In this document: piece by piece, positions 1 to 64,000 of the stretch
How positions within the stretch are numbered: the first letter of the stretch is position 1
How the letters are laid out: the number at the start of each line of letters is the position of its first letter
Origin: an uncultured Pelagibacteraceae bacterium
GTDB lineage: Bacteria; Pseudomonadota; Alphaproteobacteria; Pelagibacterales; AG-422-B15
DNA length: 64,000 nt
Reading direction: 5' to 3'
NCBI GenBank assembly: GCA_902590345.1
Contig: CACIWK010000004.1
Span: 1-64,000, forward strand
Translations under genes and position numbers: made by a program
Notes under the pieces: model-generated
Seen by the model: only the letters and a program-made list of their open reading frames with translations
The model's database searches: none
What the model was told of the DNA's origin: nothing

Positions 1-751
1 TGGAGATGAAGGAATAAAAAAATGGCTTGAACAACTTCATTATAAAGGGATTTCAATCGTGAAGAATGCACCCACTGAAAAAGAGTCAGGTTTTGATGTT
101 CTATCTAATATAAGTCATCATAGAGAAACTTTTTTTAAAACACCATTTGAAGTAATCGACATTCCTAATCCAAATAATTCAGCATATACAGCTGCAGCTC
201 TAAGAAATCACATCGACTTACCATATTATGAAATTGCTCCTGGCTACCAGTTCCTTCATTGTTTAATAAACGATGCAACCGGTGGTGAGTCAGTTGCGTT
301 AGATGGATTTAGAGTTGCAAGCTATATGAAAGAAAATTTTACTGAATACTTCAAGATTCTTCTTGATACACCTGTAAAATTTGTAAATAGAGATTACACC
401 GCAAACACAATTAGAGTAATGCATAAACCCATATTTACTCTAGATCACAACAATGATTTTAATGATATACGGTTTAGCGTTGCTTATATGGGAATAATGG
501 ATTGCAGTCCTGAAGTTATGGATAGCTTCTATGAAGCATATCGTAAACTTCTTTCATTGCTACATGACCCTATGTTTGAAATCAATTTCAGATTAGAAGC
601 TGGAGACATTTTTAGCTTTAATAACAGAAGAGTCTTGCATGGCAGGAAAGAATATGATGCCAATTCAGGTAATAGACACCTCCAAGGATATTATATTGAT
701 AGGGATGAGATCGTGGGTAGATTAAATTATTTGAATAGAATTAATCCTTAG
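1..751 (+). CDS. gamma-butyrobetaine dioxygenase / TauD-family 2OG-Fe(II) oxygenase, 5'-truncated by window edge
   Basis: Frame stays open to base 2 upstream of the listed GTG (GDEGIKKWLEQLHYKGISIVKNAPTE...); conserved LHCL..ATGGES..DGF and NRRVLHGR motifs of the BBOX family. Confidence 0.85.
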   Translation, partial: GDEGIKKWLEQLHYKGISIVKNAPTEKESGFDVLSNISHHRETFFKTPFEVIDIPNPNNSAYTAAALRNHIDLPYYEIAPGYQFLHCLINDATGGESVALDGFRVASYMKENFTEYFKILLDTPVKFVNRDYTANTIRVMHKPIFTLDHNNDFNDIRFSVAYMGIMDCSPEVMDSFYEAYRKLLSLLHDPMFEINFRLEAGDIFSFNNRRVLHGRKEYDANSGNRHLQGYYIDRDEIVGRLNYLNRINP

Positions 752-1766
752 ATTTTTGCAAAATATCTATAATTTTGTTTTTTGATACTGAGCCAACAAA
801 GTTGTTTTTCTCATCAATTACGTTAAGACCCGATTGACTTTCAAGTATCGCCGGCAAGCAATTTTCAATACTATCATTTACGTTTACAGTTGGATTAGAA
901 TTTGCTCGTTCACCTCCTTGGTCAAGAATTGTCTTGATTTTTAAAACCTTTATACGATTAACATCCTTAACAAAATTGGCCACATATTGATCAGCAGGTT
1001 TTAAAAGAATTTCCTCTGCATTTCCATCTTGAACAAGTTTTCCACCATTGAGTATAGCTATTCGGTCGCCTAATTTGAGTGCCTCATCGAGGTCATGAGT
1101 TATGAACATAATTGTTTTATTTAAATTCTTTTGTAAGTCCAGTAATTGGTCCTGCATATCAGTTCTTATTAATGGATCAAGCGCACTAAAGGCTTCGTCC
1201 ATTAGCAATATATCTGGATCAGTAGCTAACGCCCTAGCTAAACCTACTCTTTGCTGCATTCCTCCTGACAATTGATTTGGGAATTTATTTTCAAAACCAG
1301 TTAAACCAACTTTTTCAATCCAATACATTGCTCTTTCTATAGAGTCTGACTTATCTAGATTTTTTATGCTCAATCCAAACTGGACATTGTCTAATATATT
1401 TTGATGAGGAAATAGTGCAAAGCGTTGAAAAACCATCCCTGTTTTATTTCTTCTAAACTCTAGAAGATCCATTTTATTAAGTTTAGTAATATCCTCTCCA
1501 TCAACTGTAACCGTTCCCTCGGTTGGTTCAATCAATCTATTAATGTGTCTTATCAAAGTAGATTTTCCTGACCCTGATAATCCCATTACAACTTGTATTG
1601 AATGCTCATTGATATCTAGAGAAATATTATCCAACCCAAGAACATGATTATATTTTGATAATAACTCGTCTTTATCAACACCGTCTCTAACTATGTCTGT
1701 GTACTCTCTTGGTCTTGATCCAAAAATTTTATACAAATTTTCTATCTTAATCTTTATCTCACTCAT
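741..1766 (-). CDS. Quaternary-amine (glycine betaine/choline/TMAO-type) ABC transporter ATP-binding protein
   Basis: Walker A GLSGSGKST, LSGGMQQRVGLARAL signature, LLMDEAFSALDPL; ProV-like. Start refined to MSEIKIK, which overlaps the permease stop by 8 nt. Confidence 0.9.
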   Translation of the reverse strand: MSEIKIKIENLYKIFGSRPREYTDIVRDGVDKDELLSKYNHVLGLDNISLDINEHSIQVVMGLSGSGKSTLIRHINRLIEPTEGTVTVDGEDITKLNKMDLLEFRRNKTGMVFQRFALFPHQNILDNVQFGLSIKNLDKSDSIERAMYWIEKVGLTGFENKFPNQLSGGMQQRVGLARALATDPDILLMDEAFSALDPLIRTDMQDQLLDLQKNLNKTIMFITHDLDEALKLGDRIAILNGGKLVQDGNAEEILLKPADQYVANFVKDVNRIKVLKIKTILDQGGERANSNPTVNVNDSIENCLPAILESQSGLNVIDEKNNFVGSVSKNKIIDILQKSKD

Positions 1767-2655
1767 TTGCGCCAGCCCTATATTGCTGCATTCTTTTACC
1801 AAATGACTGGGAAACCCTGTCAAATATGATCGCCAAAGCTACAATAGCCAAACCATTGAGAAGGCCCATGGTAAAATATTGATTGGTGATGGCTTTTAAG
1901 ACTGGTTGTCCCAATCCTTTAACCCCAATCATTGAAGCAATAACTACCATTGCAAGTGCCATCATTATTGTTTGATTAATGCCAGCAAAAATTGTTGGTA
2001 AAGCTAACGGAAGCTGTACTCTAAATAATTTCTGAGTTCTATTTGCACCAAATGCATCTGCGGCTTCTAAAACCTCTTTATTAACTTCTCTAATACCAAG
2101 ATCAGTAAGTCGAATTATTGGCGGGATTGCATAGATTATCACTGCAAGTAAACCAGGAATTTTACCAATACCCAATAACATAACAACTGGAATGAGATAC
2201 ACAAAACTTGGCATCGTTTGCATAATATCTAAAATTGGAGTAATTGCGGCTCTCGCTCTATCAGATCCTGACATTAATATGCCAATTGGTATACCTAGGC
2301 CGATAGACATTAGTGTGCAAACACCAATAATACTAACTGTGGACATCGTATCATCCCACATTCCAAAATATCCAATTAATAAAAAAGCAATTAAAGATGA
2401 AATAGTTAGAGCGACGCTTCTACTTCCATAATAAATCAATAATAAGAAAACGATTATTACCGCAGGCCATGGAGAATTTTGTAGTATTTTTTCAAACCAT
2501 ACTAAGAAATAAAGTACTGGATCAAAGACCGCTTCGATTGCATCGCCGTATTCACGTGAAAAGTTTCGGTAAGCGCCATCAAGAGACTTCTTGAACAAGC
2601 GAAGACTCTCCTTACTCATTTCAGGAAATGAAATAAAAAATTCGGTAAAATTCAT
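1759..2655 (-). CDS. Quaternary-amine ABC transporter permease (ProW/OpuAB-like)
   Basis: Hydrophobic; binding-protein-dependent permease EAA-like region EAADAFGANRTQKLFRVQLPLALPTI. Confidence 0.9.
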   Translation of the reverse strand: MNFTEFFISFPEMSKESLRLFKKSLDGAYRNFSREYGDAIEAVFDPVLYFLVWFEKILQNSPWPAVIIVFLLLIYYGSRSVALTISSLIAFLLIGYFGMWDDTMSTVSIIGVCTLMSIGLGIPIGILMSGSDRARAAITPILDIMQTMPSFVYLIPVVMLLGIGKIPGLLAVIIYAIPPIIRLTDLGIREVNKEVLEAADAFGANRTQKLFRVQLPLALPTIFAGINQTIMMALAMVVIASMIGVKGLGQPVLKAITNQYFTMGLLNGLAIVALAIIFDRVSQSFGKRMQQYRAGANE

Positions 2656-2703
2656 ATAAATATGCGGACTATATTTCTATAGTCCGCAATATTATTTTTT
2701 TAA

Positions 2704-3720
2704 TTATAACGCTGCTTCAATTTTAGCTTTTGCATTACCGTCGACCCAGCTGTGCCATTCTGTATAGTTTTTCAGAAAATGTATAGCTGTGTCTTCGCCA
2801 GATGCTTGATTGTCATCTTTCCAAGCTAATAAAGCATTAACAGTGCTGTTTGGAAGTGCTCTTTTTGAAATGTATTCCATTCCAAGTTCAGAACTATTTT
2901 TAAAGTTATCAGTGACAACAGTGTATACTTCAGAAACAACCCATGCGTTAGGTTTTGGATCTGCACATCCGTCTTGAGAAGTACAATTGTCCCACTCTTC
3001 TTTACTGTGTTCAACACCAAAGCTTAGTTTCTTGAGAGGATATTTGCCAAGAACTGCTGTAGGAGCCCAATAGTATCCTAGCCATCCCTCTTCTTTATTA
3101 TATGCTTCACCGATAGCACCGGCTAATGCACCACCTGATCCAGGATCAACTAGTCTCCATCCCTTTGCTTCCATATCATATGCTTTAAAGAGATTTCCAG
3201 TACTAATTTGACAGTTCCAACCTGATGGACACGTATAAATTGCTCCATTTCCACCTTCCGGATGAGGGAAAAGTTCAGGGCGCTCTATAACGTCATAAAC
3301 TGTTTGGATATCAGGATTTGCATCAGCCATGTACTGAGGAATCCACCATCCTTCTTCACCGGTGTCAGACAATACCTCAGCTGCATAATGCAAACGACCT
3401 TCACCTACTGCATTATCTAAAGCTAGACGAACTGCATTAATCCATAGCTCAGGAGCTACATCCGGCTCACCTTTTTCCATCATTGATGTTGCTGTTGGCA
3501 TAGTATCGCCAGGTACAAGTTCAACATTACAACCATACCCATTTTCTAATACCATTTTATCTACATGAGCAAACATTTCGGCTGATGCCCAATTCATTTC
3601 TGCTACAGTAATTGTGCCACAATCAGCAACTTCCTGATTCCTGTCACAACTAACTGCAAAAATAACTGCAAAACCTGCTAAAAATATTCCAATTGCAGAT
3701 TTTTTAAAAAATTTATTCAT
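2704..3720 (-). CDS. Quaternary-amine ABC transporter substrate-binding protein (ProX/OpuAC-like)
   Basis: Signal peptide with lipobox-like AVSC; periplasmic OpuAC-type sequence (VAEMNWASAEMFAHVDKMVLE...PELWINAV). Confidence 0.88.
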   Translation of the reverse strand: MNKFFKKSAIGIFLAGFAVIFAVSCDRNQEVADCGTITVAEMNWASAEMFAHVDKMVLENGYGCNVELVPGDTMPTATSMMEKGEPDVAPELWINAVRLALDNAVGEGRLHYAAEVLSDTGEEGWWIPQYMADANPDIQTVYDVIERPELFPHPEGGNGAIYTCPSGWNCQISTGNLFKAYDMEAKGWRLVDPGSGGALAGAIGEAYNKEEGWLGYYWAPTAVLGKYPLKKLSFGVEHSKEEWDNCTSQDGCADPKPNAWVVSEVYTVVTDNFKNSSELGMEYISKRALPNSTVNALLAWKDDNQASGEDTAIHFLKNYTEWHSWVDGNAKAKIEAAL

Positions 3721-3835
3721 TTTTGTCTCCTAATTTTTATCTTTCAATATAATTGAAACATATATATGAAGGTGCTTCCACATAAAAAAAAATTAAATTA
3801 TGTTATGTAATTAATTAGATAAACGTCTGATTTAA

Positions 3836-4714
3836 TTATTTTTTTACTGAATAGATCTCAATTAATGGTGCGCTCATTACGAATATTGCGCCAATAAACT
3901 CTCTAATTGAGATTATTTCATTTGCAAGCAGATAGGCAGATATAACGCCAATAACAACTTCAAACATCAATAGGATCCCTGCGCGTCCTGGATCAACTTG
4001 ATCCTGACCATAAGTGACAAGCCAGTAACCTGGCAATAACCAGATAAATGAGAATATTAAAATTATCAAAATAGTATTCTTTAAAATATCATAGTTAAAT
4101 CCTGAAAGTATTTGCCCATCTGGTAAGAATGTTGCAATAACAACAAAAAGACCCCCAATTAAAATAAAAACTGAAGTACCAAAATTTACATCAAGTTCCT
4201 CATTTATTCTTATGAGTGTTGCACAGATTGACCAGAGAAATCCTGAGAGAATTCCAAACAGATCTGCTAGGGTGCTAGGCATAAAATTTCCTTGATCCAA
4301 CCCAGTTATAATAAATAGGCCTATAAAACCTGAAGAAATTGAAAAAAACCTATAAATGTTTAAGGCCGCTCTTAGAAAAATAATTTCAATTAAAGTGCTC
4401 CATACAGCGGTTAAATAAAAAAAGATTAAGACTCTTGCAACATTACCTCTAATTAAACCCTCATTATAAAGACACATTGCAGCCGCTCCTGCTGAGGCTG
4501 CGACTATTGTAAGTATCAAATTTCGATTAGTTAATTTCGATATATTTTTGTATGAAAAAAATAATAAAAATAACCCAGCAATAGTGAAACTTAAAGTGAG
4601 TGGAATTGCATTATTATACGCATATTCATTAAGTAGCCTTAATGGATACCACCACGTACCCCATAATAATGTTGAAAGTACAATTGCATAATTGGGGTTT
4701 AAATTTTTTAACAT
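3836..4714 (-). CDS. EamA/DMT-family transporter
   Basis: About 10 predicted TM segments with two EamA-like halves. Confidence 0.75.
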   Translation of the reverse strand: MLKNLNPNYAIVLSTLLWGTWWYPLRLLNEYAYNNAIPLTLSFTIAGLFLLFFSYKNISKLTNRNLILTIVAASAGAAAMCLYNEGLIRGNVARVLIFFYLTAVWSTLIEIIFLRAALNIYRFFSISSGFIGLFIITGLDQGNFMPSTLADLFGILSGFLWSICATLIRINEELDVNFGTSVFILIGGLFVVIATFLPDGQILSGFNYDILKNTILIILIFSFIWLLPGYWLVTYGQDQVDPGRAGILLMFEVVIGVISAYLLANEIISIREFIGAIFVMSAPLIEIYSVKK

Positions 4715-4758
4715 AAGCTTATGTTGTACTATAATTACAAACTTTGGTAAAATTAGTT

Positions 4759-6393
4759 ATGCAATTTAATTCTTATAATTATATTATTATTGGTGCCGGA
4801 AGTGCGGGTTGTGTTCTGGCAAATAGACTTTCATCTAATTCAGAGATAAATGTATTGTTAATAGAGTCAGGTCCATCGGATAAAACGTGGAAAACCTCTA
4901 TGCCGGCAGCTTTATTATACACAATGCATGACCCAAAATATAATTATTTATACGAAACTGAGCCTGAACCGTTCATGAACAATAGAAAAATGTTTTGCCC
5001 AAGAGGAAAGATGTTGGGAGGAAGTTCATCACACAACGGTATGGTTCATGTAAGAGGAAATCCAATGGATTTTGAAAACTGGGCTCAAAAAGATCTTAAG
5101 TCATGGAATTATAATAATGTTCTTCCGTATTTTAAAAAATCAGAGTCAATTGAAGGATTAGATGAAACTTATAGGAATAAAAGCGGTCCTTTAAAATTAT
5201 CTCGATCTTCGGAAGGCAATGAATTGAGTAAGGTCTACCTAGAAGCAGCAGAACAAGCCGGCTATGAGATAAATAATGACATGAATGGATATAAGCAAGA
5301 GGGATTTGGTCTAATGGACACCACTATTTACGGAGGCAGAAGACAAAGTACGAGTGTAACTTACTTGCATCCAGTTATTAACAGAAGAAATCTTACCGTC
5401 ATTACAAATACAATAGTAAACAAAGTTATTATTGAAAATAATAAAGCCATTGGGGTTGAATGTACTGCAGGAAGAGAGATAAAAAAAATCTATGCTGATA
5501 ATGAAGTGATATTATCAGCTGGAGCAATAAATTCACCTCAACTTCTAATGCTTTCAGGTATAGGAAATGCTGAAGAACTAGAAAAATTAGATATATCTGT
5601 TCAACATGACCTAAGAGGTGTAGGTGAAAATTTACAGGATCATCTTGAAACTTATTTACAATATGAATGTACAAAGCCCGTTACACTTTACACATCATAT
5701 AATCCAATAAGAATGGCATTCATAGGGATAGAGTGGTTTATTTTTAAATCCGGAGTGGCAGCATATTCAAACTTAGAAACTGGCGGCTTTGTGAGAAGTA
5801 ATGATATGGTAGATTATCCTAATATTCAGTATCACTTCTTTCCATCACTTGTATTGGATCATGGAAGACAATCTCCAAGCTCTCATTCTTTTCAAGCACA
5901 TGTAGGACCAATGAGGCCAACAAGTAGAGGACATGTCAAATTAAAGTCAAACAATCCCTCAACTTCACCCGCTATACAGTTTAATTATATGCAGACAGAG
6001 CATGATTTAAAAGAAATGAGAGATGGTATTAAAATTGCAAGGGAAATTTTTCATCAAAAAGCTTTTGATAAATATCGAGGAAAAGAAATTAATCCTGGAA
6101 TAAATTCAAGCGCTGAGAATGATTTAAATGAATTCATTAAAAATAAAGGTGATACTGCTTATCATCCTTCTTGTACATGCAAAATGGGAAAAGATGAGTT
6201 ATCTGTTGTTGATGAAGAGCTCAAGGTTTATGGGATTGAAAATTTAAGAGTTGTAGATGCTTCAATAATGCCAAATATCATTACAGGAAATCTCAATGCA
6301 ACAACTGTAATGATCGCTGAAAAGGCATCTGATCTCATCCTTAAAAAAGAAACTTTACCTGATGTAGAGACCAGTTTTTATAGAGCAAGCTAG
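4759..6393 (+). CDS. GMC-family oxidoreductase, choline-dehydrogenase-like
   Basis: N-terminal YIIIGAGSAGCVLANRLS FAD motif; MLGGSSSHNGMVHVRG; C-terminal VVDASIMPNIITGNLNATTVMIAEKASD. Confidence 0.88.
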   Translation: MQFNSYNYIIIGAGSAGCVLANRLSSNSEINVLLIESGPSDKTWKTSMPAALLYTMHDPKYNYLYETEPEPFMNNRKMFCPRGKMLGGSSSHNGMVHVRGNPMDFENWAQKDLKSWNYNNVLPYFKKSESIEGLDETYRNKSGPLKLSRSSEGNELSKVYLEAAEQAGYEINNDMNGYKQEGFGLMDTTIYGGRRQSTSVTYLHPVINRRNLTVITNTIVNKVIIENNKAIGVECTAGREIKKIYADNEVILSAGAINSPQLLMLSGIGNAEELEKLDISVQHDLRGVGENLQDHLETYLQYECTKPVTLYTSYNPIRMAFIGIEWFIFKSGVAAYSNLETGGFVRSNDMVDYPNIQYHFFPSLVLDHGRQSPSSHSFQAHVGPMRPTSRGHVKLKSNNPSTSPAIQFNYMQTEHDLKEMRDGIKIAREIFHQKAFDKYRGKEINPGINSSAENDLNEFIKNKGDTAYHPSCTCKMGKDELSVVDEELKVYGIENLRVVDASIMPNIITGNLNATTVMIAEKASDLILKKETLPDVETSFYRAS

Positions 6394-6677
6394 TAGTTAA
6401 CTACTTTTTCTACTTGATTATTTAATAAATTCATCACCTCAATACGACCCTCACAAATAATAGCTAATTTGTCCTCACTTAGAGAAATAACTTTAGTTTT
6501 TTCTCCCACGAGATCACATTTTTTTTCAATATTTATATCCTTCTCAGAATTATCAGTGGAAGAAAAAAAATCAATCTTGTATGATCGCTCAATAATAGTA
6601 GTAATAACAATCGTGGTACCAATTAAAATTACAATTCCGAGAAATATAACTATAAATAGCATAATTTTTTGGTACAT
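6390..6677 (-). CDS. Small single-TM protein, DUF6476-like
   Basis: N-terminal TM helix then short soluble domain ending IEVMNLLNNQVEKVV; start refined to MYQKIML. Confidence 0.5.
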   Translation of the reverse strand: MYQKIMLFIVIFLGIVILIGTTIVITTIIERSYKIDFFSSTDNSEKDINIEKKCDLVGEKTKVISLSEDKLAIICEGRIEVMNLLNNQVEKVVNY

Positions 6678-6689
6678 CGTTATCTCATA

Positions 6690-7661
6690 ATGTTCTATCA
6701 ATACAAAGTCAACCATAAGAAGCAAGTAGGTCAACGTATAGACAAATATATTGCTTTAAATTTGAGAGAATTTAGTAGGTCAAAAATAATTCAATTAATA
6801 AAGTCCTCCAATATTACAGTAAATAATAATATTGTAGATCCTGATTATAAGATCTCATTAGGCGATCATATTTCAGTAAATATACAATTAGCAAATGAGA
6901 CACCAATAATTGGTGAGAACATAAAATTAAATATTGTTTATGAAGATAAGGATTTGATAGTTATCAATAAACCTGCGGGCATTGTAATGCACCCCGGTGC
7001 TGGAAATAAGACAGGTACAATTGTTAATGCTTTGATCAATCATTGTGGAGATGAATTAAAATTTGTCGGTGATGCTCAAAGGCCAGGAATAGTTCATCGA
7101 ATTGATAAAGATACGAGTGGACTGGTTGTAATAGCTAAAAATGATTTCACTCATAAACATTTATCTGACCAATTTGCTGCTCACTCTATTGAAAGAGTTT
7201 ATATTGCTGTATGCTGGAACAAAATCTCACCAGCAAATGGAAAAATTAAGTCATTCTTATCTAGAAGTAATAGGAATAGAACAAAAATGATGAGTTCTGT
7301 AAGTAGAGGTAAGGTTGCTATCACTCATTACAAGACACTAGAAAATTTAAAGAACAAAAAAAATCAAATTGTTGCCACAGTATTAGAATGTCGCTTAGAA
7401 ACCGGAAGAACTCATCAAATAAGAGTGCATCTAACAGAAAAGGGAAGTCCACTCATAGGAGATCGTACTTATGGGCGATCGCCTCAAAGTAAACTAAAAT
7501 CACTTTCAGAAAGCACGGTTCAATCGATTAAAATGTTGCCAGGACAGGCTCTGCATGCGCAATCTCTTGGGTTTCTTCATCCTAAAAAAGAAAAAATCCT
7601 TCATTTTCAGTCTGTTATGCCGGATTACTTGAGCAAATTGGTAAATTCAATTAAAAGCTGA
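6690..7661 (+). CDS. rluD: RluA/RluD-family 23S rRNA pseudouridine synthase
   Basis: S4-like N-terminus, HRIDKDTSGLVVIAKN active-site motif, LETGRTHQIRVHL. Confidence 0.88.
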   Translation: MFYQYKVNHKKQVGQRIDKYIALNLREFSRSKIIQLIKSSNITVNNNIVDPDYKISLGDHISVNIQLANETPIIGENIKLNIVYEDKDLIVINKPAGIVMHPGAGNKTGTIVNALINHCGDELKFVGDAQRPGIVHRIDKDTSGLVVIAKNDFTHKHLSDQFAAHSIERVYIAVCWNKISPANGKIKSFLSRSNRNRTKMMSSVSRGKVAITHYKTLENLKNKKNQIVATVLECRLETGRTHQIRVHLTEKGSPLIGDRTYGRSPQSKLKSLSESTVQSIKMLPGQALHAQSLGFLHPKKEKILHFQSVMPDYLSKLVNSIKS

Positions 7662-7698
7662 TCATTGATTTCTAGAAAAAAGTAACCATATTTTGAAT

Positions 7699-9869
<2,171 letters not shown>

Positions 9870-9883
9870 TTAATGCCTTTATT

Positions 9884-11215
9884 TTATGAAAAATATTTTG
9901 TTACGCTTTCAGTTAATTCATCAATTGTATGCTGATTTCCACTTTCAATCATAACCCTTAAAAGAGGTTCAGTACCAGACATTCTAACTACGATTCTTCC
10001 GTCTTCTGAAACTTTTTCTTCACAAGATTTGATAAATAATTTCGTATCCTCGTGATCTAAAATATTTCTTTCTTTTACGCGGAAATTAATCAGGTTTTGT
10101 GGTAGAGGACTGAATAAATGAAGGCAGTCACTGGCTTTTCCTTTTTTTCTATTTAAGATAGATAGAACTTGAAGAGCAACTACTATTCCATCTCCTGATG
10201 AAGTAAAATCACGTAAAATTATATGTCCAGATTGTTCACCGCCTAAATTTAAATCTTCTGAAATCATTTTTTCCTTTACATATCGATCACCAACTTTTGC
10301 CCTGATTAACCCAATGTTATGTTTCTTTAATAAAGTTTCTAAGCCCATGTTTGCCATTGAAGTACCAACTACATTATTATTTTTTAATTTTTTATCTTTT
10401 GACATTTCAATAGCTAGTAATGCCAGTATCTGGTCGCCATTGACTAAATGTCCTTTTTCATCAATAACAGCCAATCGATCGCCATCGCCATCTAAGGCAA
10501 TACCAATATCAGCCTTCTCCTCTAATACTTTTTTAGCAAGTTTATTGGTATTAGTAGACCCACATTCGAAATTTATATTAGTTCCATTTGGTTGAGTAGC
10601 TATTTGAACAACTTCTGCACCAAGCTCCCATAAAATTAAAGGTGCAGAAATATAAGAAGCCCCATTTGCACAATCTATTACAATTTTAAGACCATCAAGC
10701 CGTTGTGATTTAGGAAAAGTACCTTTTAGGAATTCTATATATCTACCATTTGCATCTTCGAGTCTTTTTGCTCTGCCTATTTTTTCCGGACCCGCTAATG
10801 AATTTTCCAATTCAGACTCCATAAGATGCTCTATTTCAATTTCAGTTTTGTCTGATAATTTATTTCCATTTTTATCAAATATTTTAATACCATTATCTTG
10901 ATATTGGTTGTGTGAAGCAGTTATCATTATTCCTAAGTCTGCTCGCATAGATTTTGTCAACATTGCAACTGCGGGTGTAGGTATGGGCCCAAAAAGAAAG
11001 ACATCCATTCCCATAGATAATAATCCAGAGGTTAATGCTTGTTCAATCATATAACCTGATAGTCTTGTATCTTTACCAATAACAACTTTGTGACGATGTT
11101 CTCCAACAGTAAAATGTTTACCTAGTGCCATTCCGAGCTTTATAAGTGTCAGGCCATTAAGTTTTTGACTATTTGAACTTGCTCTTACTCCATCTGTTCC
11201 AAAAAACTTTTTCAT
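9884..11215 (-). CDS. glmM: Phosphoglucosamine mutase
   Basis: FGTDGVR, MITASHNQYQDNGIKIF, ALDGDGDR, GGEQSGHII. Confidence 0.96.
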   Translation of the reverse strand: MKKFFGTDGVRASSNSQKLNGLTLIKLGMALGKHFTVGEHRHKVVIGKDTRLSGYMIEQALTSGLLSMGMDVFLFGPIPTPAVAMLTKSMRADLGIMITASHNQYQDNGIKIFDKNGNKLSDKTEIEIEHLMESELENSLAGPEKIGRAKRLEDANGRYIEFLKGTFPKSQRLDGLKIVIDCANGASYISAPLILWELGAEVVQIATQPNGTNINFECGSTNTNKLAKKVLEEKADIGIALDGDGDRLAVIDEKGHLVNGDQILALLAIEMSKDKKLKNNNVVGTSMANMGLETLLKKHNIGLIRAKVGDRYVKEKMISEDLNLGGEQSGHIILRDFTSSGDGIVVALQVLSILNRKKGKASDCLHLFSPLPQNLINFRVKERNILDHEDTKLFIKSCEEKVSEDGRIVVRMSGTEPLLRVMIESGNQHTIDELTESVTKYFS

Positions 11216-12267
11216 TTTATTTTAGAATAAACCTTAATTGATTGTTTTGTTGCATAAACATCGTGCACCCTAAATATTTGAACTCCTTCAGCTAGTCCAT
11301 GCATAACCGTTGCTATTGAACCGCCTAATCGATCTTCGTATAATTCATTTTTTTCAATCTTGCCAATAAAACTTTTTCGAGAGCTTCCCAATAACACAGG
11401 AAGGCCCAATGAATGAAATAATGCGATGTTTGAAATTAGTTTCAAATTTTGTTGCAAAGTTTTACCAAAACCAATTCCAGGGTCTATTATAATTCGGCTT
11501 TTAGATATGCCATTTTTCTCGCATAGACTGATTTGCTTCTCAAAGAAATCATAAATATCAAGAAGTACATCTTTGTACTTTATATTTTTTTGCATCTTTT
11601 CAGGAGTTGAAATTGAATGCATTAAAACAAAAGGAATTTTATTCGAGTTTAAAAATTTTTTTGAGTTTTTATCAAATCTCAGTCCTGAAACATCATTTAT
11701 TAGATTTATATTAAATTTACATACTTCTTTCATAACTTGAGATTTTCTTGTATCTACCGAGATAAATTCTTTCTTATATTTTTTTCTGATTTGAGAAATT
11801 ATTGGAATAATTCGGCTAATTTCCTCATTAACTGTAATTTCTTTTGATCCAGGCCTTGTTGACTCTCCGCCAATATCAATGATATCTGCGCCTTCTTTAA
11901 TTAGTTTTTTAAACTGCTCAATTGCATTATCGTGTAATAAATATTTTCCACCGTCAAAAAAGCTATCAGGCGTTACATTAAGAATACCCATCACAAGTGA
12001 TCTTTCAAAGTTAAACTTTCCTAATTTTTTTCTTTTCTTTGTAATATTTGAAATTCTTTTGTTTATGTCTCTCTGAATATCAGGTTCCAAATATTTTATT
12101 TCATTAATTTTTAGAAACTTTGATCGAGTCTTGGTTTTGCCTCTTGTTATTAATTCAATTTCATTAAAGAATAATTTGGAGGACCCAAGAAAAAGTGAAT
12201 CTTTTGTTTTTATTTTACTAAATATTGGTCGCACGTAATATCTATTCGAATTACGCACAAGGGACAC
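11212..12267 (-). CDS. folP: Dihydropteroate synthase
   Basis: MGILNVTPDSFFDGGKY, DIGGESTRPG, NDVSGLR, IIDPGIGFGKT, LGSSRKSFIG. Confidence 0.93.
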   Translation of the reverse strand: MSLVRNSNRYYVRPIFSKIKTKDSLFLGSSKLFFNEIELITRGKTKTRSKFLKINEIKYLEPDIQRDINKRISNITKKRKKLGKFNFERSLVMGILNVTPDSFFDGGKYLLHDNAIEQFKKLIKEGADIIDIGGESTRPGSKEITVNEEISRIIPIISQIRKKYKKEFISVDTRKSQVMKEVCKFNINLINDVSGLRFDKNSKKFLNSNKIPFVLMHSISTPEKMQKNIKYKDVLLDIYDFFEKQISLCEKNGISKSRIIIDPGIGFGKTLQQNLKLISNIALFHSLGLPVLLGSSRKSFIGKIEKNELYEDRLGGSIATVMHGLAEGVQIFRVHDVYATKQSIKVYSKIK

Positions 12268-12276
12268 TGTAATTAG

Positions 12277-14190
12277 TTAACTTGTTTGAGGTTTAGGCTT
12301 GAAACTAGGACCAACGGGAGCTGATTTACCACTTTTAGGTACAGACGGTCCGGCATTATTAATCTCTTCTTCAGGATTGGATCTGTCGATCTTACCCTCT
12401 TTTAATAATGTAGTTATTTCATCTCCATTTAAAGTTTCGTATTCAATTAAACCTTTTGCAAGAGCATGCAAATCGTCTATTTTTTCATTTAAAATTTTCT
12501 TTGCTAAATCATAACAGCTATCAACAATTTGCCTGATCTCTGAATCTATAAGTTTAGCTGTTTCCTCAGACACATTTTGATGTCTTTGTACTGATCTTCC
12601 TAAAAATACTTCTTCCTCATTTTCACCATATTGTAATGGTCCTAATTTTTCGCTCATTCCAAATTTAGTAACCATATTTCTAGCCATCTTAGTTGCCATT
12701 TCGATGTCTGATGAAGCACCAGAAGTAACTTTTTTGTCACCAAAGATTATTTCTTCAGCAACTCTACCGCCCATAGCAACTGTGATATCTGCTAACATTT
12801 TTTCCCTAGGTAAAGATAATTGGTCTCTTTCGGGCAGCCTCATCACCATTCCAAGGGCTCTACCTCTTGGTATTATTGTAGCTTTATGTATTGGATCTGA
12901 TGCAGATTGATTTAATGCAACAACAGCGTGACCTCCTTCATGGTAAGCGGTAAGTTCTTTTTCTTCTTGACTCATAACAAGAGATCTTCTTTCAGACCCC
13001 ATCATTACCTTATCTTTTGCTTCCTCAAAATCTACCATAGTAACAATTTTCTTGTTTTTTCTTGCTGCCAACAATGCTGCTTCATTTACAATGTTAGCTA
13101 GATCAGCACCAGAAAAACCAGGTGTTCCTCTTGCTATTGTTCTAATATCTACATCAGGCGCGACAGAGATTTTTTTAATATGAACTTTCAGAATTGCTTC
13201 TCTACCTAAGATATCTGGATTAGGAACAACAACCTGTCTATCAAAACGACCTGGTCTTAATAGGGCAGGATCAAGTACATCTGGTCTGTTAGTCGCGGCA
13301 ACCAAAATAATACCTTCCTGAGTATCAAATCCGTCCATCTCAACTAAAATCTGATTAAGTGTCTGTTCTCTCTCATCATTACCACCACCAAGGCCTGCTC
13401 CACGGCTTCTTCCAACAGCATCAATTTCATCAATGAAAATTATGCATGGCGCATTTCTTCTTCCTTGCTCGAACATATCCCTAACTCGAGATGCTCCAAC
13501 ACCAACAAACATTTCAACAAAATCAGAACCCGAGATTGTAAAAAAAGGTACACCGGCCTCCCCTGCTACAGCTCTAGCAAGCAATGTCTTTCCTGTTCCT
13601 GGAGGGCCAATTAGTAAGGCACCTTTTGGAATCCTACCACCAAGTTTTTGAAATTTTCTTGGATCCTTTAAAAACTCAACAATTTCAACAAGCTCTTCTT
13701 TTGCTTCATCTATTCCAGCTACATCATTAAAAGTAACTTTATTTTTATTTTCAGTTAGTAATTTGGCCTTGGATCTTCCAAACCCCATTGCTCCTCCTCT
13801 TCCACCCTGCATCTGACGCATGAAAAAAATCCATACACCAATAAGTAAGAGCATTGGGAACCAGGAAATTAAAACTCCAAGAAGTGACGGATAACCGTCG
13901 TCTAGTGGTGCAGCTGATATGTTTACACCTCTATCATTAAGTCTATCAACGAGTGTTGGGTCATTAGCGGCATAAGTTTTAAAAGATCTACCATCTTCAA
14001 AAGCTCCGTTGATATTATTACCTCGAATAATTACATCTTTAATTGAGCCTGCTTCAACTTCATCTAAGAATTGTGAGTACGTTAAATCAACAGTATTTCT
14101 GTCACCACTAGTGTTACTAAATAAATTAAACAGTCCAAAAACGATTAAAGCAATAAAGAGCCAAAGAACTATATTTCGCAAATTCATCAT
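12277..14190 (-). CDS. ftsH: ATP-dependent zinc metalloprotease
   Basis: [24 protein letters not shown] zinc motif. Confidence 0.97.
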
Positions 14191-14282
14191 AATAAAGATA
14201 TTGATATTATTAGATAATTACTATTTTTCAGCATACAAGAAAATATATCAATAAAATTTAACATTATATTCAATAGCTTAGT

Positions 14283-15368
14283 CTAGTAATGCTCTATAAA
14301 TTTTGTCCAATTTTTAGAAATGGCCAAATTTTTAGTCTTATTAGGTTTAGATATGTTGTTCTCAGAATGAATATTTACCACTCCCTTCTGCCCAACAAAT
14401 GTGCAACTATTTAATGTACGCTTAAAGCTTTTTTCTTTCACAATTGAATTTATCAATTCTTGTACTGATCGCGATCTAGGCACTTTATTGCTTTTTCCAG
14501 CAAATCTGCAAAGTTTTACAAGTACTCTATGTTGAATTTCTTCGGGTAAGTTTATAAATTCCTGAGACTTAAAACTAATAATTTTCTTTTGATTGAGTTT
14601 TACTTGTTCATCTAAGTAATTGCTAACTGCAGTATTAATTGCGGTATCTGCACTTTTTAAATTCTTTAAGACGTTTTTAAACCTGACTTTACTGAGACCT
14701 TCATGTATTAATTGTTGAGATAACTTTCGAATACGAGACCTATCATACTTATTATTATAATTCGTTCTGTCGTTTATATAAACTTGCTTTTGCTCAGATA
14801 AATACGCAACAAGAGATTTTTTTGAGTACTCGAGTAATGGCCTAACTAAAATTAACTTTGTATTCTTATATCTAGATTTTACTTTTAATGATGAAAGTCC
14901 TTTTACACCACTGCCCCTTATTAATCTCATTAAAAAATTTTCTATTTCGTCATCAAGATGATGAGCTGTTAATAAGAATTTAATTTTTTTCTTGTTACAA
15001 TATTTTGATAAGGCCTCATATCGAAGTGTCCTTGCCTTGGAAAGGGTATTAGAGCTGTTGATCTTTTTTTTTAATTTAGTTGAGTAGAAGTTAATTTTAT
15101 TCTTTTTTGCGACTTTTTTTAACCATATAATTTCTTTTGATGACTCTGCTCTAATTCCATGATCAATACTTAATACAGTTAAATTAATATTATTATTTAA
15201 TGCATATCTATTAGACAAATGCATGAGCGCTAAACTATCTGGACCACCAGAAACTGCTACGGCAATATCTGAATTAACTCGAAGTTCTCTCATCTTTGCT
15301 TCGAAATCTTGATTAGTTATTTTTACGACTTTTTTATGATTAATTGGCTTAACTAATTTCACAGCCAT
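14283..15368 (-). CDS. tilS: tRNA(Ile)-lysidine synthetase
   Basis: SGGPDSLALMHL PP-loop, AHHLDDEIENFLMRLIRGSGVKGL. Confidence 0.92.
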   Translation of the reverse strand: MAVKLVKPINHKKVVKITNQDFEAKMRELRVNSDIAVAVSGGPDSLALMHLSNRYALNNNINLTVLSIDHGIRAESSKEIIWLKKVAKKNKINFYSTKLKKKINSSNTLSKARTLRYEALSKYCNKKKIKFLLTAHHLDDEIENFLMRLIRGSGVKGLSSLKVKSRYKNTKLILVRPLLEYSKKSLVAYLSEQKQVYINDRTNYNNKYDRSRIRKLSQQLIHEGLSKVRFKNVLKNLKSADTAINTAVSNYLDEQVKLNQKKIISFKSQEFINLPEEIQHRVLVKLCRFAGKSNKVPRSRSVQELINSIVKEKSFKRTLNSCTFVGQKGVVNIHSENNISKPNKTKNLAISKNWTKFIEHY

Positions 15369-16383
15369 TTTTTTCGATTTCTAATTTACCCCTGTCTAAT
15401 ACAGCAGTATTCGCGTTTGGATAGGTGTCCTTTAATTGTATAAAAGTTACACACCCTTGTTCTTTTTGGTCCATATTTACTAAAGATATTCCGAGTTTTA
15501 AAAGTGCATCTGCGGCTTTCTTTGAATCTGGATAAACTTGGTATAGGCTTAAATAATTTTTAGCTGCGTCTTTAAAATTTTCTCTAACATAATAAGTTTC
15601 TGCTAACCAGAAGTTTGCGTTGCTTAAAAGACTGGAATCATTTCCAACAGTCATAAATTCTTGAAATGCTTTTTCAGCAAGTTCGTAGTCACCTTGCTTG
15701 AGAAGACCCATTGCGTATTCATATTGACCTTTTTCATCTCCTTCAGGCAGCACCGCTAGTACAATTTCTTGTTCTTCAAAAGCGACAATATTATCCTGAG
15801 AAATGGTATCTATAATTTCTTGCTCTTCTTCTTCATCAACTTTTTTGATTTCAAATGGAGAAGCAGACAACTCCTCTTCTGAAGACACATTTATTGTTCC
15901 AAGTGACTGAGGTTCTAAAGTTACTTCCCCACTCGTGTTACCTACTAAGTTATTAGTTTGTGTTTCATTATTGGGTAATGCCATAGATAATTGGTTTTTT
16001 TCTATACTTTCAGTTTTAGAATTTATATCGATAAACCTAAACTCAGTATCTTCTCTAAATGTATTAAAATTATTTACTGTAGATTGCATTGTAAATATCA
16101 TTTCTTCGATTTTTGCTGTCAGTGATTGGACTTCATTTTGTAATTCAGCTATCTGAATAGATTGTTTTGTAATAATTGATTGGTAATCATCAAGACTAAC
16201 ATTATTGCCAACGCCAGAGGTCGTTTTGCTAAATGTTGCCTTTTCAAGAACCTTTATTCTGCTTTCAATTGAGTCTAATTTTTGCAACAACTGATCTACA
16301 TCTAGTTCTTCAGATTGAACATGAACAATCTGCACTAATGAGATAAGGATAAAAAAGAAAATAAATTGAATTCTTTTGAGCAT
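15349..16383 (-). CDS. cpoB: Tol-pal system protein YbgF/CpoB
   Basis: Signal peptide, coiled coil, C-terminal TPR (YEYAMGLLKQGDYELAEKAFQEFM); position in tol-pal cluster. Confidence 0.88.
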   Translation of the reverse strand: MLKRIQFIFFFILISLVQIVHVQSEELDVDQLLQKLDSIESRIKVLEKATFSKTTSGVGNNVSLDDYQSIITKQSIQIAELQNEVQSLTAKIEEMIFTMQSTVNNFNTFREDTEFRFIDINSKTESIEKNQLSMALPNNETQTNNLVGNTSGEVTLEPQSLGTINVSSEEELSASPFEIKKVDEEEEQEIIDTISQDNIVAFEEQEIVLAVLPEGDEKGQYEYAMGLLKQGDYELAEKAFQEFMTVGNDSSLLSNANFWLAETYYVRENFKDAAKNYLSLYQVYPDSKKAADALLKLGISLVNMDQKEQGCVTFIQLKDTYPNANTAVLDRGKLEIEKNGCEIS

Positions 16384-16455
16384 TAAATTAATCAAACCTA
16401 ACCTTAATTAAAAGATTAAGCTTATCTTTTTGTCTAAAAAAAGGCGTCTAATAAA

Positions 16456-16983
16456 TTAGTTGGTTCTTACTGTTACAGAACGTCTATTTTGAGCCCATGC
16501 TTTATTATTAGATGCACTGTTAACTGGTCTTTCCTTACCAAAACTAATAGTAGTGATTCGACTAGCACTTATGCCCTGCGTCATTAAATAATCTTTAGCT
16601 GCATTTGCTCTTCTATCACCTAGGGCTAAGTTATACTCTCTTGTACCCCTTTCGTCAGCGTGACCTTCAATAGCAATAGTTACTGATCCATTTGACTTTA
16701 ACCATTTTGCTTGTTTAGCTAAAGTTGCCTGAGCTGCGCTTGTTAGTGAATAACTATCATATGCAAAGAACACTCTGTCCGGCACATCAACAGCAAGCAT
16801 TTCTACTGTATCAGTACCAACATAAACTCCGTCTACGACTTCGACTTTAGAAGCTGAACTTGATGATGATGATGATGATGATGTAGATGCAGTATCTTGC
16901 GGTGTTGTAGTACATGCAGCTAGAATGATTGCTGCAAAAGATAAAACTAAAAACCTATTTAAATTTTTAAATGTAAATAACAT
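16456..16983 (-). CDS. pal: Peptidoglycan-associated lipoprotein
   Basis: Lipobox LAAC; OmpA-like GHADERGTREYNLALGDRRA; start refined to MLFTFKN. Confidence 0.93.
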   Translation of the reverse strand: MLFTFKNLNRFLVLSFAAIILAACTTTPQDTASTSSSSSSSSSASKVEVVDGVYVGTDTVEMLAVDVPDRVFFAYDSYSLTSAAQATLAKQAKWLKSNGSVTIAIEGHADERGTREYNLALGDRRANAAKDYLMTQGISASRITTISFGKERPVNSASNNKAWAQNRRSVTVRTN

Positions 16984-17104
16984 TATAAACTCCCGTAATA
17001 TTTGATCGCCCAAGTCCTAGTACTTTATTAATTTAAGTTACGCAAGTCTATAATAAAATAGCTGAGAATTGATTAAAATGGTCCTATTTTAGTCGAAAAA
17101 TTGA

Positions 17105-18427
17105 CTATTGTATCAATTTCGACCATGATGGGTCTGACGCATCAACTGGAGTTTCAAGCTTTCTCTCATTAAATCCTGTAAGATCAATTGACCAGATTGC
17201 CGAGGAATGGCCCTGACCTGCGTCATTAGACTTAGTTTCTCTATAAAATATCAAAACTCTTCCATTAGAAGACCAAGAAGGAGCCTCTTGATACCAATTT
17301 TCAGTTAAAAGTCTCTCTCCAGTTCCATCTGTTCTCATAACTCCAATAAAATATTGTCCCTGAAAATTTTTTGTAAAAGCAATAAGATCACCCCTTGGTG
17401 ACCATACAGGTGTAGCATAATTACCTGATCCTTTAGAAATTCTTTTTTGGTTTCTGCCATTACTATCCATTACATAAATCTGTTGCGATCCACCTCTATC
17501 AGAGTTGAATGTAATTCTTTTGCCATCTGGAGAATAACTTGGTGATGTATCAATTGCGGGGCTGTCAGTTAACCTTTCAACTACTCTGGAAACTAAATCC
17601 ATTACATATATGTCTGAATTACCTTCTCTAGCCAAACTCATGATGATCTTATTTCCATCTGGAGAAAAACGTGGTGCGAATGTCATACCAGGAAAGTCTC
17701 CTACCACTTCTTGAATACCTGTTTGGATGTTTAATAAATATACTCGCGGAAGATTTTTAAAATAAGATAAATAGGTAATCTCTTGTCTTACTGGATTAAA
17801 TCTTGGAGTCAAAACAAGTTCTTTACCTGTAGTCAAAAATTTATGATTTGCTCCGTCCTGGTCCATTATCGCAAGTTTCTTAATTCGTTTATTTTTAGGT
17901 CCTTCTTCAGCAACATAAACTATTCTAGTATCAAAATAACCCTGCTCACCAGTAAGGCGCTCATATATCTTATCTGCAATCATGTGGCTAATTCTTCTCC
18001 AATTTTCTATTGTCGTAATTAGGACAAGTCCCTCTATTTCCTTTTCAGCTAGCGTGTCCCAAAGTCTAAACTCTACTCGAAGTCTCTCATTTTCAATCGA
18101 TAGCTCACCTGTTAATAATCCCTGAGCCTTTATTAATCTCCAATCTGCAAAACGTGGATTTAAATGCATTGCTCTATTTTTTTGAATAAATGCATTTTCA
18201 TCTACAGATAAAAATAATCCGCTTCTCTCTAAGTCATCAGCTATAACTTTACGGATGCTTGATGGTATATTTTGGTCATCTAGAATACTTTCTGTGTCAT
18301 GAAAAAATTCAGTAATAGCAATTGGCAGAGGTTCCCTATTGCCTTCAGTAATATCAATTTCAATAATAGCGAATGAAATAGATGAAAAATGAAGAGCTAT
18401 TACGATGTATAAAATTATTTTTTTCAT
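17105..18427 (-). CDS. tolB: Tol-Pal translocation protein TolB
   Basis: Beta-propeller repeats ([22 protein letters not shown]), TolB N-domain, synteny. Confidence 0.95.
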
Positions 18428-18433
18428 AATAAA

Positions 18434-19246
18434 TTATCCTCTTAGTATCTCTCTAGGATCAAAATTCAACTGTAAATTTTTCCAATTGTCATATCTTTCA
18501 ATATCCGGAACTTTTATTGGATCACAACGTCTTACTGCTCTTAGGGCACTTTCAGCAAGGGTTCTAAAATATTTTTCGCTAGGCTTATTCATCCTTTCGT
18601 GTTGAACAACCTCAGGTGGTTTAAGCAAAGAACCATCAGTATTTAAGTAAATCTTAATTTTAACGATCATTGTATCATCATATGGAATTCCAAGAGGTAT
18701 GCTCCAGCATTGCATAAATTGAGCTCTGATAGCATCCTCCTCAGATAAAGTAAGTCGTTTGTCGAGACTAGGCGTTGAGTCTAACGCTTCATAATCTTTT
18801 TCTATAATTTCTTCAGGATTATCCATTTTTGTATCTTTTTGTTTATCGATTAACTCGGCTAATTTAAGAGGATCAAATTTGTCTTTTTTCTTAACTTCAG
18901 GTTTTCGTACAGGCATATTTTGAATCATTTTTTCTTCTAATTTTGTCTTTTCAATTTTTTCTTCATCGCTCGGGTCTTGTACTTTTTCATTGGATTTTTC
19001 ATCTTTGGGTTTACTTATTGTTTGGTTTAATTTTGTTTCTTCCTTCTTTTTTTCAACAGGTTCTTTTTGTTCTTCAATTTTTTTACTAATTTGTGGGACA
19101 TTTGTTTTTTCTGCGATTTCAATTAATTCAACTTGTATGACCGGTGGCATTTCCAAATCATTATTATTAAATAATGGCAAAGATAAGACCGTGAATAAAA
19201 GTATAAAAACGTGTAGAAATATTGACCCTAAAACAGAAATTCTCAT
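18434..19246 (-). CDS. tolA: TolA-like energy-transducing protein
   Basis: N-terminal TM, Lys/Glu-rich linker, C-terminal TolA/TonB-like domain; between tolB and tolR. Confidence 0.82.
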   Translation of the reverse strand: MRISVLGSIFLHVFILLFTVLSLPLFNNNDLEMPPVIQVELIEIAEKTNVPQISKKIEEQKEPVEKKKEETKLNQTISKPKDEKSNEKVQDPSDEEKIEKTKLEEKMIQNMPVRKPEVKKKDKFDPLKLAELIDKQKDTKMDNPEEIIEKDYEALDSTPSLDKRLTLSEEDAIRAQFMQCWSIPLGIPYDDTMIVKIKIYLNTDGSLLKPPEVVQHERMNKPSEKYFRTLAESALRAVRRCDPIKVPDIERYDNWKNLQLNFDPREILRG

Positions 19247-19262
19247 ATATAAATAGCATTAA

Positions 19263-19667
19263 TTATTTACTTAATGGCTTAGTAATCAAAGCAACCTTTG
19301 TAAAACCAGAACCAGAAAGCTCTCCTAAAACTTTCATGATCTGTCCATAATCAATTGCTTCGTCTCCTCTAACATAAATTTTTGTATCAAGCCTATTTTC
19401 TGTTATTGCTTTCATTTTTGGAACTAGTTCGGAAATTCCTATTTCGGTCTCTTGAATAAATATATTACCGCTTGCATCAATTGTTACCTCAAGTGGTTCA
19501 TTGTCAGATTGTAAAGTATCAGCATTTGTTTCAGGTAAATCAACCTGAACTCCTACTGTTAACAAAGGAGCGGTTACCATAAAAATGATTAATAAAACCA
19601 ACATTACATCAACAAATGGTGTTACGTTAATTTCACTGAATGGTTTTGATCGAGTGTTACGTGTCAC
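19263..19667 (-). CDS. tolR: TolR/ExbD-family protein
   Basis: SEINVTPFVDVMLVLLIIFMVTAPLL. Confidence 0.95.
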   Translation of the reverse strand: MTRNTRSKPFSEINVTPFVDVMLVLLIIFMVTAPLLTVGVQVDLPETNADTLQSDNEPLEVTIDASGNIFIQETEIGISELVPKMKAITENRLDTKIYVRGDEAIDYGQIMKVLGELSGSGFTKVALITKPLSK

Positions 19668-19680
19668 AATTTAAAAATTT

Positions 19681-20394
19681 CTATTTCGTACTCAAGCCTC
19701 TTGAGAAAATGACATTAAAATGTTCTTTAAATCGATACATTCTTGCATTTTCATCATTCACCTGACTAGTAAATATATTGTAGGCTATAACAGCTGGTAT
19801 TGCTGCTAATAAACCTAGAGCTGTTGCAAATAATGCTTCAGCTATTCCAGGAGCAACTACTGCAAGGGAGGTATTTCTTGAAATAGCAATAGATTGAAAA
19901 GAATTCATTATACCCCAGACCGTTCCAAATAATCCAATAAATGGAGTCGTAGCTCCTATTGTTGCCAAATAACTAAAGTATTCGGATAGCTTCTCATTTT
20001 GAAAATCTATTGCTGCCTCCATAACACGATTTAATCTATCAACTAAACTATCTATTTTTTTTGTAGTTTCCTGATTAGACTTTTCAATCTCATCAACAGC
20101 TTCATTGAAAACATACTTAATTGGACTTTCTGGTAATTCTCTCGTGCTACTCGAGATTTCTTTTATTGATCTTCCCGACCAAAATTCTTCCTCAAACTGC
20201 TTACTGATTTCTTTTAAAGAACGAAATAAACGAATTTTATGAATTATTATAGTCCATGAGAAAATAGAAGAAGCAAACAGAATTAGAATTACTAGCTTTA
20301 CGACAATATCCGCTCTAAAAAAAAGTGAAATTAATGTAAACTCATCGTTTACTTGGCTAACACTTACTAAATCTTCGTTTTCCATAATTTTCAA
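19681..20394 (-). CDS. tolQ: TolQ/ExbB-family proton channel
   Basis: LATIGATTPFIGLFGTVWGIMNSF; VAPGIAEALFATALGLLAAIPAVIAYN. Confidence 0.95.
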   Translation of the reverse strand: MKIMENEDLVSVSQVNDEFTLISLFFRADIVVKLVILILFASSIFSWTIIIHKIRLFRSLKEISKQFEEEFWSGRSIKEISSSTRELPESPIKYVFNEAVDEIEKSNQETTKKIDSLVDRLNRVMEAAIDFQNEKLSEYFSYLATIGATTPFIGLFGTVWGIMNSFQSIAISRNTSLAVVAPGIAEALFATALGLLAAIPAVIAYNIFTSQVNDENARMYRFKEHFNVIFSRGLSTK

Positions 20395-20428
20395 TTATTA
20401 TTAAATATTGTCTTAATTAGGGCAAATC

Positions 20429-20809
20429 CTAAAGTCCTTTTTTACTAATAATTAATATTCGATAAAGTTCTATGAAGTCGTCAAGTTTCAAAACACAAAG
20501 TGAGTCCCCTGTTGCCTCTCGATTTCTTCTCGTTATAACAACCGGCATTGAGTCTGATTTAGATGTTTCAATATTTTCGCATACTTGTCTCATTGACTCA
20601 TGAATTTTGAACTTTTCAGTTCTTTTAGCTTCGACGTATATATGAGGAGTATTTTTTAAATCGCTACCTCCAGAAGATTTGATAGCACCACCACCTGACA
20701 AAGGCATACGTTGAACTTTATCTTCTCCATTAAAAATCTTCTCATTAAAGTACTTCGCAAGCTCTCTCTCGTATCCATCACCTTTTCTTTTTGGAGAACT
20801 ACCTGGCAT
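20429..20809 (-). CDS. PDDEXK-type nuclease resembling archaeal/phage Holliday junction resolvase (Hjc-like)
   Basis: KGDGYERELAKYF (Glu), MPLSGGG..SSGGSDL (Asp), YVEAKRTEKFKI (ExK): catalytic arrangement of Hjc-like restriction-fold nucleases. Confidence 0.7.
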   Translation of the reverse strand: MPGSSPKRKGDGYERELAKYFNEKIFNGEDKVQRMPLSGGGAIKSSGGSDLKNTPHIYVEAKRTEKFKIHESMRQVCENIETSKSDSMPVVITRRNREATGDSLCVLKLDDFIELYRILIISKKGL

Positions 20810-20875
20810 AAAGCGAATCAGAATTACTTAATAATTTAAGATTAATTCATATAATTTTTTTTGAAAGTGAATAAA

Positions 20876-21619
20876 TTAAGCAAACTTTGCTAATTCTTCG
20901 TCTGATGCCTCAAAATTTGAAAAGACTTGTTGAACATCCTCATCATTATCAAGTTCATTTAGCAAGTTAATAAGGGATTTAAGTTTATCTCCCTCAATTG
21001 CTACATACGTAACAGGTTTCCATTGGAAACCTGATGATACAGGTTCACCAAATTTTTTATCTAAATAATTATATAAATTTGACAGATTTTCCGGCGTGGA
21101 TACTGCTTCATAAGTATCTTCTTCGATAAAACAATCTTCAGCTCCACCCTCAATTGAAAAGTTGAAAAAATCTTCTTCGCTTGTCACGTCTTTGTTGTAA
21201 CGTACAAAACCATAATGATTAAATGCATGGGAGACTGAACCTGTTTCGCCCATTGAACCTCCAAATTTTTGAAATGCAGATCTTACATTTGAGGCTGTTC
21301 TATTTCGATTATCTGTAAGTGCCTCGACAATTATCGAGGTTCCGTTTGGACCAAATCCTTCGTACCTCATTTGATCATAGTTAACAGTATCTTTATCCAA
21401 TGATTTTTTTATCGCTCTATCGATATTTTCTTTTGGAAAACTTGAGGCTTTTGCTAATTGTATAGCTGATCTTAATCTCGCATTTTGATCAGGATCAGGT
21501 GCACCCAGCTTAGCTGCTACTGTAATTTCCTTTGAAAGTTTAGAAAATAAACTGGCTCTCTTTTTATCTTGTGCGCCTTTGCGATACATTATGTTTTTAA
21601 ATTTAGAGTGGCCTGCCAT
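20876..21619 (-). CDS. yebC: YebC/PmpR-family regulatory protein
   Basis: MAGHSKFKNIMYRKGAQDKKRASLFSKLSKEI; RYEGFGPNGTSIIVEALTDNRNRT. Confidence 0.96.
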   Translation of the reverse strand: MAGHSKFKNIMYRKGAQDKKRASLFSKLSKEITVAAKLGAPDPDQNARLRSAIQLAKASSFPKENIDRAIKKSLDKDTVNYDQMRYEGFGPNGTSIIVEALTDNRNRTASNVRSAFQKFGGSMGETGSVSHAFNHYGFVRYNKDVTSEEDFFNFSIEGGAEDCFIEEDTYEAVSTPENLSNLYNYLDKKFGEPVSSGFQWKPVTYVAIEGDKLKSLINLLNELDNDEDVQQVFSNFEASDEELAKFA

Positions 21620-22420
21620 TTAATTACCGATTTTTCCTCCAATACGGATTGGACTAATACTTTTTGCTAAATAGTTTTCAGTATTTGATTCTATGATAAC
21701 CCCACATAATGTTCCTTCGCCATCAGCCGGAGGTACCCTTTTTCGCTCAGTGTCTTGTGTAGCAAATTTTCTTACGAACTCCTCTTTTTTTGTGCCAATA
21801 ACTGAGTCATAGTCGCCACACATTCCAGCGTCAGTTTGAAAAGCTGTTCCATGTTCCATAATTGTTGCATCTGCCGTTGGAACGTGAGTATGAGTTCCAA
21901 CAACTGCTGTTACTCTTCCGTCAAGATGATGTCCCATTGCCATTTTTTCACTTGTAGCTTCAGCGTGAAAATCAACAAATATAAATGATAGATCTTCAGT
22001 TTTTAAATTTTTAAGAACTTCTTCAATTTTAAAAAATGCATTATCACACGATCTCATAAATAAATTCCCCATTAAATTTATTACCGCAATTTTTTGTCCA
22101 TTCTCATGCGTATAAGTATTTACACCTAAACCTGGGGTGCCTTCAGCAAAATTATAAGGCTTTAAAAGTTTATCATCTTTATCGATATAACTATTTATCT
22201 CTTTTTGATCCCACAAATGATTTCCAGTTGTGATTACATTAACTCCATAAGAGTATAATTCGTTGCATATTGGCTCTGTAATACCAAAGCCACCAGCAGA
22301 ATTTTCCCCATTAGCAATAACAAAATCTATATTATTATTTTTAATAGCGTCTGGTAGATGATCTCTCAAAGCATGTCTTCCAGATCGACCCATTACATCG
22401 CCTAAAAATAGAATTCTCAT
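21620..22420 (-). CDS. YmdB-family metallophosphoesterase (TIGR00282 type)
   Basis: MRILFLGDVMGRSGRHAL, NGENSAGGFGI, TGNHLWDQKEI, GTHTHVPTAD. Confidence 0.92.
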   Translation of the reverse strand: MRILFLGDVMGRSGRHALRDHLPDAIKNNNIDFVIANGENSAGGFGITEPICNELYSYGVNVITTGNHLWDQKEINSYIDKDDKLLKPYNFAEGTPGLGVNTYTHENGQKIAVINLMGNLFMRSCDNAFFKIEEVLKNLKTEDLSFIFVDFHAEATSEKMAMGHHLDGRVTAVVGTHTHVPTADATIMEHGTAFQTDAGMCGDYDSVIGTKKEEFVRKFATQDTERKRVPPADGEGTLCGVIIESNTENYLAKSISPIRIGGKIGN

Positions 22421-22992
22421 TAAACTTTATATAAATGTTTTTCAGTTAAAATCCAATCAAGTCTTTCATCATGATCTTCTACAGGAATTTCTTCTACTTC
22501 TTGAAATGAAAATGCTATTCCTATTTTTTTTACATCACCAATACCATTTTTTGATAAATACTTATCATAATATCCACCCCCATACCCCAACCTAAAGCCA
22601 CTTTTGGAATAACCTAATAATGGTATTAAAATAATTTTTGGAAAGATAACTTTATCTTTATTCTTAGGTTCTAAAATAGAAAATTTATTTTCTATTAGTT
22701 CGGTATTTTTATGATACATAAAGAAATTAATTTCTTTAGTCTGAAAATCTATGGCTGGTAAAGCTAAATTAAGTTCTCTTTCAAGTAAATATTGGTTTAA
22801 TTTTTTTGTATCTAATTCATCTCTGAAACTTATATAAGTTCCAATATATTCATTTTCTGTTTTCTCTATAAGGGGCTTAATACTATTAATTATATCACTC
22901 TGAAAATCTATTGATGGACCAAGTTCTGAGCGTCGATTGATTAAAAACTTTCTTAATGCTTCTTTTTCTCTCAGCTGCACACTTTTCGTCAT
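22420..22992 (-). CDS. 5-formyltetrahydrofolate cyclo-ligase
   Basis: LGYGGGYYDKYL and ligase-family organisation; next to zapA. Confidence 0.92.
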   Translation of the reverse strand: MTKSVQLREKEALRKFLINRRSELGPSIDFQSDIINSIKPLIEKTENEYIGTYISFRDELDTKKLNQYLLERELNLALPAIDFQTKEINFFMYHKNTELIENKFSILEPKNKDKVIFPKIILIPLLGYSKSGFRLGYGGGYYDKYLSKNGIGDVKKIGIAFSFQEVEEIPVEDHDERLDWILTEKHLYKV

Positions 22993-23019
22993 GTATAAAA
23001 TGAAATCTAATTTTTAAAA

Positions 23020-23382
23020 TTAGTTTACAAGAGACAAGCGTGATAATAAATCTGTTAATCTATCGTTGCTAATGTCTATATATTCCTGACTCTCTTTTTT
23101 CTGGTCAGTCAATTCTTTATCTTTTGAACCAATGTTTGCTTCAAGGGAATTTATTTTTTCAATATTTGTTTCAAGTTTTTTATTTAGCTCATGTATTTCA
23201 TCCGCTATTAACAGTGAAGCCATTACCATTAATCTAGTTTCTCCAATTTTTCCAAATCTCTTAGTTAATTCTCTCACTTTATAGTCAATTTTTGAGCTTA
23301 AATGTTTAAGATGGTTTTCTTCACCCGGATCGCAGACAATTGCGTAATCTTGATCATTAATATTTACAATTATTTCAGGCAT
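23020..23382 (-). CDS. zapA: Cell division protein ZapA
   Basis: VNINDQDYAIVCDPGEENHLKHLSSKID; MVMASLLIADE. Confidence 0.87.
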   Translation of the reverse strand: MPEIIVNINDQDYAIVCDPGEENHLKHLSSKIDYKVRELTKRFGKIGETRLMVMASLLIADEIHELNKKLETNIEKINSLEANIGSKDKELTDQKKESQEYIDISNDRLTDLLSRLSLVN

Positions 23383-23385
23383 TGC

Positions 23386-23649
23386 TTAAGAATCTAATAT
23401 ATCTTTTATGGTATAAATGTTTTCATCGAGTTGAGAAGAAATATTGCCGGCAATATTTTTAAGTTCCATAAAATCTGACTTAAGAATCTTAATTTCATTC
23501 TCTAGATGAGAGTTATTTTCTTGTAATTTTTGATTTTGCGCTTCCAATTCTGTAGCTCTTTGAGCCTTTTTTGTTAATTTGTCGATTTCCTCACTAAGTT
23601 TATCAATTGCACCATTAAATTTAACTTTTGAATCTTGATAACCTGACAT
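23386..23649 (-). CDS. Coiled-coil protein, DUF4164-like
   Basis: Short heptad-rich protein immediately upstream of zapA. Confidence 0.55.
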   Translation of the reverse strand: MSGYQDSKVKFNGAIDKLSEEIDKLTKKAQRATELEAQNQKLQENNSHLENEIKILKSDFMELKNIAGNISSQLDENIYTIKDILDS

Positions 23650-23814
23650 TAAAACCCCTTGAAACTTTAATCGAGTTTAACTGTCTTTTTTGTTCTCAGT
23701 CAACTTATAATATAGCAAATAGACAAATTATTTTTTTGTTAATAATTTGCTAAAATTTAAGACTCTTTATAGATAATTGCTTATATTAAGCTCAAAATCC
23801 AATTTATTGATAAT

Positions 23815-25812
23815 ATGCCTAACAAAAAAGATCAGTCTACAGTTACTCATGATGATTTAGCTAATGCAATAAGGTTTCTTTCAATCGATGCAGTCGAAAA
23901 AGCAAAAAGTGGTCACCCAGGTTTACCAATGGGTATGGCAGATGTAGCAACTGTTCTTTTTACGAAGTTTTTAAAATACAATCCTAATGTTCCAAGGTGG
24001 CATGATAGAGATAGGTTCGTACTATCTGCTGGTCATGGATCAATGCTTTTATACTCACTACTCTATCTAACCGGTCATAAAGACATGACTATTCAAGAGA
24101 TCAAGAAATTTAGACAGCTTGGTAGTAAATGTGCAGGTCATCCAGAGTATGGGCACGCCAAAGGAATAGAAACGACGACTGGCCCACTTGGACAGGGTAT
24201 CGGCAATGCAGTTGGAATGGCATTAGCAGAAGAAATACTAAGAAGCCAATTTGGCGAAAAAATTGTAAATCATTTCACTTACGTTATTGCAAGTGATGGA
24301 GATCTAATGGAGGGGATTTCTCATGAAGTCGCATCTTTTGCAGGACATCTAAAACTAAATAAATTAATTGTTTTTTTTGACGATAATGGAATTTCAATAG
24401 ATGGGCCTGTTAAACTGGCAAACTCAGAAAATACAGCTGAAAGATTTAAAGCCTATGGATGGAATACAATTAAAATAAATGGTCACAAACCTAAAGAAAT
24501 AATACAGTCAATTAAGAAAGCTCAAAAATCTAAGAAACCTACATTAATTTCTTGTAAAACTAAAATTGGTTTTGGATCTCCAAACAAACAAGGAAAGTCA
24601 TCAGTTCATGGTTCACCACTTGGTGAGGATGAAGTAAAACTTACTAGAACCAAACTGAATTGGCCGCACAAACCATTTACAGTTCCAAAAAATATACTTG
24701 AGGAGTGGAAAAATCTTAGTAAAAAATCAATAAATGCATATAAGGCTTGGAAATTGAATTATGAAAAACTTCCAAAAAGCAAAAAGGCTCACTACGTAAG
24801 AAGAATCGAAGGAAAGCTTCCATTAAAATTAATTCAAAACTTTAATCAGTTTAAGAAGAAATATATTAAGAAACCGCTCGATGTTGCCACACGACAGGCA
24901 TCAGAAATGATAATAAATACAATTTCATCATCACTACCTGAATTGGTTGGAGGCTCAGCAGACTTAACAGGCTCTAACAATACCAAAGGTAGTAAAATGG
25001 AAGTTATTAATTCTACAAATTACAATGGCAATTATATTTACTATGGAATACGAGAGCACGGTATGGCTTCCATCATGAATGGGTTGTCACTCCATAAAGG
25101 AATTATTCCATTTGGTGGAACCTTTTTAATTTTTTTAGATTATTGTAAACCATCTCTTCGTCTTGCAGCTTTAATGAAACAAAGAGCTATATATATATTA
25201 ACACATGACTCAATCGGGCTTGGTGAAGATGGCCCAACGCATCAACCAATTGAACAGCTTGCATCATTAAGAGCAACGCCAAATGTAAAAGTCTTTAGAC
25301 CTGCTGATTTAATTGAAACTGCGGAAGCATGGGAATTAGCACTTTCAAATTCAAAGGGACCAAGTGTAATTGCGCTTACAAGGCAAAAACTTCCAATGAT
25401 AAGAAAAAAGTATCATGCAAAAAATATTAGTGCTCAAGGGGCTTACGAATTAAAAAGTAATTCAAAAAAACCTAAGATTTCTATTTTCGCGTCTGGCTCT
25501 GAAGTCGAAATTGCACTGCAATTAATGACTATGCTTGAAAAAAAGAAAAAGTTAGTAAGAGTCGTTTCTGTGCCATGCATGGAACAGTTTAAAATCCAAA
25601 GTAAAACGTATCAAAAAATAATTAGAGGAAACTCTGAAATTAATGTCTCGATTGAGGCGGGAACTAATTTTGGGTGGAGCCAAGTATGCCCTGCGAATAC
25701 AATAAACATCGGTATGAAAGATTTTGGAGCAAGTGCACCTTATCAAAAGCTTTACGATTTTTATGGGATCACGGCAAAAAAAATATTCAAATTAATAAGT
25801 AAGAAAATATAG
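23815..25812 (+). CDS. tkt: Transketolase
   Basis: ANAIRFLSIDAVEKAKSGHPGLPMGMAD; GDGDLMEG-type TPP site; GEDGPTHQPIEQLASLRATPN. Confidence 0.97.
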   Translation: MPNKKDQSTVTHDDLANAIRFLSIDAVEKAKSGHPGLPMGMADVATVLFTKFLKYNPNVPRWHDRDRFVLSAGHGSMLLYSLLYLTGHKDMTIQEIKKFRQLGSKCAGHPEYGHAKGIETTTGPLGQGIGNAVGMALAEEILRSQFGEKIVNHFTYVIASDGDLMEGISHEVASFAGHLKLNKLIVFFDDNGISIDGPVKLANSENTAERFKAYGWNTIKINGHKPKEIIQSIKKAQKSKKPTLISCKTKIGFGSPNKQGKSSVHGSPLGEDEVKLTRTKLNWPHKPFTVPKNILEEWKNLSKKSINAYKAWKLNYEKLPKSKKAHYVRRIEGKLPLKLIQNFNQFKKKYIKKPLDVATRQASEMIINTISSSLPELVGGSADLTGSNNTKGSKMEVINSTNYNGNYIYYGIREHGMASIMNGLSLHKGIIPFGGTFLIFLDYCKPSLRLAALMKQRAIYILTHDSIGLGEDGPTHQPIEQLASLRATPNVKVFRPADLIETAEAWELALSNSKGPSVIALTRQKLPMIRKKYHAKNISAQGAYELKSNSKKPKISIFASGSEVEIALQLMTMLEKKKKLVRVVSVPCMEQFKIQSKTYQKIIRGNSEINVSIEAGTNFGWSQVCPANTINIGMKDFGASAPYQKLYDFYGITAKKIFKLISKKI

Positions 25813-25824
25813 GAGATACTAAAT

Positions 25825-26835
25825 ATGGCTGTAAATGTTGCAATAAGTGGATTTGGAAGAATTGGAAGGTTGGTTTTAAGATCAATCATTGAGAGTAAAA
25901 GAAAAGATATTAATGTCGTGGCTATAAACGATTTAGCCCCAATAGAAACAAACGCATTTTTACTTGCAAATGATACTGTTCACGGCCCTCTTAATGAAAA
26001 AGTGTCGTTCAAACGCAATAAAATGATCGTTGGCAGAAAAAATATTACAGTATTGAGTCAGAGAGATCCTCAAAAACTTCCTTGGAAAAGAATGAAAATT
26101 GACGTCGCTCTTGAATGCACTGGATTATTTACTTCAAAAGATAAGGCGGCAATGCATATTAAGGCCGGCGCAAAAAAAGTTTTAGTCTCAGCGCCATGTA
26201 CAAATGCTGATAAAACCATTGTATATGGAGTGAATGAAGATGAGATAACAAAAGAAGACCTAGTTGTATCTAATGCATCTTGCACGACAAATTGTTTAGC
26301 TCCTGTTGCAAAAGTTTTACACGATAAATTCAAAATTGTGCATGGATATATGACAACGATACATGCCTTTACTGGTGACCAAAGTGTTCTGGACACATTT
26401 CACTCAGACTTAAGAAGAGCTCGAGCTGCGTCATTGTCAATGATACCTACATCTACAGGAGCTGCAAAAGCAGTAGGACTCGTTATGCCTGAGCTTTCTG
26501 GTAAGTTAGATGGAACTGCAATTAGAGTACCAACACCTAATGTTTCATTAATCGACTTTAAATTTGTTTCTAAAAAAAGAATGACAGTCGATAGTATTAA
26601 TAAGGCTATGTCGGCTGCAGCAAAATCGAATAAGCTAAATGGAGTCCTAGATGTAAATTCTAAACCATTGGTTTCATCTGATTTTAATCATAATCCTGCC
26701 TCGTCAAATTTTGATTTAACTCAAACACAAGTAATTGATGGAAAGTTTGGAAGAGTTTTAAGTTGGTATGATAATGAATGGGGCTTTTCAAATCGAATGT
26801 GTGATACTGCAGTTGCGATGAAAAGATCTAGATAG
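25825..26835 (+). CDS. gap: Glyceraldehyde-3-phosphate dehydrogenase
   Basis: GFGRIGRL, SNASCTTNCLAP active site, WYDNEWGFSNRM. Confidence 0.97.
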   Translation: MAVNVAISGFGRIGRLVLRSIIESKRKDINVVAINDLAPIETNAFLLANDTVHGPLNEKVSFKRNKMIVGRKNITVLSQRDPQKLPWKRMKIDVALECTGLFTSKDKAAMHIKAGAKKVLVSAPCTNADKTIVYGVNEDEITKEDLVVSNASCTTNCLAPVAKVLHDKFKIVHGYMTTIHAFTGDQSVLDTFHSDLRRARAASLSMIPTSTGAAKAVGLVMPELSGKLDGTAIRVPTPNVSLIDFKFVSKKRMTVDSINKAMSAAAKSNKLNGVLDVNSKPLVSSDFNHNPASSNFDLTQTQVIDGKFGRVLSWYDNEWGFSNRMCDTAVAMKRSR

Positions 26836-26836
26836 A

Positions 26837-28033
26837 ATGTTAAATGTTAAAGCTCTAAAAACATTTGATCAAAAAAATAAAACCGTACTTATTCGCTTTG
26901 ACCTAAATATTCCGCTCAATAAAGAAGCCTCTACAATAAGCGATCGGATTACGAGAATTAAAAATCCAATACAAAACCTTCTTAATAAGAATAATAAAGT
27001 TGTAATTCTGTCTCATCTAGGAAGACCAAAAGGAAAAAGAAATGATGAGCTTTCACTTAATCAAATAATCAGCTTATTAGAAAAAGTATTGCAAAAAAAA
27101 ATAATATTTCTTTCAAATTGTATAGGCGATGAGACTGAAAAAAAAATAAATTCTTTAAGCCAGGATTCAATTATTCTTCTTGAAAATTGCCGTTTTCATG
27201 AAGGCGAAGAGCAAAATGATAAATTTTTTGCATCCAAGCTATCAAAATTAGCAGACGTTTATATTAATGATGCTTTTGCATGCTCTCATAGAGCTCACGC
27301 CTCAATTGAAGCAATCACAAACTTCATACCATCTTATTGTGGAGAATTATTACATGAAGAAATATTAAACTTAAATGATGTAGTTAATAACCCTAAAACT
27401 CCTGCATTAACTATCATTGGTGGCTCAAAAATCTCTACAAAAATTACAGTTATAAAAAATCTCCTGCAAAAAATGGACTCAATTGTCATTGCTGGTGGGA
27501 TGGCTAATAATTTTCTTAAATATTTAGGAAATGATGTAAAAAATTCATTGATTGAAAATGATGTAGATCACCTAGTAAAAGAAATTATTAATTTTGCAAA
27601 TGAGCAAAACTGTAAACTAATTTTACCTTTAGATGTTGTTACAGCCGAGAATGTATCTGAAACTACAGAAATAAACGAATGTACAGTTGATGCTGTAAAA
27701 GATAATCAAATGATTTTAGATATTGGGAAACAAACTATCGAGTTGATTAAAAATGAAATTTCAAATTGTGAAACAGTATTTTGGAATGGACCAGTGGGTG
27801 TCTTTGAAACTAAACCATTTCATAAAGGCACATTCGAGATTGCTAAATTCATTGCTGAAATTACTAATAAAAATAGTCTTCGATCTTTTGCTGGGGGTGG
27901 TGATACAATTGCCGCACTGGATATGGCGGCTGTTAAAGATAAATTATCTTATGTTTCTACTGGCGGAGGAGCTCTACTTGAGCTAATAGAAGGTAAGAAA
28001 TTGCCGGGTTTAGTTGCCTTAGGAGCTTTATAA
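26837..28033 (+). CDS. pgk: Phosphoglycerate kinase
   Basis: LIRFDLNIPL, LSHLGRPKG, ENCRFHEGEE, GGGDTIAAL, STGGGALLELIEGKKLPG. Confidence 0.96.
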   Translation: MLNVKALKTFDQKNKTVLIRFDLNIPLNKEASTISDRITRIKNPIQNLLNKNNKVVILSHLGRPKGKRNDELSLNQIISLLEKVLQKKIIFLSNCIGDETEKKINSLSQDSIILLENCRFHEGEEQNDKFFASKLSKLADVYINDAFACSHRAHASIEAITNFIPSYCGELLHEEILNLNDVVNNPKTPALTIIGGSKISTKITVIKNLLQKMDSIVIAGGMANNFLKYLGNDVKNSLIENDVDHLVKEIINFANEQNCKLILPLDVVTAENVSETTEINECTVDAVKDNQMILDIGKQTIELIKNEISNCETVFWNGPVGVFETKPFHKGTFEIAKFIAEITNKNSLRSFAGGGDTIAALDMAAVKDKLSYVSTGGGALLELIEGKKLPGLVALGAL

Positions 28034-28046
28034 AAAGGAGAAGAAA

Positions 28047-29060
28047 ATGATACCAAAGACTTTAGAAGAGATAGCAAATTACATTGTCAGTGATGGCAAA
28101 GGAATTCTGGCAGCCGATGAAAGTTCAGGAACCATTGAGAAACGATTCAAATCAATTAATGTTGAGTCTACCGAAGATAATAGAAGAAAGTATAGAGAAA
28201 TGTTATTTAGATCTCCGGTCATGGCAGAGGCAATTGGCGGAGTGATACTTTTTGACGAAACTCTCAGACAAAAGTCCAGTGATAGAAACTATTTAAGAAA
28301 TGTTATACTTGATCACGGCTCACTGCCGGGAATTAAAGTTGATCAAGGAGTAAAAGAGTTTGAAGGTGGTAGTGATGAAAAAATTACTACAGGATTAGAC
28401 GGACTTCATGAACGCTGTCAAGAGTACGAGAAGCTTGGAGCGAAATTTACAAAATGGAGAGCCGTTATAAATGTAAGTGATGAAATACCATCAAACAATT
28501 GTATAAGCGCAAATATGAATGCATTAGCTGAATATGCGCTCATTGCTCAACAAAACAATATGGTACCGATTGTTGAGCCTGAGGTTATTATGGATGGGTC
28601 CCACTCTGTGGAAAGGTGTCATGAGGTTACAAATCAAACACTGTTAGTATTATTTGAAATGCTTGATAAAAAAAATGTCAATATTAAAGGAACTCTTCTT
28701 AAACCAAATATGGTTGTATCAGGAACAGAACATAACTACCAAGCCCCCATTGAAGAAGTTGCAGAAAAAACACTTCAATGTCTCAAATCTTCTGTTCCAG
28801 ATGAATTACCTGGAATTGTTTTTTTATCTGGTGGTCAATCAGACCTAGATGCAACAGCTCATCTCGATGCAATGAATAAAATAGGTGGCTTCAAATGGAA
28901 GCTAAGTTTTTCTTATGGAAGGGCTTTGCAACAAGCAGCTCTCAAAACTTGGGCTGGCGAAGATGACAATCTTGAAGCGGCTCAAAAAGCTTTTAGCCAT
29001 AGAGCTGTAATGAACATGAAGGCTGCGCAAGGTCAGTGGGATAAATCTCTGGAAGGTTAA
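28047..29060 (+). CDS. Class I fructose-bisphosphate aldolase
   Basis: GKGILAADESSGTIEKRF, KVDQGVKEF, ARWRAVI-like KFTKWRAVI, VEPEVIMDG, LLKPNMVVSG. Confidence 0.95.
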   Translation: MIPKTLEEIANYIVSDGKGILAADESSGTIEKRFKSINVESTEDNRRKYREMLFRSPVMAEAIGGVILFDETLRQKSSDRNYLRNVILDHGSLPGIKVDQGVKEFEGGSDEKITTGLDGLHERCQEYEKLGAKFTKWRAVINVSDEIPSNNCISANMNALAEYALIAQQNNMVPIVEPEVIMDGSHSVERCHEVTNQTLLVLFEMLDKKNVNIKGTLLKPNMVVSGTEHNYQAPIEEVAEKTLQCLKSSVPDELPGIVFLSGGQSDLDATAHLDAMNKIGGFKWKLSFSYGRALQQAALKTWAGEDDNLEAAQKAFSHRAVMNMKAAQGQWDKSLEG

Positions 29061-29066
29061 GAAAAA

Positions 29067-29630
29067 ATGAAAATAAATGGAAACGCTGTTAAACCAGGAA
29101 TGATAGTTGAACACAAGGGAGAATTGTGGGTTGTGAATAAATCACAGTCTGTAAAACCTGGTAAAGGTGGTGCATTTAATCAAGTTGAAATGAAAAATAT
29201 TAAAACTAGTACGAAATTAAATGAACGTTTCAGAGCATCAGAAGAAGTAGAGAGGGTTAGAGTGGATGAAGAGAAATATCAGTATCTGTACAAGCAAGAT
29301 AAAAAACTTTTCTTTATGAACAGTACTTCATATGAACAAATTGAAATTGATGAGGAAATAGTTGGAGAAAAGCTAGTTTTAATGAGTGAAAATGATGAGG
29401 TCACCTTAGAAATGTATAATGAAAAGCCAATAGGAATTCAACTTCCTAAAACCTTATCATTTGTTGTCAATGAAACAGAGGCTGTTGTTAAAGGACAAAC
29501 AGCCGCTTCATCGAACAAGCCTGCCATTCTTGAAAATGGTATTAGAGTAATGGTTCCACCTTTTATAGAACAGGGTGAAAAAATAGAAATTAATACTGAG
29601 GACCTATCATATTCAAAAAGAGTTGACTAA
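29067..29630 (+). CDS. efp: Elongation factor P
   Basis: KPGMIVEHKGELWVVNKSQSVKPGKGGAFNQVEMKNIKT; C-terminal OB domain. Confidence 0.95.
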   Translation: MKINGNAVKPGMIVEHKGELWVVNKSQSVKPGKGGAFNQVEMKNIKTSTKLNERFRASEEVERVRVDEEKYQYLYKQDKKLFFMNSTSYEQIEIDEEIVGEKLVLMSENDEVTLEMYNEKPIGIQLPKTLSFVVNETEAVVKGQTAASSNKPAILENGIRVMVPPFIEQGEKIEINTEDLSYSKRVD

Positions 29631-30418
29631 TGAGCTACTCAGACCCTTATATCAATGCGATTTTTTTAGCTTGTAGAAAAACTAGTAAAAGCCTTATTCG
29701 GGATTTTGGAGAAGTTGAAAAACTTCAAGTGTCTCTTAAAGGTGTCTCTGATTTTGTATCATTAGCAGACACAAAGGCTGAAAAAATGTTGATTAAAGAA
29801 CTAACTTATTCATATCCTAAAATAAATATAATTGCCGAAGAAACAGGTGTTATAAAAAATTCTGATGAAAATATCAGATGGATTATTGATCCCCTTGATG
29901 GTACAAGCAACTTTATTTTTAGCATTCCACACTTTGCTATATCAATTGCGCTTGAAAAGAATGACGAGGTAATAGTTGGGGGTGTATATCAACCGCTTAC
30001 TGATGAATTCTTTTGGGCAGTTAAAGGAAGAGGCGCCTACTGTAATAATCTGAGGCTCAGAGTGTCCTCAAAAGAAAACCTTGAAGACTGTATGATTGGT
30101 ACAGGTATTCCTCATAAAGGTATGAAAGGTCATGAAGAATATGTTCCTGGGTTAAAGCAAGTTATGGAAAAAGTATGTGGCATTAGAAGATTTGGCGCAG
30201 CATCACTCGACTTAGCTTATGTGGCTGCAGGAAAATTTGATGGATATTGGGAAAAAAATTTAAAATTGGTTGATATTGCAGCTGGCTCATTAATTGTAAA
30301 AGAGGCCGGAGGAAAAGTAACTGATTTTGATGGCAAAGAAGACTATCTCAAAAGTGGAAGAATATTAGCATCTAATTTTAGAATACATGAAAAGCTTAAA
30401 AAAATAATTGAATTATAA
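29630..30418 (+). CDS. Inositol-1-monophosphatase family protein (SuhB-like)
   Basis: DPLDGTSNFIFSIPHFAISIAL; GYWEKNLKLVDIAAGSLIVKEAGG. Confidence 0.9.
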   Translation: MSYSDPYINAIFLACRKTSKSLIRDFGEVEKLQVSLKGVSDFVSLADTKAEKMLIKELTYSYPKINIIAEETGVIKNSDENIRWIIDPLDGTSNFIFSIPHFAISIALEKNDEVIVGGVYQPLTDEFFWAVKGRGAYCNNLRLRVSSKENLEDCMIGTGIPHKGMKGHEEYVPGLKQVMEKVCGIRRFGAASLDLAYVAAGKFDGYWEKNLKLVDIAAGSLIVKEAGGKVTDFDGKEDYLKSGRILASNFRIHEKLKKIIEL

Positions 30419-30727
30419 TTTAAGTCCAAATCTACTTAAAAATTTTTTTTCAAATGACCAAAAATATTGAAATTGTCCAAATGGCAGTGCAACAAGTAGC
30501 AGTAATATTTGATAGATTACAAAAAGTAATATTATTCTAAGCGGCCAAAAAATTATTGGATTTAAATTCTCTTCCTGAAGACCAATAAATTGAAATAATT
30601 CGACGGTGATATAAAGCGACAATGACCCTGTAATAGCAAAAATAATCATGATTACGATAAATTGAGAGAAACTATGAATATTAAGCCGTCTCATCATTAT
30701 TGAAATTATATTCATAAAATTTAACAA
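30413..30727 (-). CDS. Small membrane protein, possibly DUF6787-like
   Basis: Two to three TM segments; C-terminal ALPFGQFQYFWSFEKKFLSRFGL. Confidence 0.5.
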   Translation of the reverse strand: MLNFMNIISIMMRRLNIHSFSQFIVIMIIFAITGSLSLYITVELFQFIGLQEENLNPIIFWPLRIILLFVIYQILLLLVALPFGQFQYFWSFEKKFLSRFGLKL

Positions 30728-30784
30728 TTAACTGTTGATCAATAATATTATATAGGATATCTACTCACAAAAAATAGAACATAT

Positions 30785-31003
30785 ATGAAAAAAGATAAAC
30801 ATCCTGATTACCATAAAATTACAGTCGTGATGACAGACGGCACAAAATTTGAGACTATGTCTACATGGGGAAAAGAAGGTGACACAATGTCTCTAGATAT
30901 TGATCCCCTTTCCCACCCGGCTTGGACTGGTGGGCAGCAAAAAATTCAGGATAAAGGCCAAGTTAGTCGTTTCAAAAAAAGGTTCAGTAACCTCAAGACA
31001 TAA
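30785..31003 (+). CDS. rpmE: 50S ribosomal protein L31
   Basis: [52 protein letters not shown]. Confidence 0.93.
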
Positions 31004-31018
31004 TTCAAATTTCTAGTA

Positions 31019-31048
31019 TTGAAAATTTATCATTAGTCACAACATATA
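31019..31048 (+). promoter_or_regulatory. Candidate promoter upstream of hsp20 (TTGAAA-N18-CATATA)
   Basis: -35-like ttgaaa at 31019 and -10-like catata at 31043 in the intergenic gap before hsp20. Confidence 0.35.
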
Positions 31049-31134
31049 AGGTACTGATGGCATTTTGCGTCAGCAAACTAAGCTTAGCTCTTAAAGAGTA
31101 AGCAAATTTTTAATCGCTTAAGGAGGATTAAATT

Positions 31135-31563
31135 ATGACTACATTTGACTTATCACCATTACTACGCTCTAGTGTTGGTTTCGATGCATTTGATAATATT
31201 TTTGACTCGGTTTTTAATTTAAATGAGTCTAGTGGAGCTTATCCACCATATAATATTGTTAAATCAGGCAATAATTACACTATAACAGTAGCTGTAGCTG
31301 GTTTTTCAAAATCAGATTTAGATATATCTGTACAAGAAAATGAGTTGGTTATTAAGGGATCAACTAATGACTCTAATAAGGAAATCGAATTTTTGCACAG
31401 AGGTATAGCAGGTAGAAATTTTGAAAGAAAATTTAGATTAGCTGATACCATAAAAGTTACTGATGCAAATTACGAAAATGGGTTACTTCACATTTTTCTT
31501 GAAAGAGAAATACCAGAACATCAAAAACCTAGAAAAATTCAAATTAATTCAAAAATTAACTAA
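31135..31563 (+). CDS. Hsp20-family small heat shock protein
   Basis: Alpha-crystallin domain (YNIVKSGNNYTITVAVAGFSKSDLDISVQENELVIKG); IbpA-like N-terminus. Confidence 0.93.
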   Translation: MTTFDLSPLLRSSVGFDAFDNIFDSVFNLNESSGAYPPYNIVKSGNNYTITVAVAGFSKSDLDISVQENELVIKGSTNDSNKEIEFLHRGIAGRNFERKFRLADTIKVTDANYENGLLHIFLEREIPEHQKPRKIQINSKIN

Positions 31564-31585
31564 AAAGAATTAGGAGTCACATTAA

Positions 31586-32581
31586 ATGGTGGCTCCTAAG
31601 ATTAAAATGAAAGCAATATTACACAAAGAATTTGGTGGACCAGAGGTTTTATTAGTAACTAATGATGTTGAGATACCTCAAATAGAAAAAAATGAAGTTT
31701 TGATTCAAGTTCACGCGGCAGGTATAAATCGACCAGACATTCTACAACGATCTGGTGGTTACCCACCACCGCCCGGTGCATCAGAAATTTTAGGCTTAGA
31801 AGTTTCAGGGGAAATTGTTGATGTTGGTGAAGATGTAAATAAAAATTTGCTCAATACAAAAGTCTGTGCACTTGTCCCTGGCGGAGGTTACGCAGAATTT
31901 GTAAAATGTCATACATCAACAATTCTTCCTGTACCTAAAGGCATTTCAATTATTGACGCTTGTACAATTCCCGAAACATTTTTTACAGTTTGGACAAATC
32001 TATTTGATCAAGCAAAGCTAAAACAAGGTGAGACATTATTAATTCATGGAGGTGCTAGTGGTATAGGTTTGACTGCTATTTCTATTGCATTAGCCATGCA
32101 AATTAAATGCATAGCAACCGTTGGATCAGACGAAAAATATAAATATTTGAAGGATTTGGGTTTAGAAAGAGTAATTAATTACAATCTTGAGGATTTTGAA
32201 AGCGTAATTAAAAATGAATATAAAGGAGTTGATGTAATACTAGACATGGTAGGTGGGGATTATTTTCAAAAAAATATTAATGTCTTAAATAGACTTGGAA
32301 GGCTTCTAAATATCGCATACCTAAAGGGATCTAAGGTAGAAGTAAACTTACTGCCAATTATGTTGAAGCGATTAACAGTTTCTGGCTCAACGTTAAGAAT
32401 AAGAAGTAATGATGAAAAAAAACTCATAGCCAATAATCTTAAGAAACATATTTGGCCATTAATTGAAAATGGCAATATTAAATTGCATATTGACCAAAAA
32501 TTTGATTATGAGAATGTTCAAAAAGCACATCAATACATGGAAAATAATAAGAATATTGGCAAATTGCTGCTTAAATTTTAG
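31586..32581 (+). CDS. NAD(P)H quinone oxidoreductase / zinc-type alcohol dehydrogenase-like protein (PIG3 type)
   Basis: AAGINRPDILQRSGGYPPPPGASEILGLEVSG; LIHGGASGIGLTAI. Confidence 0.92.
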   Translation: MVAPKIKMKAILHKEFGGPEVLLVTNDVEIPQIEKNEVLIQVHAAGINRPDILQRSGGYPPPPGASEILGLEVSGEIVDVGEDVNKNLLNTKVCALVPGGGYAEFVKCHTSTILPVPKGISIIDACTIPETFFTVWTNLFDQAKLKQGETLLIHGGASGIGLTAISIALAMQIKCIATVGSDEKYKYLKDLGLERVINYNLEDFESVIKNEYKGVDVILDMVGGDYFQKNINVLNRLGRLLNIAYLKGSKVEVNLLPIMLKRLTVSGSTLRIRSNDEKKLIANNLKKHIWPLIENGNIKLHIDQKFDYENVQKAHQYMENNKNIGKLLLKF

Positions 32582-32635
32582 GATATCCTTTGAAAAACTC
32601 TAAAATTAACTTATAAGAGGCACTCTATAATTATT

Positions 32636-33277
32636 ATGAAAACAGCAAAATTACCATTAATGCCAAAAGCCACTGCAATATGGCTTGTTGATAATACCTC
32701 TTTGTCATTCAGGCAGATAGGTGATTTCTGTGGGATGCATGAATTAGAAATTAAAGGTATAGCTGATGGTGAAGTCGGTGTGGGAATTAAGGGATTAAAT
32801 CCTATAACCAGTGGTCAATTAACAAAAGATGAAATCGATAGATGTGCGGATAATGAAGATGAGTCACTGAAAATTATTGAAAATGAAATCTCTGAAAAGA
32901 CTGAGCAATCAAAAAAGAAAAAAAAATATACTCCTCTTTCAAAAAGACAAGATAGGCCAGACGCAGTTTATTGGTTGATAAGAAATCACCCCGAACTAAA
33001 GGATTCACAGGTTGCAAGACTAGTTGGCAGTACAAAAAATACAATTGATGCTATTAGAAAAAGAACTCATTGGAACATGGCAAATATCCGTCCACAAGAT
33101 CCAATCGGACTTGGAATTTGTAGGCAAGTTGAGTTAGATGAGGCTTTAGCTAAAGCTGAAAGATCAATGAAAAGAGCTCAAAAGAAAAAAGAAAAAGAAG
33201 AAAGATTGAGACTGCAAGAAGCAGATGAAAAAGTTTCAGACATAAATGAGTCAGAAACTTCTGCTGTCGATGGATAA
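32636..33277 (+). CDS. trcR: DUF1013 / TrcR-type cell-cycle transcriptional regulator
   Basis: [83 protein letters not shown]. Confidence 0.9.
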
Positions 33278-33288
33278 TAAATATTAAA

Positions 33289-33774
33289 ATGAAAAATCCT
33301 TCACTGGTAAGCATCATTATGGGCAGCCAATCTGATTGGCCCACAATGAAGCATGCTTCAAAAATTTTAAAATTATTTAATATAAAACACGAAGTAAAAA
33401 TTATTTCTGCCCATAGAACGCCTAAAAGAATGTTTGAATATGCTGAAAGAGCAGAACAAAGAGGGATAGAAATAATAATTGCAGGCGCTGGTGGAGCAGC
33501 TCATCTGCCTGGAATGACAGCCTCTATTTCAAATATTCCTGTACTAGGTGTTCCAATTGAATCAAAAAAACTAAAAGGCTTAGATAGTTTGCTATCGATC
33601 GCTCAAATGCCAGCAGGCGTTCCAGTTGGAACACTTGCTGTTGGAGAAGCTGGAGCAAAAAATGCAGCATTACTTGCAGTATCAATTTTAAGCAGCAATA
33701 ACACAAAACTGAAAAAGAAATACGCTTCATGGAGATCAAAGCAAACTAAGTCAGTAAAAAATATACCTAAATAA
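33289..33774 (+). CDS. purE: N5-carboxyaminoimidazole ribonucleotide mutase
   Basis: [41 protein letters not shown]. Confidence 0.96.
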
Positions 33775-34850
33775 TGAAAGCTGAAGTTTCCACTGTAGGC
33801 ATAATCGGTGGGGGTCAACTTGGCATGTTTTTAGCTCAAGCTTGTCAAGAAATTGGGCTTATTACACATATCTATTCTGATACAGATGATGCCCCTGCAA
33901 AGAAATATGCTAATAAAATTATTTATGGTTCTTTTAATGATCATAAAAAGTTAAATGAATTTAGAAAAAATGTTGATTTGCTAACTTATGAATTTGAAAA
34001 TGTTGCTATAAAAACATTAAAACAAATCAATAAACAAATAAAAATATACCCTCCGATTTCGGCTTTAGAAATAAGCCAAGATAGAAAAAAAGAAAAATTA
34101 TTTTTTTCAAAGAATAAAATTAAACATGCTGGACTTTTTTTTATTAATAAGAAAACAAATTTAAATAAGTTTAAAGATAAAATAAATTTTCCAGTTATAT
34201 TAAAAACCTGCAGATTTGGTTATGACGGAAAAGGTCAATACAAAGTAAAAAATTTTTCTGACTTAAAAAATAAATGGAGAAAGCTTGATTATCAATCGTG
34301 CGTAATTGAGAAGGTAATAAAGTTTAATAGAGAACTATCTGTCATTTGCTCAAGAAACATAAAAAAAAATATATGTTTTTATCCACCATTTGAGAATATT
34401 CACAAAAACCATATTTTGTTTGAAACAATATCTCCATCACAAATAGATGAAAAAATAAATAAACAGCTAATAAGAATATCAAAAAAGATTTTAAATAAGC
34501 TTAATTATATTGGCTTACTCACAATAGAATTCTTTTTAGATGATGAAAATAATATCTATGTGAACGAAATTGCACCAAGAGTTCATAATTCAGGCCATAT
34601 AACACTTGATAATGCGAATATGAGTCAATTCGAGTTGCATATTAAAGCAATCACAAAAGATAAAATTAAAACCCCAAAAATCATTAAAAAAGGTCTTATG
34701 AGAAATCTTATTGGCAATGAGATCAAAAGAACCAAACAAATAAGTAAATTGAAAAGTTATAAGTTTTATAAAAAGAAGAAGGCATACGACTATGGTAAAA
34801 AAGCAATTAAACAAGGCCGTAAAATGGGCCATATTAATTTTGTAATGTAG
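33774..34850 (+). CDS. purK: N5-carboxyaminoimidazole ribonucleotide synthase
   Basis: VGIIGGGQLGMFLAQAC; ATP-grasp; NEIAPRVHNSGHITLD. Confidence 0.95.
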   Translation: MKAEVSTVGIIGGGQLGMFLAQACQEIGLITHIYSDTDDAPAKKYANKIIYGSFNDHKKLNEFRKNVDLLTYEFENVAIKTLKQINKQIKIYPPISALEISQDRKKEKLFFSKNKIKHAGLFFINKKTNLNKFKDKINFPVILKTCRFGYDGKGQYKVKNFSDLKNKWRKLDYQSCVIEKVIKFNRELSVICSRNIKKNICFYPPFENIHKNHILFETISPSQIDEKINKQLIRISKKILNKLNYIGLLTIEFFLDDENNIYVNEIAPRVHNSGHITLDNANMSQFELHIKAITKDKIKTPKIIKKGLMRNLIGNEIKRTKQISKLKSYKFYKKKKAYDYGKKAIKQGRKMGHINFVM

Positions 34851-34938
34851 ATTAAATCTTTTTCTTTTATGTGGACAAGCGTGTATCCAAGTGCTAAAAA
34901 CCCTCAAATTTTAACTTGCTCTTAAGGAGGGCAGAACA

Positions 34939-35136
34939 ATAGTCGAAGTAAGTGTAAAAGATAATAATGTGGAGGGAGCCCTTCGTATACTCAAAAAAAA
35001 GATGCAAAGAGAAGGCATTTTTAAAGAAATGAAGATGAGAACTTACTTTGAAAAACCTAGTCAAAAAAAATTAAGAGAGAAGGCTGAAAACATTCGTCGC
35101 TCACGTAAAATGGCTAGAAGAAAGATTTATAGCTAA
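34939..35136 (+). CDS. rpsU: 30S ribosomal protein S21, apparent ATA start (absent from ORF track)
   Basis: Translated by hand: (M)[64 protein letters not shown]; strong SD aaggagg 8 nt upstream of ATA; no in-frame ATG/GTG/TTG between the upstream stop (34912) and the ATA. Confidence 0.88.
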
Positions 35137-35140
35137 ATCT

Positions 35141-36538
35141 TTATAAAGCTTTGACAATACCTTCAACCATTTTTTTTGCATCCGAAAATAGCATCATAGT
35201 ATTGTCGCGATAGAATAATTCATTATCAATACCTGCATAGCCGAGACCTCTTCCTCTTTTTACAAACAGAACTGTATTGGCTTTTTCTACATCAAGAATA
35301 GGCATTCCATAAATTGGTGATGCAGGATCTGTTTTTGCTATAGGATTCGTTACATCATTCGCTCCAATAACAAAAGCAACATCAGCTTGAGAGAATTCAG
35401 AATTAATATCCTCAAGTTCAAAAACTTCATCATAAGGAACATTTGCTTCAGCTAACAATACATTCATGTGTCCTGGCATTCTTCCCGCAACAGGATGAAT
35501 TGCAAATGTAACCTTTACACCATTTGATTTTAGCGCATCTGTCATTTCTTTAAGTGCATGCTGAGCTTGTGCTACTGCCATTCCATATCCAGGAACAATA
35601 ATAACTGAACCTGCATTCTTCATAATAAATGCAGCATCATCAGCGCTACCTTCTTTGACAGGTCTTTGCTCCACATCTTTAGACACCGCAGCGTCCTCTG
35701 CTCCAAATCCACCTAGAATAACACTGATGAATGATCTGTTCATAGCGGCACACATTATATAAGATAAAATTGCTCCAGATGATCCAACTAATGCACCAGT
35801 TATGATAAGTGCAGTGTTTCCAAGAGTAAAACCAATTCCAGCTGCAGCCCATCCAGAATAAGAGTTTAACATTGATACAACAACAGGCATATCAGCCCCA
35901 CCAATAGGAATAATAATTAAAAATCCAATCAGAAATGAGAGCGCGATAATTGCTAAATAAACATTTTGATCCTGATTAAAACAAAAATAAACAATACCTG
36001 CGATTATGATCAAACCAATTAACAAATTTACAAGATGTTGACCCTTAAATACAATTGGTGAGCCTGACATAATGCCTTGCAATTTACCAAATGCAATTAC
36101 TGAGCCAGAAAAAGTAATAGCACCAATCACAGCACCAAGAGACATTTCTACTAAACTTAAAGTTTTAATTTTTCCAAAAGTGCCAATGTTAAAAGCCTCG
36201 GGTGCATAAAACGCGGCTAAGGCAACGAATACTGCCGCAAGTCCTACTAAGCTGTGAAAAGCAGCAACGAGTTGCGGCATCGCAGTCATTGCAATTTTCC
36301 TAGCGATCACTGAACCAATTAATCCACCAATAACTATTGCAATTAGTACCAATCCTACAGTTTGAATATTGGACGTAAAAAAATTAACAGAGAATAATGT
36401 GGCGAGCACAGCAATTAGCATACCAAACATGCCAAAAATATTCCCTCTTCGAGAACTTTCTGGTGAAGATAGGCCTCTTAAAGCAATGATAAAGAATATT
36501 CCTGATATAACGTAAGCAACTGCTACAAGATTGTGCAT
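35141..36538 (-). CDS. pntB: NAD(P) transhydrogenase beta subunit
   Basis: Multi-TM N-terminus; VIIVPGYGMAVAQAQHAL; HPVAGRMPGHMNVLLAEA. Confidence 0.96.
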   Translation of the reverse strand: MHNLVAVAYVISGIFFIIALRGLSSPESSRRGNIFGMFGMLIAVLATLFSVNFFTSNIQTVGLVLIAIVIGGLIGSVIARKIAMTAMPQLVAAFHSLVGLAAVFVALAAFYAPEAFNIGTFGKIKTLSLVEMSLGAVIGAITFSGSVIAFGKLQGIMSGSPIVFKGQHLVNLLIGLIIIAGIVYFCFNQDQNVYLAIIALSFLIGFLIIIPIGGADMPVVVSMLNSYSGWAAAGIGFTLGNTALIITGALVGSSGAILSYIMCAAMNRSFISVILGGFGAEDAAVSKDVEQRPVKEGSADDAAFIMKNAGSVIIVPGYGMAVAQAQHALKEMTDALKSNGVKVTFAIHPVAGRMPGHMNVLLAEANVPYDEVFELEDINSEFSQADVAFVIGANDVTNPIAKTDPASPIYGMPILDVEKANTVLFVKRGRGLGYAGIDNELFYRDNTMMLFSDAKKMVEGIVKAL

Positions 36539-36861
36539 TATTTTTTATCCTGATTTTTCGGTTTCTTTTTATACATTGCTAACATTCTTTGTGTTACTAA
36601 GAATCCACCAAATATATTTACCGCAGCTAGCAAAACCGCTATAAATCCAAAACTTTTGGATAAAATTCCCAGAAATGTCTGATCAGTGCTTGAGACAAGA
36701 GCAAATAAACCGCCAACAATTATAACTGACGAAATCGCATTAGTAACAGCCATTAAAGGAGTATGTAAGGCAGGTGTCACACTCCAAACTACGTAGTAAC
36801 CCACAAAAATTGATAACACAAAAATGGTTAGTCTAAATATATTTGGATCAATTGCTTCCAT
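36538..36861 (-). CDS. pntAB: NAD(P) transhydrogenase alpha subunit, membrane part (PntA2)
   Basis: GYYVVWSVTPALHTPLMAVTNAISSVIIVGG; GGFLVTQRML. Confidence 0.95.
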   Translation of the reverse strand: MEAIDPNIFRLTIFVLSIFVGYYVVWSVTPALHTPLMAVTNAISSVIIVGGLFALVSSTDQTFLGILSKSFGFIAVLLAAVNIFGGFLVTQRMLAMYKKKPKNQDKK

Positions 36862-37982
36862 TAGCTAAGCTCCTTATGCACGATTTCATTATTTTTTGTT
36901 ACAAGTATTCCTTGAATAATCTCATCATCCCAATCAATACTTATAGACTTGGACTCGCTGTCGATTAATAATGTTAAAAAATTAAGTATATTTTTTGAAA
37001 ATAGCGCTGAAGCATCTTCAGAAATTGTTGAAGTTATATCTTTTGAACCAACTACGTGCACGCCTCCAATCTCCTTAGTCTCACCAGCTACGGAGCACTC
37101 GCAATTCCCACCGCTTTCGGCTGCAAGATCAATTATTATTGATCCAGGTTTCATTGATCTAACCTGTTCCTCTGAAATAAGTATTGGAGCTTTCTTTCCA
37201 GGAATAAGTGCTGTACATATTGCAATATCTTGAGCTGCTAAGGTATCTGAAATAAGCTTTGCCTGCTTCGCTTTAAATTCATCACTCATTTCTTTTGCAT
37301 AACCCCCAGATGTTTCTGCATCCTGAATCTCATCATCCTCAACCATAACAAATTTACCACCTAAACTTTCGACTTGTTCTTTTGCTGCCATTCTTACGTC
37401 AGTTGCGGAAACGATTGCTCCAAGTCTCTTTGCAGTAGCAATAGCTTGTAAACCGGCAACACCAGCACCAAAAACCATAACTTTTGCTGGTGCGATTGTA
37501 CCAGCAGCCGTCATCATCATTGGCATTGCTTTGTTAAATAAATAGGTAGCGTCTATCACAGCCTTGTACCCAGCTAAGTTAGATTGTGAAGAGAGTATAT
37601 CCATAGATTGAGCTCTTGTTATTCTTGGCATTAATTCCATTGCAAACGATGTTACACCCTTATCCCTTAGTTTATTTAGCGTCCCCCTACTATTATAAGG
37701 ATCCAGAGAACCTATGAATAAAGAGCCTTCTTTCATTGATGAAATTTCATCGTCAGTTGGTTTATTAACTTTTATTATGATATCAGCGTTTGAAATTTCG
37801 GAAGCATTATTAAAAATCTCGGCCCCGTTTGCTTTATAACTTTCATCAGAAAAATTTGAATTTTGACCTGCAGAAGTTTGTATATTCACGGAAATTCCTA
37901 ACTCAACCATCTTTTTTACGCTATCAGGGGAAGCTGACACGCGTAATTCTGACTCACTTTCTTTTAAAATATAAGCGCGCAT
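36861..37982 (-). CDS. pntAA: NAD(P) transhydrogenase alpha subunit, soluble part (PntA1)
   Basis: VFGAGVAGLQAIATAKRLGAIVSATDVR; start refined to MRAYILKESESE, dropping the Cys-rich leader of the track ORF. Confidence 0.95.
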   Translation of the reverse strand: MRAYILKESESELRVSASPDSVKKMVELGISVNIQTSAGQNSNFSDESYKANGAEIFNNASEISNADIIIKVNKPTDDEISSMKEGSLFIGSLDPYNSRGTLNKLRDKGVTSFAMELMPRITRAQSMDILSSQSNLAGYKAVIDATYLFNKAMPMMMTAAGTIAPAKVMVFGAGVAGLQAIATAKRLGAIVSATDVRMAAKEQVESLGGKFVMVEDDEIQDAETSGGYAKEMSDEFKAKQAKLISDTLAAQDIAICTALIPGKKAPILISEEQVRSMKPGSIIIDLAAESGGNCECSVAGETKEIGGVHVVGSKDITSTISEDASALFSKNILNFLTLLIDSESKSISIDWDDEIIQGILVTKNNEIVHKELS

Positions 37983-37993
37983 AAATTTAAAAT

Positions 37994-38104
37994 TTAGATT
38001 AAAAAAATTGCCATCAAAACCAATACTACAACAACACCAACAGACCCCCATAAAATGAGCTTGCCGAAGAAACTATATGTTTTTTTTTGCTCTGATATAT
38101 CCAT
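37994..38104 (-). CDS. aa3-type cytochrome c oxidase subunit IV-like small protein (COX4_pro_2 family), 36 aa, absent from ORF track
   Basis: Translated by hand: MDISEQKKTYSFFGKLILWGSVGVVVVLVLMAIFLI*; MDISEQ-KT-F motif plus one TM; 11 nt upstream of pntAA, its usual alphaproteobacterial location. Confidence 0.75.
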   Translation of the reverse strand: MDISEQKKTYSFFGKLILWGSVGVVVVLVLMAIFLI

Positions 38105-38193
38105 GATAAGCAGTTAATATATTTCTAAATATCGAATTTAACAGTGTTTTTTTTAGTTAATCTTAGATTAGTGATAATTGATTTATATATTGT

Positions 38194-39096
38194 TTACAGT
38201 GCTTTAGATGGTTTTGAATGATCCCAATCAATAATTAATGATCTTAAAGCTGAAACGAGCGCTAAAGGTTGATCTACCATAATATGGTGATGAGCTTCTG
38301 GTATGTTAATTATCGGTGATTTCTTATCCATCAATTCATTCATATATTTTGCACTAAATCCTGGAAAGATAGATGATTTCTCTCCCCTAAATACCGCAAC
38401 TCTACATTTAAGACTCTTTAGTGTTTTTCTCAAAACTGCTTGCCTTTCCGCAAAATTTTCACTTGTAAAAATATTCATATAACTTGGATCAAATTTCCAT
38501 GTCCATCCACCTCTGACTTTTTTAATAGATTTTTCTGCTATAAAATTCATCGCATATTCAAGAGCGTCACTCTGAGATGGAACTAATCGAAAACGTTCAA
38601 TAATATCTGACATTTTTTTATAAACGTTGTTAGCTCTGACTTTTAAATCGAATTTAGGTGGATTATCAGTAGGAGGCATTATAGCTGTGTCTACAATGAC
38701 TAAACCATACAATTTTTTTTTCATTAAAGAAGCAGCATATACTCCACACATACCACCAAGACTATGACCAATAAAAATAGGTTTTTTTAATTTTTCTTTT
38801 TTACATACACCTACAATTTCTGCCCCCCATGACTCAACAGAATATTTTTTTTTCCATTCACTATCACCCATTCCTCCTAGATTCATGGCTATAACTCTGT
38901 GTGTTTTAGCAAAGTAAGGAGCTATAAAACTCCACCACTCTGCATGTGCCATACCTCCATGAATAAAAATTAAGCCAGGTTTTGATTTGTCGCCCCAAGC
39001 ATTATAGGCAATTTTTGTCCCTTTTATTTTTACAGATAGTGCCTCGGGTTTGTTAGCTATTGCTTTTTCGAACCACTTTGGTACTACATCACTCAT
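38194..39096 (-). CDS. Alpha/beta hydrolase
   Basis: FIHGGMAHAEWW, GHSLGGMCG nucleophile elbow, C-terminal EAHHHIMVDQP. Confidence 0.88.
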   Translation of the reverse strand: MSDVVPKWFEKAIANKPEALSVKIKGTKIAYNAWGDKSKPGLIFIHGGMAHAEWWSFIAPYFAKTHRVIAMNLGGMGDSEWKKKYSVESWGAEIVGVCKKEKLKKPIFIGHSLGGMCGVYAASLMKKKLYGLVIVDTAIMPPTDNPPKFDLKVRANNVYKKMSDIIERFRLVPSQSDALEYAMNFIAEKSIKKVRGGWTWKFDPSYMNIFTSENFAERQAVLRKTLKSLKCRVAVFRGEKSSIFPGFSAKYMNELMDKKSPIINIPEAHHHIMVDQPLALVSALRSLIIDWDHSKPSKAL

Positions 39097-39103
39097 TTTG
39101 TCT

Positions 39104-39802
39104 TTAAATCCTATTAATTGAATTAATTATGACTTGTTTTAATAGTATTGATACTCTGTGTATCTTAGTTGAAGAAGAAAGTAAATCGTTTCTGACCTCA
39201 ATTAAGGTATGATGCAAATTATTTTTAATACCGTGTTTATACATCGTATCACCAATTAAATTTCCCTCATACGGCTCATTGTCACCTACTTTCAATTTTC
39301 TCTTTTTCATTTCTGTAATTATACTATCACTCAGTCTTCTATCTTGATTTGATAATATACCAAAATGAATATTTCTTTTTTTCTTTTTAAAGATTGGATT
39401 AAATGAGTGAAGAGAAATTAATGTGGTTATATTATTAAGCTCTATAGTTGTTTTAATTTTATTATGATATCTATTATAAACTTCTGAGATTCTTTTTCTT
39501 TTATCAATTTCATTCAAATTAATATTTTTTGGGATTATTTTCCTATCAACAATTTCTGGAATTAGAGTTGGATCTAGCTTATCTCTATTTAGATCAATTA
39601 TAAGCCGTGAATATTCACCAGTAATATATTTAGATCTAAGAAGCTTAGATAAATTAAGACATAATTCATTTACACCTAAATCATAAGCAATGTGTGAATT
39701 TAACAGATTTTTTTGGAGGCCTAGATTTTTTAATGGACCAGGAACATAATTAGACGCATGATCTGCAATCAGAAGAATCCTTTTTTTGTTCTTTGCTGAC
39801 AG
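39104..39802 (-). CDS. N-formylglutamate amidohydrolase family protein; no canonical start (possible CTG)
   Basis: Open frame reads (L)SAKNKKRILLIADHASNYVPGPLKNLGL...HIAYDLGVNELCLNLSKLLRSKYITGEYSRLIIDLNRD... and runs into the listed TTG-start ORF; family motifs DHAS, HIAYD, SRLIIDLNR lie upstream of the listed start. Confidence 0.78.
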   Translation of the reverse strand: MSAKNKKRILLIADHASNYVPGPLKNLGLQKNLLNSHIAYDLGVNELCLNLSKLLRSKYITGEYSRLIIDLNRDKLDPTLIPEIVDRKIIPKNINLNEIDKRKRISEVYNRYHNKIKTTIELNNITTLISLHSFNPIFKKKKRNIHFGILSNQDRRLSDSIITEMKKRKLKVGDNEPYEGNLIGDTMYKHGIKNNLHHTLIEVRNDLLSSSTKIHRVSILLKQVIINSINRI

Positions 39803-39808
39803 ATACTA

Positions 39809-39934
39809 TTAGCCCTGACGAGCTTTCATTCTTGGGTTTCTTTTGTTTATTACGTACAAACGACCTTTTCTTTTGATCAGTTTATTATTGCGGTCTCTTG
39901 TTTTAAGATTTTTTAAAGAACTTCTTACTTTCAT
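39809..39934 (-). CDS. rpmJ: 50S ribosomal protein L36 (absent from ORF track)
   Basis: Translated by hand: [41 protein letters not shown]. Confidence 0.92.
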
Positions 39935-40065
39935 TGCTGTGGCTCCGGCTGAGGCGCGTTTGCTTCTTCGATCTTTTTAAGTCTAACTTTTTCTTTACGA
40001 ATGTTATTTTTTCTAGATCTCTTTTTGTTAAGTCTGGCTTCTCTAATTTTATTTGGTTTTTTCAT
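39931..40065 (-). CDS. Uncharacterised 44-aa basic protein, ATGA-overlapped with rpmJ
   Basis: Translated by hand: [44 protein letters not shown]; its TGA overlaps the rpmJ ATG (caATGAaa). Confidence 0.55.
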
Positions 40066-40120
40066 AGTTACGCGAAATCTATATAAAATGTTAAAAAAAA
40101 CAACTAATAATTAATTTTTT

Positions 40121-40195
40121 TGGTGGGCACGGTTGGGATCGAACCAACAACCCCCACGATGTCAACGTGATGCTCTACCACTGAGCTACGTGCCC
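40121..40195 (-). tRNA. tRNA-Val (GAC)
   Basis: Cloverleaf gggcacg.tagctcagtggtagagca.tcacgttgacatcgtgg..ggttcgatccc..cgtgccc-a-CCA; 7-bp acceptor stem, anticodon GAC, encoded CCA. Confidence 0.93.
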
Positions 40196-40240
40196 TTGAA
40201 TATTACACTTTATACATTAAAAATTTAGGGCATTCTAATA

Positions 40241-41533
40241 CTATCGGGCAAACCTTTTTAATCCTTCAGGAGTAAACTTTGCTTCATCATGCGGCTCTTC
40301 AAGCCTCCATTGTATTTTTGGTATATCTATAGATCTTACATTTGATAATTGGTAGCGTTTAGTATCAAAATCATAGGTTGCAGAGTGAATTGATAAACAC
40401 ATAGGTTGGTCGTAAAAGTTTATTATCGGAAATTCTCTGTATGACATTATTTGTTCATTACCATCAAATGTCTCCTCAACAAGCATGTTGTGACTATCGT
40501 TATCAAAATACATCATTCTATTAGGAATTATATGCCTTTTATCTTTTTTGAGAGTCGCTTTAACAACATTCACGTTTACCAGCTCATATCTTAAAAAATC
40601 TTGATTAACATGGTAAGGAGTTAATAACTTCTCCAATTCTTTTTCGTGAAATTTATATGCATTATAAGGCATTAATTTTTTTTGCTTTCCTAGAAAAGAC
40701 CATTCATAACGATCTTTGGCTCCATTAAAACCATCAACTTGATCAGTAGTAGTAAGTCCCTGATTTGCAGTTGGCTTGTAATCGTATGCAATGTCTGGTG
40801 CACGTCTTACTCTTCTTGTGCCAGGATTATAAACCCACGCTTGTCTGGGCTTTTTAAATGCATTTAATGACTCAATAACGAGTAATGATGCATCTGCTAG
40901 TCTTGGGGGATGAGTTACTTTTGTCATAAGCATTCCTTGTAAACCTTTCTCATTCCTCGTAAATGGGTTCCAATAATTTTTTGCAATAGCCTCACCTTTT
41001 CCAAAATTAATAGATCCATCAGAATCGATAATATAAAAAGGTGATGAGCCATGTATATCTACACCTCTATATCTAAGGATATGATTCCAAACATGATGGA
41101 GTGCCTCTGATGGATTTGGAAAAGGTATACTTCCGACAATTCCCTCTATTCCTTCGCCATCATCTGTTAATAATGCATTCTCAGTTGTAAGTTTAGTTAC
41201 CTCTTCTGGTACCGCACAGCTTCGTCGAGACTGATAAACGTTCATTTTAAAACTATCTGGATAGTTTTCAAACATTTCTATCTGACCTAATGTCAAAATA
41301 TCATTTGCATAATCTAGGTAATTATCTTTATTAATTACAAAGAGAATTGGATCATCTTTAAAAGGGTCAGGGTAGGAATTTATATTTGGATCATAAGAGT
41401 CAATAGGACTAGTAATTGGTTCTTTATTTCCAATTTGAAGGTGCAAATCAGTAATCTCTGCAAAAAGGGGGTTGGATAAAAAGAGTAAAACAATAAAGAG
41501 AAAATATTTATTAACCATGGTAATATGATACAA
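40241..41533 (-). CDS. DUF1329 domain-containing outer-membrane/periplasmic protein
   Basis: Signal peptide; KPRQAWVYNPGTRRVRRAPDIAYD typical of DUF1329. Confidence 0.85.
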   Translation of the reverse strand: MYHITMVNKYFLFIVLLFLSNPLFAEITDLHLQIGNKEPITSPIDSYDPNINSYPDPFKDDPILFVINKDNYLDYANDILTLGQIEMFENYPDSFKMNVYQSRRSCAVPEEVTKLTTENALLTDDGEGIEGIVGSIPFPNPSEALHHVWNHILRYRGVDIHGSSPFYIIDSDGSINFGKGEAIAKNYWNPFTRNEKGLQGMLMTKVTHPPRLADASLLVIESLNAFKKPRQAWVYNPGTRRVRRAPDIAYDYKPTANQGLTTTDQVDGFNGAKDRYEWSFLGKQKKLMPYNAYKFHEKELEKLLTPYHVNQDFLRYELVNVNVVKATLKKDKRHIIPNRMMYFDNDSHNMLVEETFDGNEQIMSYREFPIINFYDQPMCLSIHSATYDFDTKRYQLSNVRSIDIPKIQWRLEEPHDEAKFTPEGLKRFAR

Positions 41534-41572
41534 GATCTAAACAGCAAAACAATTAATAATAAATAGGTATAA

Positions 41573-42355
41573 ATGAATAATGATATAAAAAAATTCAACA
41601 AATTTGCAAATTTATTAGCAGACGAGGCACGAAAAATATCCTTAAAATATTTTAAAAAAAAAATTGTGGTGAGAAATAAATTAAAAGAAGGCTTCGATCC
41701 TGTAACATATGCTGATACTAAAATTCAAAAAAATTTAAATAAATTAATTTTAAAAACTTATCCAAATCATTCAATACTTGGTGAAGAAGAAAGTTTTATT
41801 AAAAAAAATGAGTTTGAGTGGTGTATTGACCCAATAGATGGAACCAAGTCTTACATTCAAGGAGTACCACTTTGGGGCACCTTAATATCCTTGTCTAAAA
41901 ATAATAAAATAATTTTAGGGCTAGTTGATATTCCAGCTTTAGATGAGAGATACTGTGGCTTTAATGATATTGCATTTAAGGTATCAAAAGGGAGAAAAAA
42001 AAAGCTTAGAGTTAAAAAGACAAAAAAATTATCTGACGCAATATTAAATACAACTTCACCTTATCTCTTTCAAAGCAAAAAGGATCAAAAATTTTTTAAA
42101 AATTTAATAAAGTACGTGAAAACTGTAAGGCTTGGAGGAGACTGTTATAGCTATTGCCTGTTAGCAGACGGTCATATTGATATTGTTGTCGAGAGTGGAC
42201 TTAAGCCATGGGATATTAGAGCCTTAGAACCAATAATTAAAAATGCTGGTGGAATACTAGAAACTTGGGAAGGTAATAAAATACATAACGGGGGCAGGAT
42301 TATTGCAACAACTAGCAGAGAATTGTTTAAAAAGGCATCAAGAAAAATGAAATAA
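41573..42355 (+). CDS. Histidinol-phosphatase-like inositol monophosphatase family protein (HisN-type)
   Basis: CIDPIDGTKSYIQGVPLWGTLISL; SGLKPWDIRALEPIIKNAGG. Confidence 0.82.
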   Translation: MNNDIKKFNKFANLLADEARKISLKYFKKKIVVRNKLKEGFDPVTYADTKIQKNLNKLILKTYPNHSILGEEESFIKKNEFEWCIDPIDGTKSYIQGVPLWGTLISLSKNNKIILGLVDIPALDERYCGFNDIAFKVSKGRKKKLRVKKTKKLSDAILNTTSPYLFQSKKDQKFFKNLIKYVKTVRLGGDCYSYCLLADGHIDIVVESGLKPWDIRALEPIIKNAGGILETWEGNKIHNGGRIIATTSRELFKKASRKMK

Positions 42356-42356
42356 A

Positions 42357-42385
42357 AAAACCCAGTTAGAGAATAACTGGGTTTT
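42357..42385. terminator. Bidirectional rho-independent terminator between convergent genes
   Basis: CCCAGTTA-gagaa-TAACTGGG 8-bp perfect stem flanked by AAAA / TTTT. Confidence 0.88.
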
Positions 42386-42408
42386 AAATTAAGCGTCTAA
42401 ATATTTTT

Positions 42409-42723
42409 TTATCCAAGAGCATCCATTACTGATTGTAATTTCATTGCTATAGACATGTCGCCTGAAACTTTTAGCTTACCTTGCATGAACGCAGAGGTTC
42501 CATCAACTTCACCTGATCTCATTTGTTCAAAAGTCTCCATTGACATAGACAGAGTGCAGTCAGCATCTTTATCTTCATCAGAAACAGTATTAGGATTAGA
42601 TTTTCCATCTAAATAAATACATCCAGCTCCTTCAAAATCAAATTTTACAGTTGCACCTAGTCCAGTATCTTTACCTTCAATACCCTTTTGGAATTCTGAT
42701 AATAAACTTGCTACATCAGTCAT
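42409..42723 (-). CDS. SCP2 sterol-binding domain protein
   Basis: DADCTLSMSMETFEQMRSGEVDGTSAFMQGKLKVSGDMSIAMKLQSVM. Confidence 0.9.
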   Translation of the reverse strand: MTDVASLLSEFQKGIEGKDTGLGATVKFDFEGAGCIYLDGKSNPNTVSDEDKDADCTLSMSMETFEQMRSGEVDGTSAFMQGKLKVSGDMSIAMKLQSVMDALG

Positions 42724-42805
42724 ATATAATCTCCATGTTAAAATTTAGATTGGCAATTAACCATTTTATGAACTATATGACAATATAAAAATTTAACTAA
42801 TAAAT

Positions 42806-43426
42806 ATGAAAAAGCCTTTTTTTTGGGAAAAAGCTAAAAAAGAATTAATCAAAAGGGATAGAAAACTTGGATCAATTATTAAATCTTATCCAAAAGATTT
42901 TCTTTTTACAAAATCTGACCCCTTTTATACACTGTCTAGGTCTATTGTAGGACAACAAATCTCAGTTAAAGCTGCACAAGCTGTATGGGACAAATTGGAA
43001 ATTAAAATAAAAAATATGAGACCACTAAATATTAAGAAAAGTCATTTTATGACAATGAAATCCTGTGGCTTATCAAGACAAAAAATAACATACCTTAAGT
43101 CTTTAGCAGATGCATTTATTTTAAAGAAAATTGAACCATCAAAATGGAATAATTTAAGTGATGAAGAAATCATTGAAGAGCTAATTCAAATTAAAGGTAT
43201 AGGACGATGGACAGCAGAAATGTTTCTTATTTTTAATCTTTGCAGGCCTGATATTTTTCCTGCAGATGACTTGGGTGTAATAAAAGGAATTTGTGAGTGT
43301 TATAATTTGAAGTATCCCATACCAAAGGAGCATGCTATAAAAATATCAAGAAAATGGATTCCATACAGATCTGTTGCTACTTGGTATTTTTGGAGAAGTT
43401 TGGATCCTATACCTGTAGAATATTAA
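42806..43426 (+). CDS. DNA-3-methyladenine glycosylase II family (AlkA-like HhH-GPD)
   Basis: LSRSIVGQQISVKAAQAVWDKL; IKGIGRWTAEMFLIFNL; PADDLGVIKG. Confidence 0.9.
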   Translation: MKKPFFWEKAKKELIKRDRKLGSIIKSYPKDFLFTKSDPFYTLSRSIVGQQISVKAAQAVWDKLEIKIKNMRPLNIKKSHFMTMKSCGLSRQKITYLKSLADAFILKKIEPSKWNNLSDEEIIEELIQIKGIGRWTAEMFLIFNLCRPDIFPADDLGVIKGICECYNLKYPIPKEHAIKISRKWIPYRSVATWYFWRSLDPIPVEY

Positions 43427-43427
43427 G

Positions 43428-44246
43428 ATGAGTAAAATAGATTTTTCATACGCTTCTAAAGTTGAACATAACTTTGCGCAGAGATTAATAATAAAAACTA
43501 TAGAGACAGTAAGTGGAAAAAGAAAACTAGAAAAGCTATATAAAGATTATACCATAAACCCTAAAGATCCCTCACATTTCTGGACAGATATTTTAAAACT
43601 AATGGATATAAAGATTATAAATAAATCTCAAAATGAAGTGGATTTTAATAACTCTAATTCACTTGTCGTAATTGCAAACCATCCATTTGGAATTATTGAC
43701 GGTCTAATTTTATGTTCGCTTGTTTCAGAACAAAGACAAGACTTTAAAATAATGACACATGAGACTCTTCAGTTTTTGCCTGAATTAGAACAATATATAC
43801 TACCCGTCGATTTTAGTGCAAGAAGTAATGAAGCCAAAAAATTAAATGTGGTCACATCTCATAAAGCGCGTGATCACTTGTTAAACAAAGGAGTATTAAT
43901 AATATTTCCATCTGGATCAGTTTCTACAGCTAAAAAAATAAAAGATGAGGCAACTGATGATGAGTGGAAGCTTTTTCCAGCAAAATTAATACAACAAACT
44001 AAGTCAGATATTCTTCCAATCTTCTTTGATGGTAAAAATGGATTGCTGTTTCATCTATTTGCTTCTAAACTTAAAAATCAAACATTGAAATATTCATCCT
44101 ATATACACGAAACCAAGAAAAAAATAGGTAAAGAAGTTGTTATATACTCAGGAGACATAATTAATTATGAAAAAATTTCACATTTTAAAGACAGATTTGA
44201 ATTAACTGATCATTTAAAGAGAATTACATATTCTTTAAAAAAATAA
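43428..44246 (+). CDS. Lysophospholipid/glycerol acyltransferase family protein
   Basis: VVIANHPFGIIDGLIL (HxxxxD-type), LIIFPSGSVSTA. Confidence 0.8.
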   Translation: MSKIDFSYASKVEHNFAQRLIIKTIETVSGKRKLEKLYKDYTINPKDPSHFWTDILKLMDIKIINKSQNEVDFNNSNSLVVIANHPFGIIDGLILCSLVSEQRQDFKIMTHETLQFLPELEQYILPVDFSARSNEAKKLNVVTSHKARDHLLNKGVLIIFPSGSVSTAKKIKDEATDDEWKLFPAKLIQQTKSDILPIFFDGKNGLLFHLFASKLKNQTLKYSSYIHETKKKIGKEVVIYSGDIINYEKISHFKDRFELTDHLKRITYSLKK

Positions 44247-44257
44247 TTTTGATATTT

Positions 44258-45280
44258 TTATTTTTTATACTTTCTTAATTCTGCTTCACACATAATTCTT
44301 ACAAGGTTGTCGATATCAGTTTTAGGTTTCCATTTTAAGATCTTATGAGCCTTGGATGAACTACCAAAAGCATGATCGATTTCATTTGGCCTGAAAAATT
44401 TTTTACTTATTCTGACAATTGTTTTGTTGGTATATTTGTCAATAGCTCTTTCTAGTAATCCTTCACCCTTCCAGATTAGATCAATTTCTAAATTCTTAGC
44501 AACCTTATTTACAAATGTCTTTACATTATGTGTAATTCCAGATGAAATAACATAGTCATCTGCCTTTTTTTGCTGAAGCATTTTCCACATTGCCTCGACA
44601 TAATCATTTGAATAACCCCAGTCTCTTCTTACATATATATTCCCTAGAGTTAACAATGATTTTTTCTTTAATTTAATTTTAATTAAATCACTTACAATTT
44701 TTTTTGTAACAAAATCCTCCCCTCTTAATGGCGAGTCATGATTAAACAAGATTCCTGAGCAACAATATAATTTATGTACATCACGATATATATCTAACAT
44801 CCAATGAGCATAAAGCTTTGATATGGCATAAGGACTTACAGGTATAAAATTCGTTTTTTCGTTTCTCATTTTAGTATTAATTTTTCCAAACATTTCAGAT
44901 GAAGATGCTTGGTAAAATCTAGTATTTCTAGAAAAATTTTTTATAGCTTCCAAAATATTAACGACAGAAAGTGCATTAATTTTTGTAGTATATACTGGAC
45001 TTAAAAATGATTTATTAACAAATGATTGGGCTGCTAAATTATAAAACTCAGAATATTTACCACTCTTGATTACTTTATTTATGTTATTTTCGTCCAATAG
45101 CTCAAATGGAATAATACGTATATCTCTCTCAATTTTTAATTCCTTAAGCCTCCAATAATTCTTTTCTGTATTTATTCTTTCACCTCCAACAACCTCATAT
45201 CCTTTTTCAAGTAATAATTTTGCTAGATATGAACCGTCTTGACCAGAAACTCCAGTTATAAATGCTTTCTTTTTTTTCAT
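44258..45280 (-). CDS. GDP-mannose 4,6-dehydratase-like SDR (copy 1)
   Basis: FITGVSGQDGSYLAKLLLEKGYEVVG; YQASSSEMFG; SPYAISKLYAH; NHDSPLRGEDFVTKK. Confidence 0.85.
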   Translation of the reverse strand: MKKKKAFITGVSGQDGSYLAKLLLEKGYEVVGGERINTEKNYWRLKELKIERDIRIIPFELLDENNINKVIKSGKYSEFYNLAAQSFVNKSFLSPVYTTKINALSVVNILEAIKNFSRNTRFYQASSSEMFGKINTKMRNEKTNFIPVSPYAISKLYAHWMLDIYRDVHKLYCCSGILFNHDSPLRGEDFVTKKIVSDLIKIKLKKKSLLTLGNIYVRRDWGYSNDYVEAMWKMLQQKKADDYVISSGITHNVKTFVNKVAKNLEIDLIWKGEGLLERAIDKYTNKTIVRISKKFFRPNEIDHAFGSSSKAHKILKWKPKTDIDNLVRIMCEAELRKYKK

Positions 45281-45395
45281 TTAGTGGAACAGTAATAAAA
45301 AAAATTAATTATTAAATTATGTTATCTTAATATATCATTTCGATTTTAACTCGCAATGTATATTCTGAGTCTACAATATACCTGGTAAATTATGA

Positions 45396-46334
45396 ATGAC
45401 TTACTTAGAGAATGAATTAATTATAATTTCTTTTTATAGATTTATAAAAATAAAAAACAAGAAAACAATTAAAGATTTAATTGATAATTACCTTAGAGAT
45501 AAGGTTATTAGAGGAACTATTTTACTATCAGATGAAGGCATCAATGGATCATTATCCGGTAAGAAAAATAATATTTTAAGTACTATTAAATTTATTAAGC
45601 AAATATTGAAGATAAAAAAAATTTCTAGTAATTCAAACTCAATTGATTTTCTCCCTTTTAATAGATTAAAGGTAAGAATTAAAAAAGAGATAGTGTCTCT
45701 TGGTAAAGGAAAAATTAGTTCCATTCATAATAGTAAAGAATATATAAATCCAGATGTTTGGAACAAATTATTAAAAAATAAGAAAACAAAAATTATTGAT
45801 GTAAGAAATCAGTATGAAGTTGAAATTGGACGATTTATTTCCTCTTTGAATCCAACTACTGATACTTTCAGAGAATTTCCTTCAAAAATAAAAAAGTTAA
45901 AAATTAAAAAAAGTGACAGTTTAGCTATATATTGCACTGGTGGCATAAGATGCGAAAAGGCATCGGCTTACCTTAAATCTCAGGGCTATAAAAAAGTGTA
46001 TCAATTGAAGGGTGGTATTTTAAATTATTTAAATTATTTTAAAAAAAATAAACAAAATTCTTTTTGGAATGGTGAATGTTTTGTTTTTGATGATCGGGTA
46101 ACAATAAATAGTGACCTAACTAAAGGTAAATATTCTCAATGTTATGGATGTAGGAGACCTATTTCAAAAAAAGATTTAAAGTCTAAGTATTATGAAAAAG
46201 GTGTTCAATGTCCGCACTGTTACAAATTTAGAACTACAAGTCAAAAGAAACGCTCTAAGGCAAGACAATCTCAAATAGAAATGTCAATTAAGCAAGGAAA
46301 GAGTAATACTTTTTCAAAAATAAGTAAAATTTAA
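45396..46334 (+). CDS. trhO: tRNA uridine(34) hydroxylase / rhodanese-related protein TrhO (YceA)
   Basis: GTILLSDEGINGSLSG; YCTGGIRCEKASAYL; C-terminal Cys motifs CYGCRRPIS...CPHCY. Confidence 0.9.
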   Translation: MTYLENELIIISFYRFIKIKNKKTIKDLIDNYLRDKVIRGTILLSDEGINGSLSGKKNNILSTIKFIKQILKIKKISSNSNSIDFLPFNRLKVRIKKEIVSLGKGKISSIHNSKEYINPDVWNKLLKNKKTKIIDVRNQYEVEIGRFISSLNPTTDTFREFPSKIKKLKIKKSDSLAIYCTGGIRCEKASAYLKSQGYKKVYQLKGGILNYLNYFKKNKQNSFWNGECFVFDDRVTINSDLTKGKYSQCYGCRRPISKKDLKSKYYEKGVQCPHCYKFRTTSQKKRSKARQSQIEMSIKQGKSNTFSKISKI

Positions 46335-46362
46335 TAATGTAAATCTTATTATAAATTTTTAA

Positions 46363-47361
46363 TCATTCTTTTAGGTTCATTAATGAGTCTTCAACAATTT
46401 CATTGAGAGTTTTTTTAGGATCCCATCCTAGTTCTCTTTTTGCTTTATTTATATCAGCCCAATATTGTCCCAAATCGCCTTTCCTTCTTGGCTTAATTAC
46501 ATATTTCAGTTTTCGATTTAGCTTTTTTTCGAATGCGTTTATTATCTCAAGCACACTTCGACCTTTACCGGAGCCAAGATTCCAGACATCATAGTTGTAT
46601 GTTTTATTATGCTTTAAGATGAAATTTAAAGCCTCTATATGACCATTAATCAGATCACTTACATGAATGTAATCTCTTACACCATAGCCATCATGAGTAT
46701 CAAAATTATTACCATAAATATTAATATGAGGTATTTCATTATTAAGATATTTAATAATTTCAGGAAACAAATTTGTCGAATTTGTAGAATTCTCGCCTAT
46801 TAAACCAGAGTGATGAGCACCCACTGGATTAAAATAACGCAATATAGCAACTTTAAGAAAATTATGATTAAGAGAAAAATTTTTTAATAATTTTTCAATA
46901 ATTACTTTTGATTGAGCATATGGACTCTCGGGAATTTTAAGTTCAATTTTTTCATGCCATGGGAGCTTGCTGTAATCACTATAGATAGTAGCAGAGGATG
47001 AAAAAATAATTTTACTAACACAATATTTGACCATCAATTCTAATAAAACTGCTGTTCCTATTATATTTACCGAATAGTAATCTTTAGGCTTATTAAAACT
47101 ATCTGAAATTGATTTTAATCCAGCAAAATGGAAGACAGATTCAATTTTATTATTAAAAAAAATATCATCAAGTTTTTTTCTATCTCTTATATCGCATTCT
47201 ATAAGTTTAACTTTTTTTTTTGCAATATACTCAATGTGTTTATGAATATTCTTATCACTATTTGAAAAATTATCTATTATTATTATTTCATATCCATTAT
47301 TCAATAATTCAACAGCGCAGTGTGAGCCTAAATATCCACAACCACCTGTTAAAAGTATCAT
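46363..47361 (-). CDS. galE: UDP-glucose 4-epimerase
   Basis: LLTGGCGYLGSHCAVELL; VFHFAGLKSISDS; YFNPVGAHHSGLIGE; GYGVRDYIHV. Confidence 0.92.
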   Translation of the reverse strand: MILLTGGCGYLGSHCAVELLNNGYEIIIIDNFSNSDKNIHKHIEYIAKKKVKLIECDIRDRKKLDDIFFNNKIESVFHFAGLKSISDSFNKPKDYYSVNIIGTAVLLELMVKYCVSKIIFSSSATIYSDYSKLPWHEKIELKIPESPYAQSKVIIEKLLKNFSLNHNFLKVAILRYFNPVGAHHSGLIGENSTNSTNLFPEIIKYLNNEIPHINIYGNNFDTHDGYGVRDYIHVSDLINGHIEALNFILKHNKTYNYDVWNLGSGKGRSVLEIINAFEKKLNRKLKYVIKPRRKGDLGQYWADINKAKRELGWDPKKTLNEIVEDSLMNLKE

Positions 47362-47867
47362 TAAAATTTTCTCTTTTTAACGATTTTACTTATATGTTTA
47401 AGATATTTAATCCAATCTTCTGAAGAGATAATGAAGCCAATACATTTTTTTGATCCACATCTACAAACATGATCATTAAAATCATCTTTGGAGAACTCAT
47501 AACCGTAATCATAGCTTAGTTCTTCACCCTTTTTAATTTTTTTAATTGATTTTATCCATATACGATTGTTAATGATATCTACTTCACAATTAGGTGCGCA
47601 AGAATGGTTTATATATCTGGCCTTATTATACAATGGAGAGCCATCAATGTCGTATTTACTATTTAACTCAAATACATAAACTGATCCATCAGTTTTAGAG
47701 TCTAGATATTTCTTTATTCTTCTTTCACTTCTTTTATCGCCTTCAGCTTTTAATACCTTTTCGCCTACGTATTCAATAATTTTACTATTTTTTTTTATAT
47801 CTTTTACTGCAAACACACCTTTACCATGAACACTTGACTTTTTCACTTTCCAAAGCTTCTCCGTCAT
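47361..47867 (-). CDS. SET domain-containing protein with post-SET-like Cys cluster
   Basis: SSVHGKGVFA, ARYINHSCAPNCE, GEELSYDYGYEF, CRCGSKKCIGFI. Confidence 0.88.
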   Translation of the reverse strand: MTEKLWKVKKSSVHGKGVFAVKDIKKNSKIIEYVGEKVLKAEGDKRSERRIKKYLDSKTDGSVYVFELNSKYDIDGSPLYNKARYINHSCAPNCEVDIINNRIWIKSIKKIKKGEELSYDYGYEFSKDDFNDHVCRCGSKKCIGFIISSEDWIKYLKHISKIVKKRKF

Positions 47868-47951
47868 ACAAGATTATTCCTATTAAATTTTGAAATTAAC
47901 TATTAATTTAATCATTTATAATTAGCACAATAATTGTTATTCATATCTTAT

Positions 47952-48515
47952 TTAGTAAAGCTCATCTTCAATTAATTGACATAATAATTGACCAATAGCT
48001 ATATGCATTTCCTGAATCCTATCGGGCCTGTTTGATGGAGTTTTGATTAGTACATCACAATATTCAGACATCTGAGATCCATCATTTCCTGTTAAGCCAA
48101 TAACTTTAATATTTTTTGATTTGGCAAGCTTTATGCAAGCAATTATATTTTTACTCTTACCGCTCGTTGATATTGCATATAATATATCATTTTTATTACC
48201 TAAAGCTTCGATTTGACGGGAAAATATATCTTCAAATGAAAAATCATTTGCTATTGCAGTAATAATTGAAGTATCGGTAGTAAGCGCCAGCGCAGGTATT
48301 GGTTTCCTATTTTTTCTATATCTTCCAATCAACTCCGCGGCAAGGTGCTGAGAGTCTGCTGCAGACCCTCCATTACCACAATATATAATTTTACCACCCT
48401 TTTTAATTGATGCTATCATCAATTCGTGGGCTATTTTTATTTCATCTAAAGACTCTTCAACTAGCTTTTCGAAGTTATTTGCTATTTCTAAGAAAGTGTC
48501 TTTTATAATCATCAT
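47952..48515 (-). CDS. gmhA: SIS-domain phosphoheptose isomerase
   Basis: CGNGGSAADSQHLAAELIGRY; SNRPDRIQEMHIAIGQLLCQLIE. Confidence 0.9.
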   Translation of the reverse strand: MMIIKDTFLEIANNFEKLVEESLDEIKIAHELMIASIKKGGKIIYCGNGGSAADSQHLAAELIGRYRKNRKPIPALALTTDTSIITAIANDFSFEDIFSRQIEALGNKNDILYAISTSGKSKNIIACIKLAKSKNIKVIGLTGNDGSQMSEYCDVLIKTPSNRPDRIQEMHIAIGQLLCQLIEDELY

Positions 48516-48576
48516 TATAAATGCAGTTTGTAAATATTAGAGCTTAGTAATAATCAAAGACTAATTTACAAAAAGA

Positions 48577-49770
48577 TTATGGTGTCCCCTTTTTTTTCAC
48601 AAACCTAAAGTAGTTAGACATAAAAACAGTAAGAAAAGCTGAAACAAATAATGAAATTACAACTGTAACTAAGATAATATAAATTTTTGGGTAGCCAGTA
48701 GCAGTTACCTTTAAGTCACTTTTACTAAAATTAAGTAATTGAAAATTTTTATCTTGGACAGCAAGGTCATTTTCCAATTCTTTTATTGAATCATTTAAGA
48801 GCTCAATTGTATTATCAGATATTAAGGAATTTTTTCTGCGATTTAAATCAACATACTTCTGACTATGTGACGGATTTTCATTTAGATTTCTGTTTTTAAT
48901 TATTTCTATTTCATTTTCAATACTTCTATAACCTAAAAAATAATATGGCAGGTTCATATTGAGATCTTCAATATCTGTATCAAGTGGCATATAACCACTT
49001 GAATTTGAAAACTTTTCAAACTCTATTCCCCTCTCCCTAGCCATCTGTGCTTGTTCTTTAAGATAAAGTATTCTTGATTTAATCTCATCGTCGTATGTAT
49101 TTTTAATATTTTCAATTTCCCTCTCTATTCTTGCAATTCTTATTACCTTATCACCTGTTATATCTTCTTTTATATTATTTAAATTATTTATTAAGTCTGC
49201 AATTGCAGCAGCATTAGACTCGTCAATATAATTAACTATTATATTTTCTAGTTGGTTATATTCACTAATAGTAAATTGTAGTTGAAGCTTATTATTTACT
49301 TTATTAACGTTAATATTCGAAAATTTTTCACTAGTAATTTTTAGAACTTCTTCATCAAAATTATCAATGCCTGCAACATTAAAATAGGATTTAACAAGAT
49401 TTTCTTTTTTATTAAGATGAACAAGTAATGCTTCAAATAACCCTTCTTCCGTTACAGGAGTAAATCTTAAATCATTAAGAACAATTTGTTCGTTGATAGC
49501 ACCTTGAGAAAGTATTTGGTTATTAAAATTATTATAATAAGTATTTATTATATTATTTATATATTTGTATTTAAATATATCTGAATAACTATTTTGCTTA
49601 AGATTAATTTCAACTTTAAAGTTTGGTTTATTAAAATAATTGTAAGAAAAATAACCTATAACGAAAATAACTATTCCAAGTAATAAAAAGTTTAAAATAT
49701 TTTTTTGAAGGGTGTAAAGTAAATCAAAAAAACTAATTACCTCATGATTTTCCTCTGAAAGATCAGTCAT
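48577..49770 (-). CDS. Wzz-family polysaccharide chain-length determinant
   Basis: N- and C-terminal TM segments flanking a coiled-coil periplasmic domain; C-terminal Pro/Gly TM motif. Confidence 0.75.
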   Translation of the reverse strand: MTDLSEENHEVISFFDLLYTLQKNILNFLLLGIVIFVIGYFSYNYFNKPNFKVEINLKQNSYSDIFKYKYINNIINTYYNNFNNQILSQGAINEQIVLNDLRFTPVTEEGLFEALLVHLNKKENLVKSYFNVAGIDNFDEEVLKITSEKFSNINVNKVNNKLQLQFTISEYNQLENIIVNYIDESNAAAIADLINNLNNIKEDITGDKVIRIARIEREIENIKNTYDDEIKSRILYLKEQAQMARERGIEFEKFSNSSGYMPLDTDIEDLNMNLPYYFLGYRSIENEIEIIKNRNLNENPSHSQKYVDLNRRKNSLISDNTIELLNDSIKELENDLAVQDKNFQLLNFSKSDLKVTATGYPKIYIILVTVVISLFVSAFLTVFMSNYFRFVKKKGTP

Positions 49771-49868
49771 TAGATTTGACCCGTAATAGATAGCAAGCTA
49801 GAAACATATATTAACATATAAGTAATTTAATTTGTTATTTATTAGCAGAAAATTATATATTACTCAAT

Positions 49869-50570
49869 TTATCTGTTTCTTAATTTTCTAATTATTCTAC
49901 CTAAACTAAGACTTGGACTAGGATCAAAAAAATGGGTAAGAGTGGTAATTCTTGGGCTATTATCCTCAGATTTAAATTCACTATTAGCATGCAAGCTTGA
50001 CCGGCCAAGAAATAGTACAGGTTCATAATTTGAAAAATTGAAAAGTTTTACTTTTTTAAACTTTGATAAATTCTCATAATCTTTCTTTGATTTACATCCC
50101 TTATAGTAAAGTTTTGTAATAACATTTTTAGTTTCAGATATCGGTTCCTTACGTAGGTTTGGAAATGTAATTAAAGCTCCATTTTCGATGTCATTGTTAC
50201 TTTTTGGAATATTGACTGGAGTAACTAAAGTGAATAGATGTGAGTCAAAGTGAAATCTATACTGTTCAGTACGATTCGATCTTCTGACTATTCTAGTTAT
50301 TTTATAAATATCAACTTCGTTACACCAATAATTGAACTCTTGCTTCGCAATATCTATAAGTTGAAAATTAAGTTTATCTATAATTTTATATTTTTTTAGA
50401 TAATCTGTATGTAACTCATAATTTGAAAAATAACCACTTTTATTTTCTTGAATTACTTTTTCTCTAAATCTACTTCTATCTTTCTCAGTCATCGCAAATT
50501 GAGGAAGGTGTGTATATCCATTTATAACTAAGCTATTTATTTGATCTTTAGTTAATTCCATTAATGGCAA
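49869..50570 (-). CDS. Putative 2OG-Fe(II)-oxygenase-like protein in glycan locus
   Basis: RFHFDSHLFTLV (HxD) and SSLHANSEFKSEDNSPRIT (distal His and downstream Arg). Confidence 0.5.
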   Translation of the reverse strand: MPLMELTKDQINSLVINGYTHLPQFAMTEKDRSRFREKVIQENKSGYFSNYELHTDYLKKYKIIDKLNFQLIDIAKQEFNYWCNEVDIYKITRIVRRSNRTEQYRFHFDSHLFTLVTPVNIPKSNNDIENGALITFPNLRKEPISETKNVITKLYYKGCKSKKDYENLSKFKKVKLFNFSNYEPVLFLGRSSLHANSEFKSEDNSPRITTLTHFFDPSPSLSLGRIIRKLRNR

Positions 50571-50587
50571 CTTTAAAGTGTTAAAAA

Positions 50588-51838
50588 TTAGTTTTTATTA
50601 TTTTCATATAAACTATGTAAAAAGAAACCAATTGGCAAATAATAAATTATAGATATCCAATTATTAAAAAAATTTTGATTTGGCGCTAACGGCCACAATG
50701 TTATTATGAATGTTGCAATAATGCAGATTTGATAATCACTCAATTTTAATTTTCCAAAAAATATTTTTTGATATATATGAGAAAAAATCATATTCATTAT
50801 TAAAAATAATGGCATCAAAAACATTATAAAACCGATTATTCCAGTTTCAGCAAGAATTTGTATGTAATTATTATGCGGATGGGTAGTACAACTCCATTTA
50901 TCAATTTTATAAATTTCTTTATCACAATATTTTCTGAAAAGTTTTGGTCCTACACCTAGCAGAGGATTTTCTTTGAACATTAAAAAAGCACTATTAAAAT
51001 GACTCTCATGTCTATGTGAAAAAAATATTAATTTATCCTGATTTATGCCTAATTGATTAATGGTTTGGTCAATGTTTCTGCTCTTTATTCCTTCATCGAA
51101 TGAAGCAATAAAAGCAAGTATAAATACAGAAATAATTAATGTTAAACTTCGTAATAGTCGGTATTTGGATATAAACAATAAAATAAATATAGTGGATATA
51201 AATAATAGCAGTAAAGCTGTTCTCTCTCCCGTAGAGAAAATTAAAACATCTATTAATATAAAAAGTGAACCAAGTACAAGTAATTGATATTTGGACAGTT
51301 GAGACTGGAAAAAATATAATGCTAAGAAGAAAGGGAATAATCTTGCTAAGTAATTACCAAGAACCATACTATCATTTAAAGGCAATGATATCCTTACTCC
51401 TTCACCATTAAAGCCAAATAAATTATATTCAAAAAAATATTGGTAGTATCCATCAAATATTGCAAATATAAATGCAATTAATAAAGCAATAGAAAAATAT
51501 CTTATAAAATTTTTTTTCTTATCTAAGAGAAACCATACTGCTAGTGAAAAAATTCCAAATCTAAAATAAAATAAACTACTTTCAAGTGAGAGAAGGGGGT
51601 CTGATGAAAAAATACTTCTTAACAAAATATAAATACAAAATATTATAAAAAATAAAAAGTATCGATTTCTATAATACTTCCACTCTTTTAGAGCAAAAGT
51701 ATAGATTAAAAATATTAGTGTGATTAAAGATACTATTAAATCAGGTACGAAGGGTCCCGATAATAATGCTAATGGTACAAATAAAACCATTACAAATAAA
51801 ATATTTGTAACAAATAGATCAATTTTATTGTTAGTCAT
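50588..51838 (-). CDS. O-antigen ligase/polymerase family membrane protein
   Basis: About 11 TM; Wzy_C-type loop FKENPLLGVGPKLFRKYC...TTHPHNNYIQILAETGIIGFIMFL. Confidence 0.88.
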   Translation of the reverse strand: MTNNKIDLFVTNILFVMVLFVPLALLSGPFVPDLIVSLITLIFLIYTFALKEWKYYRNRYFLFFIIFCIYILLRSIFSSDPLLSLESSLFYFRFGIFSLAVWFLLDKKKNFIRYFSIALLIAFIFAIFDGYYQYFFEYNLFGFNGEGVRISLPLNDSMVLGNYLARLFPFFLALYFFQSQLSKYQLLVLGSLFILIDVLIFSTGERTALLLLFISTIFILLFISKYRLLRSLTLIISVFILAFIASFDEGIKSRNIDQTINQLGINQDKLIFFSHRHESHFNSAFLMFKENPLLGVGPKLFRKYCDKEIYKIDKWSCTTHPHNNYIQILAETGIIGFIMFLMPLFLIMNMIFSHIYQKIFFGKLKLSDYQICIIATFIITLWPLAPNQNFFNNWISIIYYLPIGFFLHSLYENNKN

Positions 51839-51887
51839 TGATATTTTTTATAAAATTAGTAATAGATATTATAATAATTAGATTTTT

Positions 51888-52922
51888 ATGTTCTATCTTA
51901 TAGTATCACTTAATACATTATTTATTATATTATTATTAATCTATTTAAGTAATAAAAATAAGATTTTATTAGAACACACCTCTAAAACAATAAGAAAGAT
52001 TCACTCTAAGCCAGTTGTAAAAATTGGTGGATTAGTTTTTATTGCTGTCTTTATTAATTTTTTTTTCATAAATGATCCACTTATAAAAAGCATAATTATT
52101 TTCGGTATTTTTTTTGGCTTAATAGGTTTGATAGCTGATTTAAAACCTCATTTTTCTAGTTATAGCAGGTTTATAATAATGACAGTTTTATTAATTTACT
52201 TTGTTATAAACAACATGTTTATTATTATAAATTTCGACGACTCTTATATCACACAATTATTTCTAAATGTTCCTGGGTTGGCTATTATATTTTCTGTAAT
52301 AGGGTTAATGCTCTCAATAAATGGTTTTAATTTCATTGATGGTAATAATGGGTTACTTCTTGGTGTATCAATTCTAATCTTGATGTATTTTATTTATCAT
52401 GCTGCAAGTGTTCCTGATCTTTTGATGTTCTTACAATCATTAATTATTATAGCCAGTATACTGTTCTTTTTTAATTTTTTTTATGGCAATATAATTACTG
52501 GTGATGTGGGTTCATATTATATTGGCTTTACAATTGGATGTGTAGCCATTTTACAAAAAAATTATGGGATAATAAATTCACCTTACGAAATAGCATGTAC
52601 AATTTTTTATCCAATTATGGAAGTAGTACTCACTTTTATAAGAAGATTATTTATTAATAAAACAGCACCTTTTTATCCAGATAATCTTCATATGCATTCA
52701 ATAATTTTTAGATTGCTTAAAATGAATTTACAGAGCTGGTCAGTGAATGTTATTAACTCTTTAACTTCTCTACTCATACTGCTAAGTATATCATTTTTAT
52801 TGTCTTTCCTACATTATTTTGGTGATGATATAGGTTATTTTAATGTTTTTGTATTGTTTATTATAATTTATCTAATAGTTTATGTACAATTATATAGTAT
52901 TTCTAAAAAAAAATTAAAATGA
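51888..52922 (+). CDS. MraY/WecA-family undecaprenyl-phosphate glycosyl-1-phosphate transferase
   Basis: [44 protein letters not shown]. Confidence 0.88.
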
Positions 52923-53983
52923 GTAAAGTTGCTTTAATAACTGGCGTGACTGGACAAGACGGTTCTTATTTATCAAGACTTCTTTTAAGCAAAGGCTATA
53001 CAGTACATGGTCTAAAAAGAAGAAGCTCGTTATTAAATACACAAAGACTTGATGATATTTATCAAGATCCACATGAAAAATCTGTTGATTTAATTCTTCA
53101 TTATGGAGATCTTACCGATACGACAAATTTAGTAAAAATTATAAATGATATTAAGCCAGACGAAATTTATAATTTAGCAGCTCAATCTCATGTTAAGGTC
53201 AGTTTTGAAACAGCTGAATACACAGCTAATGCCGATGCATTAGGCACTCTAAGACTTCTGGAAGCCTTAAGAATTCTAAAAAGTGATTGTAAATTTTATC
53301 AGGCTTCTACCTCAGAACTTTATGGTAAGGTTATTAATGATATTCAAGATGAATCAACTGTTTTCATGCCAAGGTCACCTTATGCAGTTGCTAAATTGTA
53401 TGCTTACTGGATTACTGTCAATTACCGTGAAGCTTACAATTTATATGCATCAAATGGTATCTTATTTAATCACGAAAGCCCATTGAGAGGCGAAACTTTT
53501 GTAACGCAGAAAATTTCAAATGGAGTAGCAAAAATTGAATTAGGACAATTAGATGTCTTACATTTAGGAAATTTAGATGCAGTTCGTGATTGGGGACATG
53601 CTAAAGATTATGTTCGTGGAATGTGGCTCATGTTGCAACATTCTGAACCTGATGATTTTGTATTAGCAACTGGTAAAGGTGTTAAAGTTAGGCAATTTGT
53701 TGAAATGGCTTTTTCAAAAGTTGCTAAAGAAATTGTATGGGAGGGCAACGGTTTAGATGAAGTAGGCAAGGATAGTAAGACTGGAAAAATATTAATTAAG
53801 ATTGATCCGAGATATTTTAGACCTACCGAAGTTAATCACCTGACTGGAAATGCGGAAAAGGCTAGAAAGCTTCTAGGTTGGAAGCCTGAAATAAGCTTAG
53901 ATGAAATGATAGAAGAGATGGTGAGAGTTTCCTTGCATAACGCTAGTCAACCCAAGCCAAATTTTATTTTAGCTGATTTTTAA
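52919..53983 (+). CDS. gmd: GDP-mannose 4,6-dehydratase (copy 2)
   Basis: [67 protein letters not shown]. Confidence 0.95.
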
Positions 53984-54924
53984 TGAAGAACCTATGTTCT
54001 CTAGATGGAAAAAAGGTTTTAGTTGCTGGCAGCAATGGAATGGTTGGCTCAGCTGTGTGCAGGAAACTTAAAGAAAGAAATTGTAAAATCATTCAGTCTT
54101 CTCGATCAGAGATTGATTTCACAAGACAATTAGACGTTGAGAAATGGATAAGTACAAAAAAACCAGATATTATAATAATTTGTGCAGCTAAAGTAGGGGG
54201 TATTCTGGCAAATGACTCTTTTTCTGCAGATTTTATATACGAGAACCTTCTAATAGAATGTAACCTAATAAAGGCTGCCCATCAAAACAAAATTCAGAAA
54301 CTACTTTTTTTAGGATCTAGTTGTATTTATCCTAAATTTGCTATGCAGCCAATGGATGAATCTTTATTAATGAGTGGGCCATTAGAACAAACAAATGAGA
54401 GTTATGCGGTTGCTAAAATTGCAGGAATCAAATTATGCGAGGCTTTTAGAAAGCAATACAAAAGTGACTTTATTTCAGCATTGCCTTGCAATTTGTATGG
54501 GCCGGGCGATAACTATGATCTTGAAAGTAGTCACGTTTTACCAGCACTGATAAGAAAATGTTTGGAAGCTAAGTTACGAAATCTTGAAAAAGTTATTATT
54601 TGGGGAACAGGAAAAGTTAAGAGAGAGTTTATGTATGTAGATGATTGTGCTGAAGCAATTTTGTTCCTTATAGAAAATTATTCGGATAGCAGTCCAATCA
54701 ATATCGGAACTGGAGAAGAGATTAAAATTAGTGAATTAGCTAGTTTAATAAAAAAACTTGTTAGTTTTGATGGAAAATTCGAATTTGACCCAAGTAAACC
54801 AGATGGTACTCCGCGCAAATTACTTAATAACCATAAGATATTGGAACTTGGATGGAAACCGAAAATCTCACTCAAAGAAGGGATCTTATCTACAATTAAT
54901 AGTCTTTCTGCAGATTTTAAATAG
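53983..54924 (+). CDS. fcl: GDP-L-fucose synthase
   Basis: VAGSNGMVGSAV; KLLFLGSSCIYPKFAMQPM; ESYAVAKIAGIKLCEA; PCNLYGPGDNY. Confidence 0.94.
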   Translation: MKNLCSLDGKKVLVAGSNGMVGSAVCRKLKERNCKIIQSSRSEIDFTRQLDVEKWISTKKPDIIIICAAKVGGILANDSFSADFIYENLLIECNLIKAAHQNKIQKLLFLGSSCIYPKFAMQPMDESLLMSGPLEQTNESYAVAKIAGIKLCEAFRKQYKSDFISALPCNLYGPGDNYDLESSHVLPALIRKCLEAKLRNLEKVIIWGTGKVKREFMYVDDCAEAILFLIENYSDSSPINIGTGEEIKISELASLIKKLVSFDGKFEFDPSKPDGTPRKLLNNHKILELGWKPKISLKEGILSTINSLSADFK

Positions 54925-55698
54925 CTAAAGTAATTTTTGTTTGAAATAGCGGTGAAAGGAAAAGTAGATATAACTAAAAATTATTTTCAGCTTTAAAAAA
55001 AATATTATTTTTTTTTGATTTAATAAAACTTTAAAGAAATTTTTAGAAGTTAGAAATTTATTTGAAGAAACAGAATTTGAACTTATATACTGGGTGCCTA
55101 ATGTCATTGGTATGCCATACCCATATTTTATTTTTTTTAATATAAAATAAAAAGTCCACAAATCTTCATTAATTTTTAATGAGTAATCAGAAAACTTAAT
55201 TTTATTAAAAACTGAAGCATGACATATTACAGTAAGACAATTTCCGACATTTCTCTTACTCAAGAATTGAGAACTATTTACTATTTCTGGTGATCTAATC
55301 GACAGTTTTTTTATTGATTTGTTAATTATAATAAAATCATGGAACGCAAATTTAGAATTCGTACAAATTAAAAATGTTATCATGCAAGCAATTTTTTTTT
55401 TGTGCCACTTATCGTCTGAATCAAGAAAGGCAATATATTCTCCTTTTGATATTCTTATAGCCTCGTCCCTTGCAATAGATTGACCTTTATTTTTTTTAAA
55501 TTTAATTAATTTAATTTCTTTATGCTTTATAGCCAAATTTTTCACTACTTTATATGTATTATCAGTTGAGCCATCATCAATAACAATAATTTCAAAAACT
55601 TTATAAGTCTGAAGTAGTACACTCTTAATTGCTCTAGCTATCGTTTTTTGAGAGTTGAATGCTGGTATGACAACTGAAATATTGCTATAAGTTTTCAT
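54925..55698 (-). CDS. GT2-family glycosyltransferase
   Basis: SVVIPAFNSQKTIARAIKSVLLQTY; IDDGSTDNTY; ISKGEYIAFLDSDDKWH. Confidence 0.92.
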   Translation of the reverse strand: MKTYSNISVVIPAFNSQKTIARAIKSVLLQTYKVFEIIVIDDGSTDNTYKVVKNLAIKHKEIKLIKFKKNKGQSIARDEAIRISKGEYIAFLDSDDKWHKKKIACMITFLICTNSKFAFHDFIIINKSIKKLSIRSPEIVNSSQFLSKRNVGNCLTVICHASVFNKIKFSDYSLKINEDLWTFYFILKKIKYGYGIPMTLGTQYISSNSVSSNKFLTSKNFFKVLLNQKKIIFFLKLKIIFSYIYFSFHRYFKQKLL

Positions 55699-56369
55699 TA
55701 AAAGATATAATTTCTTATAAAATTTTTAATTTTCAAATAAATAATTAATAAATAATTTTTCATATTTTTGTTTTTCAATAAAATTTCTATTATTTCTAAA
55801 TCTCTTTTGAATTTATTAATATCTGAAATACCTCCTAATTCAGAAACTACAAAACCATTTTTTATTGATAGATTTTTAAAATTAGTTTTTAATTTCATAA
55901 ATATGTCAAAGTCGGCAGCAAATCTATATTTTTCATTAAAGTCGTCATGATTATAAGGCATTAATACGCCTTGATGACAAAAGTGCTGATTAAATAATTT
56001 TTTTTTTGATATCTTTAGCCCATTGCTGGATTTCCAAGTACAGACTGGCATTTGCATTTCTGAATTTAAATCTTTTATTGGATTGCCAATAATCCAATCA
56101 CCACCATTCAAATACCAGACATATCCCTTACTCACTCTTGATTTGGCAAGATTCATAGCATTATATAAACCTTTATCTTTAGTAAAAATGTAATCTATAG
56201 ATAATTTTTTTTTAAAATGACTTATCGTTAATGCGTTTATTCGCTTTGATTTTGATCCATCTTGAACAATGATTTTATTATAATTTACAAAACTAGTCGA
56301 AAGGGAGAATAATGTTTTGTATAAACCTTTTTGATCATTCTTAGTTACTATTATAATTGAAAGATACAT
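55698..56369 (-). CDS. GT2-family glycosyltransferase (WcaE-like)
   Basis: SIIIVTKNDQKGLYKTLFSL; IVQDGSKS; KDKGLYNAMNLAKS; WYLNGGDWI. Confidence 0.88.
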   Translation of the reverse strand: MYLSIIIVTKNDQKGLYKTLFSLSTSFVNYNKIIVQDGSKSKRINALTISHFKKKLSIDYIFTKDKGLYNAMNLAKSRVSKGYVWYLNGGDWIIGNPIKDLNSEMQMPVCTWKSSNGLKISKKKLFNQHFCHQGVLMPYNHDDFNEKYRFAADFDIFMKLKTNFKNLSIKNGFVVSELGGISDINKFKRDLEIIEILLKNKNMKNYLLIIYLKIKNFIRNYIF

Positions 56370-56379
56370 AATCTAATTA

Positions 56380-57502
56380 TTAATCTTTTATAGGTCCATA
56401 AAGTGATCCATCTGCACAATAATCAGATCCATACCATGCAGGAATGCAATATTTCGTATTTAATACTTCCATTAAATTTGGTGCAAATGCGAAATAAATA
56501 AATAAAAGGATCCAAATCATTTTAAAAATTATTTTTTTACTTATATATAATAAATTTGCACCAACAATTGACATACAGACTGCTATTAATAAATTATTGA
56601 TCACAGATATTCTTACAAAAGCATCTCCCATATTTATAAAAAATAAAACAACGATTGATAAATAAATATTTGCCATTATTAGAACATCAAAAAAAAATCT
56701 TTTTTTACTATTGATTGAATTTCTTATATCTTGGTAAATGTAAAATAATAATATTGAATATATTAAAATTAGAAAATATTTGATTATATTTGGTGTACGG
56801 CCTTCTGTTGACCATTCAGAACTAATATTTCTAAGGCCTTCAAAATAATAATTTATGAAAAGAAAGAAAATGATTCCTGTAATAATTGACAAGACAAATA
56901 TGTAAAAAAACATTGCATAAAAACTATGAAACTTTGAACTAAAAAATAAATAAGCTAAGTAGAATGGAATAAATAATGCAAATGTATTTAATGCCATATG
57001 ATGAAATAATGGAGATATAAAAATAAGTGAATACCCAAAAATACTATTTTTTCTAAAAATAAGTATTATTCCTAATAAAATAATCATTATCGATAATGAT
57101 TGTCTTAAGTTATTTGTTATAGCTAATCCAAAAAAAACCGATGCAATAAAGATTATAAATGCAGGCTTACTTAAATGTTTATATTCTTCAAAATCACTAA
57201 ATAAATATTTAAATGAAAGAAATGGTATAGAAAAAAAGACTATAACCCATAAATAATATACGCCCATGGGTTGTAATATTTTAGAAAAAAAAAGACTTAT
57301 ATTTTTAAATCCATATTCATAGACTCCCGGTTCTTTAAAATATGATATATATATGGATAAATCGTGAGATGGATAGTTTAAATATATAGCTGTAAAAATA
57401 ATAAAAAAAACTAATATAATAAAAATAAATTTTTTCCCTAACTATAAAAGAAAATAAAAAAGTCAAATGTCCTGTTAGCCATAATAAGGCAGAAAAGGTC
57501 AT
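56380..57502 (-). CDS. EpsG-like polysaccharide polymerase; N-terminus needs a +1 frameshift near 57430-57440
   Basis: Multi-TM with NLRQSLS and PLFHHMA; upstream in-frame sequence NYPSHDLSIYISYFKEPGVYEYGFK is EpsG-like but lacks a start, while ATG at 57502 opens the alternate frame (MTFSALLWLTGHLTFLFSFIV). Confidence 0.6.
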
Positions 57503-58156
57503 TTATTTATATCCCATTAGATTCAAGCTAATATTTAAGAGATTTTCTGATGTGACAATTTTTTTATCTGACCAATCCCCTAAAGAAAGTCCAAATTCTT
57601 CATCTGTTTTCCATGTTCGAATACTATGAAAACCACTATCTTTCATTATTTGAGATAGATATTTTAAGTCATAACAACTTTTATGAAAATTTTCTTCATA
57701 ATTTTGCCCTCCATATAATGGTGATTGAATGGAACTTATACCCCCAGGATAAGAACTGTACGCTTTTACAATATTCTCAAAATCAGGAACAGAGATTAAT
57801 AATTTTCCTTTGGTTTTCATCTTATTATATAACAAACTTAAAAATTTTGGCACCTCTACAAATGATATATGTTCAAGAACATGGCATAAATAAATCTCAT
57901 CAATAGAGTTATCTATAAACTTTTCAAATTGCTCTGTTGACCCTACAAGGTGAACATGGTCTAAAGGTCTAGAGTCTATATTAATATATCCTTTTAAATC
58001 AACATCTCCACAGCCAAAATGAACCTTTATTTGCTTATTCAATCCTTCGTCAATGACTTTATTTTCGAATTTATTTTTATTATAACTTTTTGAATATAGC
58101 ACTTTGTTTTTAATTCTATTAACATAATAATTTAAAATATATTTTAAGATGTTCAT
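57503..58156 (-). CDS. SAM-dependent class I methyltransferase
   Basis: KVHFGCGDVDLKGYINIDSRP; DEIYLCHVLEHISFVEVPKFL. Confidence 0.85.
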   Translation of the reverse strand: MNILKYILNYYVNRIKNKVLYSKSYNKNKFENKVIDEGLNKQIKVHFGCGDVDLKGYINIDSRPLDHVHLVGSTEQFEKFIDNSIDEIYLCHVLEHISFVEVPKFLSLLYNKMKTKGKLLISVPDFENIVKAYSSYPGGISSIQSPLYGGQNYEENFHKSCYDLKYLSQIMKDSGFHSIRTWKTDEEFGLSLGDWSDKKIVTSENLLNISLNLMGYK

Positions 58157-58157
58157 T

Positions 58158-59594
58158 TTATAAAATATCCGCTTTAAGAAAAAAATTTATAAAAAATTCC
58201 TTAAATTTATTTATCTCTCTTTGTGATTTCAATGGTGTTCCAGTAGCTGTTCCTGATAAATTTGGCAATGAAGAATTACAAAGATCGATAAGGAACTTTT
58301 TTGCACTAATTTTAATAAACTCTTCTTGTTCAAGCCATTTTTGGTTAAGAACCTCTAATGAATTAATTTTTCTTAAATCAATCGTTCCTGGCATACCTTG
58401 ATACCATGGCTTTCCTGATATGATTGTTTTATATCCCATCAATGATCTTTCATATGCAATTGAGCCAGTTATTGTTACAGGCAAAATAATTTCATTGAAC
58501 TTTTTTTCTAACGATAAATTAAAATTATAATCAAGAAATACGCAACCTAAATCTTTAAGAGTTTCATAATAAAATTTATCCCGCTCTAAACCCACTCTTG
58601 TTAATCCAACAATTGAGTCTGAATATCTTTTAGATGCAAAATGTTCTTTATAGTAAATTTTTCTTTTGTACCCAAGCTGTCTTATTTTTTTGACTATAGA
58701 TATATGATTTGAGTACTCCCAACCTTCTGGAAAAGTTGTCGCTTCTGGTTGAAAGTGAGCTGCAATGAGCAACTCAGGCTGTTCCTTTGATGCTTGTGTA
58801 AAAAAAGATTTTTCTGAAAGCATCTCACTTTCATAAAGTCTTAAATAATCTTTTTGATTTTTTATTATTTTATAAATTGAAAAAAAATTATAATCTTTTT
58901 CAAATTTTAAATTTATAAATTTCTTAATTCTTGATAAAAAATGAAATAGAAGTGATGAATATATATTTATTTTCCACCACCGAGTAATAGATGTATTTCT
59001 AAAATCACCTTCCTTTTGTTTATTAAGAATTTTATTTTGCACTACTTTATCTAGTAAATGTTCAGTTTGATAAATAAATGGATTTTTAAATCTTAGATAC
59101 TGAGAGTCTTCAAAACTAGTTGTTTCTTTTCTTACTAAGACTGTTTGAGAAATAGGATTGCCATATAAAAAAAACTTTTTAATTAGAGCTTTTTCACATG
59201 CTATATTAAAAACAACGGTATCTACGTGATGAGGAATACTTGTAAAAAAAATAACTTTTTCAATTCGAAGTTCTTTTAATATAGTTGATATTGCATTTAT
59301 TTTGTAAATATGTAAATCATAATCGATTTTTAGATTAGAGTCTAAATGGCCCCATCTTTTAAATATTGGATAATTAAAATCTAGCTTTTTGATTAATTCA
59401 TCTTGCTCGGTTTTTTTTTTCAATTTTATTTTATTTTTAATGTAAGAGGGTAATTTTTTACTAATCATATTTTTATCAGCAGAATAAAAATATAAACCAT
59501 TAAAAAAGTATATTCCTTTTTCATTTTTAAATGTTTTTGATATAAGTTTATTTGGAAATGGAATTAATATTTTATTTGACATAAATCTGATCAA
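58158..59594 (-). CDS. Capsule-polysaccharide/GT-B-like surface carbohydrate biosynthesis protein
   Basis: C-terminal YKEHFASKRY...VILPVTITGSIAYERSLMGYKTIISGKPWYQGMPGT resembles capsule/LPS biosynthesis transferases. Confidence 0.5.
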   Translation of the reverse strand: MIRFMSNKILIPFPNKLISKTFKNEKGIYFFNGLYFYSADKNMISKKLPSYIKNKIKLKKKTEQDELIKKLDFNYPIFKRWGHLDSNLKIDYDLHIYKINAISTILKELRIEKVIFFTSIPHHVDTVVFNIACEKALIKKFFLYGNPISQTVLVRKETTSFEDSQYLRFKNPFIYQTEHLLDKVVQNKILNKQKEGDFRNTSITRWWKINIYSSLLFHFLSRIKKFINLKFEKDYNFFSIYKIIKNQKDYLRLYESEMLSEKSFFTQASKEQPELLIAAHFQPEATTFPEGWEYSNHISIVKKIRQLGYKRKIYYKEHFASKRYSDSIVGLTRVGLERDKFYYETLKDLGCVFLDYNFNLSLEKKFNEIILPVTITGSIAYERSLMGYKTIISGKPWYQGMPGTIDLRKINSLEVLNQKWLEQEEFIKISAKKFLIDLCNSSLPNLSGTATGTPLKSQREINKFKEFFINFFLKADIL

Positions 59595-61342
59595 TTGCTT
59601 TTTTCCATATTTAGTACATTATGAAAGTTCTCTAAAATTTGTTTTTTATGAGTGATGGCAATTATAGTCATGCTATTAGAATGTTTCTTTTTTATGTTCA
59701 TTAATATCTTATTTTCACTTTTATGATCTAAAGATGATGTAGCTTCATCAAGTATCATAATTTCCTTGTTAATATACAAAGCCCTTGCAATTCCCAGTCT
59801 TTGTATTTGTCCACCGGATAATGTTTTGCCATTTTCCCCTACAAATGTATGAATATTAGCTTCAAATCCTAGAATATCCTTCATTAATTCAGATGTTTGG
59901 AGGCATTCGATTACTCTATTATTGTCAATTTCCTCTTTTTTAAACCCAAAAGCAACATTTTCAGCAATTGTTCCGTTCAATAAAAAAATCTTTTGAGACA
60001 CATAAGAAATTTTATTTTGCCAGGATCTGATATTTCTTGAACTTAACTTGATACCATCAACTAAAATTTTACCTTTTTTGGGCTCTAGCAATCCAGCAAT
60101 AAGATCAAGCAATGTGCTCTTTCCACAACCTGTAGGACCGAATATACAATACCATTCATTCTTTTTTATTGAGAAGTTTAACTTTGAGATAAGTTGTTCT
60201 TGTTTAGTTGAATAATTAAAACTCAAATCTTCACACTTTATCATATTAGTAAAAGTTATTTCTTCTGGTGAATGACCCTCATGGTTATTTTTTATATATT
60301 TAATAAGATTATGATGGTTGATATTTAAGTCTAAAACATCTTTCATTGGTTTTAAATTTGCGCTTATTTGAGCCCAATCTTGGTATACCCTATTGAACAA
60401 GGGTATTAATTTTTGTGCGCCATAAACAAGCGCTGCAATTTCAGCAAGAAATAAAATATTATTAGTTGAAGATGAATAAAGTACAGAAATTATTACATAA
60501 AAAATAAGTAAAAAAATTATAATACTTTCTATTAGAATTCTTGGAGCATTTGTAAGAATATTTGATAAATGTTGTGATCTTCGTAATTTATAGTCTGATT
60601 TTTCAAACCTATTTTCAAAGAAAGTTTCCTTTTTTAATAAGACTATTTCTCTAAATCCTAAAACAGCGTCTCTTACTAACGAGCTCATTATGTTACTAGA
60701 ACTGCTGAATGATTTACCAATTTCGTCAAGCTTTCTAGAAACAGACTTAATTATGAAAAAATATACTAATGTCAAAATTAAAAGCATAATAAAAAAAATA
60801 GAAGCATTAATATATATCAAAGTAGCACTGATGAATAAAATTATAATGATTTGACTCATAAAGTGTATAAGAGGAACTAAAACTTGATATACAACCTGAT
60901 TTGCCTTTGTAACAATTGTTGAAATTAATTCACTACTATCAAGCTTAACGTGATCAATATATTTTCTTTTGAAGATAGACTCATAAATTTTGATATTAAC
61001 ATTATGAATTAGTGTTGTACTGAACTTACTTTGTATATAAATTAAATAAGTTCTCATAAAAGCACCTATAAATACAGTTATAGAGAAACAGATCGCTACA
61101 AGAATTAGTAAATCATGATTATTTTCTATTGATATAAATTTTTTCGCTATACTTAATAAAATAGCATTAAATTCATTCCCACTTTCTAAAGTAATACTGA
61201 TAATTGGTATTATCATTCCAATGCTAAGTATTTCAAATATAGCGCAAATAAACCCTATCAAAATAATGATAGAAATTGCTTTACCATTACCCTCCAGAAT
61301 TTCACGAAAAATTCGGTTAAAAATTATTAGTTGCTCATTCAC
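59591..61342 (-). CDS. ABC transporter fused permease/ATPase (MsbA/PglK-like lipid-linked glycan flippase candidate)
   Basis: 6-TM N-terminus; GPTGCGKSTLLDLIAGL; LSGGQIQRLGIARALYINKEIMILDEATSSLD. Confidence 0.88.
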   Translation of the reverse strand: MNEQLIIFNRIFREILEGNGKAISIIILIGFICAIFEILSIGMIIPIISITLESGNEFNAILLSIAKKFISIENNHDLLILVAICFSITVFIGAFMRTYLIYIQSKFSTTLIHNVNIKIYESIFKRKYIDHVKLDSSELISTIVTKANQVVYQVLVPLIHFMSQIIIILFISATLIYINASIFFIMLLILTLVYFFIIKSVSRKLDEIGKSFSSSSNIMSSLVRDAVLGFREIVLLKKETFFENRFEKSDYKLRRSQHLSNILTNAPRILIESIIIFLLIFYVIISVLYSSSTNNILFLAEIAALVYGAQKLIPLFNRVYQDWAQISANLKPMKDVLDLNINHHNLIKYIKNNHEGHSPEEITFTNMIKCEDLSFNYSTKQEQLISKLNFSIKKNEWYCIFGPTGCGKSTLLDLIAGLLEPKKGKILVDGIKLSSRNIRSWQNKISYVSQKIFLLNGTIAENVAFGFKKEEIDNNRVIECLQTSELMKDILGFEANIHTFVGENGKTLSGGQIQRLGIARALYINKEIMILDEATSSLDHKSENKILMNIKKKHSNSMTIIAITHKKQILENFHNVLNMEKSN

Positions 61343-62304
61343 AATTGTATAATTTGTTTAATTTCATCAACATTATCAATAAAAACTATTGGATTAAGAG
61401 AGCTTAAGCTCTCTAAGTGCTTTTTTCTTAGATTTATATCTTCTTTATCACAATCCATTAGATTCAAAATAGAAATAATTTTTGTATCTGAAGGCGCATT
61501 ACACAATGCCGTCGATGCACATCCAATTAACGCACAAAAATCCTCAGGGATGAATTCATATGGCATATATGGACTTAAACTAATTGAATCTTTTATTGAT
61601 AAACTCAATCTTGCTGATTGTCTAGGATGATCTTTTATAAATAATTTATGTCCTGACTGAATTAGAAGATCAGAAATACTTCTATAAATTTTTTTCGTAT
61701 GCTCAGTACTTCCTATATCATTCGCAACGATTAAGAGGCAATTCATATTTTTTGTTGACGAAAACTTATTTATATTTATTTTTTTTTCACCTTTTATTAT
61801 ATTTGATGGATATTTATGAACAGCAAATACACTTGTATAACCTCCTTTATTCCCTTTAGGCATTTGCCAAGAACAAAAATATTTTTTTAAGTAGAGACGA
61901 TTTATAATTATTGTTTTTAAGTCACCTTTTGGCAATTCTTTTGTTTTTTTAAAAGAATTAAGTGTGACTTGTGGAATAAAAATAGATTTGATATTGAAAG
62001 TAATGACAAATAGATCAAAAATAAAAATACTTATTTCATGAAAAAAAGTTAAATTTACACCGATTAGTCTTTTTAGTAAGAATAATAAAGCTAATTGTAA
62101 TGTTTGAATAAATATGTTTGTGGATATAGGAATTACTTTGATTGTACTTTTATTTCCTAGCGCCTCTTTTACAGATAATTTTAAGGTTTTTCCTACTGTA
62201 AAAAGATACTTAATATCATATTGATTATCAGCTTCGATATGTTTAAGGGGTAATGTAGATCCAACAAAAAAAAAGCCTCTTCTTTTTTTTATATTTTTTG
62301 ACAT
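61339..62304 (-). CDS. Putative GT-B glycosyltransferase with sialyltransferase-like HP and S-T motifs
   Basis: LFIKDHPRQSARL and EFIPEDFCALIGCASTALCNA; adjacent to pse-type genes. Confidence 0.45.
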   Translation of the reverse strand: MSKNIKKRRGFFFVGSTLPLKHIEADNQYDIKYLFTVGKTLKLSVKEALGNKSTIKVIPISTNIFIQTLQLALLFLLKRLIGVNLTFFHEISIFIFDLFVITFNIKSIFIPQVTLNSFKKTKELPKGDLKTIIINRLYLKKYFCSWQMPKGNKGGYTSVFAVHKYPSNIIKGEKKININKFSSTKNMNCLLIVANDIGSTEHTKKIYRSISDLLIQSGHKLFIKDHPRQSARLSLSIKDSISLSPYMPYEFIPEDFCALIGCASTALCNAPSDTKIISILNLMDCDKEDINLRKKHLESLSSLNPIVFIDNVDEIKQIIQL

Positions 62305-63458
62305 TATACTAAAAATTTTCTTAGTGCATTTATTACTTTATCTTGTTGCCACCTTTTCATGCTCGGATATATAGGTATAGATATACATCGCTCATAATAA
62401 TCCTCAGAATTATTTAGTTTAAAGTTTTTTTTAAAAAGTTTCTTATAGAAGGGGTGCTTGTATATCGGTATGTAGTGTATTTGCACCCCAATATCAACAC
62501 TCCTAAGTTTATTAAATAACTTAAGTCTATTAATTTTTAATTGATTAGTATCAAGAAGTACTACATATAGATGAAATGATGAAGTTATATAATTTGGAAT
62601 TTTAGGCAGTATTAAAGGTAATTCTTTAAGTTTTATATCATATCTTTTTGCTAAATCATTTCTCTTTTTTACATATGAATCCAATCTCTTTAATTGACTA
62701 ATTCCCAAAGAAGCAGAAATATCAGTCATTCTGTAGTTATAACCAAGATCAATTTGTTCGTAATACCACTCACCGTTGTTCGAAGAATTTGACTTTTGAT
62801 TCTTAGTTATGCCATGAGTTCTGAGAATTTGAAGCTTTTCCATTAATTTTTTTGAATTCGTGGTTGCGATTCCTCCCTCACCAGTTGTAATAATTTTAAC
62901 TGGATGAAAGCTGAAGACTGTAATTGAGCTGTACTTACAACTTCCAATTAAGGTATTTTTATATTTTGAACCTATTGCATGGGAAGCATCTTCAATGATT
63001 TTAAATTTATATTTTTTTGATAAGTCATAAATTCTCTTCATATCACAAGGTTGTCCGCACATATGCACAGCAACAAGAACAGATGGTAATAATGATTTTT
63101 TCTTTGCTATTTTTAATTTTTCTTCAAGTTTTTTCGAGCAAATATTATAATTTTTAAGTGAGATATCAACAAAATCTATTTGCGCACCACAATAAACAGC
63201 ACAATTCGCAGATGCAACAAAACTGATAGCTGACGTCCAAACAATATCATTTTTTGTTACACCTAAAGCCATACATGATAAATGTAATGCTGAAGTTGCA
63301 GAGTTTACTGCTATCGCATATTTAGCTTTTACTTTTTTTGCGACTAGCTTTTCAAATTTAGGCACCTTATTACCTTGGGTAATAAAATTCGAAGTTAGTA
63401 CTTTTTTTACTTCTTTAATATCAGAACTTGTTATTTCCTGACGTCCATACGGTATCAT
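62304..63458 (-). CDS. pseC: PseC-like DegT/DnrJ/EryC1 aminotransferase
   Basis: IPYGRQEITSSDIKEVKKVL; EDASHAIGSKYKN; SFHPVKIITTGEGG; YNYRMTDISASLG. Confidence 0.88.
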   Translation of the reverse strand: MIPYGRQEITSSDIKEVKKVLTSNFITQGNKVPKFEKLVAKKVKAKYAIAVNSATSALHLSCMALGVTKNDIVWTSAISFVASANCAVYCGAQIDFVDISLKNYNICSKKLEEKLKIAKKKSLLPSVLVAVHMCGQPCDMKRIYDLSKKYKFKIIEDASHAIGSKYKNTLIGSCKYSSITVFSFHPVKIITTGEGGIATTNSKKLMEKLQILRTHGITKNQKSNSSNNGEWYYEQIDLGYNYRMTDISASLGISQLKRLDSYVKKRNDLAKRYDIKLKELPLILPKIPNYITSSFHLYVVLLDTNQLKINRLKLFNKLRSVDIGVQIHYIPIYKHPFYKKLFKKNFKLNNSEDYYERCISIPIYPSMKRWQQDKVINALRKFLV

Positions 63459-63470
63459 GTTGCTTATTTC

Positions 63471-64000
63471 CTAGAAGTTCTTATCAATATTTTTTTTAAT
63501 AAGTTTTTGAATTTGTTTGACAGTAAGAAATTTAGTATTTTTACCGCTGTCATAATTAAATCCTCTAGCAACTTTTTTTGCTCTACTGTTTTTTTTATAA
63601 TAGTTATTTACTTTCTGATAGCCTTGAGGAAGTATAACATAATGATCTCCTAGATCATATGTATTATCAGCATCACTTTTACTAATCATTTCTTCATGAA
63701 TTTTCTCTCCTGGACGAATTCCAATTATCTTTAGCGTTGCAGATGGATTTATTGCTTTAGCGACATCTGTAATTTTATAGCTGGGTATCTTTGGGACAAA
63801 AATTTCACCACCAACAGATTTATTTAATGCATTTAGAACAAGCTCAACTCCTTCTTCTAAAGTTATATTAAATCTGGTCATTTCTTTATTTGTTATAGGT
63901 AGGACCTTTTCGCCTTTTTTACTGAGAAATAAGGGCATTACTGAACCCCTACTGCCCATAACGTTTCCATATCTAACCACAGCAAATTTTGTATCATATT
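63471..64000 (-). CDS. pseB: PseB-like UDP-GlcNAc 4,6-dehydratase (inverting), truncated by window edge
   Basis: Frame stays open past the listed start (..TKFAVVRYGNVMGSRGSVMPLF); IRPGEKIHEEMIS. Confidence 0.88.
   Translation of the reverse strand, partial: YDTKFAVVRYGNVMGSRGSVMPLFLSKKGEKVLPITNKEMTRFNITLEEGVELVLNALNKSVGGEIFVPKIPSYKITDVAKAINPSATLKIIGIRPGEKIHEEMISKSDADNTYDLGDHYVILPQGYQKVNNYYKKNSRAKKVARGFNYDSGKNTKFLTVKQIQKLIKKNIDKNF

Follow-up and report, generated by a model that had tools for sequence, protein, structure and literature searches.

Nearly all free-living bacteria have RuvABC, and in many alphaproteobacteria its genes stand in the established order yebC-ruvC-ruvA-ruvB-ybgC-tolQ; the order at the E. 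coli locus is yebC-ruvC-ruvA-ruvB. Among the ocean's heterotrophic bacteria Pelagibacterales are the most abundant, and SAR11 shows high recombination despite its tiny genomes. Pfam groups phage putative PDDEXK endonucleases in family PDDEXK_15. Hjc-type enzymes carry the motifs Glu, Asp and Glu-x-Lys, and phage Hjc_15-6, whose motif reads E-SD-EVK, cleaves junctions (PMC8805305). Junction resolution by the chloroplast enzyme MOC1 has been proven (PMC7078210). RecU, the PD-(D/E)XK resolvase of bacterial chromosomes in Firmicutes, works with RuvAB, while the RuvC of phage bIL67 rescues delta-ruvABC E. coli, a precedent for a phage resolvase that acts without RuvAB in the cell (PMC3864405). The separate parts of what we report here, phage-type resolvases and non-orthologous displacement, are known, and their combination and the SAR11 setting were not found in the open-licence literature; nor did we find among open-licence papers any report on the RuvABC status of SAR11.

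We analyzed a stretch of 64,000 nucleotides (the window) in which a gene for a 126-aa nuclease lies between yebC and tolQ. A sequence-only reading had given the gene order as ymdB-yebC-[126-aa nuclease]-tolQ-tolR-tolA-tolB-pal-cpoB; the genes all lie on one strand, and Pfam confirmed the order, with matches downstream of tolQ to TolR/ExbD (4e-27), TolB_N (2e-27), Pal/OmpA (3e-23) and a CpoB-like TPR protein (7e-11); tolA had no Pfam match. The same reading had found no ruvC, ruvA, ruvB or ybgC in the yebC-tolQ interval, and this was borne out, with only 66 bp between the yebC stop and the nuclease start and 34 bp between the nuclease stop and the tolQ start. The nuclease resembles RuvABC of E. 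coli and most Alphaproteobacteria in its position directly after yebC and in its inferred job, but there is no homology between the RNase H-like RuvC and a PD-(D/E)XK nuclease, and the SAR11 genome has no RuvAB motor. A promoter scan gave a result no better than shuffles.

Features of the window and of the loci compared with it. Positions without a prefix are those of the window; a minus sign marks the reverse strand.
Feature	Positions	Strand	Remarks
126-aa PD-(D/E)XK nuclease (PDDEXK_15 / PHROG 244), proposed stand-alone Holliday junction resolvase	20429..20809	-	ATG start
Codon of Glu14 (motif I, YERELA)	20768..20770	-	Invariant in 63 SAR11 and viral relatives; corresponds to the Hjc motif I Glu by PMC8805305
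Codon of Asp50 (motif II, GGSD)	20660..20662	-	Invariant in 63 sequences
Codons of Glu60-Ala61-Lys62 (motif III, EAK)	20624..20632	-	Invariant in 63 sequences
yebC, upstream boundary of the resolvase slot	20876..21619	-	Pfam YebC 2e-47 and 3e-28
tolQ, downstream boundary of the resolvase slot	19681..20394	-	Pfam TolQ/MotA_ExbB 3e-35
ymdB, conserved upstream neighbour	21620..22420	-	Pfam YmdB 1e-102
tolR-tolA-tolB-pal-cpoB, downstream cluster, same direction	15349..19667	-	Pfam; tolA by position and character only
Sister-family RuvC-like genes	L068:1351-1848; L047:2928-3425		14 further loci
yebC-[phage-type RuvC-like]-ybgC-tolQ in G315	L294 (G315:C19), 248-3354		

The ORF is not a chance one, since its product scores above a Pfam cut-off and it is kept in 45 genomes with a median dN/dS of 0.09. 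The identity at which it is conserved in these 45 genomes, all of the window's family, ranged from 75 to 99%. The nuclease is under purifying selection and is more conserved than its neighbours: its median dN/dS compares with 0.11 for tolQ, 0.12 for yebC and 0.15 for ymdB, and its median amino acid identity of 0.79 with 0.70, 0.69 and 0.64, respectively.

The window protein matched PDDEXK_15 (PF24608) with 33.9 bits, above the Pfam gathering score of 27 bits, and PHROG 244 over residues 3-117 (1.2e-20), and each of these families matched all 63 relatives that we aligned (E ≤ 0.1 for PDDEXK_15). PHROG 244 is annotated 'RusA-like Holliday junction resolvase', yet it is PD-(D/E)XK and not of the RusA fold; RusA (PF05866) was not among the matches in the Pfam scan of the window protein, and the modelled fold is likewise PD-(D/E)XK. 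This and the other phage resolvase annotations rest on homology, and no biochemical activity of this exact nuclease family is known in the literature that we found. An NCBIfam scan returned a chance match only.

The motifs ERELAKYF, GGSD and VEAKR noted earlier are present, and with YERELA they supply E14, D50, E60 and K62, meeting the catalytic pattern of a Glu in helix 1, a motif II Asp and a motif III E-x-K. Residues invariant in the 63 SAR11 and viral sequences include E14, R34, S38-G41, G47, D50, E60-A-K-R63 and Q75. The phage proteins of PDDEXK_15 / PHROG 244, for example gp22 of CRP-810, share the invariant E, D and E-A-K; the SAR11 nuclease differs from them in that its gene is fixed in the chromosome of a cellular lineage, at the ruvC position, instead of belonging to a phage replication module.

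We built an AlphaFold2 model from the alignment of these 63 sequences (pLDDT 86.2, pTM 0.79, with low confidence mainly in residues 1-9 and 39-46) and compared it with the PDB by Foldseek. The 12 best matches were all archaeal Hjc/Hje (TM about 0.40-0.47), the best having an E-value of 0.010, a probability of 0.99 and a TM of 0.47, followed by a restriction enzyme and later by RecU and others. The predicted likeness to Hjc is moderate by E-value and consistent in identity; with Foldseek E-values of only about 0.01 and a TM of about 0.46, it identifies the superfamily and the closest shape but is not proof of substrate. The earlier reading had proposed a resolvase of Hjc or phage type. Its phage part is upheld by PDDEXK_15 and PHROG 244, and the fold comparison groups the protein with archaeal Hjc/Hje and not with an unrelated restriction family, but membership of Pfam Hjc (PF01870) itself did not hold, the window protein reaching 13.3 bits against a gathering score of 21.1. 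That model matched 20 of the 63 relatives at E ≤ 0.1 (best 0.0025). With Hjc/Hje and phage Hjc_15-6 (PF01870) the nuclease has in common the predicted fold, the motif order E - SD - ExK and a size of about 125 aa, whereas identity in the structural alignments is only 10-17% and its activity is inferred. RecU is also a PD-(D/E)XK enzyme, but Hjc/Hje outrank it as fold matches. Searches of the PDB by sequence added little, our A3 profile giving only a weak Hjc match (E 0.34) and phmmer nothing useful.

Viral relatives of the nuclease were numerous. At least 107 were confirmed in IMG/VR, of which we kept 80, with 43-56% identity in the best segment. The phage PDDEXK_15 / PHROG 244 proteins are homologous over the whole domain at 41-56% identity, and no viral relative was seen above 56%. 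The nearest named relative, gp22 of Roseobacter phage CRP-810, is 50% identical, is annotated Holliday junction resolvase, and its gene adjoins one for a primase-polymerase. In GTDB genomes the close relatives were all SAR11 records, AG-422-B15 included. The nucleases of the window's family formed one group against the viral sequences (support 97), which suits a single acquisition by the family. That the gene passed from phage to cell is an inference drawn from how widely its relatives occur among viruses; no rooted tree underlies it.

To place the locus among its relatives we used 198 genomes of Pelagibacterales, 149 of them near-complete: 54 from the window's family, inferred from record names to be AG-422-B15, which we take to be SAR11 clade II, and 144 from a sister family, probably Pelagibacteraceae. 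The order yebC-slot-tolQ was found in every locus mapped. The nuclease occurred in 45 of the 54 genomes of the window's family and in none of the 144 of the sister family. The nine genomes without it were the same nine that lacked a yebC match, so the locus is missing from those assemblies, and the nuclease was present in 45 of the 45 whose assembly holds yebC. This pattern is that of one evolutionary event, and the 45 genomes amount to few independent observations.

In the sister family the slot holds a different protein. In 16 of 16 yebC-tolQ loci read it was a RuvC-like protein of 162-165 aa with an N-terminal IDPG motif, matching PHROG 1770 'Holliday junction resolvase' at 1e-33 to 1e-37. 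A profile built from 11 of these proteins (A2) matched, among solved proteins, the chloroplast resolvase MOC1 at 3e-20 and bacterial RuvC at only 0.037; it matched 139 of the 144 sister-family genomes and none of the 54 of the window's family. The nuclease and the MOC1-type protein are therefore mutually exclusive between the two families; they share the slot and the lack of RuvAB and belong to different fold superfamilies. Thus yebC-tolQ is a conserved resolvase slot in which RuvC has given way to stand-alone resolvases of phage type and of two unrelated folds, and the exchange is a family-wide swap within an order that lacks RuvABC, not the oddity of one genome.

Several smaller observations concern the slot in the sister family. 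In three of its genera ybgC lies between the resolvase and tolQ; it is retained there in L067, L068, L070, L072 and L078 and is absent from the slot in other Pelagibacteraceae genera and in the window's family. In one locus (G137:C10:14998-15488) the RuvC-like gene is split over three matches with internal stops, either an assembly error or a broken gene. Two sister-family genomes, G147 and G110, gave weak PDDEXK_15 matches. We rejected the first as a slot nuclease, as it lies outside the slot beside a phage-type primase-like gene; the region (L045:3657-6274) encodes a different, 113-aa PD-(D/E)XK-like ORF next to a 759-aa phage-type primase/helicase-like protein and looks like a provirus or mobile element.

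We consider it very probable that the nuclease is a small, RuvAB-independent, phage-type PD-(D/E)XK (Hjc-like) Holliday junction resolvase that is chromosomal and stands in place of RuvABC, its activity being inferred and RusA, RecU and YqgF lying outside the genome-wide search. A homodimer would bind four-way junctions (dimer state and substrate are both inferred), and Glu14, Asp50, Glu60 and Lys62 would position Mg2+ for paired nicks across the junction. Such an enzyme would be structure-selective and Mg2+-dependent and would act without RuvAB; branch migration without RuvAB could fall to RecG, which is present, to spontaneous migration or perhaps to RadA.

The nuclease might instead have come from a phage as an endonuclease that acts on branched DNA or flaps in general, and stand next to yebC by accident, with junctions resolved by an unrecognised enzyme or by replication or RecG-only routes. 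Phage resolvases tend to accept many kinds of branched DNA (PMC3864405), the substrate cannot be read from the sequence, and an enzyme of one of the three families left out of the search could do the work. We nevertheless regard this as unlikely. It is hard to explain by accident that both the sister family and an outgroup genome described below carry a resolvase of a different fold in this slot, and the strong conservation of the nuclease in every member of the window's family also speaks against it.

The reading as a resolvase in place of RuvABC depends on what the rest of the genome holds. The window genome assembly (1.01 Mb in 28 contigs, 76% complete) proves little by itself, and we therefore searched all 198 genomes, by profiles only, for RuvA, RuvB and RuvC; the positive controls, E. 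coli and Caulobacter, were matched. RuvA matched in none of the 198 genomes. For RuvB (TIGR00635) none passed the cut-off of 299 bits, and most matches covered only a short part of a longer frame, which is what other AAA proteins would give. The Pfam RuvC model likewise passed its cut-off in none of the 198. RuvA, RuvB and canonical RuvC are absent across these genomes of the order, the window genome and 197 relatives alike, among them 12 members of the window's family with a completeness of 90% or more. RecG is kept, full-length in most genomes at about 620-659 bits, just under a very strict cut-off. This search had been set beforehand as the test that could refute the replacement of RuvABC, and it did not refute it; a genome-wide replacement stands, while the suggestion that RuvAB had merely been relocated gives way to genome-wide loss.

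Two matches needed separate judgement. A RuvB_N match in the window genome (29.1 with neighbours, against a Pfam domain cut-off of 27) was rejected as RuvB; the domain also matches all four archaeal controls. Total absence of RuvC proteins, concluded from the Pfam model alone, would have been misleading: a sub-threshold match beside yebC in G134 led to the divergent RuvC-like gene found throughout the sister family.

That oversight shows profile sensitivity to be a real issue, and with a window genome so incomplete it could be held that RuvABC is present but too diverged, or too often unassembled, to be seen. We find this very hard to credit. RuvB is among the best-conserved bacterial ATPases, yet its best score was 34.5 bits; the complete lack of RuvA extends over the near-complete genomes, the ancestral locus itself is intact and without ruvAB, and even the lineage-specific RuvC-like profile found nothing in the window's family. 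That the nuclease serves restriction, defence or a mobile element and was inserted by chance is scarcely tenable: viral relatives exist and Pfam HSDR_N and Mrr_cat each gave weak matches in 3 of the 63 relatives, but PADLOC had no match for the nuclease, the locus holds no methyltransferase or partner, and a mobile element fits neither the vertical retention at one position across the family, with the low dN/dS given above, nor a gene GC (0.357) resembling that of yebC (0.352).

Taking the nuclease as a stand-alone resolvase, we think it likely, with somewhat less assurance than for the enzyme itself, that Pelagibacterales abandoned RuvABC for RuvAB-independent resolvases of viral ancestry, which were exchanged at one slot between unrelated folds, a MOC1-like RuvC and an Hjc-like PD-(D/E)XK. 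In the inferred history, ruvAB would have been lost in the ancestor of the order and a phage-type RuvC-like resolvase captured at ruvC's place, with ybgC still downstream; one later swap in the window's family would have brought in the phage PDDEXK resolvase, with ybgC lost from the locus. The original proposal that the nuclease replaced RuvABC in situ is consequently supported as to the slot and the loss, but not as to direct displacement, which is not required because RuvAB loss is order-wide and the sister family has its MOC1-type resolvase in the same slot. The immediate predecessor of the nuclease may have been a MOC1-like resolvase and not RuvABC.

If true, a core recombination step can be run by a stand-alone nuclease in abundant free-living bacteria, which would offer a natural experiment on the need for RuvAB. 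The locus would also be a clear-cut example of in situ non-orthologous displacement and would give the uncharacterised phage nuclease family PDDEXK_15 an inferred function. Kinship with MOC1 would provide a bacterial relative of the chloroplast resolvase, and the MOC1-like protein of Pelagibacteraceae, a member of the RuvC superfamily missed by Pfam RuvC, may bear on the origin of that enzyme.

Outside the order, about 286 genomes of the class yielded only three matches to the A2 profile, two of them at loci that resemble prophages or mobile elements. The third, in G315 (1.2 Mb, 80% complete, of a different family), lies in the order ymdB-yebC-[RuvC-like]-ybgC-tolQ, and its RuvC-like protein is 32% identical; ruvAB is absent from this yebC-tolQ locus, a statement that covers the locus only and not the genome. 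A single origin of this protein with those of SAR11 was neither shown nor rejected (p-AU 0.44). G315, a non-SAR11 alphaproteobacterium, may have undergone this displacement independently.
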